In this document: one piece after another, positions 1-64,000 of the stretch | How the letters are laid out: every line of letters begins with the position of its first letter | How positions within the stretch are numbered: position 1 is the first letter of the stretch | NCBI GenBank assembly: GCA_949710005.1 | Contig: OX453272.1 | Span: 17,476,994-17,540,993 of the forward strand | From: Ricordea florida | Taxonomy: Eukaryota; Cnidaria; Anthozoa; Corallimorpharia; Ricordeidae | Direction: 5' to 3' | Length of the DNA: 64,000 nt | The notes under the pieces: model-generated | Seen by the model: only the letters and a program-made list of their open reading frames with translations | Database searches by the model: none | What the model was told of the DNA's origin: nothing | Translations under genes and position numbers: made by a program

Positions 1-558
1 CCTAAATATGGTGAAAGGGGTAAGTTGCTGTTCACAGATACGGACAGTCTTGCCTATGAGATAGAAACAGATGATTTCTACAAGGATATCAGCAAAGATG
101 TAAAATCCATGTTTGATACCAGCAACTACCATAAAAACCATCCATCAGGTATTGAGACAGGTGTGAACAAGAAAATCATCGGCATGTTCAAAGATGAGGC
201 TGGTGGTAAACAGATAACTGAATTTGTAGGTCTACGAGCCAAACTCTACTCCTACAGGATGGATGAAGGTATAGAAGAAAAGAAATGTGCGGGAATGAAG
301 GAGGCAGTCGTCAAGAAAACCATCAGTTTCGATAACTACAAAGATTGTCTATTCAATAAAGAACCACAGATGAGACAGATGAATGTAATCAGAAGTCACA
401 AGCATGATGTTTACACTGAAACGGTTAACAAGATCGCCCTATCACCATTTGATGACAAGCGACACATTTGTAAAGATGGTATACATACTTACGCCCACGG
501 AAATTATCGTTCCAACACAAAATTAGGTGGCAGCTCAGTATCGTCTGGTACAACCTGA
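1..558 (+). CDS. polB: Protein-primed family B DNA polymerase, C-terminal part (partial, cut by left edge)
   Basis: Replicative DNA polymerase of a Polinton/adintovirus-like element; it would copy the linear element genome from a protein primer. The frame is open from base 1, so the first TTG at 25 is not the start and the N-terminal exonuclease and most of the palm lie outside the window. Visible: polymerase motif C as TDTDS at residues 12-16 of the fragment (catalytic Asp13 and Asp15), then a K-x-Y motif in AKLYSY, and a C-terminal stretch DDKRHICKDG typical of the end of Polinton polymerases. The last about 12 residues read through the antisense of the integrase gene and are probably a non-conserved tail. 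The gene converges on the integrase, with a 55-bp 3' overlap. The family is clear; completeness cannot be judged. Confidence 0.88.
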   Translation, partial: PKYGERGKLLFTDTDSLAYEIETDDFYKDISKDVKSMFDTSNYHKNHPSGIETGVNKKIIGMFKDEAGGKQITEFVGLRAKLYSYRMDEGIEEKKCAGMKEAVVKKTISFDNYKDCLFNKEPQMRQMNVIRSHKHDVYTETVNKIALSPFDDKRHICKDGIHTYAHGNYRSNTKLGGSSVSSGTT

Positions 559-1478
559 AGTTCTTCCCTAACAAAACTACGCCTCGGTCCATCTAGTAAA
601 TAATACAACACTGGCTGATTAGGTGACACCACACTACGTGACAGATTGTAAACCTGAATACTCCAGATAGGATCCGTAGCACGTCTGCGATCACCTCCTT
701 TATCTTCTCCAGGAGCAAGTAAGTATCTAACTTTAACACCAGGTGGTAGTCTCACCTCATCATGTCCAACAACTCGCTTATACTTTGGAGGATCAATATC
801 AACCTCTTTCAGTCTTATAGCTTTCTCAGGCTCTTTACCAGTTATTCTCGTTGGTACACTATTCAGAGTTTTCAAAATAGCCGGTAATCGTTTCACCCAT
901 ACTCTAGACCTATCATCACTAATCATTTCTTGTGCGTATTGATGACTAAATAGTTTTTCTGATAATGTTCTATTTGCTCTTTCAACAAATGCTTGAGCTC
1001 TATGGTTTCCAGCTTCAGACCGTTGTATGGTTACATTATGTTTTTCCATAAGTTTTGTTACATCACCCATAAATTCTCTTCCAGGATCAACAATTATAGT
1101 ATTAGGATATTTTAACTTTCTGGAGTATATTTTTGTTAAAGCTTTTGAAATCTCATTTGATTCTTTTGAGGTTAATGGTTCTGCATCTTTGTATCGACTA
1201 GCTATATCAATTACAACAAGAGCATATCGATATGTCTTTCTTCCCACTCTGTCATGTGGTAAAAATAATAGATCCGCTTGGTGAATCTGATTCGGTTTAT
1301 CCACATTCCAGTGCGGTCTAGGGATATACTTTGGAGCCGGTAGATAGATTTGCCACAGCGCCTGTTTCTCAAGCCACCGTTTAGCCTCGGCTTCACTAAC
1401 TTTTGCTTTTTCAGCTAATTTTGGAATGGCAGAATACCCTTTCCAATATCCATAAGTTGAATAGTATGTTTTCCTCAT
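504..1478 (-). CDS. int: Retrovirus-like (rve/DDE) integrase of Polinton type
   Basis: Integrase that would join the ends of the viral DNA to host DNA in the nucleus. The 324-residue protein appears complete: N-terminal helical region (residues 1-50, with YWKGYSAIPKLAEKAKVSE), rve catalytic core at about 60-190 with Asp69 (HQADLL), Asp131 (IIVDPGREF) and Glu166 (FVERANRTL), and a C-terminal SH3/chromo-like region at about 235-315. The spacing Asp131-Glu166 leaves 34 residues between them, close to the classic D-D-35-E. The ATG at 1478 lies 17 bp downstream of a TTTAAAGATA element on the same strand. It is divergent from the capsid gene and converges on the polymerase. No stop or frameshift is seen, so the enzyme could be active. 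Confidence 0.92.
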   Translation of the reverse strand: MRKTYYSTYGYWKGYSAIPKLAEKAKVSEAEAKRWLEKQALWQIYLPAPKYIPRPHWNVDKPNQIHQADLLFLPHDRVGRKTYRYALVVIDIASRYKDAEPLTSKESNEISKALTKIYSRKLKYPNTIIVDPGREFMGDVTKLMEKHNVTIQRSEAGNHRAQAFVERANRTLSEKLFSHQYAQEMISDDRSRVWVKRLPAILKTLNSVPTRITGKEPEKAIRLKEVDIDPPKYKRVVGHDEVRLPPGVKVRYLLAPGEDKGGDRRRATDPIWSIQVYNLSRSVVSPNQPVLYYLLDGPRRSFVREELQVVPDDTELPPNFVLER

Positions 1479-1511
1479 TTAAAGAATAATCTGCCTATCT
1501 TTAAAATAAAT
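1479..1511. promoter_or_regulatory. Divergent 33-bp promoter region between integrase and capsid genes
   Basis: The two start codons are only 33 bp apart on opposite strands. Both directions carry the element-wide motif: TTTAAAGAAT at 1478-1487 faces the capsid ATG (24 bp away), and TTTAAAGATA on the minus strand (1505 to 1496) faces the integrase ATG (17 bp away). The capsid-facing motif overlaps the first base of the integrase start codon. Promoter function is inferred from recurrence of the motif upstream of other genes. Confidence 0.6.
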
Positions 1512-2747
1512 ATGTCTCAAGCTATATCTGAAGAAATTAACCCAAACAGGATTCCACGAGAGCCCTTCGGATTGAAAGCGGAATCGTCACTGAATCGAAT
1601 TACACTCAATCCCTCATCCGCTATTCCTGGGGAGACTCTGTATGTAAACATACCAAAACTTGCTGAAAATGTGGTTATCGTTCCGGGTAGTGTATCTCTA
1701 ATATTTGACTTGATTGTTGACGGTCATGCTAACAACACCCTCGTGAATAACGTAGGCAGTAACCTTGTATCCAGACTTAAGGTTCTTTTTGGTGGGGAAA
1801 CACTACAGGATACTCAAAGATACGATCTCTTTCAAACCTACCATGACTTATACTTACCAGCTGAAGATCGTGAGGACAGATTAAAACAAGGTATTTCTTA
1901 TGTAAACATGAGGAAGCTTAGGACAAATGCGGGTGATAAGGTAACCTCAGATGCTAAGAAAGTAGCTCTTGCAGCAGTATACAACACCAAGTACTGTATT
2001 CCACTCAACCATCCTATTCTCAACGATCATGGAGCTTTCTATCCAAAGGCGTTACCTCATCCACTGACCTTTGAAATTACACTGGCCCCAGTTAACGATA
2101 TTGTTGTTTATTCTGACACGACCAAGACTCCAACTTACAAAATCACAAACCTTGAGTTGGAATATTCTTGCATATCAAGCGAATACTTGGCTCGTGAGGC
2201 GCAGTCAGCTTATCAGGTTGGTAAAGGATTCTTTTACGAGAATGTCATTCTACACAAAACGTTCACCATCTCCAAACCTAATGACAGTGTCATAAACGAG
2301 CACATTAATCTACCGAGGAGGTCAATGACAGGGATATTATGTTTGTTTACAGAGAGCTACACTGGAGGAACGAGAGATTCTGAGAAGTTTGTGAACCCAA
2401 ATATCACCTCAATCAACATTAACGTTGACGGCATGCCAAACCGTCTCTACTCCAAGGGAATGGTACCGACAGACTTCTGGGAGTCCGTAAAGAAACGTTT
2501 CGGAAGAGAGGGCGTCGAGCAGAAGGATTTTTATACCGACAAGTTTGCTCTGTGGGTTGACTTGAGGGCTCACCCTGACAATAGTATTCATGGAGGAGGA
2601 CTGGTCTTGAACAACACACGAGATGGTGTAAAACTAGAAATGAAAAGAAAAGTTGGAGGATCGGGTAATATCACCTGCTACATGTTCGTGGTAGCTGACG
2701 CGTTGATGGAGGTCATGAATTCAAACTTACGTTCGATAATTTATTAG
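1512..2747 (+). CDS. Candidate double-jelly-roll major capsid protein
   Basis: Probably the hexon-like major capsid protein. The 411-residue protein is beta-rich, with few long helices and no membrane segment or signal peptide. Residues about 55-115 contain the pattern typical of viral double-jelly-roll coats: strand-forming stretches (VVIVPGSVSLIFDLIV), then VNNVGSNLVSRLKVLFGGETL and an aromatic YDLFQTYHDLYL. The length fits a compact double jelly roll, though it is shorter than many Polinton hexons (which I recall as nearer 600 residues). It is the first gene of the plus-strand virion block and is followed 43 bp later by the packaging ATPase, the usual morphogenesis partner. The ATG at 1512 is preceded by TTTAAAGAAT 24 bp upstream. 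It could instead be a minor capsid protein; no other gene in the window fits a major coat better. Confidence 0.68.
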   Translation: MSQAISEEINPNRIPREPFGLKAESSLNRITLNPSSAIPGETLYVNIPKLAENVVIVPGSVSLIFDLIVDGHANNTLVNNVGSNLVSRLKVLFGGETLQDTQRYDLFQTYHDLYLPAEDREDRLKQGISYVNMRKLRTNAGDKVTSDAKKVALAAVYNTKYCIPLNHPILNDHGAFYPKALPHPLTFEITLAPVNDIVVYSDTTKTPTYKITNLELEYSCISSEYLAREAQSAYQVGKGFFYENVILHKTFTISKPNDSVINEHINLPRRSMTGILCLFTESYTGGTRDSEKFVNPNITSININVDGMPNRLYSKGMVPTDFWESVKKRFGREGVEQKDFYTDKFALWVDLRAHPDNSIHGGGLVLNNTRDGVKLEMKRKVGGSGNITCYMFVVADALMEVMNSNLRSIIY

Positions 2748-2760
2748 CCATTCATCAAAC

Positions 2761-2769
2761 TTAAAAGAA
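2761..2769 (+). promoter_or_regulatory. Promoter-like motif before packaging ATPase
   Basis: TTAAAAGAA, a variant of the element-wide TTTAAAGATT motif, lies 21 bp before the ATG at 2791, followed by an AT-rich leader. Confidence 0.45.
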
Positions 2770-2790
2770 CTACTGTTATAATACAAAAGT

Positions 2791-3417
2791 ATGGAAGAAC
2801 TGAGAGAAAAAGTTCCTTTCCATTGCATTATAACTGGCCCAACAAATTGTGGCAAGACAAAGTACATCACGGAGCAGCTCCGAGGATCGTTCCGAAATGT
2901 TTTTGAATACATTGTTCTCATATGTCCGACTTATGCTAAAAATAAGACTTATCATAAATTTGCTCACGGAGATAAACGTTTCTTGGTATTATCGCCAGAT
3001 GCTAGTAACAGCGATAAGATTAACGAGTTATTAACTGATTGTCAAACTTTGTTCTCTGGTACTAATACACTAATAATTTTAGAGGACTGTGCTGTATCGA
3101 ATGATCTAAAGAAACGCTCGAACAAGTTTATAGATCTAGCATTCTCTGGAAGGCATCATGGATTATCAGTGTGGGTTCTCACTCAGCAATTAACATCCAT
3201 AGCAAAACCATTCCGTGAAAATGTAGCTTGTGTGGTTACATTCCATAATCCATCACAAAAGGGGATGAAGATGCTTTTCGAAGATTATGGAGGGGATTTA
3301 GAAGCTGAAACTCGTAAAAAGTTTGTAGAAACACTGAAAACTGAAAAATATTCGAGAATCTGTTTGTGTGTACGTTATCCATTCCAATGTTATTTAGAGA
3401 TTCCTGCGGTGATTTAA
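2791..3417 (+). CDS. Packaging ATPase (FtsK-HerA superfamily, A32-like)
   Basis: Motor that would pump the genome into the capsid. The 208-residue protein has Walker A GPTNCGKT at residues 16-23, Walker B LIILED at 94-99 (Glu98/Asp99), the GRHHGLS segment at 120-126 and the LTQQL sensor-type motif at 130-134. These occur in that order in poxvirus A32-like and Polinton/virophage packaging ATPases, and the length is typical of the Polinton group. It lies between the capsid gene and a small acidic gene on the same strand. Its TAA stop (3415-3417) falls inside the promoter-like motif of the next gene. No breaks are seen. Confidence 0.92.
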   Translation: MEELREKVPFHCIITGPTNCGKTKYITEQLRGSFRNVFEYIVLICPTYAKNKTYHKFAHGDKRFLVLSPDASNSDKINELLTDCQTLFSGTNTLIILEDCAVSNDLKKRSNKFIDLAFSGRHHGLSVWVLTQQLTSIAKPFRENVACVVTFHNPSQKGMKMLFEDYGGDLEAETRKKFVETLKTEKYSRICLCVRYPFQCYLEIPAVI

Positions 3418-3423
3418 AAGAAT
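3413..3423 (+). promoter_or_regulatory. Promoter-like motif before the acidic small gene
   Basis: TTTAAAAGAAT overlaps the ATPase stop codon and ends 25 bp before the ATG at 3449. It has one extra A compared with the commonest form. Confidence 0.5.
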
Positions 3424-3448
3424 CTATGTATTATTACAAAATTAAAAG

Positions 3449-3844
3449 ATGGCAAGCGTTGAAGATTATATGGAAGAACAACCTGAGGTCAAAGATGAGG
3501 TCAAAGATGATGATGTTGAAATCAAACAAGAATCACTAGCTATTCTCGCATCTCTTGGGACTACAAAGGAATATTTAGGTGTTGAGATTAGTCTAGGTGA
3601 TATCAAGAAACTCACACCAAAAGACGTTGAAAAATATTATAATCGCTACCAAGCAGTCTTAGGCAAGCAAGTTAGTAGTGGATTAGTAGAGTCAGCTCTT
3701 CAAGCAGCGTCTCATATCATTTCTTACGTGGTTCCTGTAGATGACACCGAAGCGCTTAGCAAAGATTTACAGAACGATGAGTTGGTTAAGCGTGAACTGA
3801 CAAACTTTGTAGGTCTCTTGGTATTAAAAGTGAAAGATTGGTAG
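3449..3844 (+). CDS. Acidic small viral protein of unknown function, probably frame-broken at its 3' end
   Basis: I do not recognise a family. The 131-residue product begins with a strongly acidic tail (EDYMEEQPEVKDEVKDDD, residues 5-22) followed by a mostly helical, soluble-looking domain; there is no membrane segment. The frame ends at TAG 3842-3844 just after NFVGLLVLK. The minus-one frame is open from 3829 to a TGA at 3940-3942 and encodes an amphipathic helical stretch that reads as a natural continuation. The shift would occur in the A-run of TTAAAAGTG (3824-3832). No canonical X-XXY-YYZ slippery heptamer is present in the correct frame, so an indel (mutation or assembly error) is more likely than programmed frameshifting. 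Position in the virion block suggests a structural or assembly role. Confidence 0.65.
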   Translation: MASVEDYMEEQPEVKDEVKDDDVEIKQESLAILASLGTTKEYLGVEISLGDIKKLTPKDVEKYYNRYQAVLGKQVSSGLVESALQAASHIISYVVPVDDTEALSKDLQNDELVKRELTNFVGLLVLKVKDW

Positions 3845-3942
3845 CACTTGCTAGTGGACTCTTCCAGGTTGCTAAGCACATTAGAATCAACAAAATACAA
3901 GAAATTTCAAGTACTACTGAGCAGGTTACTGAGCACAACTGA
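3829..3942 (+). other. Out-of-frame continuation of the acidic small gene
   Basis: This stretch is open in the minus-one frame relative to the gene at 3449 and ends in TGA at 3940-3942, just before the next promoter-like motif at 3948. If it belongs to that gene, the intact ancestor was about 37 codons longer past the break. This placement removes an otherwise unexplained gap of about 100 bp in a tightly packed gene block. Confidence 0.55.
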
Positions 3943-3947
3943 TATGA

Positions 3948-3957
3948 TTTAAAGATT
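3948..3957 (+). promoter_or_regulatory. Promoter-like motif, exact TTTAAAGATT
   Basis: An exact copy of the consensus, ending 24 bp before the ATG at 3982. Confidence 0.6.
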
Positions 3958-3981
3958 CTTTAATATGGGAAATAAAGAAAC

Positions 3982-4386
3982 ATGTCTGATGAAGTTGTTG
4001 AACAAATTACAAAGGATCCAGCTGCTAAAGAGAAAGATCCTAAAAAGAAAGAGAAAGACCCTAAAAAGGTCGCTGCCGGTAAGAAACTAGCAGAATATAA
4101 CAAAAGAGCCAAAGAAGCGTTAGCTAGGGAAACAGCTAGGGAAATGAAACGTGAAGCGGAGACTAACCAGAAAGAAACTATAAATGCAGAGAGCGAATCT
4201 AAAGCTTGGATTCCAGAGCTATCTTTTACAACTGTGTTATCTATTGTTGGAATAGGGTTTACCGCAGTTGACATGTTTATGAGGTACTACAAAAACAGAA
4301 ACGTTCCGACTAAAGAACCACCACCCTCAAATATTCCTATCCCACAGACCACTACCCAACCAACTCCGAAAATAGGAATGCTTTGA
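3982..4386 (+). CDS. Small single-pass membrane protein with lysine-rich N-terminus
   Basis: Family not recognised. The 134-residue product has a highly charged N-terminal half with a short internal repeat (KEKDPKKKEKDPKK, residues 17-30) and a predicted helix to about residue 65. One hydrophobic segment follows at about 81-102 (FTTVLSIVGIGFTAVDMFM), then a basic patch (RYYKNRN), then a Pro/Thr-rich tail ending at TGA 4384-4386. The layout is that of a virion membrane or tethering protein, with the charged part able to contact DNA or capsid; this is inference from shape only. The gene is intact and preceded by an exact TTTAAAGATT. Confidence 0.75.
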   Translation: MSDEVVEQITKDPAAKEKDPKKKEKDPKKVAAGKKLAEYNKRAKEALARETAREMKREAETNQKETINAESESKAWIPELSFTTVLSIVGIGFTAVDMFMRYYKNRNVPTKEPPPSNIPIPQTTTQPTPKIGML

Positions 4387-4395
4387 GGAAAATAG

Positions 4396-4405
4396 TTTAA
4401 AGATT
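4396..4405 (+). promoter_or_regulatory. Promoter-like motif, exact TTTAAAGATT
   Basis: An exact consensus copy, ending 22 bp before the ATG at 4428 and 10 bp after the preceding gene's stop. Confidence 0.6.
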
Positions 4406-4427
4406 TTCTCTATCGACAATAAAAATC

Positions 4428-4646
4428 ATGTCAACTGAAAACAAACTCGTGAAAACGGTTACCGATTCAGCCGTCATTATTGGATTAGCCGCTGGAGTTG
4501 GATACGTCGCTAAAAAGGCTATGAAAGAATCATTTATCAACGATCCCTCCTCAAGTATTACAAACTATGCTAAATGGGTCGCTGTCCTGTCGGGTAGTAT
4601 GTACCTCAAAACTTATTTAGAAGATCAAAAAATTTTGCCTACTTAA
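4428..4646 (+). CDS. 72-residue hydrophobic protein, likely two membrane helices
   Basis: Function unknown. Hydrophobic segments lie at about residues 13-28 (SAVIIGLAAGVGYVA) and 46-60 (YAKWVAVLSGSMYLK), separated by a polar loop with FINDPSSS. The size and hairpin shape resemble small virion membrane proteins of other internal-membrane or tail-less viruses, but no motif proves this. I recall near-identical small proteins predicted in cnidarian genomes, which supports a conserved viral gene rather than a chance frame. The stop codon (4644-4646) is embedded in the next promoter-like motif, so spacing in this block is minimal. Confidence 0.72.
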   Translation: MSTENKLVKTVTDSAVIIGLAAGVGYVAKKAMKESFINDPSSSITNYAKWVAVLSGSMYLKTYLEDQKILPT

Positions 4647-4651
4647 AGATT
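4642..4651 (+). promoter_or_regulatory. Promoter-like motif, CTTAAAGATT
   Basis: One mismatch from the consensus. It spans the preceding gene's TAA stop and ends 18 bp before the ATG at 4670. Confidence 0.58.
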
Positions 4652-4669
4652 TTACATATTGATCAATAA

Positions 4670-5062
4670 ATGGCGACAATAGCAATGATGATTGGTGGAG
4701 CTATATTGAATGCGACAACGTTCGTCGGTGGCTCGTATCTTGCAAAATATCTCTCAGGCGATAACACAGACGAGGAGCGAATACGACACGACAAGGCAAT
4801 AGAAAAATATCAAAAAGATTATACCTCATACCAGGAAAAGAGACAGAATCTCATTGATTGGTACTCTCAACAGCGGGATGCTAAACACCTGGCTTCACAA
4901 AATATGTTGAATACCGATGAAGCTTTGAAATTGTATAGTCAGACACATGAACCAAAATTCTCTGATTATTATAGACCTAGCAGCAATCAAAAGATGGGGG
5001 AGATGGCATATGTGGGTGGTGGTATGCTAGCATTGGGTTATATGGTTAGTAAATTCTTTTAG
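4670..5062 (+). CDS. 130-residue protein with hydrophobic ends and central coiled coil
   Basis: Family not named by me; similar proteins are, from memory, widespread in cnidarian genome predictions. Residues about 2-25 (small residues, glycine-rich) and about 112-130 (AYVGGGMLALGYMVSKFF) are hydrophobic. The middle (about 30-75) is a charged helix rich in Glu, Lys, Gln and Tyr, suggesting a coiled coil. Both ends could insert in one membrane or bind hydrophobic partners, with the helix bridging them. The stop TAG sits within a perfect splice-donor-like string (AGGTAAGTGTG at 5061-5071), which I regard as coincidence. Confidence 0.72.
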   Translation: MATIAMMIGGAILNATTFVGGSYLAKYLSGDNTDEERIRHDKAIEKYQKDYTSYQEKRQNLIDWYSQQRDAKHLASQNMLNTDEALKLYSQTHEPKFSDYYRPSSNQKMGEMAYVGGGMLALGYMVSKFF

Positions 5063-5078
5063 GTAAGTGTGTGATCAG

Positions 5079-5088
5079 TTTAAAGATT
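5079..5088 (+). promoter_or_regulatory. Promoter-like motif, exact TTTAAAGATT
   Basis: An exact consensus copy, ending 22 bp before the ATG at 5111. Confidence 0.6.
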
Positions 5089-5110
5089 TCTTACTGATAA
5101 GTAAAAAATT

Positions 5111-6040
5111 ATGGCTGAAGGCTTAGATATACCGGATTTTGAACCAGTTGATCCAGACGATGATGATACCACAAATGACATCCCATTAAACACATTTTCA
5201 TCCACCACTCGTCCAATTGACCCTGATAAAGAGGAGGAAACCTCGTTCGGTGGTAATGATGAAACTAGTCCATTATTGATTGGGGAGATGGAAATTGAAC
5301 AAGATGAAGCCTGGGATAGAATCAAATCAAAATTCCCAAAAGTTGATACTTCCAAGTTTAGAGCTAAAATTAACGAGTTGGGTCATGTAGTTGTGGAACT
5401 GTTTAGAAAAAATTCAAGGCCTTATACTTTATTAGGTAAAGATGATGAAATTGCTGATTATCATGGTCTCCCCAAGATTATAAGGATCAGTTTAGGGCCA
5501 AAAGCAGAAGAGGTTGTGGAGGCTAATGATGGTGTGATCGCTGAGAAAAAGGGATTACTCACCAAAATGAAAGAGAAGCTAAAATTCCAAAGAGATAAAC
5601 CGCTGAAGACCCCAGAAGAAAGTAGCCAAATAGAGACTCTGGAGAGGGAAATCGGTGATCAGGAGGAAGAGATAGCTAATCTGGAGGGTGAGAATGAAGA
5701 GATACAGGAACGAATGTCATTACGGGATCGTGTGAAGGCCATCTTCAAAAAGTACGGTTTTACAGTCGTTGCTGTTTTAAGTGCTGTAGGTGTTGTTATC
5801 GGTGTGATTGTTTCTAATCTAAAAAAGGGTTTGACCAGTGTTGGAAAGGGTGTTGGCAACGGTTTGAAAGCGATTGGCAAAAAGATTGGTGAGATATTAC
5901 CTGGAATGGTTGGAGCTATTGCGAGTTTTATCTTCAAAACAGCGGGGGAGGTTATTGGATTCTTAAGTAAAAATGCTTGGCTGTTGATAGTTGCCGCGGT
6001 TCTATACCTTGTAGAACAATTTAAAAAGAAGAGACGATAA
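5111..6040 (+). CDS. 309-residue membrane protein: acidic head, coiled coil, hydrophobic C-terminus
   Basis: Function unknown. Domains in order: acidic, low-complexity N-terminus (residues 1-65, with DPDDDDTTND); a mixed globular region (66-140); a strongly predicted coiled coil (about 170-205, ESSQIETLEREIGDQEEEIA); a first membrane helix (about 216-236); an amphipathic glycine/lysine-rich helix (237-262, GKGVGNGLKAIGKKIGEILPG), which looks membrane-active; and two further hydrophobic segments (263-286 and 288-303) ending in the basic tail KKKRR. The C-terminal module is the part I recall as conserved in many cnidarian genome copies. Penetration or lytic-peptide-like activity in entry is a plausible but unproven reading of the amphipathic region. 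The gene is intact and the next gene starts 13 bp later. Confidence 0.75.
   Translation: MAEGLDIPDFEPVDPDDDDTTNDIPLNTFSSTTRPIDPDKEEETSFGGNDETSPLLIGEMEIEQDEAWDRIKSKFPKVDTSKFRAKINELGHVVVELFRKNSRPYTLLGKDDEIADYHGLPKIIRISLGPKAEEVVEANDGVIAEKKGLLTKMKEKLKFQRDKPLKTPEESSQIETLEREIGDQEEEIANLEGENEEIQERMSLRDRVKAIFKKYGFTVVAVLSAVGVVIGVIVSNLKKGLTSVGKGVGNGLKAIGKKIGEILPGMVGAIASFIFKTAGEVIGFLSKNAWLLIVAAVLYLVEQFKKKRR
6020..6030 (+). promoter_or_regulatory. Weak promoter-like motif inside the upstream gene
   Basis: TTTAAAAAGAA lies in the last codons of the preceding gene, 23 bp before the ATG at 6054. It is a poor match, and the same bases must encode FKKK. Confidence 0.3.
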
Positions 6041-6053
6041 GTAAAAAAAAATA

Positions 6054-6440
6054 ATGAATGATACAACGTTTCTATCTATCAATATGCTAACTCCTGAAAC
6101 AAGAATTTATCTAGATCCACCCTTAACCCAAGTAAAAGAGATACAATTGCAATTTAGTTTCATGCCTAAAGCGACGCATAGAAATCCTTTTTACTTAATG
6201 TGTGATCTTATAGAGTCAAAGTCTTCATATTCCAATTGTTGTATCCCCAACGGTGAAAATGAAGAACTTAAACCCTCACAACTACTAGCTGTTATTCCAT
6301 CTCAAAAGCATCCTTGTTTAAGAGTTCCACAAACCAAAAATCCAGTCAACTACTTTACTTTATGGATTTTAGATGAAAAGGGAAGAAAGGTTAACTTAAA
6401 TAACGAACCTTTTCGAATTTATTTAAAGATTTCCTGTTGA
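6054..6440 (+). CDS. 128-residue beta-rich protein, possible minor capsid or decoration protein
   Basis: Not firmly recognised. The sequence is almost all strand-like (VKEIQLQFSFM, FYLMCDLIE, LLAVIPSQ) and ends with YFTLWILDEKGRKVNLNNEPFRIYLKI. This 'strand, D-x-x-G-R, strand' ending is common in single jelly-roll virion proteins. There is no signal peptide or membrane helix; five cysteines are present. It lies in the virion block between two membrane-protein genes. A minor capsid, vertex or spike role is inference. The last codons contain an exact TTTAAAGATT (encoding LKI) that serves the next gene. Confidence 0.7.
   Translation: MNDTTFLSINMLTPETRIYLDPPLTQVKEIQLQFSFMPKATHRNPFYLMCDLIESKSSYSNCCIPNGENEELKPSQLLAVIPSQKHPCLRVPQTKNPVNYFTLWILDEKGRKVNLNNEPFRIYLKISC
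6422..6431 (+). promoter_or_regulatory. Promoter-like motif, exact TTTAAAGATT, inside coding sequence
   Basis: An exact consensus copy within the 3' end of the preceding gene, 17 bp before the ATG at 6449. It helps choose that ATG over the in-frame TTG at 6437. Confidence 0.58.
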
Positions 6441-6448
6441 TTGTAAAA

Positions 6449-7030
6449 ATGGAAGACTACAATAGAATTTATCCACAAGTGCCTCTAAACGGGGATCCAC
6501 TTAATTTCAGGCTTCAAAAATCGTGTGAAGCACTACAAAATCTCGAGAAGGAAATGAGGCATTATGAGAATGTCAGGAAAAAGTATAATCGAGTGATGGG
6601 GATATTTACAAAAATAAGTGTTGGTAGTGGGGTGGTTTCAGTTATCCTATCTGCAAGTGGACTGGGAACCTCTCTTACTGGTTTTGGTGCTGTTGTTGGT
6701 ATCCCATTGGGAGCGGTGGGAGGTATTTGTGGGGGAATATCGGTTGGATGCGGTGTGGCTTCTAAACGACTTTCACATAAAGTTGGTAAACATGAAAAGA
6801 CTGTTTCTCTAGCAAAAGCGAAAGTAAACACCATTCACGACTTGGTTTCAAAGGCACTGAAAGATAACGCTATCTCTGACCAAGAATTTTCACTAATTTT
6901 AGCAGAGGTGGACAAGTTTGAAAAACTAAAACTCGAAATCCGTCAAAAAGACCGGAAAGATACAGAAAAAAACATAAATATGTCGCAGATTGCGGAAATT
7001 TTAAAGGAGTTAACCGCTCCAGCACGTTGA
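6449..7030 (+). CDS. 193-residue protein with long glycine-rich membrane region
   Basis: Unknown function. I start at ATG 6449 rather than TTG 6437 because the latter overlaps the upstream gene and the promoter-like motif spacing favours the ATG. The N-terminal about 48 residues are soluble with a short coiled-coil-like helix (CEALQNLEKEMRHYENVRKK). Residues about 49-105 are hydrophobic and glycine/serine-rich with repeated G-x3-G spacing (GIPLGAVGGICGGISVGCG), compatible with two packed membrane helices. A charged helical C-terminus follows, ending in an SQIAEILKEL helix. The architecture resembles a virion membrane protein or a glycine-zipper fusion/pore-like protein; activity is not established. 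It is intact. Confidence 0.75.
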   Translation: MEDYNRIYPQVPLNGDPLNFRLQKSCEALQNLEKEMRHYENVRKKYNRVMGIFTKISVGSGVVSVILSASGLGTSLTGFGAVVGIPLGAVGGICGGISVGCGVASKRLSHKVGKHEKTVSLAKAKVNTIHDLVSKALKDNAISDQEFSLILAEVDKFEKLKLEIRQKDRKDTEKNINMSQIAEILKELTAPAR

Positions 7031-7098
7031 AATTTTCATTTGAGCGAACGCCGGTAGGATGGAATTATGAGGTTGGTCTTAGAAAAGAACGGTGTTGA

Positions 7099-7109
7099 TT
7101 TAAAAACAA
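7099..7109 (+). promoter_or_regulatory. Weak promoter-like motif before the 513-residue gene
   Basis: TTTAAAAACAA ends 24 bp before the ATG at 7134. Only the TTTAAA core matches. The 103-bp gap 7031-7133 is the longest in the plus-strand block and holds nothing else I can identify. Confidence 0.35.
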
Positions 7110-7133
7110 CTTATTCTAAACATAAAGAATAAA

Positions 7134-8675
7134 ATGTTACTCAATGATTTCAGAAATAGGTATCCAAAGGCTGATCGCGGCCAATTCGTATTTGTGGCTG
7201 ATCAATATGGTGGTTACATTAGGTGGAAAGTTAATGGGACAACAATCATGTCTTATGATGACCCCACTGGCAAAACATGGACTGAAGACCTGTCACCCCG
7301 CTTGAAAAGACTGCTATGGAAAGATTTAGGATTGGATGATGATGGATTGAGTTCATTCCCAAAGAGTTTAACTATGACCAATCGCTCTTACTCAATACCT
7401 GCTATTGACTTTGATGACCACACAAGTAATACGACAAACATGCTGACCTCATTAGATATATACGTGTCCAATACGAAAAAGTTCACCGCTAAGATGCGTA
7501 ACATATTTACATCCCAAGTTGTGACTTTCAAGTTTGGTAAACAGAGTCGAAAATGGCTGAACGCCCCCGATATGAATTATTGGCCCCAACAACTAAACTT
7601 TGCAGTGTGGTGTGCGACCTCTGGTTGTGGGATAAGCCCTTTTGAGAGTCTCAACTACCCCAAAGTCGTGAGTAGCTTCATTAAGTTCCATGTGTATTTC
7701 ACTATAAGAGGAATACTGTATGAATTGAGTCTTCCCCTACCTGATGAGCAACCCTTTGTAATCAACAACAACCCTTACAGCAAAGTCGCATATCAACGAT
7801 TGTGTGCTGAATTTGGCATCTCAAAAAACTCTGACTTTAGATGGAAAGGTGGTCGAAACGGAGGTTTGGGTGACATATTCCTTGATTATGGTGCTGGATA
7901 CCATGGAGCGGGTGGTGGATATCAAAATGTTCATATAGTAAGGAACTATGATGATGGAGCTGATCAGTGGCCTGGTGAAGGTGGTAAATTTGCCGATGAT
8001 GGAGGTAAGAAGGAAAAGGGCGACCTCATCTCATTCATCCGTAATGATGACTTTGCCGATTATAAATATGCCTGGTTCATTCCAACTAGTGGCTATGGAC
8101 TCACCAAAGCTGGACTTGGTAGATTGAATCGATCTGCTGAGGCTTTTGTTTACTGCGTATTGGGAGCGCAAGTCAACACTAGAAACTCGATTGTGGGTAG
8201 TGGTGGTGGAGCGATTGAGACTCAACAAGAATTCTTAGCCCTGTTTGAGAGTAGTGTGATTGAGAATGACATTTCGAGTTCGATCCAAAGGTATCAATTA
8301 GCTGTACAGGAAGCGAAATTACGGCTTGATTTAGCTGTTGCCCCCGGTGTATGGCTAATGCCTAGTAATATGATAATCAACACTGAGAGCGTGACTGGTT
8401 TTAATAACAAGTTGATGAAAGCTACTAGTGATATGAGTTTTGGAGTGAATAGTTCCCTAAACACTGAAGCAAAACAGGTTGGAATAAAACATAACATGGG
8501 ATATTCAAAGGTAAAGTTACCGCATAGAACTGAGACGAAACCAAAACCCATGCAACACGAAACTAATCTAGAATCAACGCAACACGAAAATAATATAGAC
8601 TCAACGCAGCATGAAAATAATATATTAGCATTGATAATTGTCTTTGGCGCATTAGCATGGTATCTATTTCGGTAG
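7134..8675 (+). CDS. 513-residue tail-anchored protein of unknown function
   Basis: The largest complete gene here and not recognised by family name; from memory it has relatives among uncharacterised cnidarian proteins. The N-terminal region (about 1-330) is rich in aromatic residues, Asp and Gly, with beta-like segments and a glycine-rich patch (GAGYHGAGGGYQ, about 262-273). The region about 345-440 is helical (QEFLALFESSVIENDISSSIQRYQLAVQEAKLRL). Three degenerate repeats, each with a QHE(T/N)N core, follow near residues 476-495. A single hydrophobic helix (ILALIIVFGALAWYLF) closes the protein, so it should be held in a membrane with most of the chain on one side. There is no N-terminal signal peptide. 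As the last plus-strand virion-block gene it might be a surface or receptor-facing protein; this is inference. Confidence 0.75.
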   Translation: MLLNDFRNRYPKADRGQFVFVADQYGGYIRWKVNGTTIMSYDDPTGKTWTEDLSPRLKRLLWKDLGLDDDGLSSFPKSLTMTNRSYSIPAIDFDDHTSNTTNMLTSLDIYVSNTKKFTAKMRNIFTSQVVTFKFGKQSRKWLNAPDMNYWPQQLNFAVWCATSGCGISPFESLNYPKVVSSFIKFHVYFTIRGILYELSLPLPDEQPFVINNNPYSKVAYQRLCAEFGISKNSDFRWKGGRNGGLGDIFLDYGAGYHGAGGGYQNVHIVRNYDDGADQWPGEGGKFADDGGKKEKGDLISFIRNDDFADYKYAWFIPTSGYGLTKAGLGRLNRSAEAFVYCVLGAQVNTRNSIVGSGGGAIETQQEFLALFESSVIENDISSSIQRYQLAVQEAKLRLDLAVAPGVWLMPSNMIINTESVTGFNNKLMKATSDMSFGVNSSLNTEAKQVGIKHNMGYSKVKLPHRTETKPKPMQHETNLESTQHENNIDSTQHENNILALIIVFGALAWYLFR

Positions 8676-8893
8676 TTCACGAGTATTTCACGTGGATATA
8701 CAATCATGATCACGTGTAGAACAATAGATTACATACCTTTACGACATAGCAACAAGCAAGTTGAAAAGTGGATTTGAAGTTTACTTTTAAAAGGCTTGTT
8801 TCTAACGTCGCTCAGGAATGTGATTACGTCAATGTAAATTCTATAAATTTTGTTATGTAACACTGACTTATGTTATATAACCTATTGTTTTTG
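8676..8893. other. Convergent intergenic region, no gene
   Basis: This separates the ends of two converging genes. It is AT-rich, with a perfect 10-bp palindrome GTTATATAAC at 8872-8881 and a near-copy GTTATGTAAC at 8852-8861. I see no open frame and no TTTAAAGATT motif. It may hold 3' processing signals for both genes. Confidence 0.4.
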
Positions 8894-9337
8894 TCATGTC
8901 TCTTGTGTTGTGTGACACTCTGTACATTGCGCCTTCTGTCTGTTGTGTTCACATATTTGAGACCCTCCACAATCCTTACAAAACCATCTTTGTCTTCCAT
9001 GAATACATATTCCTTTCCCGTTGCAGTCTTTGCATATATACCTCGCCCGTTTATGCTCACAAATACTACCACCGTTGCATTCTTTACAACGTGATTTATA
9101 TCGGCCGTGAGGGCAAATTTGTGACCCGTGACAATCTTTACAAAAATATTTTATTTTACCATGAATACACTTATATTTATTCATGTTAGTGACTTGTGGT
9201 GTTGGTGTTAGTTCAGCTTTAGGGACTTGTGGTTGTGTTAGAGCTTCGATGAGTTGATCTTTACGCATTTTATAATATCCTTTAATACCCCGCTCTTTGG
9301 CAAGGACTTTAAGTTCTTTCACTGTTTTCTTCTCCAT
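8894..9337 (-). CDS. SAP-like plus five CxHx6CxxC zinc-knuckle repeats
   Basis: A 147-residue putative nucleic-acid-binding protein. Residues 5-33 (VKELKVLAKERGIKGYYKMR) form a SAP/Rho-N-like helix-extended loop-helix. After a short Pro/Thr linker, residues 57-141 hold five tandem 18-residue units of the form C-x-H-x6-C-x2-C followed by a G-(G/S)-x-I linker (for example CKDCNGKGICIHGRQ). Each unit supplies three Cys and one His, so five zinc sites are expected. From memory, such CKxCGGxxICEHxR repeats are common in giant-virus and protist proteins; they suggest DNA or RNA binding. It is the only minus-strand gene at this end and carries its own CTTAAAGG motif upstream. It may be an early or regulatory gene. 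Confidence 0.82.
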   Translation of the reverse strand: MEKKTVKELKVLAKERGIKGYYKMRKDQLIEALTQPQVPKAELTPTPQVTNMNKYKCIHGKIKYFCKDCHGSQICPHGRYKSRCKECNGGSICEHKRARYICKDCNGKGICIHGRQRWFCKDCGGSQICEHNRQKAQCTECHTTQET

Positions 9338-9352
9338 TTGTTAGCATATATT

Positions 9353-9363
9353 ATTCCTTTAAG
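9353..9363 (-). promoter_or_regulatory. Promoter-like motif before the zinc-knuckle gene
   Basis: On the minus strand this reads CTTAAAGGAAT (9363 to 9353), about 15-16 bp before the ATG at 9337. It differs from the consensus by GG for GA and by the first base. Confidence 0.42.
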
Positions 9364-9450
9364 TCGTTTTTTTTTTTAATTTTTTTTGTTTTTGATGATC
9401 TCAGTGTAAAGCATAGGTGGGATTGCAGGTAAGTTGACAATAAAGTATCT
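9364..9450. other. T-rich spacer
   Basis: Runs of T at about 9367-9390, then unstructured sequence. No gene. It is the upstream leader of the zinc-knuckle gene, and the right end of the viral element may lie in or just after it. Confidence 0.4.
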
Positions 9451-9488
9451 GGAGGAGGAGGAGGGGAGGAGGAGGAGGAGGAGGAGGA
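9451..9488. repeat. GGA trinucleotide microsatellite
   Basis: About twelve GGA/GAG units with one interruption (GGGG). It is purine-only on the plus strand. Confidence 0.9.
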
Positions 9489-9566
9489 TTGCGCTAGAAA
9501 CTTATTAACCATTTTTTTAATTTGCGCTAGATACTTTATTAACCATTTTTTTAATTTGCGCTAGAG
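9489..9566. repeat. 33/34-bp direct repeat, 2.3 copies
   Basis: Each copy starts TTGCGCTAGA and ends ATTAACCATTTTTTTAAT. Copies lie at 9489-9521 and 9522-9555, with the first 11 bases of a third at 9556-9566. It is placed between viral genes and transposon-like sequence, so it could be part of the viral element's terminal repeat; the matching left end is outside the window. Confidence 0.8.
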
Positions 9567-9592
9567 TCGGCCATTTACTACTTCTAAGTGTG

Positions 9593-9858
9593 ATGTGTCG
9601 TTTCTGCGGAAGCGACGCTGTTAATTTTGAAGAAGTTTCACGAACAGGACTTGGCGCAGAGTGGATTTGTCGTTGCAAGAATCTGAAGTGTTCTTCACAC
9701 CATGTTGTTTCATCGTTCAACACAACACCAAAGACGAACAGATTTTACGACATAAATCGTGAAATTGTCCTTGGATTGCGATTGGTAGGACGGGGCTACT
9801 CTGCAGCAAAAACGATTTTCAGTGGTATAAATTTGCATGGACCAGTGTCAACAACATT
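9593..9858 (+). CDS. Exon-like fragment resembling a Mutator-like transposase zinc-finger segment
   Basis: An open stretch of about 88 codons. It contains CRFCG near the start, a downstream W-x-C-x-C-x3-x-C cluster (WICRCKNLKC), then RFYDINREIVLGLRLVGRGYSAAKTI. The order 'CxxC, CxC, RFY-IN-R-VLG-R-GYSAAK' matches, from memory, the segment found in invertebrate Mutator-like transposase-domain proteins. There the finger follows a longer N-terminal region, so this copy is probably N-truncated. The ATG at 9593 may not be a genuine start. It ends at a GTAAGT donor at 9859. No catalytic domain is seen downstream, so the gene is likely a relic. Confidence 0.45.
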
Positions 9859-10012
9859 GTAAGTGAAATTGTTATTGAACACCGTTCACTCGAAATCTAA
9901 TAACAACTTACCTAAGGGATTTCATGCTTGAAATTAGTGCCTCGCGATGAGAAATCGAATTTCCCGTTTCCTCTTCGGTTTTGTTTTTTTTTTGCCTGCT
10001 TATTTCTCTTAG
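9859..10012 (+). other. Probable 154-bp intron
   Basis: It begins with a consensus GTAAGT and ends after a long pyrimidine tract (about 9960-10010) with TTTCTCTTAG. Removing it keeps the flanking open frames in register: exon 1 ends in phase 2 and the frame open from 10014 continues to a TAA at 10203-10205. The agreement of phase and signals is the evidence. Confidence 0.5.
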
Positions 10013-10205
10013 TTTTCCCCATTTCGACGGCACAATGAACTTTAACACGGAGAACGTGACTGAAATTCCCGCGAAGATGAGCGAAGATCGTGTTGCTCGA
10101 TGTGTGGGGTCAGGAAGCCATCATTTCATTGGCTGGCGGTATATCCCGTTGATATACATCTCTGGTAAAGGCGTGACATGTTTACAAATCTTCAAATGGC
10201 GATAA
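10013..10205 (+). CDS. Second exon-like open stretch, unknown product
   Basis: Open in the frame dictated by the predicted intron, ending in TAA at 10203-10205. The encoded about 63 residues include TMNFNTENVTEIPAKMSEDRV and show no motif I know. It may be a terminal exon, an exon ending at a donor I did not identify, or chance. The first exon's similarity does not continue clearly here. Confidence 0.3.
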
Positions 10206-10736
10206 CTCTCAATCTTTTTCACCAGAATACCTTGTCTTTAAATAAATTAATAGGGTATGTAGAATGGACGGATAATTATGAAATTTGGCCAGAACATTCA
10301 TTAAACATCGAGGAACAAAAGGGTGTCGGGGATTAGCTTTAATTTAGATATTTCTCATTTTACGGCCGGGAACGCAACGGGATCGTCAAATTATTCGCTA
10401 CTACAACTTTACGGGTCTATAAAAAGATAACCAATAAGAATTACGAAAAAGCCTGACACCCTTTTAGAGATTCATGCTTGCTGATTTACATTGTGCAGTT
10501 CTTTTACAGTAGTGGCTGCGTTTGATACCCGATTAATTCGGCGGAATGACACTCGGTCGTTTTCGGTTTATTGGCTTCTTTCTTCTCAATAATGGCTCTG
10601 CCAAACAACGGATATTTTTTTTCGAATTCTACAGTTCTTTACCTTTCTATTGATATATAGTTTGTGGTAGTTTACTTTAAAACAACGCGCGTACGAGTTT
10701 TTTTCCGAAGGACACCCGCGAAGGTATTGTGTAACC
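10206..10736. other. Non-coding spacer before the satellite array
   Basis: No open frame of note and no monomer similarity until 10737. It holds a 14-bp inverted repeat (listed separately), and otherwise I see nothing. The transition to satellite is abrupt. Confidence 0.6.
10317..10465. repeat. 149-bp interval bounded by 14-bp inverted repeats (possible MITE)
   Basis: AAAAGGGTGTCGGG at 10317-10330 pairs with CCTGACACCCTTTT at 10452-10465 (13 of 14 bases). No clear target-site duplication is visible. It could be a small non-autonomous DNA transposon or an unrelated hairpin. Confidence 0.35.
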
Positions 10737-11331
10737 TTAATTTCAATGTAATTTTTAAGGCTTAGACGTTTTGCCACTACGCATGCGCGTTTAAGACACG
10801 AACCTACCCCCTTGGAATAAACGTCATTTTATCCTATTTTGCAGAATCTTTGCAATTCTGACACTTTGCCGATTTATGCTTTACCGAAAAAGGCAATATT
10901 TAAGAATAAAATTAGATTGATTGTGATTCGTGATTATATTGTAGTTTAGGTGTGGATATATTTACTTAAGTCAGCTGATTGTAAAGAAGACTGCTCACGC
11001 AGTACTAAATTTTATCAAACGAGTGCTTATTACACAGATTCCCGATCAATATGCCGCTTTTACCTTGTTGTAAAATTTAATATGTACTTTGTAACGCACT
11101 TTATCTCGTGTTTATACTCAATCTTGACGCTGAGATACGATACATGCAGCTGGCTGTCAAGAAACTCAGCCTTACAGATTTTCGTCAAAATGCATTATAA
11201 GAGATTGTATGGGCAGGACGACCGTCTTCTAGGTAAGTAAGTTATGTAAGCATTTTTAATGTTCTCTTTAGTTGTAATAGCACATTTTACCATAAGTTTT
11301 AAGTTTCGAATAGAATTTTGATTAGAACGAT
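10737..11331 (+). repeat. First (edge) satellite monomer, reference phase
   Basis: I take the phase from TTAATTTCAATG at 10737. Order of landmarks: CGCATGCGCG (10780-10789), the AATAAA-type string before TTAGATTGA, the AGCTGATTG block, CAATATGCCGC, ATGCAGCTGGCTG, AAAATGCATTATAAG, AGGTAAGTAAG, and ATTTTGATTAGAACG. As the edge copy it carries private changes, such as TCAATCTTGACG where others have TCATTCTAGACG. Confidence 0.9.
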
Positions 11332-14300
11332 TTAATTTCAATGTAATTTTTAAGGCTTAGACTTTTTGCCACTACGCATGCGCGTTTAAGACACGAACCT
11401 ACCCCCTTGGAATAAAGGTCATTTTATCCTATTTTGAAGAATCTTTGCAATTCTGACACTTTGCCGATTTATGCTATATACCGCAAAAGGCAATATTTAA
11501 GAATAAAATTTGATTGTGATTCGTGATTATATTGTAGTTTAGCTGTGGATATATTTACTTAAGTCAGCTGATTGTAAAGAAGACTGCTCACACAGTACTA
11601 AACTTTATTAAACGAGTGCTTATTACACAGATTCCCGATCAATATGCCGCTTTTACCGTGTTGTAGAATTTAATATGTACTTTGTAACGCACTTGATCTT
11701 GTGTTTATACTCATTCTAGACGCTGAGATACGATACATGCAGCTGGCTGTCAAGACACTCAGCCTCACAGATTTTGGTCAAAATGCATTATAAGAGATTG
11801 TATGGGCAGGACGACCGTCTTCTAGGTAAGTAAGTTATGTAAGCATTTTTAATGTTCTCTTTAGTTGTAATAGCACATTTTACCATAAGTTTTAAGTTTC
11901 GAATAAAATTTTGATTAGAACGATTTAATTTCAATGTAATTTTTAAGGCTTAGACTTCTTACCACTACGCATCCGCGTTTAAGACACGAACCTAACCCTT
12001 AGAAATAAAGGTCATTTTATCCTTTTTAGCAGAGTCTTTGCAATTCTCACACTTTTCCGATTTATGCTATACCGCAAAAGGCAATATTTAAGAATAAAAT
12101 CAGATTTATTGTGATTCGTAATTATATTGTAGTTTAGCTGTGGATATATTTACTTAAGTCAGCTGATTGTAAAGAAGACTGCTCACACAGTACTAAACTT
12201 TATCAAACGAGTGCTTTTTACACAGATTCCCGATCAATATGCCGCTTTCACCGTGTTGTAGAATTTAATATGTACTTTGTAACGCACTTTATCTCGTGTT
12301 TATACTCATTCTAGACGCTTAGGTACGATACATGCATGTGGCTGTCAAGAAACTCAGCCTCACATATTTTGGTCAAAATGCATTATAAGAGATTGTATGG
12401 GCACGACGACCGTCTTCTAGGTAAGTAAGTTATGTAAGCATTTTTAATGTTCTATTTAGTTGTAATAGCACATTTTACCATAAGTTTTAAGTTTCGAATA
12501 AAATTTTGATTAGAACGATTTAATTTCAATGTAATTTTTAAGGCTTAGACTTTTTGCCACTACGTATGCGCGTTTAAGACACGAACCTACCCCCTTGGAA
12601 TAAAGGTGATTTTATCCTATTTTGCAGAATCTTTGCAATTCTGACACTTTGCCGATTTATGCTATACCGCAAAAGGAAATATTTAAGAATAAAATTAGAT
12701 TAATTGTGATTCGTGATTATACTGTAGTTTAGCTGTGGATATATTTACTTAAGTCAGCTGATTGTGAAGAAGACTTCTCACACAGTACTAAACTTTATCA
12801 AACAAGTGCTTATTACACAGATTGCCGATCAATATGCCGCTTTCACCGTGTTGTAGCATTTAATATGTACTTTGTAACGCACTTTATCTCGTGTTTATAC
12901 TCATTCTAGACGCTTAGGTACGATACATGCAGCTGGCTGTCAAGAAACTCAGCCTCACATATTTTGGTCAAAATGCATTATAAGAGATTGTATGGGCAGG
13001 ACGACCGTCTTCTAGGTAAGTAAGTTATGTAAGCATTTTTAATGTTCTATTTAGTTGTAATAGCACATTTTACCATAAGTTTTAAGTTTCGAATAAAATT
13101 TTGATTAGAACGATTTAATTTCAATGTAATTTTTAAGGCTTAGACTTTTTCCCACTACGCATGCGCGCTTAAGACACGAACCTACTCCCTTGGAATAAAG
13201 GTCATTTTATCCTATTTTGAAGAATCTTTGCAATTCTGACACTTTGCCGATTTATGCTATACCGAAAAAGGCAATATTTAAAAATAAAATTAGATTGATT
13301 GTGATTCGTGATTATATTGTAGTTTAGGTGTGGATATATTTACTTAAGTCAGCTGATTGTAAAGAAGACTGCTCACACAGTACTAAACTTTATTAAACGA
13401 GTGCTTATTACACAGATTCCCGATCAATATGCCGCTTTTACTGTGTTGTAGAATTTAATATGTACTTTGTAACGCACTTTATCTCGTGTTTATACTTATT
13501 CTAGACGCTGAGATACGACACATGCAGCTGGCTGTCAAGAAACTCAGCCTCACAGATTTTGGTCAAAATGCATTATAAGAGATTGTATGGGCAGGACGAC
13601 CGTCTTGTAGGTAAGTAAGTTATGTAAGCATTTTTAATGTTCTATTTAGTTGTAATAGCACATTTTACCATAAGTTTTCAGTTTCGAATAAAATTTTGAT
13701 TAGAACGATTTAATTTCAATGTAATTTTTAAGCTTAGACTTTATGCCACTACGCATGCGCGTTTAAGACACGAACCTACCCTCTTGGAAAAAAGGTCATT
13801 TTATCCTATTTTGCAGAATCTTTGCAATTCTGACACTTTGCCGATTTATGCTATACCGCAAAAGGCAATATTTAAAAATAAAATTGGATTGATTGTGATT
13901 CGTGATTATATTTTAGTTTAGGTGTGGATATATTTACTTAAGTCAGCTGATTGTGAAGAAGACTTCTCACACAGTACTAAACTTTATCAAACAAGTGCTT
14001 ATTACACAGATTGCCGATCAATATGCCGCTTTCACCGTGTTGTAGCATTTAATATGTACTTTGTAACGCACTTTATCTCGTGTTTATACTCATTCTAGAC
14101 GCTTAGGTACGATACATGCAGCTGGCTGTCAAGAAACTCAGCCTCACATATTTTGGTCAAAATGCATTATAAGAGATTGTATGGGCAGGACGACTGTCTT
14201 CTAGGTAAGTAAGTTATGTAAGCATTTTTAATGTTCTGTTTAGTTGTAATAGCACATTTTACCATAAGTTTTAAGTTTCGAATAAAATTTTGATTAGAAC

Positions 14301-17300
14301 GATTTAATTTCAATGTAATTTTTAAGGCTTAGACTTTTTCCCACTACGCATGCGCGCTTAAGACACGAACCTACTCCCTTGGAATAAAGGTCATTTTATC
14401 CTATTTTGAAGAATCTTTGCAATTCTGACACTTTGCCGATTTATGCTATACCGAAAAAGGCAATATTTAAAAATAAAATTAGATTGATTGTGATTCGTGA
14501 TTATATTGTAGTTTAGGTGTGGATATATTTACTTAAGTCAGCTGATTGTAAAGAAGACTGCTCACACAGTACTAAACTTTATTAAACGAGTGCTTATTAC
14601 ACAGATTCCCGATCAATATGCCGCTTTTACTGTGTTGTAGAATTTAATATGTACTTTGTAACGCACTTTATCTCGTGTTTATACTTATTCTAGACGCTGA
14701 GATACGACACATGCAGCTGGCTGTCAAGAAACTCAGCCTCACAGATTTTGGTCAAAATGCATTATAAGAGATTGTATGGGCAGGACGACCGTCTTGTAGG
14801 TAAGTAAGTTATGTAAGCATTTTTAATGTTCTATTTAGTTGTAATAGCACATTTTACCATAAGTTTTCAGTTTCGAATAAAATTTTGATTAGAACGATTT
14901 AATTTCAATGTAATTTTTAAGCTTAGACTTTATGCCACTACGCATGCGCGTTTAAGACACGAACCTACCCTCTTGGAAAAAAGGTCATTTTATCCTATTT
15001 TGCAGAATCTTTGCAATTCTGACACTTTGCCGATTTATGCTATACCGCAAAAGGCAATATTTAAAAATAAAATTGGATTGATTGTGATTCGTGATTATAT
15101 TTTAGTTTAGGTGTGGATATATTTACTTAAGTCAGCTGATTGTAAAGAAGACTGCTCACACAGTACTAAACTTTATTAAACGAGTGCTTATTACACAGAT
15201 TCCCGATCAATATGCCGCTTTTACCGTGTTGTAGAATTTAATATGTACTTTGTAACGCACTTTATCTCGTGTTTATACTCATTCTAGACGCTGAGATACG
15301 ATACATGCAGCTGGCTGTCAAGAAACTCAGCCTCAAAGATTTTGGTCAAAATGCATTATAAGAGATTGTATGGGCACGACGACCGTCTTCTAGGTAAGTA
15401 AGTTATGTAAGCATTTTTAATGTTCTATTTAGTTGTAATAGCACATTTTACCATAAGTTTTAAGTTTCGAATAAAATTTTGATTAGAACGATTTAATTTC
15501 AATGTAATTTTTAAGGCTTAGACTTTTTGCCACTACGTATGCGCGTTTAAGACACGAACCTACCCCCTTGGAATAAAGGTGATTTTATCCTATTTTGCAG
15601 AATCTTTGCAATTCTGACACTTTGCCGATTTATGCTATACCGCAAAAGGAAATATTTAAGAATAAAATTAGATTAATTGTGATTCGTGATTATACTGTAG
15701 TTTAGCTGTGGATATATTTACTTAAGTCAGCTGATTGTGAAGAAGACTTCTCACACAGTACTAAACTTTATCAAACAAGTGCTTATTACACAGATTGCCG
15801 ATCAATATGCCGCTTTCACCGTGTTGTAGCATTTAATATGTACTTTGTAACGCACTTTATCTCGTGTTTATACTCATTCTAGACGCTTAGGTACGATACA
15901 TGCAGCTGGCTGTCAAGAAACTCAGCCTCACATATTTTGGTCAAAATGCATTATAAGAGATTGTATGGGCAGGACGACTGTCTTCTAGGTAAGTAAGTTA
16001 TGTAAGCATTTTTAATGTTCTGTTTAGTTGTAATAGCACATTTTACCATAAGTTTTAAGTTTCGAATAAAATTTTGATTAGAACGATTTAATTTCAATGT
16101 AATTTTTAAGGCTTAGACTTTTTCCCACTACGCATGCGCGCTTAAGACACGAACCTACTCCCTTGGAATAAAGGTCATTTTATCCTATTTTGAAGAATCT
16201 TTGCAATTCTGACACTTTGCCGATTTATGCTATACCCAAAAAGGCAATATTTAAAAATAAAATTAGATTGATTGTGATTCGTGATTATATTGTAGTTTAG
16301 GTGTGGATATATTTACTTAAGTCAGCTGATTGTAAAGAAGACTGCTCACACAGTACTAAACTTTATTAAACGAGTGCTTATTACACAGATTCCCGATCAA
16401 TATGCCGCTTTTACTGTGTTGTAGAATTTAATATGTACTTTGTAACGCACTTTATCTCGTGTTTATACTCATTCTAGACGCTGAGATACGACACATGCAG
16501 CTGGCTGTCAAGAAACTCAGCCTCACAGATTTTGGTCAAAATGCATTATAAGAGATTGTATGGGCAGGACGACCGTCTTGTAGGTAAGTAAGTTATGTAA
16601 GCATTTTTAATGTTCTATTTAGTTGTAATAGCACATTTTACCATAAGTTTTCAGTTTCGAATAAAATTTTGATTAGAACGATTTAATTTCAAGGTAATTT
16701 TTAAGCTTAGACTTTATGCCACTACGCATGCGCGTTTAAGACACGAACCTACCCTCTTGGAAAAAAGGTCATTTTATCCTATTTTGCAGAATCTTTGCAA
16801 TTCTGACACTTTGCCGATTCATGCTATACCGCAAAAGGAAATATTTAAGAATAAAATTAGATTAATTGTGATTCGTGATTATATTGTAGTTTAGCTGTGG
16901 ATATATTTACTTAAGTCAGCTGATTGTGAAGAAGAGTGCTCACACATTACTAAACTTTATCAAACAAGTGCTTATTACACAGATTGCCGATTAATATGCC
17001 GCTTTCACCGTGTTGTAGCATTTAATATGTACTTTGTAACGCACTTTATCTCGTGTTTATACTCATTCTAGACGCTGAGATACGATACATGCACCTGGCT
17101 GTCATGAAACTCAGCCTCACAGATTTTGGTCAAAATGCATTATAAGAGATTGTATGGCCAGGACGACCGTCTTCTAGGTAAGTAAGTTATGTAAGCATTT
17201 TTAATGTTCTCTTTAGTTGTAATAGCACATTTTACCATAAGTTTTAAGTTTCGAATAAAATTTTGATTAGAACGATTCAATTTTAATGTAATTTTTTAAG

Positions 17301-20300
17301 ATTAAGCTTTTTGCGACAACGCATGCGCCCTTAAGACACGAACCTGCCCCCTTGCAATAAAGGTCATTTTATCCTATTTTTCAGAATCTTTCCAATTCTG
17401 ACACTTTGCCGATTTATGCTATACCGCAAAAGGCAATATTTAAGAATAAAATTAGATTGATTGTGATTCGTGATTATATTGTAGTTTAGCTGTGGATATA
17501 TTTACTTAAGTCAGCCAATGGTAAAGAAGACTGCTCACACAGTACTAAACTTTATCAAACAAGTGCTTATTACACAGATTGCCGATCAATATGCCGCTTT
17601 CACCGTGTTGTAGCATTTAATATGTACTTTGTAACGCACTTTATCTCGTGTTTATACTCATTCTAGACGCTTAGGTACGATACATGCAGCTGGCTGTCAA
17701 GAAACTCAGCCTCACATATTTTGGTCAAAATGCATTATAAGAGATTGTATGGGCAGGACGACCGTCTTCTAGGTAAGTAAGTTATGTAAGCATTTTTAAT
17801 GTTCTATTTAGTTGTAATAGCACATTTTACCATAAGTTTTAAGTTTCGAATAAAATTTTGATTAGAACGATTTAATTTCAATGTAATTTTTAAGGCTTAG
17901 ACTTTTTCCCACTACGCATGCGCGCTTAAGACACGAACCTACTCCCTTGGAATAAAGGTCATTTTATCCTATTTTGAAGAATCTTTGCAATTCTGACACT
18001 TTGCCGATTTATGCTATACCGCAAAAGGAATAATTTAAGAATAAAATTAGATTGATTGTGATTCGTGGTTATATTGTAGTTTAGCTGTGGATATATTTAC
18101 TTAAGTCAGCTGATTGTAAAGAAGACATCTCACACAGTACTAAACTTTATTAAACGAGTGCTTATTACACAGATTGCCGATCAATATGCCGCTTTCACCG
18201 TGTTGTAGCATTTAATATGTACTTTGTAACGCACTTTATCTCGTGTTTATACTCATTCTAGACGCTGAGATACGACACATGCAGCTGGCTGTCAAGAAAC
18301 TCAGCCTCACAGATTTTGGTCAAAATGCATTATAAGAGATTGTATGGGCAGGACGACCGTCTTGTAGGTAAGTAAGTTATGTAAGCATTTTTAATGTTCT
18401 ATTTAGTTGTAATAGCACATTTTACCATAAGTTTTCAGTTTCGAATAAAATTTTGATTAGAACGATTTAATTTCAATGTAATTTTTAAGCTTAGACTTTT
18501 TGCCACTACGCATGCGCGTTTAAGACACGAACCTACCCTCTTGGAATAAACGTCATTTTATCCTATTTTGCAGAATCTTTGCAATTCTGACACTTTGCCG
18601 ATTTATGCTATACCGCAAAAGGAAATATTTAAGAATAAAATTAGATTAATTGTGATTCGTGATTATATTGTAGTTTAGCTGTGGATATATTTACTTAAGT
18701 CAGCTGATTGTGAAGAAGACTGCTCACACATTACTAACCTTTATCAAACAAGTGCTTATTACACAGATTGCCGATCAATATGCCGCTTTCACCGTGTTGT
18801 AGCACTTAGTATGTACTTTGTAACGCACTTTATCTCGTGTTTATACTCATTCTAGACGCTGAGATACGATACATGCACCTGGCTGTCATGAAACTCAGCC
18901 TCACAGATTTTGGTCAAAATGCATTATAAGAGATTGTATGGCCAGGACGACCGTCTTCTAGGTAAGTAAGTTATGTAAGCATTTTTAATCTTCTCTTTAG
19001 TTGTAATAGCACATTTTACCATAACTTTTAAGTTTCGAATAAAATTTTGATAAGAACGATTTAATTTTAATGTAATTTTTTAAGATTAAGCTTTTTGCGA
19101 CTACGCATGCGCCCTTAAGACACGAACCTGCCCCCTTGCAATAAAGGTCATTTTATCCTATTTTTCAGAATCTTTGCAATTCTGACACTTTGCCGATTTA
19201 TGCTATGCCGCAAAAGGCAATATTTAAGAATAAAATTAGATTGATTGTGATTCGTGATTATATTGTAGTTTAGCTGTGGATATATTTACTTAAGTCAGCT
19301 AATGGTAAAGAAGACTGCTCACACAGTACTAAACTTGATCAAACGAGTGCTTATTACACAGATTGCTGATCAATATGCCGCTTTCACCGTGTTGTAGCAT
19401 TTAATATGTACTTTGTAATGCACCTTATCTCCTGTTTATACTCATTCTAGACGCTGAGATACGATACATGCAGCTGGCTCTGAAGAAATTCAGCCTCACA
19501 GATTTTGGTCAAAATGCATTATAAGAGATTGTATGGGCAGGACGACCGTCTTCTAGGTAAGTAAGTTATGTAAGCATTTTTAAATTTCTCCTTAGTTGTA
19601 ATAGCACATTTTACCATAAGTTTTAAGTTTCGAATAAAATTTTGATTAGAACGATTTAATTTCAATGTAATTTTTAAGGCTTAGACTTTTTGCCACTACG
19701 TATGCGCGTTTAAGACACGAACCTACCCCCTTGGAATAAAGGTCATTTTATCCTATTTTGCAGAATCTTTGCAATTCTGACACTTTGCCGATTTATGCTA
19801 TACCGCAAAAGGAAATATTTAAGAATAAAATTAGATTAATTGTGATTCGTGATTATATTGTAGTTTAGCTGTGGATATATTTACTTAAGTCAGCTGATTG
19901 TGAAGAAGACTTCTCACACAGTACTAAACTTTATCAAACAAGTGCTTATTACACAGATTGCCGATCAATATGCCGCTTTCACCGTGTTGTAGCATTTAAT
20001 ATGTACTTTGTAACGCACTTTATCACTTGTTTATACTCATTCTAGACGCTGAGGTACGATACATGCAGCTGGCTGTCGTGAAACTCAGCCTCACAGATTT
20101 TGGTCAAAATGCATTATAAGAGATTGTATGGGCACGACGACCGTCTTCTAGGTAAGTAAGTTATGTAAGCATTTTTAATCTTCTCTTTAGTTGTAATAGC
20201 ACATTTTACCATAACTTTTAAGTTTCGAATAAAATTTTGATTAGAACGATTTAATTTTAATGTAATTTTTTAAGATTAAGCTTTTTGCGACTACGCATGC

Positions 20301-23300
20301 GCCCTTAAGACACGAACCTGCCCCCTTGCAATAAAGGTCATTTTATCCTATTTTTCAGAATCTTTGCAATTCTGACACTTTGCCGACTTATGCTATACCG
20401 CAAAAGGAAATTTTTAAGAATAAAATTAGATTGATTGTGATTCGTGATTATATTGTAGTTTAGCTGTGGATATATTTACTTAAGTCAGCTAATGGTAAAG
20501 AAGACTGCTCACACAGTACTAAACTTGAACAAACGAGTGCTTATTACACAGATTGCCGATCAATATGCCGCTCTCACCGTGTTGTAGCATTTAATATGTA
20601 CTTTGTAATGCACTTTATCTCGTGTTTATACTAATTCTAGACGCTGAGATACGATACATGCAGCTGGCTCTGAAGAAATTCAGCCTCACAGATTTTGGTC
20701 AAAATGCATTATAAGAGATTGCATGGGCAGGACGACCGTCTTCTAGGTAAGTAAGTTATGTAAGCATTTTTAATGTTCTCTTTAGTTGTAATAGCACATT
20801 TTACCATAAGTTTTAAGTTTCGAATAAAATTTTCATTAGAACGATTTAATTTCAATGTAATTTTTAAGGCTTAGACTTTTTGCCACTACGCATGCGCGTT
20901 TAAGACACGAACCTACCCGCTTGCAATAAAGGTCATTTTATCCTATTTTGCAGAATCTTTGCAATTCTGACACTTTGCCGATTTATGCTATACCGCAAAA
21001 GGCAATATTTAAGAATAAAATTAGATTGATTGTGATTCGTGATTATATTGTAGTTTAGCTGTGGATATATTTACTTAAGTCAGCTGATTGTAAAGAAGAC
21101 TGCTCACACAGTACTAAACTTTATTAAACGAGTGCTTATTACACAGATTGCCGATCAATATGCCGCTTTCACCGTGTTATAGCATTTAATATGTACTTTG
21201 TAACGCACTTTATCTCGTGTTTATACTCATTCTAGACGCTGAGATACGATACATGCAGCTGGCTGTCAAGAAACTCAGCCTCACAGATTTTGGTCAAAAT
21301 GCATTATAAGAGATTGTATGGGCAGGACGACCGTCTTCTAGGTAAGTAAGTTATGTAAGCATTTTTAATGTTCTATTTAGTTGTAATAGCACATTTTACC
21401 ATAAGTTTTAAGTTTCGAATAAAATTTTGATTAGAACGATTTAATTTTAATGTAATTTTTTAAGATTAAGCTTTTTGCGACTACGCATGCGCCCTTAAGA
21501 CACGAACCTGCCCCCTTGCAATAAAGGTCATTTTATCCTATTTTTCAGAATCTTTGCAATTCTGACACTTTGCCGATTTATGCTATACCGCAAAAGGCAA
21601 TATTTGAGAATAAAATTAGATTGATTGTGATTCGTGATGATATTGTAGTTTAGCTGTGGATATATTTACTTAAGTCAGCTGATTGTAAAGAAGACTGCTC
21701 ACACAGTACTAAACTTTATTAAACGAGTGCTTATTACACAGATTGCCGATCAATATGCCGCTTTCACCGTGTTATAGCATTTAATATGTACTTTGTAACG
21801 CACTTTATCTCGTGTTTATACTCATTCTAGACGCTGAGATACGATACATGCAGCTGGCTCTGAATAAACTCAGCCTCACAGATTTTGGTCAAAATGCATT
21901 ATAAGAGATGGTATGGGCAGGACGACTGTCTTCTAGGTAAGTAAGTTATGTAAGCATTTTTAATGTTCTCTTTAGTTGTAATAGCACATTTTACCATAAG
22001 TTGTAAGTTTCGAATAAAATTTTGATTAGAACGATTTAATTTCAATGTAATTTTTAAGGCTTAGACTTTTTGCCACTACGCATGCGCGTTTAAGACACGA
22101 ACCTACCCGCTTGCAATAAAGGTGATTTTATCCTATTTTGCAGAATCTTTGCAATTCTGACACTTTGCCGATTTATGCTATACCGCAAAAGGCAATATTT
22201 AAGAATAAAATTAGATTGATTGTGATTCGTGATGATATTGTAGTTTAGCTGTGGATATATTTACTTAAGTCAGCTGATTGTAAAGAAGACTGCTCACACA
22301 GTACTAAACTTTAATAAACGAGTGCTTATTACACAGATTGCCGATCAATATGCCGCCTTAACCGTGTTGTAGCATTTAATATGTACTTTGTAACGCACTT
22401 TATCTCGTGTTTATACTCATTCTAGACGCTGAGATACGATACATGCAGCTGGCTGTCAAGAAACTCACCCTCACAGATTTTGGTCAAAATGCATTATAAG
22501 AGATTGTATGGGCAGGACGACCGTCTTCTAGGTAAGTAAGTTATGTAAGCATTTTTAATGTTCTCTTTAGTTGTAATAGCACATTTTACCATAAGTTTTA
22601 AGTTTCGAATAAAATTTTGATTAGAACGATTTAATTTCAATGTAATTTTTAAGGCTTAGACTTTTTGCCACAACGTATGCGCGTTTAAGACACGAACCTA
22701 CCCCCTTGGAATAAAGGTCATTTTATCCTATTTTGCAGAATCTTTGCAATTCTGACACTTTGCCGATTTATGCTATACCGCAAAAGGAAATATTTAAGAA
22801 TAAAATTAGATTAATTGTGATTCGTAATTATATTGTACTTTAGCTGTGGATATATTTGCTTAAGTCAGCTGATTGTGAAGAAGACTTCTCACACAGTACT
22901 AAACTTTATCAAACAAGTGCTTATTACACAGATTGCCGATCAATATGCCGCTTTCACCGTGTTGTAGCATTTAATATGTACTTTGTAACGCACTTTATCT
23001 CGTGTTTATACTCATTCTAGACGCTGAGATACGATACATGCACCTGGCTGTCATTAAACTCAGCCTCACAGATTTTGGTCAAAATGCATTATAAGAGATT
23101 GTATGGGCACGACGACCGTCTTCTAGGTAAGTGAGTTATGTAAGCATTTTTAATCTTCTCTTTAGTTGTAATAGCACATTTTACCATAACTTTTAAGTTT
23201 CGAATAAAATTTTGATTAGAACGATTTAATTTTAATGTAATTTTTTAAGATTAAGCTTTTTGCGACTACGCATGCGCCCTTAAGACACGAACCTGCCCCC

Positions 23301-24529
23301 TTGCAATAAAGGTCATTTTATCCCATTTTTCAGAATCTTTGCAATTCTGACACTTTGCCGATTTATGCTATACCGCAAAAGGCAATATTTAAGAATAAAA
23401 TTAGATTGATTGTGATTCGTGATTATATTGTAGTTTAGCTGTGGATATATTTACTTAAGTCAGCTGATTGTAAAGAAGACTGCTCACACAGTACTAAACT
23501 TTATTAAACGAGTGCTTATTACACAGATTGCCGATCAATATGCCGCTTTCACCGTGTTATAGCATTTAATATGTACTTTGTAACGCACTTTATCTCGTGT
23601 TTATACTCATTCTAGACGCTGAGATACGATACATGCAGCTGGCTGTCAAGAAACTCAGCCTCACAGATTTTGGTCAAAATGCATTATAAGAGATTGTATG
23701 GGCAGGACGACCGTCTTCTAGGTAAGTAAGTTATGTAGGCATTTTTAATGTTCTGTTTAGTTGTAGTAGCACATTTTACTATAAGTTTTAAGTTTTAATT
23801 AAAATTTTGATTAGAACGATTTAATTTCAATGTAACTCTTAACGCTTAGACCTTTTGCCACTACGCATGCGCGTTTGAGATACGAACCTACCTCCTTGGA
23901 ATACAGGTGATTTTATGCTTTTTTCCAGAATCTTTGCAATTCTGACACTTTGCCGACTTACGCTATACCGCAAAAGGCAATATTTAAGAATAAAATTAGA
24001 TTGATTGTGATTCGTGATTATATTGTAGTTTAGCTGTAAATATATTTACTGTAACCAGCTAATTGTAAACAAGACTGCTCACACAGTACTAAACTTTATC
24101 AAACGATTGCCTATTACACAGATTGCCGATCAATAAGCCGCTTTCACCGTGTTGTAGCATTTAATATGTACTTTGTAACGCACTTTATCTCGTGTTTATA
24201 CTCATTCTAGACGCTGAGATACGATACATGCAGCTGGCTGTCAAGAAACTTAGCCTTACAGATTTTGATCAAAATGCATTATAAGAGATTGTATGGGCAG
24301 GACGACCGTCTTCTAGGTAAGTAAGTTATGTAAGCATTCTTAATCTTCTCTTTAGTTGTAATAGCACATTTTACCATAAGTTTTAAGTTTCGAATAAAAT
24401 TTTGATTAGAACGATTTAATTTCAATGTAATTCTTAAGGCTTAGACCTTTTGCCCCTACGCATGCGCGTCTTAGACACGAACCTACGTCCTTGGAATACA
24501 GGTGATTTTATCCTTTTTTGCAGAATCTT

Positions 24530-24531
24530 TG
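24530..24531. other. 16-bp deletion junction inside one monomer
   Basis: The bases GCAATTCTGACACTTT present in other monomers are missing between CAGAATCTTT and GCCGATTTAT. The deletion is flanked by the short direct repeat CTTTGC in intact copies, consistent with slippage. Confidence 0.85.
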
Positions 24532-27500
24532 CCGATTTATGCTATACCGCAAAAGGCAATACTTAAGAATAAAATTAGATTGATTGTGATTTGTGATTAT
24601 ATTGTAGTTTAGCTGCTGATATATTAACTTAAGTAAGCTGATTGTAAAGACGACTGCTTACATAGTACTAAACTTTATCAAACGAGTGCTTATTACACAG
24701 ATTGCCAATCAATATTCCGTTTTCACCGTGTTGTAGAATTTAATATTTACTTTGTAGCGCACTTTATCTCGTGTTTATACTCATTCTAGACGCTAAGATA
24801 CGATACATGCAGCTGGCTGTCAAGAAACTCAGCCTCACAGATTTTGGTCAAAATGCATTATAAGAGATTGTATGGGCAGGACGACCGTCTTCTGGGAGAG
24901 TAAGTTATGTGAGCATTTTTAATCTTCTCTTTAGTTGTAATAGCACATTTTACCATAAGTTTTAAGTTCCGAATAAAATTTTGATTAGAACGATTTAATT
25001 TCAATGTAAATTTTAAGGCTTAGACTTTTTGCCACTACGCATGCGCGTTTAAGACACGAACCTACCCCCTTGGAATAAATATGATTTTATCCTATTTTGC
25101 AGAATCTTTGCAATTCTGACACTTTGCCGACTTATGCTATACCGCAAAAGGCAATATTTAAGAATAAAATTAGACTTATTGTGATTCGTGATTATATTGT
25201 AGTTTAGCTGTGGATATATTTACTGAAGTCAGCTAATTGTAAAGAAGACTGCTCACACAGTACTAAACTTTATCAAAAGAGTGCTTATTACACAGATTGC
25301 CGATAAATATGCCGCTTTCACCGTGTTGTAGCATTTAATATGTACTTTGTAACGCACTTTATCTCGTGTTTATTCTAATTCTAGACGCTGAGATACGATA
25401 CATGCAGCTGGCTCTCAAGAAACTCAGCCTCACAGATTTTGGTCAAAATTCATTATAAGAGATTGTATGGGCAGGACGACCGTCTTGTAGGTAAGTAAGT
25501 TATGTAAGCATTTCTAATCTTTTCTTTAGTTGTAATAGCACATTTTACCATAAGTTTTAAGTTTCGAATAAAATTTTGATTAGAACGACTTAATTTCAAT
25601 GTAATTCTTAAGGATTAGACTTTTTCCCACTACGCATGCGCGTTTGAGAAACGAACCTACCTCCTTGGAATACAGGTGATTTTATGCTATTTTCCAGAAT
25701 CTTTGCAATTCTGACACTTTGCCGAATAATGCTATACCGCAAAAGGCAATATTTAAGAATAAAATTAAGTTGATAGTGATTCGTGATTATATTGTAGTTT
25801 AGCTGTGGATATATTTACTTAAGTCAGCTGATTGTAAAGAAGACTGCTCACACAGTACTAAACTTTATCAAACGATTGCCTATTACACAGATTTCTGATC
25901 AATATGCCGCTTTCACCGTGTTGTAGCATTTAATATGTACTTTGTAACGCACTTTATCTCGTGTTTATACTAATTCTAGACGCTGAGACACGATACATGC
26001 AGCTGGCTGTCAAGAAACTCAGCCTTACAGATTTTGGTCAAAATGCATTATAAGAGATTGTATGGGCAGGACGACCGTCTTCTAGGTAAGTAAGTTATGT
26101 AAGCATTTTTAATGTTCTCTTTAGTTGTAATAGCACATTTTACCATAAGTTTTAAGTTTCGAATAAAATTTTGATTAGAACGATTTAATTTCAATGTAAT
26201 TCTTAAGGCTTAGACTTTTTGCCACTACGCATGCGCGTTTAAGACACGAACCTACCCCCTTGGAATAAAGGTCGCTTTATCCTATTTTGCAAAAAAATTG
26301 TAATTCTGACACTTTGCCGACTTATGCTATACCGCAAAAGGCAATATTTAAGAATAAAATTAAGTTGATAGTGATTCGTGATTATATTGTAGTTTAGCTG
26401 TGGATATATTTACTTAAGTCAGCTGATTGTAAAGAAGACTGCTCACACAGTACTAAACTTTATCAAACGAGTGCTTATTACACAGATTGCCGATCAATAT
26501 GCCGCTTTCACCGTGTTGTAGCATTTAATATATACGTTGTAACGCACTTTATATCGTGTTTATACTCATTCTAGACGCTGAGATACGATACATGCAGCTG
26601 GCTGTCAAGAAACTCAGTCTCACAGATTTTGGTCAAAATGCATTATAAGAGATTGTATGGGAAGGACGACCGTGTTGTAGGTAAGTAAGTTATGTAAGCA
26701 TTTTTAATCTTCTCTTTAGTTGCAATAGCACATTTTACCATAAGTTTTAAGTTTCGAATAAAATTTTCATTAGCACGATTTAATTTCAATGTAATTCTTA
26801 AGGCTTAGACTTTTTGCCACTACGCATGCGCGTTTGAGACACGAACCTACCTCCTTGGAATACAGGTCATTTTATGCTATTTTCCAGAATCTTTGCAATT
26901 CTGACACTTTGTCGACTTATGCTATACCGCAAAAGGCAATATTTAAGAATAAAATTAGATTGATTGTGATTCGTGATTATATTGTAGTTTAGCTGTAAAT
27001 ATATTTACTGAAACCAGCTAATTGTAAACAAGACTGCTCACACAGTACTAAACTTTATCAAACGATTGCCTATTACAAAGATTGCCGATCAATATGCCGC
27101 TTTCACCGTGTTGTAGCATTTAATATGTACTTTGTAACGCACTTTATCTCGTGTTTATACTAATTCTAGACGCTGAGACACGATACATGCAGCTGGCTGT
27201 CAAGAAACTCAGCCTTACAGATTTTGGTCAAAATGCATTATAAGAGATTGTATTGGCAGGACGACCGTCTTCTACGTAAGTAAGTTATGTAAGCATTTTT
27301 AATGTTCTCTTTAGTTGTAATAGCACATTTTACCCTAAGTTTTAAGTTTCGAATAATATTTTGATTAGAACGGTTTAATTTCAATGTAAATTTTAAGGCT
27401 TAGACTTTTTGCCACTACGCATGCGCGTTTAAGACACGAACCTACCCCCTTGGAGTAAAGGTCGTTTTATCCTATTATGCAAAATATTTGATATTCTGAC

Positions 27501-30500
27501 ACTTTGCCAACTTATGCTATACCGGAAAAGGCAATATTTAAGAATACAATTAAATTGATAGTGATTCGTGATTATATTGTAGTTTAGCTGTTGCATATAT
27601 TTACTTAAGTCAGCAAATTGTAAAGAAGACTGCTCACACAGTACTAAACTTTATCAAACGAGTGCTTATTACACAAAAGGCCGATCAATATGCCGCTTTC
27701 ACCGTGTTGTAGCATTTAGTATGTACTTTTTAACGCACTTTATCTCGTGTTTATACTCATTCTAGACGCTGAGATACGATACATGCAGCTGGCTGTCAAG
27801 AAACTCAGCCTCACAGATTTTGGTCAGAATGCATAATAAGAGATTGTATGGGCAGGACGACCGTCTTCTAGGTAAGTAAGTTATGTAAGCATTTTTAATG
27901 TTCTCTTTAGTTGTAATAGCACATTTTACCATAAGTTTTAAGTTTCGAATAATATTTTGATTAGAACGCTTTAATTTCAATGTAAATTTTAAGGCTTAGA
28001 CTTTTTGCCACTACGCATGCGCGTTTAAGACACGAACCTACGCCCTTGGAGTAAAGGTCGTTTTATCCTATTATGCAAAATATTTGATATTCTGACACTT
28101 TGCCAACTTATGCTATACCGGAAAAGGCAATATTTAAGAATACAATTAAATTGATAGTGATTCGTGATTATATTGTAGTTTAGCTGTGGATATATTTACT
28201 TAAGTCAGCTGATTGTAAAGAAGACTGCTTACACAGTACTAAACTTTATCAAACGAGTGCTTATTACACAGATTGCCGATCAATATGCCGCTTTCACCGT
28301 GTTGTAGCATTTAATATGTACTTTGTAACGCACTTTATCTCGTGTTTATACTCATTCTAGACGCTGAGATACGATACATGCAGCTGGCTGTCAAGAAACT
28401 CAGCCTCACAGATTTTGGTCAAAATGCATTATAAGAGATTGTATGGGAAGGACGACCGTGTTGTAGGTAAGTAAGTTATGTAAGCATTTTTAATCTTCTC
28501 TTTAGTTGTAATAGCACATTTTACCATAAGTTTTAAGTTTCGAATAAAATTTTGATTAGAACGATTTAATTTCAATGTAATTCTTAAGGCTTAGACTTTA
28601 TGCCACTACGCATGCGCGTTTGAGACACGAACCTACCTCCTTGGAATACAGGTGATTTTATGCTTTTTTCCAGAATCTTTGCAATTCTGACACTTTGCCG
28701 ACTTACGCTATACCGCAAAAGGCAATATTTAAGAATAAAATTAGATTGATTGTGATTCGTGATTATATTGTAGTTTAGCTGTAAATATATTTACTGAAAC
28801 CAGCTAATTGTAAACAAGACTGCTCACACAGTACTAAACTTTATCAAACGATTGCCTATTACACAGATTGCCGATCAATATGCCGCTTTCACCGTGTTGT
28901 AGCATTTAATATGTACTTTGTAACGCACTTTATCTCGTGTTTATACTAATTCTAGACGCTGAGACACGATACATGCAGCTGGCTGTCAAGAAACTCAGCC
29001 TTACAGATTTTGGTCAAAATGCATTATAAGAGATTGTATGGGCAGGACGACCGTCTTCTAGGTAAGTAAGTTATGTAAGCATTTTTAATGTTGTCTTTAG
29101 TTGTAATAGCACATTTTACCATAAGTTTTAAGTTTCGAATAAAATTTTGATTAGAACGATTTAATTTCAATGTAATTTTTAAGGCTTAGACTTTTTGCCA
29201 CTACGCATGCGCGTTTAAGACACGAACCTACCCCCTTGGAATAAAGGTCGCTTTATCCTATTTTGCAAAAAAATTCCAATTCTGACACTTTGCCGACTTA
29301 TGCTATACCGCAAAAGGCAATATTTAAGAATAAAATTAAGTTGATAGTGATTCGTGATTATATTGTAGTTTAGCTGTGGATATATTTACTTAAGTCAGCT
29401 GATTGTAGAGAAGACTGCTCACACAGTACTAGACTTTATCAAACGAGTGCTTATTACACAGATTGCCGATCAATATGCCGCTTTCACAGTTTTGTAGCAT
29501 TTAATATATACTTTGTAACGCACTTTATATCGTGTTTATACTCATTCTAGACGCTGAGATACGATACATGCAGCTGGTTGTCAAGAAACTCAGCCTCACA
29601 GATTTTGGTCAAAATGCATTATAAGAGATTGTATGGGAAGGACGACCGTGTTGTAGGTAAGTAAGTTATGTAAGCATTTTTAATCTTCTCTTTAGTTGTA
29701 ATAGCACATTTTACCATAAGTTTTAAGTTTCGAATAAAATTTTGATTAGAACGATTTAATTTCAATGTAATTCTTAAAACTTAGTCTTTTTGCCACTACG
29801 CATGCGCGTTTGAGACACGAAGCTACCTCCTTGGAATACACGTGATTTTATGCTATTTTCCAGAATCTTTGCAATTCTGACACTTTGCCGACTTATGCTA
29901 TACCGCAAAAGGCAATATTTAAGAATAAAATTAGTTTGATTGTGATTCGTGATTATATTGTAGTTTAGCTGTAAATATATTTACTGTAACCAGCTAATTG
30001 TAAACAAGACTGCTCACACAGTACTAAATTTTATCAAACGATTGCCTATTACACAGATTGCCGATCAATATGCCGCTTTCACCGTGTTGTAGCATTTAAT
30101 ATGTACTTTGTAACGCACTTTATCTCGTGTTTATACTCATTCTAGACGCTGAGATACGATACATGCAGCTGGCTGTCAAGAAACTCAGCCTTACAGATTT
30201 TGGTCAAAATGCATTATAAGAGATTGTATGGGGAGGACGACCGTCTTCCAGGTAAGTAAGTTCTGTAGGCATTTTTAATGTTCTCTTTAGTTGTAGTAGC
30301 ACATTTTACTATAACTTTTAAGTTTTAATTAAAATTTTGATTAGAACGATTTAATTTCAATGTAATTCTTAAGGCTTAGACCTTTTGCCACTACGCATGC
30401 GCGTTTTAGAGACGAACCTACCTTCTTGGAATACAGGTGATTTTATCCTATTTTGCAGAATCTTTAAAATTCTGACACTCTGCCGAGTTATGCTATACCG

Positions 30501-32888
30501 CAAAAGGCAATATTTAAGAATAAAATTAGATTGATTGTGATTCGTGATTATATTGTAGTTTAGCTGTGGATATATTTACTTAAGTCAGCTGATTGTAAAG
30601 AAGACTGCTCACACAGTACTAAACTTTATCAAACGATTGCCTATTACACAGATTTCTGATCAATATGCCGCTTTCACCGTGTTGTAGCATTTAATATGTA
30701 CTTTGTAACGCACTTTATCTCGTGTTTATACTAATTCTAGACGCTGAGACACGATACATGCAGCTGGCTGTCAAGAAACTCAGCCTTACAGATTTTGGTC
30801 AAAATGCATTATAAGAGATTGTATGGGCAGGACGACCGTCTTCTAGGTAAGTAAGTTATGTAAGCATTTTTAATGTTCTCTTTAGTTGTAATAGCACATT
30901 TTACCATAAGTTTTAAGTTTCGAATAAAATTTTGATTAGAACGATTTAATTTCAATGTAATTCTTAAGGCTTAGACTTTTTGCCACTACGCATGCGCGTT
31001 TAAGACACGAACCTACCCCCTTGGAATAAAGGTCGCTTTATCCTATTTTGCAAAAAAATTGTAATTCTGACACTTTGCCGACTTATGCTATACCGCAAAA
31101 GGCAATATTTAAGAATAAAATTAAGTTGATAGTGATTCGTGATTATATTGTAGTTTAGCTGTGGATATATTTACTTAAGTCAGCTGATTGTAGAGAAGAC
31201 TGCTCACACAGTACTAGACTTTATCAAACGAGTGCTTATTACACAGATTGCCGATCAATATGCCGCTTTCACAGTTTTGTAGCATTTAATATATACTTTG
31301 TAACGCACTTTATATCGTGTTTATACTCATTCTAGACGCTGAGATACGATACATGCAGCTGGTTGTCAAGAAACTCAGCCTCACAGATTTTGGTCAAAAT
31401 GCATTATAAGAGATTGTATGGGAAGGACGACCGTGTTGTAGGTAAGTAAGTTATGTAAGCATTTTTAATCTTCTCTTTAGTTGTAATAGCACATTTTACC
31501 ATAAGTTTTAAGTTTCGAATAAAATTTTGATTAGAACGATTTAATTTCAATGTAATTCTTAAGGCTTAGTCTTTTTGCCACTACGCATGCGCGTTTGAGA
31601 CACGAACCTACCTCCTTGGAATACACGTGATTTTATGCTATTTTCCAGAATCTTTGCAATTCTGACACTTTGCCGACTTATGCTATACCGCAAAAGGCAA
31701 TATTTAAGAATAAAATTAGATTGATTGTGATTCGTGATTATATTGTAGTTTAGCTGTAAATATATTTACTTAAGTCAGCTAATTGTAAAGATTACTGCTC
31801 ACACAGTACTAAACTTTATCAAACGAGTTCTTATTACACAGATTGCCGATTAATATGCCGCTTTCACCGTGTTGTAGCATTTAATATGTACTTTGTAACG
31901 CAATTTATCTCGTGTTTATACTCATTCTAGACGCTGAGATACGATACATGCAGCTGGCTCTTAAGAAACTCAGCCTCACAGATTTTGGTCAAAATGCATT
32001 ATAAGAGATTGTATGGGAAGGACGACCGTTATGTAGGTAAGTAATTTATGTAAGCATTTTTAATCTTCTCTTTAGTTGTAATAGCACATTTTACCATAAC
32101 TTTTAAGTTTCGAATAAAATTTTGATTAGAACGATTTAATTTCAATGTAATTCTTAAGGCTTAGACTTTTTGCCACTACCCATGCGCGTTTGAGACACGA
32201 ACCTACCTCCTTGGAATACAGGTGATTTTATCCTATTTTTCAGAATCTTTGCAATTCTGACACTTTGCCGACTTATGCTATACCGCAAAAGGCAATATTT
32301 AAGAATAAAATTAGATTGATTGTGATTCGTGATGATATTGTAGTTTAGCTGTAAATATATTTACTGTAACCAGCTAATTGTAAACAAGACTGCTCACACA
32401 GCACTAAACTTTATCAAACGAGTGCTTATTACACAGATTGCCGATCAATATACCGCTTTCACCGTGTTGTAGCATTTAATATGTACTTTGTAACGCACTT
32501 TATCTCGTGTTTATACTAATTCTAGACGCTGAGACACGATACATGCAGCTGGCTGTCAAGAAACTCAGCCTTAACGATTTTGGTCAAAATGCATTATAAG
32601 AGATTGTATGGGCAGGACGACCGTCTTCTAGGTAAGTAATTTATGTAAGCATTTTTAATGTTCTCTTTAGTTGTAATAGCACATTTTACCATAAGTTTTA
32701 AGTTTCGAATAAAATTTTGATTAGAACGATTTAATTTCAATGTAATTTTTAAGGCTTAGACATTTTGCCACTACGCTTGCGCGTTTGAGACACGAACCTA
32801 CCTCCTTGGAATACAGGTGATTTTATCCTATTTTGCAGAATCTTTGCAATTCTGACACTTTGCCGAGTTATGCTATACCGCAAAAGGC

Positions 32889-35800
32889 AATATTTAAGAA
32901 TAAAATTAAGTTGATAGTGATTCGTGATTATATTGTAGTTTAGCTGTGGATATATTTACTGAAGTCAGCTGATTGTGGAGAAGACTGCTCACACAGTACT
33001 AAACTTTATCAAACGAGTGCTTATTACACAGATTGCCGATCAATATGCCGCTTTCACCGATTTGTAGCATTTAATATATACTTTGTAACGCACTTTATAT
33101 CGTGTTTATACTCATTCTAGACGCTGAGATACGATACATGCAGCTGGCTGTCAAGAAACTCAGCCTTACAGATTTTGGTCAAAATGCATTATAAGAGATT
33201 TTATGGGCAGGACGACCGTCTTCTAGGTAAGTAAGTTATGTAAGCGTTTTTAATGTTCTCTTTAAAAGTAATAGCACATTTTACCATAAGTTTTAAGTTT
33301 CGAATAAGATTTTGATTAGAACGATTTAATTTCAATGTATTTCTTAAGGCTTAGACTTTTTTCCACTACGCATGCGCGTTTGAGACACGAACCTACCTCC
33401 TTGGAATACAGGTGATTTTATCCTATTTTGCAGAATCTTTGCAATTCTGACACTTTGCCGAGTTATGCTATACCGCAAAAGGCAATATTTAAGAATAAAA
33501 TTAGATTGATTGTGATTCGTGATTATATTGTAGTTTAGCTGTAAATATATTTACTGTAACCAGCTAATTGTAAACAAGACTGCTCACACAGTACTAAACT
33601 TTATCAAACGAGTGCCTATTACACAGATTGCCGATCAATATGCCGCTTTCACCGTGTTGTAGCATTTAATATGTACTTTGTAACGCACTTTATCTCGTGT
33701 TTATACTCATTGTAGACGCTGAGATACGATACATGCAGCTGGCTGTCAAGAAACTCAGCCTTACAGATTTTGGTCAAAATGCATTATAAGAGATTGTATG
33801 GGCAGGACGACCGTCTTCTAGGTAAGTAAGTTATGTAAGCATTTTTAATGTTCTCTTTAGTTGTAATAGCACATTTTACCATAAGTTTTAAGTTTCGAAT
33901 AAAATTTTGATTAGAACGATTTAATTTCAATGTAATTTTTAAGGCTTAGACTTTTTGCCACTACGCATGCGCGTTTAAGACACGAACCTACCCCCTTGGA
34001 ATAAAGGTCGTTTTATCCTATTATGCAAAATATTTGATATTCTGACACTTTGCCGACTTATGCTATACCGGAAAAGGCAATATTTAAGAATAAAATTAAA
34101 TTGATAGTTATTCGTGATTATATTGTAGTTTAGCTGTGGATATATTTACTTAAGTCAGCTGATTGTAAAGAAGACTGCTCACACAGTACTAAACTTTATC
34201 AAAGGAGTGCTTATTACACAGATTGCCGATCAATATGCCGCTTTCACCGTGTTGTAGCATTTAATATGTACTTTGTAACGCACTTTATCTCGTGTTTATA
34301 CTCATTCTAGACGCTGAGATACGATACATGCAGCTGGCTGTCAAGAAACTTAGCCTCACAGATTTTGGTCAAAATGCATTATAAGAGATTGTCTGGGCAG
34401 GACGACCGTCTTCTAGGTAAGTAAGTTATGTAGGCATTTTTAATGTTCTCTTTAGTTGTAGTAGCACATTTTACTATAAGTTTTAAGTTTTAATTAAAAT
34501 TTTGATTAGAACGATTTAATTTCAATGTAATTCTTAACGCTTAGACCTTTTGCCACTACGCATGCGCGTTTGAGACACGAACCTACCTCCTTGGAATACA
34601 GGTGATTTTATCCTATTTTGCAGAATCTTTGCAATTCTGACACTTTGCCGATTTATGCTATACCGCAAAAGGCAATATTTAAGAATAAAATTAGATTGAT
34701 TGTGATTCGTGATTATATTACAGTTTAGCTGTGGATATATTTACTTAAGTCAGCTGATTGTAAAGAAGACTGCTCACACAGTACTAAACTTTATCAAACG
34801 AGTGCTTATTACACAGATTCCCGATCAATATGCCGCTTTCACCGTGTTGTAGCATTTAATATGTACTTTGTAACGCACTTTATCTCGTGTTTATACTCAT
34901 TCTAGACGCTGAGATACGATACATGCAGCTGGCTGTCAAGAAACTCAGCCTTACAGATTTTGGTCAAAATGCATTATAAGAGATTGTATGGGCAGGACGA
35001 CCGTCTTCTAGGTAAAGAAGTTATGTAAGCATTTTTAATGTTCTCTTTAAAAGTAATAGCACATTTTACCATAAGTTTTAAGTTTCGAATAAGATTTTGA
35101 TTAGAACGATTTAATTTCAATGTAATTCTTAAGGCTTAGACTTTTTGCCACTACGCATGCGCGTTTGAGACACGAGCCTACCTCCTTGGAATACAGGTGA
35201 TTTTATGCTTTTTTCCAGAATCTTTGCCATTCTGACACTTTGCCGACTTACGCTATACCTCAAAAGGCAATATTTAAGAATAAAATTAGATTGATTGTGA
35301 TTCTTGATTATATTGTAGTTTAGCTGTAAATATATTTACTGAAACCAGCTAATTGTAAACAAGACTGCTCACACAGTACTAAACTTTATCAAACGATTGC
35401 CTATTACACAGATTGCCGATCAATATGCCGCTTTCACCGTGTTGTAGCATTTAATATGTACTTTGTAATGCACTTTATCTCGTGTTTATACTAATTCTAG
35501 ACGCTGAGACACGATACATGCAGAACGCTGTCAAGAAACTCAGCCTTACAGATTTTGGTCAAAATGCATTATAAGAGATTGTATGGGCAGGACGACCGTC
35601 TTCTAGGTAAGTAATTTATGTAAGCATTTTTAATGTTCTCTTTAGTTGTAATAGCACATTTTACCATAAGTTTTAAGTTTCGAATAAAATTTTGATTAGA
35701 ACGATTTAATTTCAATGTAATTTTTAAGGCTTAGACTTTTTGCCACTACGCATGCGCGTTTAAGACACGAACCTACCCCCTTGGACTAAAGGTCGTTTTA

Positions 35801-38240
35801 TCCTATTTTGCAAAATATTTTCAATTCTGACACTTTGCCGACTTATGCTATACCGGAAAAGGCAATATTTAAGAATAAAATTAAATTGATAGTGCTTCGT
35901 GATTATATTGTAGTTTAGCTGTGGATATATTTACTTAAGTCAGCTGATTGTAAAGAAGACTGCTCACACAGTACTAAACTTTATCAAACGAGTGCTTATT
36001 ACACAGATTGCCGATCAATATGCCGCTTTCACCGTGTTGTAGCATTTAATATATACTTTGTAACGCACTTTATCTCGTGTTTATACTCATTCTAGACGCT
36101 GAGATACAAAACATGCAGCTGGCTGTCAAGAAACTCAGCCTCACAGATTTTGGTCAAAATGCATTATGAGATTGTATGGGCTGGACGACCGTCTTCTAGG
36201 TAAGTAAGTTATGTAAGCATTTTTAATGTTCTCTTTACTTGTAATAGCACATTTTACCATAAGTTTTAAGTTTCGAATAAAATTTTGATTAGAACGATTT
36301 AATTTCAATTTAAATTTTAAGGCCTAGTCCTTTTGCCACTACGCATGCGCGTTTGAGACACGAACCTACCTCCTTGGAATACAGGTGACTTTATCCTATT
36401 TTCCAGAATCTTTGCAATTCTGACACTTTGCCGACTTATACTATACCGCAAAAGGAAATATTTAAGAATAAAATTAGATTGATTGTGATTCGTGATTATA
36501 TTGTAGTTTAGCTGTAAATATATTTACTTAAGTCAGCTACTTGTAAAGAAGACTGCTCACACAGTACTAAATTTTATCAAACGAGTGCTTATTACACAGA
36601 TTGCCGATCAATATGCCGCTTTCACCGTGTTGTAGCATTTAATATGTACTTTGTAACGCACTTTATCTCGTGTTTATACTCATTCTAGACGCTGAGATAC
36701 GATACATGCAGCTGGCTGTCAAGAAACTAAGCCTCACAGATTTTGGTCAAAATGCATTATAAGAGATTGTATGGGCAGGACGACCGTCTTCTAGGTAAGT
36801 AAGTTATGTAAGCATTTTTAATCTTCTCTTTAGTTGAAATAGCACATTTTACCATAAGTTTTAAGTTTCGAATAAAATTTTGATTAAAACGATTTAATTT
36901 CAATGTAATTTTTAAGGCCTATACTTTTTGCCACTACGCATGCGCGTTTAAGACACGAAGCTACCCACTTGGAGTAAAGGTCGTTTTATCCTATTTTGAA
37001 AAGAATTGCAATTCTGACACTTTGCCGACTTATGGTATACCGCAAAAGGCATTATTTAAGAATAAAATTAAGTTGATAGTGATTCGTGATTATATTGTAG
37101 TTTAGCTGTGGATATATTTACTGAAGTCAGCTGATTGTAAAGAAGACTGCTCACACAGTACTAAACTGTATCAAACGAGTGCTTATTACACAGATTGCCG
37201 ATCAATATGCCGCTTTCACCGTGTTGTAGCATTTAATATATACTTTGTAACGCACTTTATCTCGTGTTTATACTCATTCTAGACGCTGAGATACGATACA
37301 TGCAGCTGGCTCTTAAGAAACTCAGCCTCACAGATTTTGGTCAAAATGCATTATAAGAGATTGTATGGGGAGGACGACCGTCTTCTAGGTAAGTAAGTTA
37401 TGTAGGCATTTTTAATGTTCTCTTTAGTTGTAGTAGCACATTTTACTATAAGTTTTAAGTTTTAATTAAAATTTTGATTAGAACGATTTAATTTCAATGT
37501 AATTTTTAAGGCTTAGACATTTTGCCACTACGCTTGCGCGTTTGAGACACGAACCTACCTCCTTGGAATACAGGTGATTTTATCCTATTTTGCAGAATCT
37601 TTGCAATTCTGACACTTTGCCGAGTTATGCTATACCGCAAAAGGCAATATTTAAGAATAAAATTAGATTGATTGTGATTCGTGATTATATTGTAGTTTAG
37701 CTGTGGATATATTTACTGAAGTCAGCTGATTGTAAAGAAGACTGCTCACACAGTACTAAACTTTATCAAACGAGTGCTTATTACACAGATTCCCGATCAA
37801 TATGCCGCTATCACCGTGTTGTAGCATTTAATATGTACTTTGTAACGCACTTTATCTCGTGTTTATACTCATTCTAGACGCTGAGATACGATACATGCAG
37901 CTGGCTGTCAAGAAACTCAGCCTTACAGATTTTGGTCAAAATGCATTATAAGAAATTGTATGGGCAGGACGACCGTCTTCTAGGTAAAGAAGTTATGTAA
38001 GCATTTTTAACGTTCTCTTTAGTTGTAATAGCACATTTTACCATAAGTTTTAAGTTTCGAATAAGATTTTGATTAGAACGATTTAATTTCAATGTAATTT
38101 TTAAGGCTTAGACTTTTTGCCACTACGCATGCGCGTTTAAGACACGAACCTACCCCCTTGGAACAAAGGTCGCTTTATCCTATTTTGCAAAAAAATTGAA
38201 TTTCTGACACTTTGCCGACTTATGCTATACCGCAAAAGGC
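32889..38240. repeat. Nine-monomer higher-order repeat, copy 1
   Basis: A 5,352-bp unit. Private markers such as TAAGCGTTTTTAATG (33241) recur at 38593, and AGAACGCTGTC (about 35523) recurs near 40874, both one unit later. Boundaries are approximate: just before about 32,880 the sequence stops matching the region one unit downstream. Confidence 0.8.
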
Positions 38241-41200
38241 AATATTTAAGAATAAAATTAAGTTGATAGTGATTCGTGATTATATTGTAGTTTAGCTGTG
38301 GATATATTTACTGAAGTCAGCTGATTGTGGAGAAGACTGCTCACACAGTACTAAACTTTATCAAACGAGTGCTTATTACACAGATTGCCGATCAATATGC
38401 CGCTTTCACCGTGTTGTAGCATTTAATATATACTTTGTAACGCACTTTATATCGTGTTTATACTCATTCTAGACGCTGAGATACGATACATGCAGCTGGC
38501 TGTCAAGAAACTCAGCCTTACAGATTTTGGTCAAAATGCATTATAAGAGATTTTATGGGCAGGACGACCGTCTTCTAGGTAAGTAAGTTATGTAAGCGTT
38601 TTTAATGTTCTCTTTAAAAGTAATAGCACATTTTACCATAAGTTTTAAGTTTCGAATAAGATTTTGATTAGAACGATTTAATTTCAATGTATTTCTTAAG
38701 GCTTAGACTTTTTTCCACTACGCATGCGCGTTTGAGACACGAACCTACCTCCTTGGAATACAGGTGATTTTATCCTATTTTGCAGAATCTTTGCAATTCT
38801 GACACTTTGCCGACTTATGCTATACCGCAAAAGGCAATATTTAAGAATAAAATTAGATTGATTGTGATTCGTGATTATATTGTAGTTTAGCTGTAAATAT
38901 ATTTACTGTAACCAGCTAATTGTAAACAAGACTGCTCACACAGTACTAAACTTTATCAAACGAGTGCCTATTACACAGATTGCCGATCAATATGCCGCTT
39001 TCACCGTGTTGTAGCATTTAATATGTACTTTGTAACGCACTTTATCTCGTGTTTATACTCATTCTAGACGCTGAGATACGATACATGCAGCTGGCTGTCA
39101 AGAAACTCAGCCTTACAGATTTTGGTCAAAATGCATTATAAGAGATTGTATGGGCAGGACGACCGTCTTCTAGGTAAGTAAGTTATTTAAGCATTTTTAA
39201 TGTTCTCTTTAGTTGTAATAGCACATTTTACCATAAGTTTTAAGTTTCGAATAAAATTTTGATTAGAACGATTTAATTTCAATGTAATTTTTAAGGCTTA
39301 GACTTTTTGCCACTACGCATGCGCGTTTAAGACACGAACCTACCCCCTTGGAATAAAGGTCGTTTTATCCTATTATGCAAAATATTTGATATTCTGACAC
39401 TTTGCCGATTTATGCTATACCGCAAAAGGCAATATTTAAGAATAAAATTAGATTGATTGTGATTCGTGATTATATTACAGTTTAGCTGTGGATATATTTA
39501 CTTAAGTCAGCTGATTGTAAAGAAGACTGCTCACACAGTACTAAACTTTATCAAACGAGTGCTTATTACACAGATTGCCGATCAATATGCCGCTTTCACC
39601 GTGTTGTAGCATTTAATATGTACTTTGTAACGCACTTTATCTCGTGTTTATACTCATTCTAGACGCTGAGATACGATACATGCAGCTGGCTGTCAAGAAA
39701 CTCAGCCTCACAGATTTTGGTCAAAATGCATTATAAGAGATTGTCTGGGCAGGACGACCGTCTTCTAGGTAAGTAAGTTATGTAGGCATTTTTAATGTTC
39801 TCTTTAGTTGTAGTAGCACATTTTACTATAAGTTTTAAGTTTTAATTAAAATTTTGATTAGAACGATTTAATTTCAATGTAATTCTTAACGCTTAGACCT
39901 TTTGCCACTACGCATGCGCGTTTGAGACACGAACCTACCTCCTTGGAATACAGGTGATTTTATCCTATTTTGCAGAATCTTTGCAATTCTGACACTTTGC
40001 CGATTTATGCTATACCGCAAAAGGCAATATTTAAGAATAAAATTAGATTGATTGTGATTCGTGATTATATTACAGTTTAGCTGTGGATATATTTACTTAA
40101 GTCAGCTGATTGTAAAGAAGACTGCTCACACAGTACTAAACTTTATCAAACGAGTGCTTATTACACAGATTCCCGATCAATATGCCGCTTTCACCGTGTT
40201 GTAGCATTTAATATGTACTTTGTAACGCACTTTATCTCGTGTTTATACTCATTCTAGACGCTGAGATACGATACATGCAGCTGGCTGTCAAGAAACTCAG
40301 CCTTACAGATTTTGGTCAAAATGCATTATAAGAGATTGTATGGGCAGGACGACCGTCTTCTAGGTAAAGAAGTTATGTAAGCATTTTTAATGTTCTCTTT
40401 AAAAGTAATAGCACATTTTACCATAAGTTTTAAGTTTCGAATAAGATTTTGATTAGAACGATTTAATTTCAATGTAATTCTTAAGGCTTAGACTTTTTGC
40501 CACTACGCATGCGCGTTTGAGACACGAACCTACCTCCTTGGAATACAGGTGATTTTATGCTTTTTTCCAGAATCTTTGCAATTCTGACACTTTGCCGACT
40601 TACGCTATACCTCAAAAGGCAATATTTAAGAATAAAATTAGATTGATTGTGATTCGTGATTATATTGTAGTTTAGCTGTAAATATATTTACTGAAACCAG
40701 CTAATTGTAAACAAGACTGCTCACACAGTACTAAACTTTATCAAACGATTGCCTATTACACAGATTGCCGATCAATATGCCGCTTTCACCGTGTTGTAGC
40801 ATTTAATATGTACTTTGTAATGCACTTTATCTCGTGTTTATACTAATTCTAGACGCTGAGACCCGATACATGCAGAACGCTGTCAAGAAACTCAGCCTTA
40901 CAGATTTTGGTCAAAATGCATTATAAGAGATTGTATGGGCAGGACGACCGTCTTCTAGGTAAGTAATTTATGTAAGCATTTTTAATGTTCTCTTTAGTTG
41001 TAATAGCACATTTTACCATAAGTTTTAAGTTTCGAATAAAATTTTGATTAGAACGATTTAATTTCAATGTAATTTTTAAGGCTTAGACTTTTTGCCACTA
41101 CGCATGCGCGTTTAAGACACGAACCTACCCCCTTGGACTAAAGGTCGTTTTATCCTATTTTGCAAAATATTTTCAATTCTGACACTTTGCCGACTTATGC

Positions 41201-43592
41201 TATACCGGAAAAGGCAATATTTAAGAATAAAATTAAATTGATAGTGCTTCGTGATTATATTGTAGTTTAGCTGTGGATATATTTACTTAAGTCAGCTGAT
41301 TGTAAAGAAGACTGCTCACACAGTACTAAACTTTATAAAACGAGTGCTTATTACACAGATTGCCGATCAATATGCCGCTTTCACCGTGTTGTAGCATTTA
41401 ATATATACTTTGTAACGCACTTTATCTCGTGTTTATACTCATTCTAGACGCTGAGATACAAAACATGCAGCTGGCTGTCAAGAAACTCAGCCTCACAGAT
41501 TTTGGTCAAAATGCATTATGAGATTGTATGGGCTGGACGACCGTCTTCTAGGTAAGTAAGTTATGTAAGCATTTTTAATGTTCTCTTTACTTGTAATAGC
41601 ACATTTTACCATAAGTTTTAAGTTTCGAATAAAATTTTGATTAGAACGATTTAATTTCAATTTAAATTTTAAGGCCTAGTCCTTTTGCCACTACGCATGC
41701 GCGTTTGAGACACGAACCTACCTCCTTGGAATACAGGTGACTTTATCCTATTTTCCAGAATCTTTGCAATTCTGACACTTTGCCGACTTATACTATACCG
41801 CAAAAGGAAATATTTAAGAATAAAATTAGATTGATTGTGATTCGTGATTATATTGTAGTTTAGCTGTAAATATATTTACTTAAGTCAGCTAATTGTAAAG
41901 AAGACTGCTCACACAGTACTAAATTTTATCAAACGAGTGCTTATTACACAGATTGCCGATCAATATGCCGCTTTCACCGTGTTGTAGCATTTAATATGTA
42001 CTTTGTAACGCACTTTATCTCGTGTTTATACTCATTCTAGACGCTGAGATACGATACATGCAGCTGGCTGTCAAGAAACTAAGCCTCACAGATTTTGGTC
42101 AAAATGCATTATAAGAGATTGTATGGGCAGGACGACCGTCTTCTAGGTAAGTAAGTTATGTAAGCATTTTTAATCTTCTCTTTAGTTGTAATAGCACATT
42201 TTACCATAAGTTTTAAGTTTCGAATAAAATTTTGATTAAAACGATTTAATTTCAATGTAATTTTTAAGGCCTATACTTTTTGCCACTACGCATGCGCGTT
42301 TAAGACACGAAGCTACCCACTTGGAGTAAAGGTCGTTTTATCCTATTTTGAAAAGAATTGCAATTCTGACACTTTGCCGACTTATGGTATACCGCAAAAG
42401 GCATTATTTAAGAATAAAATTAAGTTGATAGTGATTCGTGATTATATTGTAGTTTAGCTGTGGATATATTTACTGAAGTCAGCTGATTGTAAAGAAGACT
42501 GCTCACACAGTACTAAACTGTATCAAACGAGTGCTTATTACACAGATTGCCGATCAATATGCCGCTTTCACCGTGTTGTAGCATTTAATATATACTTTGT
42601 AACGCACTTTATCTCGTGTTTATACTCATTCTAGACGCTGAGATACGATACATGCAGCTGGCTCTTAAGAAACTCAGCCTCACAGATTTTGGTCAAAATG
42701 CATTATAAGAGATTGTATGGGGAGGACGACCGTCTTCTAGGTAAGTAAGTTATGTAGGCATTTTTAATGTTCTCTTTAGTTGTAGTAGCACATTTTACTA
42801 TAAGTTTTAAGTTTTAATTAAAATTTTGATTAGAACGATTTAATTTCAATGTAATTTTTAAGGCTTAGACATTTTGCCACTACGCTTGCGCGTTTGAGAC
42901 ACGAACCTACCTCCTTGGAATACAGGTGATTTTATCCTATTTTGCAGAATCTTTGCAATTCTGACACTTTGCCGAGTTATGCTATACCGCAAAAGGCAAT
43001 ATTTAAGAATAAAATTAGATTGATTGTGATTCGTGATTATATTGTAGTTTAGCTGTGGATATATTTACTGAAGTCAGCTAATTGTAAAGAAGACTGCTCA
43101 CACAGTACTAAACTTTATCAAACGAGTGCTTATTACACAGATTCCCGATCAATATGTCGCTATCACCGTGTTGTAGCATTTAATATGTACTTTGTAACGC
43201 ACTTTATCTCGTGTTTATACTCATTCTAGACGCTGAGATACGATACATGCAGCTGGCTGTCAAGAAACTCAGCCTTACAGATTTTGGTCAAAATGCATTA
43301 TAAGAAATTGTATGGGCAGGACGACCGTCTTCTAGGTAAAGAAGTTATGTAAGCATTTTTAACGTTCTCTTTAGTTGTAATAGCACATTTTACCATAAGT
43401 TTTAAGTTTCGAATAAGATTTTGATTAGAACGATTTAATTTCAATGTAATTTTTAAGGCTTAGACTTTTTGCCACTACGCATGCGCGTTTAAGACACGAA
43501 CCTACCCCCTTGGAACAAAGGTCGCTTTATCCTATTTTGCAAAAAAATTGAATTTCTGACACTTTGCCGACTTATGCTATACCGCAAAAGGC
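38241..43592. repeat. Nine-monomer higher-order repeat, copy 2
   Basis: It matches copy 1 monomer by monomer over 5,352 bp, with scattered differences and one converted block at 39409-39478. The group of variants near 38145 (GGAACAAAGG with a run of A) reappears at 43497, one unit later, marking the start of copy 3. Confidence 0.8.
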
Positions 43593-46220
43593 AATATTTA
43601 AGAATAAAATTAAGTTGATAGTGATTCGTGATTATATTGTAGTTTAGCTGTGGATATATTTACTGAAGTCAGCTGATGTAGCATTTAATATATACTTTGT
43701 AACGCACTTTATATCGTGTTTATACTCATTCTAGACGCTGAGATACGATACATGCAGCTGGCTGTCAAGAAACTCAGCCTTACAGATTTTGGTCAAAATG
43801 CATTATAAGAGATTTTATGGGCAGGACGACCGTCTTCTAGGTAAGTAAGTTATGTAAGCGTTTTTAATGTTCTCTTTAAAAGTAATAGCACATTTTACCA
43901 TAAGTTTTAAGTTTCGAATAAGATTTTGATTAGAACGATTTAATTTCAATGTATTTCTTAAGGCTTAGACTTTTTTCCACTACGCATGCGCGTTTGAGAC
44001 ACGAACCTACCTCCTTGGAATACAGGTGATTTTATCCTATTTTGCAGAATCTTTGCAATTCTGACACTTTGCCGACTTATGCTATACCGCAAAAGGCAAT
44101 ATTTAAGAATAAAATTAGATTGATTGTGATTCGTGATTATATTGTAGTTTAGCTGTAAATATATTTACTGTAACCAGCTAATTGTAAACAAGACTGCTCA
44201 CACAGTACTAAACTTTATCAAACGAGTGCCTATTACACAGATTGCCGATCAATATGCCGCTTTCACCGTGTTGTAGCATTTAATATGTACTTTGTAACGC
44301 ACTTTATCTCGTGTTTATACTCATTCTAGACGCTGAGATACGATACATGCAGCTGGCTGTCAAGAAACTCAGCCTTACAGATTTTGGTCAAAATGCATTA
44401 TAAGAGATTGTATGGGCAGGACGACCGTCTTCTAGGTAAGTAAGTTATGTAAGCATTTTTAATGTTCTCTTTAGTTGTAATAGCACATTTTACCATAAGT
44501 TTTAAGTTTCGAATAAAATTTTGATTAGAACGATTTAATTTCAATGTAATTTTTAAGGCTTAGACTTTTTGCCACTACGCATGCGCGTTTAAGACACGAA
44601 CCTACCCCCTTGGAATAAAGGTCGTTTTATCCTATTATGCAAAATATTTGATATTCTGACACTTTGCCGACTTATGCTATAGCGGAAAAGGCAATATTTA
44701 AGAATAAAATTAAATTGATAGTTATTCGTGATTATATTGTAGTTTAGCTGTGGATATATTTACTTAAGTCAGCTGATTGTAAAGAAGACTGCTCACACAG
44801 TACTAAACTTTATCAAACGAGTGCTTATTACACAGATTGCCGATCAATATGCCGCTTTCACCGTGTTGTAGCATTTAATATGTACTTTGTAACGCACTTT
44901 ATCTCGTGTTTATACTCATTCTGGACGCTGAGATACGATACATGCAGCTGGCTGTCAAGAAACTCAGCCTCACAGATTTTGGTCAAAATGCATTATAAGA
45001 GATTGTCTGGGCAGGACGACCGTCTTCTAGGTAAGTAAGTTATGTAGGCATTTTTAATGTTCTCTTTAGTTGTAGTAGCACATTTTACTATAAGTTTTAA
45101 GTTTTAATTAAAATTTTGATTAGAACGATTTAATTTCAATGTAATTCTTAACGCTTAGACCTTTTGCCACTACGCATGCGCGTTTGAGACACGAACCTAC
45201 CTCCTTGGAATACAGGTGATTTTATCCTATTTTGCAGAATCTTTGCAATTCTGACACTTTGCCGATTTATGCTATACCGCAAAAGGCAATATTTAAGAAT
45301 AAAATTAGATTGATTGTGATTCGTGATTATATTACAGTTTAGCTGTGGATATATTTACTTAAGTCAGCTGATTGTAAAGAAGACTGCTCACACAGTACTA
45401 AACTTTATCAAACGAGTGCTTATTACACAGATTCCCGATCAATATGCCGCTTTCACCGTGTTGTAGCATTTAATATGTACTTTGTAACGCACTTTATCTC
45501 GTGTTTATACTCATTCTAGACGCTGAGATACGATACATGCAGCTGGCTGTCAAGAAACTCAGCCTTACAGATTTTGGTCAAAATGCATTATAAGAGATTG
45601 TATGGGCAGGACGACCGTCTTCTAGGTAAAGAAGTTATGTAAGCATTTTTAATGTTCTCTTTAAAAGTAATAGCACATTTTACCATAAGTTTTAAGTTTC
45701 GAATAAGATTTTGATTAGAACGATTTAATTTCAATGTAATTCTTAAGGCTTAGACTTTTTGCCACTACGCATGCGCGTTTGAGACACGAACCTACCTCCT
45801 TGGAATACAGGTGATTTTATGCTTTTTTCCAGAATCTTTGCAATTCTGACACTTTGCCGACTTACGCTATACCTCAAAAGGCAATATTTAAGAATAAAAT
45901 TAGATTGATTGTGATTCGTGATTATATTGTAGTTTAGCTGTAAATATATTTACTGAAACCAGCTAATTGTAAACAAGACTGCTCACACAGTACTAAACTT
46001 TATCAAACGATTGCCTATTACACAGATTGCCGATCAATATGCCGCTTTCACCGTGTTGTAGCATTTAATATGTACTTTGTAATGCACTTTATCTCGTGTT
46101 TATACTAATTCTAGACGCTGAGACACGATACATGCAGAACGCTGTCAAGAAACTCAGCCTTACAGATTTTGGTCAAAATGCATTATAAGAGATTGTATGG
46201 GCAGGACGACCGTCTTCTAG
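43593..46220. repeat. Nine-monomer higher-order repeat, copy 3, partial
   Basis: It follows copies 1 and 2 for about four and a half monomers, offset 5,352 bp before position 43677 and 5,262 bp after it because of a 90-bp deletion. At about 46,220-46,400 it leaves the nine-monomer pattern and joins a five-monomer pattern. Confidence 0.75.
43677..43678. other. 90-bp deletion junction inside one monomer
   Basis: Copies 1 and 2 have 90 extra bases between AGCTGAT and GTAGCATTT. Here the two join directly, giving a short monomer of about 505 bp. Confidence 0.9.
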
Positions 46221-49200
46221 GTAAGTAAGTTATGTAAGCATTTTTAATGTTCTCTTTAGTTGTAATAGCACATTTTACCATAAGTTTTAAGTTTCGAATA
46301 AAATTTTGATTAGAACGATTTAATTTCAATGTAATTTTTAAGGCTTAGACTTTTTGCCACTACGCATGCGCGTTTAAGACACGAACCTACCCCCTTGGAA
46401 TAAAGGTCGTTTTATCCTATTATGCAAAATATTTGATATTCTGACACTTTGCCGACTTATGCTATACCGGAAAAGGCAATATTTAAGAATAAAATTAAAT
46501 TGATACTTATTCGTGATTATATTGTAGTTTAGCTGTGGATATATTTACTTAAATCAGCTGATTGTAAAGAAGACTGCTCACACAGTACTAAACTTTATCA
46601 AACGAGTGCTTATTACACAGATTGCCGATCAATATGCCGCTTTCACCGTGTTGTAGCATTTAATATATACTTTGTAACACAGTTTATATCGTGTTTATAC
46701 TCATTCTAGACGCTGAGATACGATACATGCAGCTGGCTGTCTAGAAACTCAGCCTCACAGATTTTGGTCAAAATGCATTATAAGAGATTGTATGGGAAGG
46801 ACGACCGTGTTGTAGGTAAGTAAGTTATGTAAGCATTTTTAATCTTCTCTTTAGTTGTAATAGCACATTTTACCATAAGTTTTAAGTTTCGAATAAAATT
46901 TTGATTAGAACGATTTAATTTCAATGTAATTCTTAAGGCTTAGACTTTTTGCCACTACGCATGCGCCTTTGAGACACGAACCTACCTCCTTGGAATACAG
47001 GTGATTTTATGCTTTTTTCCAGAATCTTTGCAATTCTGACACTTTGCCGACTTACGCTATACCTCAAAAGGCAATATTTAAGAATAAAATTAGATTGATT
47101 GTGATTCGTGATTATATTGTAGTTTAGCTGTAAATATATTTACTGAAACCAGCTAATTGTAAACAAGACTGCTCACACAGTACTAAACTTTATCAAACGA
47201 TTGCCTATTACACAGATTGCCGATCAATATGCCGCTTTCACCGTGTTGTAGCATTTAATATGTACTTTGTAACGCACTTTATCTCGTGTTTATACTAATT
47301 CTAGACGCTGAGACACGATACATGCAGCTGGCTGTCAAGAAACTCAGCCTTACAGATTTTGGTCAAAATGCATTATAAGAGATTGTATGGGCAGGACGAC
47401 CGTCTTCTAGGTAAGTAAGTTATGTAAGCATTTTTAATGTTCTCTTTAGTTGTAATAGCACATTTTACCATAAGTTTTAAGTTTCGAATAAAATTTTGAT
47501 TAGAACGATTTAATTTCAATGTAATTTTTAAGGCTTAGACTTTTTGCCACTACGCATGCGCGTTTAAGACACGAACCTGCCCCCTTGGAATAAAGGTCGT
47601 TTTATCCTATTATGCAAAATATTTGATATTCTGACACTTTGCCGACTTATGCTATACCGGAAAAGGCAATATTTAAGAATAAAATTAAATTGATAGTTAT
47701 TCGTGATTATATTGTAGTTTAGCTGTGGATATATTTACTTAAGTCAGCTGATTGTAAAGAAGACTGCTCACACAGTACTAAACTTTATCAAAGGAGTGCT
47801 TATTACACAGATTGCCGATCAATATGCCGCTTTCACCGTGTTGTAGCATTTAATATGTACTTTGTAACGCACTTTATCTCGTGTTTATACTCATTCTAGA
47901 CGCTGAGATACGATACATGCAGCTGGCTGTCAAGAAACTCAGCCTCACAGATTTTGGTCAAAATGCATTATAAGAGATTGTATGGGCAGGACGACCGTCT
48001 TTTAGGTAAGTAAGTTATGTAGGCATTTTTAATGTTCTGTTTAGTTGTAGTAGCACATTTTACTATAAGTTTTAAGTTTTAATTAAAATTTTGATTAGAA
48101 CGATTTAATTTCAATGTAATTCTTAACGCTTAGACCTTTTGCCACTACGCATGCGCGTTTGAGACACGAACCTACCTCCTTGGAATACAGGTGATTTTAT
48201 CCTATTTTGCAGAATCTTTGCAATTCTGACACTTTGCCGATTTATGCTATACCGCAAAACGCAATACTTAAGAATAAAATTAGATTGATTGTGATTCGTG
48301 ATTATATTGTAGTTTAGCTGTGGATATATTTACTTAAGTCAGCTGATTGTAAAGAAGACTGCTCACACAGTACTAAACTTTATCAAACGAGTGCTTATTA
48401 CACAGATTCCCGATCAATATGCCGCTTTCACCGTGTTGTAGCATTTAATATGTACTTTGTAACGCACTTTATCTCGTGTTTATACTCATTCTAGACGCTG
48501 AGATACGATACATGCAGCTGGCTGTCAAGAAACTCAGCCTTACAGATTTTGGTCAAAATGCATTATAAGAGATTGTATGGGCAGGACGACCGTCTTCTAG
48601 GTAAAGAAGTTATGTAAGCATTTTTAATGTTCTCTTTAAAAGTAATAGCACATTTTACCATAAGTTTTAAGTTTCGAATAAGATTTTGATTAGAACGATT
48701 TAATTTCAATGTAATTCTTAAGGCTTAGACTTTTTGCCACTACGCATGCGCGTTTGAGACACGAACCTACCTCCTTGGAATACAGGTGATTTTATGCTTT
48801 TTTCCAGAATCTTTGCAATTCTGACACTTTGCCGACTTACGCTATACCTCAAAAGGCAATATTTAAGAATAAAATTAGATTGATTGTGATTCGTGATTAT
48901 ATTGTAGTTTAGCTGTAAATATATTTACTGAAACCAGCTAATTGTAAACAAGACTGCTCACACAGTACTAAACTTTATCAAACGATTGCCTATTACACAG
49001 ATTGCCGATCAATATGCCGCTTTCACCGTGTTGTAGCATTTAATATGTACTTTGTAATGCACTTTATCTCGTGTTTATACTAATTCTAGACGCTGAGACA
49101 CGATACATGCAGAACGCTGTCAAGAAACTCAGCCTTACAGATTTTGGTCAAAATGCATTATAAGAGATTGTATGGGCAGGACGACCGTCTTCTAGGTAAG

Positions 49201-51021
49201 TAAGTTATGTAAGCATTTTTAATGTTCTCTTTAGTTGTAATAGCACATTTTACCATAAGTTTTAAGTTTCGAATAAAATTTTGATTAGAACGATTTAATT
49301 TCAATGTAATTTTTAAGGCTTAGACTTTTTGCCACTACGCATGCGCGTTTAAGACACGAACCTACCCCCTTGGAATAAAGGTCGTTTTATCCTATTATGC
49401 AAAATATTTGATATTCTGACACTTTGCCGACTTATGCTATACCGGAAAAGGCAATATTTAAGAATAAAATTAAATTGATAGTTATTCGTGATTATATTGT
49501 AGTTTAGCTGTGGATATATTTACTTAAATCAGCTGATTGTAAAGAAGACTGCTCACACAGTACTAAACTTTATCAAACGAGTGCTTATTACACAGATTGC
49601 CGATCAATATGCCGCTTTCACCGTGTTGTAGCATTTAATATATACTTTGTAACACAGTTTATATCGTGTTTATACTAATTCTAGACGCTGAGATACGATA
49701 CATGCAGCTGGCTGTCTAGAAACTCAGCCTCACAGATTTTGGTCAAAATGCATTATAAGAGATTGTATGGGAAGGACGACCGTGTTGTAGGTAAGTAAGT
49801 TATGTAAGCATTTTTAATCTTCTCTTTAGTTGTAATAGCACATTTTACCATAAGTTTTAAGTTTCGAATAAAATTTTGATTAGAACGATTTAATTTCAAT
49901 GTAATTCTTAAGGCTTAGACTTTTTGCCACTACGCATGCGCCTTTGAGACACGAACCTACCTCCTTGGAATACAGGTGATTTTATGCTTTTTTCCAGAAT
50001 CTTTGCAATTCTGACACTTTGCCGACTTACGCTATACCTCAAAAGGCAATATTTAAGAATAAAATTAGATTGATTGTGATTCGTGATTATATTGTAGTTT
50101 AGCTGTAAATATATTTACTGAAACCAGCTAATTGTAAACAAGACTGCTCACACAGTACTAAACTTTATCAAACGATTGCCTATTACACAGATTGCCGATC
50201 AATATGCCGCTTTCACCGTGTTGTAGCATTTAATATGTACTTTGTAACGCACTTTATCTCGTGTTTATACTAATTCTAGACGCTGAGACACGATACATGC
50301 AGCTGGCTGTCAAGAAACTCAGCCTTACAGATTTTGGTCAAAATGCATTATAAGAGATTGTATGGGCAGGACGACCGTCTTCTAGGTAAGTAAGTTATGT
50401 AAGCATTTTTAATGTTCTCTTTAGTTGTAATAGCACATTTTACCATAAGTTTTAAGTTTCGAATAAAATTTTGATTAGAACGATTTAATTTCAATGTAAT
50501 TTTTAAGGCTTAGACTTTTTGCCACTACGCATGCGCGTTTAAGACACGAACCTACCCCCTTGGAATAAAAATCGTTTTATCCTATTATGCAAAATATTTG
50601 ATATTCTGACACTTTGCCGACTTATGCTATACCGGAAAAGGCAATATTTAAGAATAAAATTAAATTGATAGTTATTCGTGATTATATTGTAGTTTAGCTG
50701 TGGATATATTTACTTAAGTCAGCTGATTGTAAAGAAGACTGCTCACACAGTACTAAACTTTATCAAAGGAGTGCTTATTACACAGATTGCCGATCAATAT
50801 GCCGCTTTCACCGTGTTGTAGCATTTAATATGTACTTTGTAACGCACTTTATCTCGTGTTTATACTCATTCTAGACGCTGAGATACGATACATGCAGCTG
50901 GCTGTCAAGAAACTCAGCCTCACAGATTTTGGTCAAAATGCATTATAAGAGATTGTATGGGCAGGACGACCGTCTTCTAGGTAAGTAAGTTATGTAGGCA
51001 TTTTTAATGTTCTGTTTAGTT
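45072..51021. repeat. Five-monomer higher-order repeat, two tandem units
   Basis: The diagnostic variant GTAGTAGCAC occurs at 45072, 48047 and 51022, exactly 2,975 bp apart each time. ATGCGCCTTT recurs at 46961 and 49936, and AGAACGCTG at 46136 and 49111, with the same spacing. Start and end follow the marker phase, not a proven breakpoint. Confidence 0.78.
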
Positions 51022-54000
51022 GTAGTAGCACATTTTACTATAAGTTTTAAGTTTTAATTAAAATTTTGATTAGAACGATTTAATTTCAATGTAATTCTTA
51101 ACGCTTAGACCTTTTGCCACTACGCATGCGCGTTTGAGACACGAACCTACCTCCTTGGAATACAGGTGATTTTATCCTATTTTGCAGAATCTTTGCAATT
51201 CTGACACTTTGCCGACTTATGCTATACCGCAAAAGGCAATACTTAAGAATGAAATTAGATTGATTGTGATTCGTGATTATATTGTAGTTTAGCTGTGGAT
51301 ATATTTACTTAAGTCAGCTGATTGTAAAGAAGACTGCTCACACAGTACTAAACTTTTTCAAACGAGTGCTTATTACACAGATTCCCGATCAATATGCCGC
51401 TTTCACCGTGTTGTAGCATTTAATTTGTACTTTGTAACGCACTTTATCTCGTGTTTATACTAATTCTAGACGCTGAGATACGATACATGCAGCTGGCTGT
51501 CAAGAAACTTAGCCTTACAGATTTTGGTCAAAATGCATTATAAGAGATTGTATGGGCAGGACGACCGTCTTCTAGGTAAAGAAGTTATGTAAGCATTTTT
51601 AACGTTCTCTTTAGTTGTAATAGCACATTTTACCATAAGTTTTAAGTTTCGAATAAGATTTTGATTAGAACGATTTAATTTCAATGTAATTTTTATGGCT
51701 TAGACTTTTTGCCACTACGCATGCGCGTTTAAGACACGAACCTACCCCCTTGGAATAAAGGTCGCTTTATCCTATTTTGCAAAAAAATTGAATTTCTGAC
51801 ACTTTGCCGACTTATGCTATACCGCAAAAGGCAATATTTAAGAATAAAATTAAGTTGATAGTGATTCGTGATTATATTGTAGTTTAGCTGTGGATATATT
51901 TACTTAAGTCAGCTGATTGTGGAGAAGACTGCTCACACAGTACTAAACTTTATCAAACGAGTGCTTATTACACAGATTGCCGATCAATATGCCGCTTTCA
52001 CCGTGTTGTAGCATTTAATATATACTTTGTAACGCACTTTATATCGTGATTATACTCATTCTAGACGCTGAGATACGATACATGCAGCTGGCTGTCAAGA
52101 AACTCAGCCTCACAGATTTTGGTCAAAATGCATTATAAGAGATTGTATGGGAAGGACGACCGTGTTGTAGGTAAGTAAGTTATGTAAGCATTTTTAATCT
52201 TCTCTTTAGTTGTAATAGCACATTTTACCATAAGTTTTAAGTTTCGAATAAAATTTTGATTAGAACGATTTAATTTCAATGTAATTCTTAAGGCTTAGAC
52301 TTTTTGCCACTACGCATGCGCGTTTGAGACACGAACCTACCTCCTTGGAATACACGTGATTTTATGCTATTTTCCAGAATTTTTGCAATTCTGACACTTT
52401 GCCGATTTATGCTATACCGCAAAAGGCAATATTTAAGAATAAAATTAGATTGATTGTGATTCGTGATTATATTGTAGTTTAGCTGTGGATATATTTACTT
52501 AAGTCAGCTGATTGTAAAGAAGACTGCTCACACAGTACTAAACTTTATCAAACGAGTGCTTATTACACAGATTCCCGATCAATATGCCGCTTTCACTGTG
52601 TTGTAGCATTTAATATGTACTTTGTAACGCAGTTTATCTCGTGTTTATACTCATTCTAGACGCTGAGATACAATACATGCAGCTGGCTTTCAAGAAACTG
52701 AGCCTTACAGATTTTGGTCAAAATGCATTATAAGAGATTGTATGGGCAGGACGACCGTCTTCTAGGTAAAGAAGTTATGTAAGCATTTTTAATGTTCTCT
52801 TTAGTTGTAATAGCACATTTTACCAAAAGTTTTAAGTTTCGAATAAAATTTTGATTAGAACGCTTTAATTTCAATGTAAATTTTAAGGCTTAGACTTTTT
52901 GCCAATACGCATGTGCGTTTAAGACACGAACCTACCCCCTTGGAGTAAAGGTCGTTTTATCCTATTATGCAAAATATTTGATATTCTGACACTTTGCCAA
53001 CTTATGCTATACCGGAAAAGGCAATATTTAAGAATAAAATTAAATTGATAGTGATTCGTGATTATATTGTAGTTTAGCTGTGGATATATTTACTTAAGTC
53101 AGCTGATTGTAAAGAAGACTGCTCACACAGTACTAAACTTTATCAAACGAGTGCTTATTACACAGATTGCCGATCAATATGCCGCTTTCACCGTGTTGTA
53201 GCATTTAATATGTACTTTGTAACACAGTTTATATCGTGTTTATACTAATTCTAGACGCTGAGATACGATACATGCAGCTGGCTGTCTAGAAACTCAGCCT
53301 CACAGATTTTGGTCAAAATGCATTATAAGAGATTGTATGGGAAGGACGACCGTGTTGTAGGTAAGTAAGTTATGTAAGCATTTTTAATCTTCTCTTTAGT
53401 TGTAATAGCACATTTTACCATAAGTTTTAAGTTTCGAATAAAATTTTGATTAGAACGATTTAATTTCAATGTAATTCTTAAGGCTTAGACTTTTTGCCAC
53501 TACGCATGCGCCTTTGAGACACGAACCTACCTCCTTGGAATACAGGTGATTTTATGCTTTTTTCCAGAATCTTTGCAATTCTGACACTTTGCCGACTTAC
53601 GCTATACCTCAAAAGGCAATATTTAAGAATAAAATTAGATTGATTGTGATTCGTGATTATATTGTAGTTTAGCTGTAAATATATTTACTGAAACCAGCTA
53701 ATTGTAAACAAGACTGCTCACACAGTACTAAACTTTATCAAACGATTGCCTATTACACAGATTGCCGATCAATATGCCGCTTTCACCGTGTTGTAGCATT
53801 TAATATGTACTTTGTAACGCACTTTATCTCGTGTTTATACTAATTCTAGACGCTGAGACACGATACATGCAGCTGGCTGTCAAGAAACTCAGCCTTACAG
53901 ATTTTGGTCAAAATGCATTATAAGAGATTGTATGGGCAGGACGACCGTCTTCTAGGTAAGTAAGTTATGTAAGCATTTTTAATGTTCTCTTTAGTTGTAA

Positions 54001-56789
54001 TAGCACATTTTACCATAAGTTTTAAGTTTCGAATAAAATTTTGATTAGAACGATTTAATTTCAATGTAATTTTTAAGGCTTAGACTTTTTGCCACTACGC
54101 ATGCGCGTTTAAGACACGAACCTACCCCCTTGGAATAAAGGTCGTTTTATCCTATTATGCAAAATATTTGATATTCTGACACTTTGCCGACTTATGCTAT
54201 ACCGGAAAAGGCAATATTTAAGAATAAAATTAAATTGATAGTTATTCGTGATTATATTGTAGTTTAGCTGTGGATATATTTACTTAAGTCAGCTGATTGT
54301 AAAGAAGACTGCTCACACAGTACTAAACTTTATCAAAGGAGTGCTTATTACACAGATTGCCGATCAATATGCCGCTTTCACCGTGTTGTAGCATTTAATA
54401 TGTACTTTGTAACGCACTTTATCTCGTGTTTATACTCATTCTAGACGCTGAGATACGATACATGCAGCTGGCTGTCAAGAAACTCAGCCTCACAGATTTT
54501 GGTCAAAATGCATTATAAGAGATTGTATGGGCAGGACGACCGTCTTCTAGGTAAGTAAGTTATGTAGGCATTTTTAATGTTCTGTTTAGTTGTAGTAGCA
54601 CATTTTACTATAAGTTTTAAGTTTTAATTAAAATTTTGATTAGAACGATTTAATTTCAATGTAATTCTTAACGCTTAGACCTTTTGCCACTACGCATGCG
54701 CGTTTGAGACACGAACCTACCTCCTTGGAATACAGGTGATTTTATCCTATTTTGCAGAATCTTTGCAATTCTGACACTTTGCCGACTTATGCTATACCGC
54801 AAAAGGCAATACTTAAGAATGAAATTAGATTGATTGTGATTCGTGATTATATTGTAGTTTAGCTGTGGATATATTTACTTAAGTCAGCTGATTGTAAAGA
54901 AGACTGCTCACACAGTACTAAACTTTTTCAAACGAGTGCTTATTACACAGATTCCCGATCAATATGCCGCTTTCACCGTGTTGTAGCATTTAATTTGTAC
55001 TTTGTAACGCACTTTATCTCGTGTTTATACTCATTCTAGACGCTGAGATACGATACATGCAGCTGGCTGTCAAGAAACTTAGCCTTACAGATTTTGGTCA
55101 AAATGCATTATAAGAGATTGTATGGGCAGGACGACCGTCTTCTAGGTAAAGAAGTTATGTAAGCATTTTTAACGTTCTCTTTAGTTGTAATAGCACATTT
55201 TACCATAAGTTTTAAGTTTCGAATAAGATTTTGATTAGAACGATTTAATTTCAATGTAATTTTTATGGCTTAGACTTTTTGCCACTACGCATGCGCGTTT
55301 AAGACACGAACCTACCCCCTTGGAATAAAGGTCGCTTTATCCTATTTTGCAAAAAAATTGAATTTCTGACACTTTGCCGACTTATGCTATACCGCAAAAG
55401 GCAATATTTAAGAATAAAATTAAGTTGATAGTGATTCGTGATTATATTGTAGTTTAGCTGTGGATATATTTACTTAAGTCAGCTGATTGTGGAGAAGACT
55501 GTTCACACAGTACTAAACTTTATCAAACGAGTGCTTATTACACAGATTGCCGATCAATATGCCGCTTTCACCGTGTTGTAGCATTTAATATATACTTTGT
55601 AACGCACTTTATATCGTGATTATACTCATTCTAGACGCTGAGATACGATACATGCAGCTGGCTGTCAAGAAACTCAGCCTCACAGATTTTGGTCAAAATG
55701 CATTATAAGAGATTGTATGGGAAGGACGACCGTGTTGTAGGTAAGTAAGTTATGTAAGCATTTTTAATCTTCTCTTTAGTTGTAATAGCACATTTTACCA
55801 TAAGTTTTAAGTTTCGAATAAAATTTTGATTAGAACGATTTAATTTCAATGTAATTCTTAAGGCTTAGACTTTTTGCCACTACGCATGCGCGTTTGAGAC
55901 ACGAACCTACCTCCTTGGAATACACGTGATTTTATGCTATTTTCCAGAATTTTTGCAATTCTGACACTTTGCCGATTTATGCTATACCGCAAAAGGCAAT
56001 ATTTAAGAATAAAATTAGATTGATTGTGATTCGTGATTATATTGTAGTTTAGCTGTGGATATATTTACTTAAGTCAGCTGATTGTAAAGAAGACTGCTCA
56101 CACAGTACTAAACTTTATCAAACGAGTGCTTATTACACAGATTCCCGATCAATATGCCGCTTTCACTGTGTTGTAGCATTTAATATGTACTTTGTAACGC
56201 AGTTTATCTCGTGTTTATACTCATTCTAGACGCTGAGATACAATACATGCAGCTGGCTTTCAAGAAACTGAGCCTTACAGATTTTGGTCAAAATGCATTA
56301 TAAGAGATTGTATGGGCAGGACGACCGTCTTCTAGGTAAAGAAGTTATGTAAGCATTTTTAATGTTCTCTTTAGTTGTAATAGCACATTTTACCAAAAGT
56401 TTTAAGTTTCGAATAAAATTTTGATTAGAACGCTTTAATTTCAATGTAAATTTTAAGGCTTAGACTTTTTGCCAATACGCATGTGCGTTTAAGACACGAA
56501 CCTACCCCCTTGGAGTAAAGGTCGTTTTATCCTATTATGCAAAATATTTGATATTCTGACACTTTGCCAACTTATGCTATACCGGAAAAGGCAATATTTA
56601 AGAATAAAATTAAATTGATAGTGATTCGTGATTATATTGTAGTTTAGCTGTGGATATATTTACTTAAGTCAGCTGATTGTAAAGAAGACTGCTCACACAG
56701 TACTAAACTTTATCAAACGAGTGCTTATTACACAGATTGCCGATCAATATGCCGCTTTCACCGTGTTGTAGCATTTAATATGTACTTTG
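49650..56789. repeat. Six-monomer higher-order repeat, two tandem units
   Basis: Units at about 49650-53219 and 53220-56789, spaced 3,570 bp. Markers: ATGCGCCTTT (49936, 53506), AACTTTTTCA (51351, 54921), TTTTATGGCT (51691, 55261) and GCCAATACGC (52901, 56471). The two units are nearly identical by eye; one of the few differences is GACTGCTCAC versus GACTGTTCAC at about 55500. This suggests very recent duplication. Confidence 0.82.
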
Positions 56790-59700
56790 TAACGCACTTT
56801 ATCTCGTGTTTATACTCATTCTAGACGCTGAGATACGATACATGCAGCTGGCTGTCAAGAAACTCAGCCTCACAGATTTTGGTCAAAATGCATTATAAGA
56901 GATTGTATGGGGAGGACGACCGTCTTCTAGGTAAGTAAGTTATGTAGGCATTTTTAATGTTCTCTTTAGTTATAGTAGCACATTTTACTATAAGTTTTAA
57001 GTTTTAATTAAAATTTTGATTAGAACGATTTAATTTCAATGTAATTCTTAACGCTTAGACCTTTTGCCACTACGCTTGCGCGTTTCAGACACGAACCTAC
57101 CTCCTTGGAATACAGGTGATTTTATCCTATTTTGCAGAATCTTTGCAATTCTGACACTTTGCCGACTTATGCTATACCGCAAAAGGCAATATTTAAGAAT
57201 AAAATTAGATTGATTGTGATTCGTGATTATATTGTAGTTTAGCTGTGGATATATTTACTTAAGTCAGCTGATTGTAAAGAAGACTGCTCACACAGTACTA
57301 AACTTTATCAAACGAGTGCTTATTACACAGATTGCCGATCAATATGCCGCTTTCACCGTGTTGTAGCATTTAATATGTACTTTGTAACGCACTTTATCTC
57401 GTGTTTATACTCATTCTAGACGCTGAGATACGATACATGCAGCTGGCTGTCAAGAAACTCAGCCTCACAGATTTTGGTCAAAATGCACTATAAGAGATTG
57501 TATGGGAAGGACGACCGTGTTGTAGGTAAGTAAGTTATGTAAGCATTTTTAATCTTCTCTTTAGTTGTAATAGCACATTTTACCATAAGTTTTAAGTTTC
57601 GAATAAAATTTTGATTAGAACGATTTAATTTCAATGTAATTCTTAAGGCTTAGACTTTTTGCCACTACGCATGCGCGTTTGAGACACGAACCTACCTCCT
57701 TGGAATACACGTGATTTTATGCTATTTTCCAGAATCTTTGCAATTCTGACACTTTGCCGATTTATGCTATACCGCAAAAGGCAATATTTAAGAATAAAAT
57801 TAGATTGATTGTGATTCGTGATTATATTGTAGTTTAGCTGTGGATATATTTACTTAAGTCAGCTGATTGTAAAGAAGACTGCTCACACAGTACTAAACTT
57901 TATCAAACGAGTGCTTATTACACAGATTCCCGATCAATATGCCGCTTTCACTGTGTTGTAGCATTTAATATGTACTTTGTAACGCAGTTTATCTCGTGTT
58001 TATACTCATTCTAGACGCTGAGATACAATACGTGCAGCTGGCTGTCAAGAAACTGAGCCTTACAGATTTTGGTCAAAATGCATTATAAGAGATTGTATGG
58101 GCAGGACGACCGTCTTCTAGGTAAAGAAGTTATGTAGGCATTTTTAATGTTCTCTTTAGTTGTAATAGCACATTTTACCAAAAGTTTTAAGTTTCGAATA
58201 AGATTTTGATTAGAACGATTTAATTTCAACGTAATTTTTAAGGATTAGACTTTTTGCCACTACGCATGCGCGTTTAAGACACGAACCTACCCCCTTGGAA
58301 TAAAGGTCGCTTTATCCTATTTTGCAAAAAAATTGAATTTCTGACACTTTGCTGACTTATGCTATACCGCAAAAGGCAATATTTAAGAATAAAATTAAGT
58401 TGATAGTGATTCGTGATTATATTGTAGTTTAGCTGTGGATATATTTACTTAAGTCAGCTGATTGTGGAGAAGACTGCTCACACAGTACTAAACTTTATCA
58501 AACGAGTGCTTATTACACAGATTGCCGATCAATATGCCGCTTTCACCGTGTTGTAGCATTTAATATATACTTTGTAAAGCACTTTATATCGTGTTTATAC
58601 TCATTCTAGACGCTGAGATACGATACATGCAGCTGGCTGTCAAGAAACTCAGCCTTACAGATTTTGGTCAAAATGCATTATAAGAGATTTTATGGGCAGG
58701 ACGACCGTCTTCTAGGTAAGTAAGTTATGTAAGCATTTTTAATGTTCTCTTTAAAAGTAATAGCACATTTTACCATAAGTTTTAAGTTTCGAATAAGATT
58801 TTGATTAGAACGATTTAATTTCAATGTATTTCTTAAGGCTTAGACTTTTTTCCACTACGCATGCGCGTTTGAGACACGAACCTACGTCCTTGGAATACAG
58901 GTGATTTTATCCTATTTTGCAGAATCTTTGCAATTCTGACACTTTGCCGACTTATGCTATACCGCAAAAGGCAATATTTAAGAATAAAATTAGATTGATT
59001 GTGATTCGTGATTATATTGTAGTTTAGCTGTAAATATATTTACTGTAACCAGCTAATTGTAAACAAGACTGCTCACACAGTACTAAACTTTATCAAACGA
59101 GTGCCTCTTACACAGATTGCCGATAAATATGCCGCTTTCACCGTGTTGTAGCATTTAATATGTACTTTGTAACGCACTTTATCTCGTGTTTATACTAATT
59201 CTAGACGCTGAGATACGATACATGCAGCTGGCTGTCAAGAAACTCAGCCTTACAGATTTTGGTCAAAATGCATTATAAGAGATTGTATGGGCAGGACGAC
59301 CGTCTTCTAGGTAAGTAAGTTATGTAAGCATTTTTAATGTTCTCTTTAGTTGTAATAGCACATTTTACCATAAGTTTTAAGTTTCGAATAAAATTTTGAT
59401 TAGAACGATTTAATTTCAATGTAATTTTTAAGGCTTAGACTTTTTGCCACTACGCATGCGCGTTTAAGACACGATCCTACCCCCTTGGAATAAAGGTCGT
59501 TTTATCCTATTATGCAAAATATTTGATATTCTGACACTTTGCCGACTTATGCTATACCGGAAAAGGCAATATTTAAGAATAAAATTAAATTGATAGTTAT
59601 TCGTGATTATATTGTAGTTTAGCTGTGGATATATTTACTTAAGTCAGCTGATTGTAAAGAAGACTGCTCACACAGTACTAAACTTTATCAAAGGAGTGCT

Positions 59701-62700
59701 TATTACACAGATTGCCGATCAATATGCCGCTTTCACCGTGTTGTAGCATTTAATATGTACTTTGTAACGCACTTTATCTCGTGTTTATACTCATTCTAGA
59801 CGCTGAGATACGATACATGCAGCTGGCTGTCAAGACACTCAGCCTCACAGATTTTGGTCAAAATGCATTATAAGAGATTGTCTGGGCAGGACGATTGTCT
59901 TCTAGGTAAGTAAGTTATGTAGGCATTTTTAATGTTCTCTTTAGTTGTAGTAGCACATTTTACTATAAGTTTTAAGTTTTAATTAAAATTTTGATTAGAA
60001 CGATTTAATTTCAATGTAATTCTTAACGCTTAGACCTTTTGCCACTACGCATGCGCGTTTGAGACACGAACCTACCTCCTTGGAATACAGGTGATTTTAT
60101 CCTATTTTGCAGAATCTTTGCAATTCTGACACTTTGCCGATTTATGCTATACCGCAAAAGGCAATATTTAAGAATAAAATTAGATTGATTGTGATTCGTG
60201 ATTATATTACAGTTTAGCTGTGGATATATTTACTTAAGTCAGCTGATTGTAAAGAAGACTGCTCACACAGTACTAAACTTTATCAAACGAGTGCTTATTA
60301 CACAGATTGCCGATCAATATGCCGCTTTCACCGTGTTGTAGCATTTAATATGTACTTTGTAACGCACTTTATCTCGTGTTTATACTCATTCTAGACGCTG
60401 AGATACGATACATGCAGCTGGCTGTCAACAAACTCAGCCTTACAGATTTTGGTCAAAATGCATTATAAGAGATTGTATGGGCAGGACGACCGTCTTCTAG
60501 GCAAAGAAGTTATGTAAGCATTTTTAATGTTCTCTTTAAAAGTAATAGCACATTTTACCATAAGTTTTAAGTTTCGAATAAGATTTTGATTAGAACGATT
60601 TAATTTCAATGTAATTCTTAAGGCTTAGACTTTTTGCCACTATGCATGCGCGTTTAAGACACGAACCTACCCCCTTGGAATAAAGGTCGCTTTATCCTAT
60701 TTTGCAAAAAAATTGAATTTCTGACACTTTGCCGACTTATGCTATACCGCAAAAGGCAATATTTAAGAATAAAATTAAGTTGATAGTGATTCGTGATTAT
60801 ATTGTAGTTTAGCTGTGGATATATTTACTTAAGTCAGCTGATTGTAGAGAAGACTGCTCACACAGTACTAAACTTTATCAAACGAGTGCTTATTACACAG
60901 ATTGCCGATCAATATGCCGCTTTCACCGTGTTGTAGCATTTAATATATACTTTGTAACACACTTTATATCGTGTTTATACTCATTCTAGACGCTGAGATA
61001 CGATACATGCAGCTGGCTGTCTAGAAACTCAGCCTCACAGATTTTGGTCAAAATGCATTATAAGAGATTGTATGGGAAGGACGACCGTGTTGTAGGTAAG
61101 TAAGTTATGTAAGCATTTTTAATCTTCTCTTTAGTTGTAATAGCACATTTTACCATAAATTTTAAGTTTCGAATAAAATTTTGATTAGAACGATTTAATT
61201 TCAATGTAATTCTTAAGGCTTAGACTTTTTGCCACTACGCATGCGCGTTTGTGACACGAACCTACCTCCTTGGAATACAGGTGATTTTATGCTATTTTCC
61301 AGAATCTTTGCAATTCTGACACTTTGCCGACTTATGCTATACCGCAAAAGGCAATATTTAAGAATAAAATTAGATTGATTGTGATTCGTGATTATATTGT
61401 AGTTTAGCTGTAAATATATTTACTGAAACCAGCTAATTGTAAACAAGACTGCTCACACAGTACTAAACTTTATCAAACGATTGCCTATTACACAGATTGC
61501 CGATCAATATGCCGCTTTCACCGTGTTGTAGTATTTAATATGTACTTTGTAACGCACTTTATCTCGTGTTTATACTAATTCTAGACGCTGAGACACGATA
61601 CATGCAGCTGGCTGTCAAGAAACTCAGCCTAACAGATTTTGGTCAAAATCAATTATAAGAGATTGTATGGGCAGGACGACCGTCTTTTACGTAAGTAAGT
61701 TATGTAAGCATTTTTAATCTTCTCTTTAGTTGTAATAGCACATTTTACCATAAGTTTTAAGTTTCGAATAAAATTTTGATTAGAACGCTTTAATTTCAAT
61801 GTAAATTTTAAGGCTTAGACTTTTTGCCACTACGCATGCGCGTTTAAGACACGAACCTACCCCCTTGGAGTAAAGGTCGTTTTATCCTATTATGCAAAAT
61901 ATTTGATATTCTGACACTTTGCCAACTTATGCTATACCGGAAAAGGCAATATTTAAGAATAAAATTAGATTGATTGTGATTCGTGATTATATTGTAGTTT
62001 AGCTGTGGATATATTTACTTAAGTCAGCTGATTGTAAACAAGACTGCTCACACAGTACTAAACTTTATCAAACGAGTGCTTATTACACAGATTGCCGATC
62101 AATATGCCGCTTTCACCGTGTTGTAGCATTTAATATGTACTTTGTAACGCACTTTATCTCGTGTTTATACTCATTCTAGACGCTGAGATACGATACATGC
62201 AGCTGGCTGTCAAGAAACTCAGCCTCACAGATTTTGGTCAAAATGCATTATAAGAGATTGTATGGGAAGGACGACCGTGTTGTAGGTAAGTAAGTTATGT
62301 AAGCATTTTTAATCTTCTCTTTAGTTGTAATAGCACATTTTACCATAAGTTTTAAGTTTCGAATAAAATTTTGATTAGAACGATTTAATTTCAATGTAAT
62401 TCTTAAGGCTTAGACTTTTTGCCACTACGCATGCGCGTTTGAGACACGAACCTACCTCCTTGGAATACAGGTGATTTTATGCTATTTTCCAGAATCTTTG
62501 CAATTCTGACACTTTGCCGACTTATGCTATACCTCAAAAGGCAATATTTAAGAATAAAATTAGATTGATTGTGATTCGTGATTATATTGTAGTTTAGCTG
62601 TAAATATATTTACTGAAACCAGCTAATTGTAAACAAGACTGCTCACACAGTACTAAACTTTATCAAACGATTGCCTATTACACAGATTGCCGATCAATAT

Positions 62701-64000
62701 GCCGCTTTCACCGTGTTGTAGCATTTAATATGTACTTTGTAACGCACTTTATCTCGTGTTTATACTAATTCTAGACGCTGAGACACGATACATGCAGCTG
62801 GCTGTCAAGAAACTCAGCCTTACAGATTTTGGTCAAAATGCATTATAAGAGATTGTATGGGCAGGACGACCGTCTTCTAGGTAAGTAAGTTATGTAAGCA
62901 TTTTTAATGTTCTCTTTAGTTGAAATAGCACATTTTACCATAAGTTTTAAGTTTCGAATAAAATTTTGATTAGAACGATTTAATTTCAATGTAATTTTTA
63001 AGGCTTAGACTTTTTGCCACTACGCATGCGCGTTTAAGACACGAACCTACCCCCTTGGAATAAAGGTCGTTTTATCCTATTATGCAAAATATTTGATATT
63101 CTGACACTTTGCCGACTTATGCTATACCGGAAAAGGCAATATTTAAGAATAAAACTAAATTGATAGTTATTCGTGATTATATTGTAGTTTAGCTGTGGAT
63201 ATATTTACTTAAGTCAGCTGATTGTAAAGAAGACTGCTCACACAGTACTAAACTTTATCAAACGAGTGCTTATTACACAGATTGCCGATCAATATGCCGC
63301 TTTCACCGTGTTGTAGCATTTAATATATACTTTGTAACACAGTTTATATCGTGTTTATACTCATTCTAGACGCTGAGATACGATACATGCAGCTGGCTGT
63401 CTAGAAACTCAGCCTCACAGATTTTGGTCAAAATGCATTATAAGAGATTGTATGGGAAGGACGACCGTGTTGTAGGTAAGTAAGTTATGTAAGCATTTTT
63501 AATCTTCTCTTTAGTTGTAATAGCACATTTTACCATAAATTTTAAGTTTCGAATAAAATTTTGATTAGAACGATTTAATTTCAATGTAATTCTTAAGGCT
63601 TAGACTTTTTGCCACTACGCATGCGCGTTTGTGACACGAACCTACGTCCTTGGAATACAGGTGATTTTATGCTATTTTCCAGAATCTTTGCAATTCTGAC
63701 ACTTTGCCGACTTATGCTATACCGCAAAAGGCAATATTTAAGAATAAAATTAGATTGATTGTGATTCGTGATTATATTGTAGTTTAGCTGTAAATATATT
63801 TACTGAAACCAGCTAATTGTAAACAAGACTGCTCACACAGTACTAAACTTTATCAAACGATTGCCTATTACACAGATTGCCGATCAATATGCCGCTTTCA
63901 CCGTGTTGTAGTATTTAATATGTACTTTGTAACGATCTTTATCTCGTGTTTATACTAATTCTAGACGCTGAGACACGATACATGCAGCTGGCTGTCAAGA

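What the first reader, a model, noticed from the sequence alone, without database searches (positions are those of the whole stretch)
1478..9363. One shared TTTAAAGATT element precedes nearly every gene of the viral element
Four exact copies (3948, 4396, 5079, 6422) and six close variants (1478 plus; 1505 minus; 2761; 3413; 4642; 9363 minus) sit 16-25 bp before start codons on both strands. Two more genes (6054 and 7134) have weak matches. The motif overlaps upstream stop codons or coding sequence where space is short, so its position is kept despite other constraints. This looks like a virus-specific promoter giving one transcript per gene, analogous in layout to the short AT-rich promoters of large DNA viruses and virophages. 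I do not know of a described promoter of this form in Polintons.
Basis: partly seen in the sequence, partly recalled or inferred. Interest (0 to 1): 0.78.

Follow-up and report, generated by a model that had tools for sequence, protein, structure and literature searches.

The report
Two-box promoter of animal virus-like transposon
The genes of a virus-like transposon, in what looks like a sea-anemone or coral genome, start behind one shared short DNA signal that resembles the start signals of large DNA viruses more than those of the host genes looked at, which hints at what machinery may read these elements.

Summary
In the element (window 1-9450) TTTAAAGA occurs 6 times on both strands; all 6 lie 27-34 nt before a start codon on its sense strand. 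All 12 genes have [TC]TTAAA 26-36 nt before ATG. New here: a second box, TAAA, lies 22-25 nt after the first T in 9 of 12 genes. In other copies both boxes are better kept than the spacer in 6 of 9 promoters aligned. One family keeps the decamer and TAAA in 10 of 10 MCP promoters. A more distant one (MCP 63% identical) lacks TTTAAAGA in the 7.2 kb read, but its MCP promoters keep a looser first box and TAAA at +23/24.

So this is an element-wide, per-gene, two-box core promoter of a Polinton/Maverick. The spacing matches poxvirus intermediate promoters (core -26 to -13, TAAA -1 to +3). A host TATA rule would put starts within 5 nt of the ATG in all 12 genes; two host histone H3 genes have TATAAA at 52 (and 81) and 74 nt. 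Weak points: ATPase, 3449 and the PolB/terminal genes fit the second box poorly. Who reads it is open; no transcript data.

The parts
1478..1487 (+). first box (TTTAAAGAAT) of the MCP promoter; 34 nt before ATG
1502..1505 (+). second box TAAA of the MCP promoter, +24 from the first box
1496..1505 (-). first box (TTTAAAGATA) of the integrase promoter, overlapping the MCP promoter face to face; 27 nt before ATG
1478..1481 (-). second box TAAA of the integrase promoter (TAAATG, overlaps the start codon and the MCP first box)
2760..2769 (+). weak first box (CTTAAAAGAA) of the ATPase gene; no TAAA at +22-25 in this copy; in 18 of 27 rows of copies the site reads CTTAAGATC
3413..3422 (+). first box (TTTAAAAGAA) of gene 3449; contains the ATPase stop codon; TAAA only at +30
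3948..3957 (+). first box (exact) of gene 3982
3973..3976 (+). second box TAAA of gene 3982, +25 (part of AATAAA)
4396..4405 (+). first box (exact) of the 72-aa gene 4428
4420..4423 (+). second box TAAA of gene 4428, +24 (part of AATAAA)
4642..4651 (+). first box (CTTAAAGATT) of gene 4670, 28 nt before ATG
4667..4670 (+). second box TAAA of gene 4670, +25 (TAAATG; part of AATAAA)
5079..5088 (+). first box (exact) of gene 5111
5102..5105 (+). second box TAAA of gene 5111, +23
6020..6029 (+). weak first box (TTTAAAAAGA) of gene 6054, inside the 3' end of gene 5111
6042..6045 (+). second box TAAA of gene 6054, +22
6422..6431 (+). first box (exact) of gene 6449, inside the 3' end of gene 6054; 27 nt before ATG
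6444..6447 (+). second box TAAA of gene 6449, +22
7099..7108 (+). weak first box (TTTAAAAACA) of gene 7134; not better conserved than its surroundings
7123..7126 (+). TAAA of gene 7134, +24
9354..9363 (-). first box variant (CTTAAAGGAA) of gene 9337 in the right terminal region; no TAAA at +22-25; a similar box precedes PolB at the other end in other copies
109..558 (+). C-terminal fragment of PolB; the window copy is truncated on the left, so no PolB promoter is present
504..1478 (-). integrase (rve)
1512..2747 (+). major capsid protein (weak Capsid_N match, below the Pfam cut-off)
2791..3417 (+). packaging ATPase (Pox_A32)
8894..9337 (-). Rho_N plus CxxC-rich protein, similar N-terminal domain to PolB

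Best explanation
Genes of this Polinton/Maverick each have their own compact core promoter made of two boxes: a first box TTTAAAGATT, and TAAA 22-25 nt after its first base. The first box positions a polymerase and TAAA is the start site (both inferred), which gives mRNAs with leaders of roughly 2-12 nt. Overlapping copies of the promoter, face to face, drive integrase and capsid in opposite directions from about 28 bp. Shown: both boxes, their spacing, strand and conservation. Inferred: that they act as a promoter and that transcription starts at TAAA.
For: Position and strand: 6 of 6 TTTAAAGA and 7 of 8 TTAAAGA lie upstream and sense; [TC]TTAAA 26-36 nt before ATG in 12 of 12 genes. Second box: TAAA at +22-25 in 9 of 12 genes, 7 of 7 with the strict box; swapping box distances among genes reached 9 in 40 of 20000 permutations (strict 7: 291 of 20000). 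In 6 of 9 aligned promoters of other copies (MCP, 3982, 4428, 5111, 6054, 6449) both boxes beat the spacer: first box 0.947-1.000, TAAA 0.875-1.000, spacer 0.776-0.942, 20 nt upstream 0.879-0.958. Box-to-TAAA spread is smaller than box-to-ATG spread in 8 of 8 genes measured; TAAA was sought only at 20-28 nt, which favours this. Family C MCP promoters: decamer 10 of 10, TAAA at +24/25 in 10 of 10, spacer varied. Family B MCP: looser first box (TTTATAAAC or TTTACAAC, chosen by eye), TAAA at +23/24 in 4 of 4. A loose first box lies 26-28 nt before ATG in 10 of 11 distinct gene-9337-type and 8 of 9 distinct PolB-end sequences, overlapping sets. Layout equals the poxvirus intermediate promoter: core -26 to -13, about 12 bp spacer, TAAA -1 to +3 (PMC12917281, passages). 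Host contrast: 2 of 2 histone H3 genes read have TATAAA at 52 (and 81) and 74 nt, no TTTAAA. No AATAAA or ATTAAA within 150 nt after 7 of 13 genes, among them the end-of-array genes.
Against: TAAA was noticed after looking. It is missing at +22-25 in ATPase, 3449 and 9337 of the window; gene 3449 has it at +30 (17 of 27 distinct sequences lack it at 20-28), and 8 of 15 distinct gene-4670 sequences lost spacer and TAAA and have an ATG at +11/12. PolB-end sequences with a first box: TAA[AGC] at +22 in 2, +20 in 3, none in 3 of 8. ATPase rows mostly read CTTAAGATC (18 of 27); the boxes of ATPase and 7134 are not better kept than their spacers. In 9 of 27 integrase rows the box is not TTAAAGA. Family B lacks TTTAAAGA in the 7.2 kb read. 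The TAAA of genes 3982, 4428 and 4670 is part of AATAAA. No transcript ends. No helper virus is known to me; no RNA polymerase gene was seen among the ORFs looked at.
Confidence: 0.66

Rival explanations
1. Host Pol II TATA promoter: TTTAAAG is a weak TATA box bound by host TBP, start about 30 nt downstream, with the A-rich stretch just serving the start codon.
For: No polymerase gene was seen in the element; TTTAAA is TATA-like; integrated elements sit in the nucleus; PLVs can replicate without a giant virus (statement in PMC10945749, passage).
Against: With 31 nt from the first T (recalled rule) the start falls 5 nt before to 5 nt after the A of ATG in all 12 genes, and at or past it in 5. 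Two host H3 genes have TATAAA at 52 (and 81) and 74 nt. TAAA follows the first box at +22-25, which this model does not need. Canonical poly(A) signals are missing within 150 nt after end-of-array genes.
Confidence: 0.3
2. Only the first box is a real signal; TAAA is a by-product of A-rich start-codon context or is the AATAAA poly(A) signal of the gene upstream.
For: The TAAA at +22-25 is part of AATAAA in genes 3982, 4428, 4670 (3 of 9), and further AATAAA copies stand at 1505 and 7128, just before the MCP and 7134 start codons; the leaders are A-rich.
Against: MCP promoters of families A, B and C have TAAA at +23-25, and the window integrase at +24, although no gene of the element ends upstream on that strand. 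TAAA tracks the first box better than the ATG does. In 6 of 9 genes it is not part of AATAAA.
Confidence: 0.12
3. RNA-level signal: a reinitiation, ribosome-landing or trans-splice acceptor site in polycistronic RNA.
For: Genes are tightly packed on one strand.
Against: The box also precedes genes with no element gene ending upstream on that strand (integrase, MCP, PolB). By eye there is no shared pyrimidine tract plus AG between box and ATG.
Confidence: 0.03
4. Chance in AT-rich DNA, or shared descent of copies only.
For: The motif is AT-rich and copies are related.
Against: 6 of 6 placement, before 12 different genes, 0.21 hexamers expected against 9 seen.
Confidence: 0.01

Closest known systems
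Poxvirus (vaccinia) intermediate and late promoters
   Same: Two boxes: AT-rich core at -26 to -13, about 12 bp spacer, TAAA at the start site; late ones TAAAT(G/A) at the start (PMC12917281 and PMC5294985, passages seen). Here the first T lies 22-25 nt before TAAA.
   Different: The vaccinia core has no defined sequence; here TTTAAAGA is strongly conserved. No polymerase gene was seen in the element.
Virophage / EMALE promoter motifs
   Same: A short motif before genes of an integrated Polinton-related element, differing between element types in one host (PMC8547959, PMC10945749, passages).
   Different: The mavirus/EMALE04 motif is TCTA, matching CroV; no helper is known to me for this animal element.
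Chlorovirus ARNTTAANA motif, -15 to -45 of ATG
   Same: Similar place and TTAA core (PMC5294985, passage).
   Different: Different flanks, no TAAA second box mentioned in that passage, different virus class.
Metazoan TATA box
   Same: AT-rich hexamer upstream of genes.
   Different: TTTAAA, not TATAAA; 26-36 nt to ATG leaves almost no room for a leader; two host H3 genes differ.

Membership tests
Polinton/Maverick element | retroviral-type integrase (rve) | tested here: met
   PF00665, E 4.5e-09, above cut-off
Polinton/Maverick element | protein-primed PolB | tested here: inconclusive
   1332-aa ORF left of the integrase in L035 with FTDTDS and YHDLYLESDVLLLADV (meaning of the motifs recalled); no PolB hit in Pfam, PHROGs or PDB sequences; the window holds its C-terminal 149 aa
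Polinton/Maverick element | double jelly-roll MCP and A32-type ATPase | tested here: inconclusive
   ATPase PF04665 E 2.7e-11 (met); MCP only a weak Capsid_N match below cut-off
Polinton/Maverick element | terminal inverted repeats | tested here: inconclusive
   the PolB 5' end and gene 9337 share sequence in opposite orientation at the two ends of copies, e.g. L034/L035; repeat limits not mapped; window copy truncated
Poxvirus-type intermediate promoter | TAAA about 25 nt after the start of an AT-rich core | tested here: met
   +22-25 in 9 of 12 genes; family C 10 of 10 and family B 4 of 4 MCP promoters; not in ATPase, 3449, 9337
Poxvirus-type intermediate promoter | transcription starts at TAAA | not testable with these tools
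   no transcript data
Poxvirus-type intermediate promoter | read by a viral RNA polymerase with VITF-3 | not testable with these tools
   no such gene seen in the ORFs looked at; 4 Pox_VLTF3 matches elsewhere in the genome are a different factor
Metazoan TATA promoter | TATA box about 30 nt before the start, leader before ATG | tested here: not met
   start would fall within 5 nt of ATG in 12 of 12 genes, at or past it in 5; the 31-nt rule is recalled

The most novel reading that the evidence does not exclude
These animal Polintons are virophage-like: their genes are silent until a large DNA virus of the pox/asfar kind infects the cell, whose RNA polymerase reads TTTAAAGATT-N12-15-TAAA and starts at TAAA, possibly adding slipped 5' A leaders. 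Families with different first boxes would answer to different helper viruses, as proposed for EMALEs in Cafeteria.
Probability: 0.22. Interest if true: 0.92.

Novelty: new variant of a known kind. Interest (0 to 1): 0.66.

Why it matters
How Polintons in animals are expressed, and whether they are self-sufficient viruses, plain transposons or satellites of larger viruses, is an open question (recalled). A defined two-box promoter before the genes gives a sequence tag that can be looked for in RNA 5' ends and in genomes of large DNA viruses of cnidarians. Seven of the ten library searches aimed at promoters of Polintons, adintoviruses or virophages. None of the papers listed is, by title and abstract start, about such a promoter in animal Polintons. 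But the lists show only 25 of 272 and 10 of 438 papers, the adintovirus paper I looked for is not held, and most subscription papers are missing.

Tried and rejected
Viral contigs: three scans with MCP, an MCP alignment and part of PolB found no relative, so I had no test outside this genome. P0065 (a record with 4980 members) has no close copy among the 100 scored in this genome (best 70%). The VLTF3-like locus L063 (2.6 kb) has no TTTAAAGA, and its three ORFs show no significant match to the window proteins, so it gave no direct link to the promoter. In two Polinton-like-virus papers the word promoter does not occur in the main text, nor in a third; a review mentions promoters but not of Polintons in the passages seen; a giant-virus paper had none of my four terms. 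Chance, RNA-level and poly(A)-signal readings were considered and ranked low (see rivals). For family B gene 3982 the guessed start-codon string was not found, so the TTTAAA at L064:560 counts as a miss. In one search rows whose match began after residue 12 were left out, as was L009 (same copy as L006).
Full report
What is in the window. Genes: C-terminal end of PolB (109-558), integrase (504-1478, minus), a capsid protein (1512-2747), A32-type ATPase (2791-3417), then small genes at 3449, 3982, 4428, 4670, 5111, 6054, 6449, a 513-aa gene at 7134, and on the minus strand a Rho_N/CxxC protein (8894-9337). The 10.3 kb that end 300 bases inside the window's left end hold one ORF of 80 aa and nothing that looks like the element. 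In other copies a PolB-like ORF of up to 1332 aa lies left of the integrase; in several it shares its N-terminal domain and upstream DNA with gene 9337 at the other end. The genome has 538 Mb in 48 contigs. Its mitochondrial contig has a split cox1 read here with code 4, and no tRNA was found in the 10 kb searched (bacterial-code search, about half the contig), which fits a hexacoral such as a sea anemone (intron habit recalled; not tested further). Of 6208 capsid candidates 101 were scored and all 101 match.

The motif is real. TTTAAAGA: 6 sites on both strands of the element, 6 upstream and sense. TTAAAGA: 8 sites, 7 upstream. TTTAAAGATT: 4 in 9.45 kb of element, 1 in 54 kb of satellite. An unsupervised motif search on the 12 upstream stretches returns TTTAAAGATT. 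Aligned on the first box (for weak genes picked with a loose pattern), TTAAA is found in 12 of 12 genes, 26-36 nt before ATG. Of the 11 TTTAAA hexamers in the element 9 lie 24-38 nt before a start, 0.21 expected, P 1.8e-14.

A second box. TAAA lies 22-25 nt after the first T in 9 of 12 genes and in 7 of 7 with the strict box; ATPase, 3449 and 9337 lack it. Exchanging box distances among genes gives a mean of 4.24, with 9 or more in 40 of 20000 permutations; for the strict 7 it is 291 of 20000; letter shuffles reach the observed value in 0 of 5000. TAAA was noticed after looking at these sequences, so the later families are the fairer test. Across copies the box-to-TAAA spread is smaller than box-to-ATG in 8 of 8 genes measured (gene 4428: sd 0.45 against 0.97, 20 distinct sequences; gene 5111: 0.89 against 1.85, 11 sequences). 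TAAA was sought only at 20-28 nt, which favours a small spread, and some box-to-ATG values (MCP 4.50) are swollen by one outlier. Exceptions: gene 3449 (17 of 27 without TAAA there) and 8 of 15 distinct gene-4670 sequences that have lost spacer and TAAA. The PolB-end promoters keep a loose first box (8 of 9 distinct) but mostly not TAAA at +22-25.

Conservation (9 to 30 distinct sequences per gene). Both boxes are better kept than the spacer in 6 of 9 promoters: MCP, 3982, 4428, 5111, 6054, 6449. In 3449 the first box is best kept (0.980) but its TAAA at +30 is not. ATPase and 7134 show no such contrast for the first box. In L059, the most divergent of the eight copies, gene 3982 keeps TTTAAAGATT with TAAA at +23 over a changed spacer, while gene 3449 keeps TTTAAAGA but has TAAG at +20 and TAAA only at +31 (counted by hand). 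In L057 and L011 the gene-4428 promoter is of the 5111 type, a promoter swap that keeps both boxes.

Other families in the same genome. Family C (10 MCP promoters, L066-L075, picked from the lower part of the capped P0065 list; identity to the window MCP not measured): decamer 10 of 10, TAAA at +24/25 in 10 of 10. Family B (MCP 63% identical; one copy read over 7.2 kb in L062 and L064, plus 4 more MCP promoters): no TTTAAAGA, but TTTAAA at 4 of 5 sites lies 27-35 nt before a start, and its MCP promoters have TTTATAAAC or TTTACAAC (picked by eye) with TAAA at +23/24 running into TAAATG. So the layout reaches further than the exact decamer.

Divergent pair. Integrase and capsid start from one 28-bp stretch in which each gene's first box overlaps the other's TAAA (window 1478-1505). 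Family B looks similar by eye.

How it works. A two-box core promoter per gene is the best reading. A host TATA box (first T about 31 nt before the start, recalled) would start transcripts within 5 nt of the A of ATG in all 12 genes and at or past it in 5. Of 150 histone matches two H3 genes were read: one has TATAAA at 52 and 81 nt, the other at 74 nt before ATG, and neither has TTTAAA in the 150 nt read; a small control. AATAAA or ATTAAA is missing within 150 nt after 7 of 13 genes: PolB, integrase, MCP, 5111, 6054, 7134, 9337; the other 6 have one. The spacing equals that of poxvirus intermediate promoters as described in PMC12917281 (passages), and late poxvirus starts read TAAAT(G/A) (PMC5294985, passages). 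Virophages share promoter motifs with their giant viruses, and EMALE types in one host carry different ones (PMC8547959, PMC10945749, passages). The host genome has 4 matches to the late transcription factor VLTF3 of large DNA viruses, 2 of them with stops inside; a survey lists an asfarvirus-type VLTF3 in the sea anemone Exaiptasia (PMC5294986, passages), and another paper says VLTF3 is so far not found outside the phylum of these viruses (PMC11253617, passage). This shows contact with such viruses, not a helper.

What remains unknown. There are no RNA data, no relatives outside this genome could be read, and the polymerase is not identified. The claim of a promoter is strong; the start at TAAA is likely; the viral polymerase is a guess worth testing.

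Noticed in passing
G000 C15:18661274, C8:15643102, C12:7234181, C6:16806129: Four matches to Pox_VLTF3 (PF04947) in the host genome, two with stops inside: probable remnants of large DNA viruses.
   Followed up: partly
window 1-558: The window copy keeps only the C-terminal 149 aa of PolB; other copies have a long PolB-like ORF there.
   Followed up: yes
window 8894-9337; L034, L035: A stand-alone Rho_N plus CxxC-repeat protein at the right end resembles the N-terminal part of PolB at the left end; a possible DNA-binding regulator.
   Followed up: partly
window 7031-7133: Conserved stretch between genes 6449 and 7134 with a possible 21-aa reading frame.
   Followed up: no
L057, L011 upstream of gene 4428: Promoter replaced by the type found before gene 5111: promoter swap between genes.
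   Followed up: no
upstream of gene 4670 in L016, L017, L019-L022, L024, L026, L054, L058, L060, L061: These copies lost the spacer and TAAA; an ATG then lies 11-12 nt after the box, and a later in-frame ATG at about the usual distance.
   Followed up: partly
L052:644-3866: About 3 kb extra DNA between genes 5111 and 6054 in one copy, probably an insertion.
   Followed up: no
window 30461-60540: TTTAAAGA sites on the minus strand of the satellite recur in pairs 1785 bases apart, which suggests a long higher-order unit.
   Followed up: no
P0001: A capsid protein 92% identical comes from a JGI record whose longest contig is 6.6 kb (17 members), possibly a free virus or environmental host DNA.
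   Followed up: no
G000 C9:8435091-8594544 and 16884963-16934824: Large tandem histone gene arrays in the host genome.
   Followed up: no
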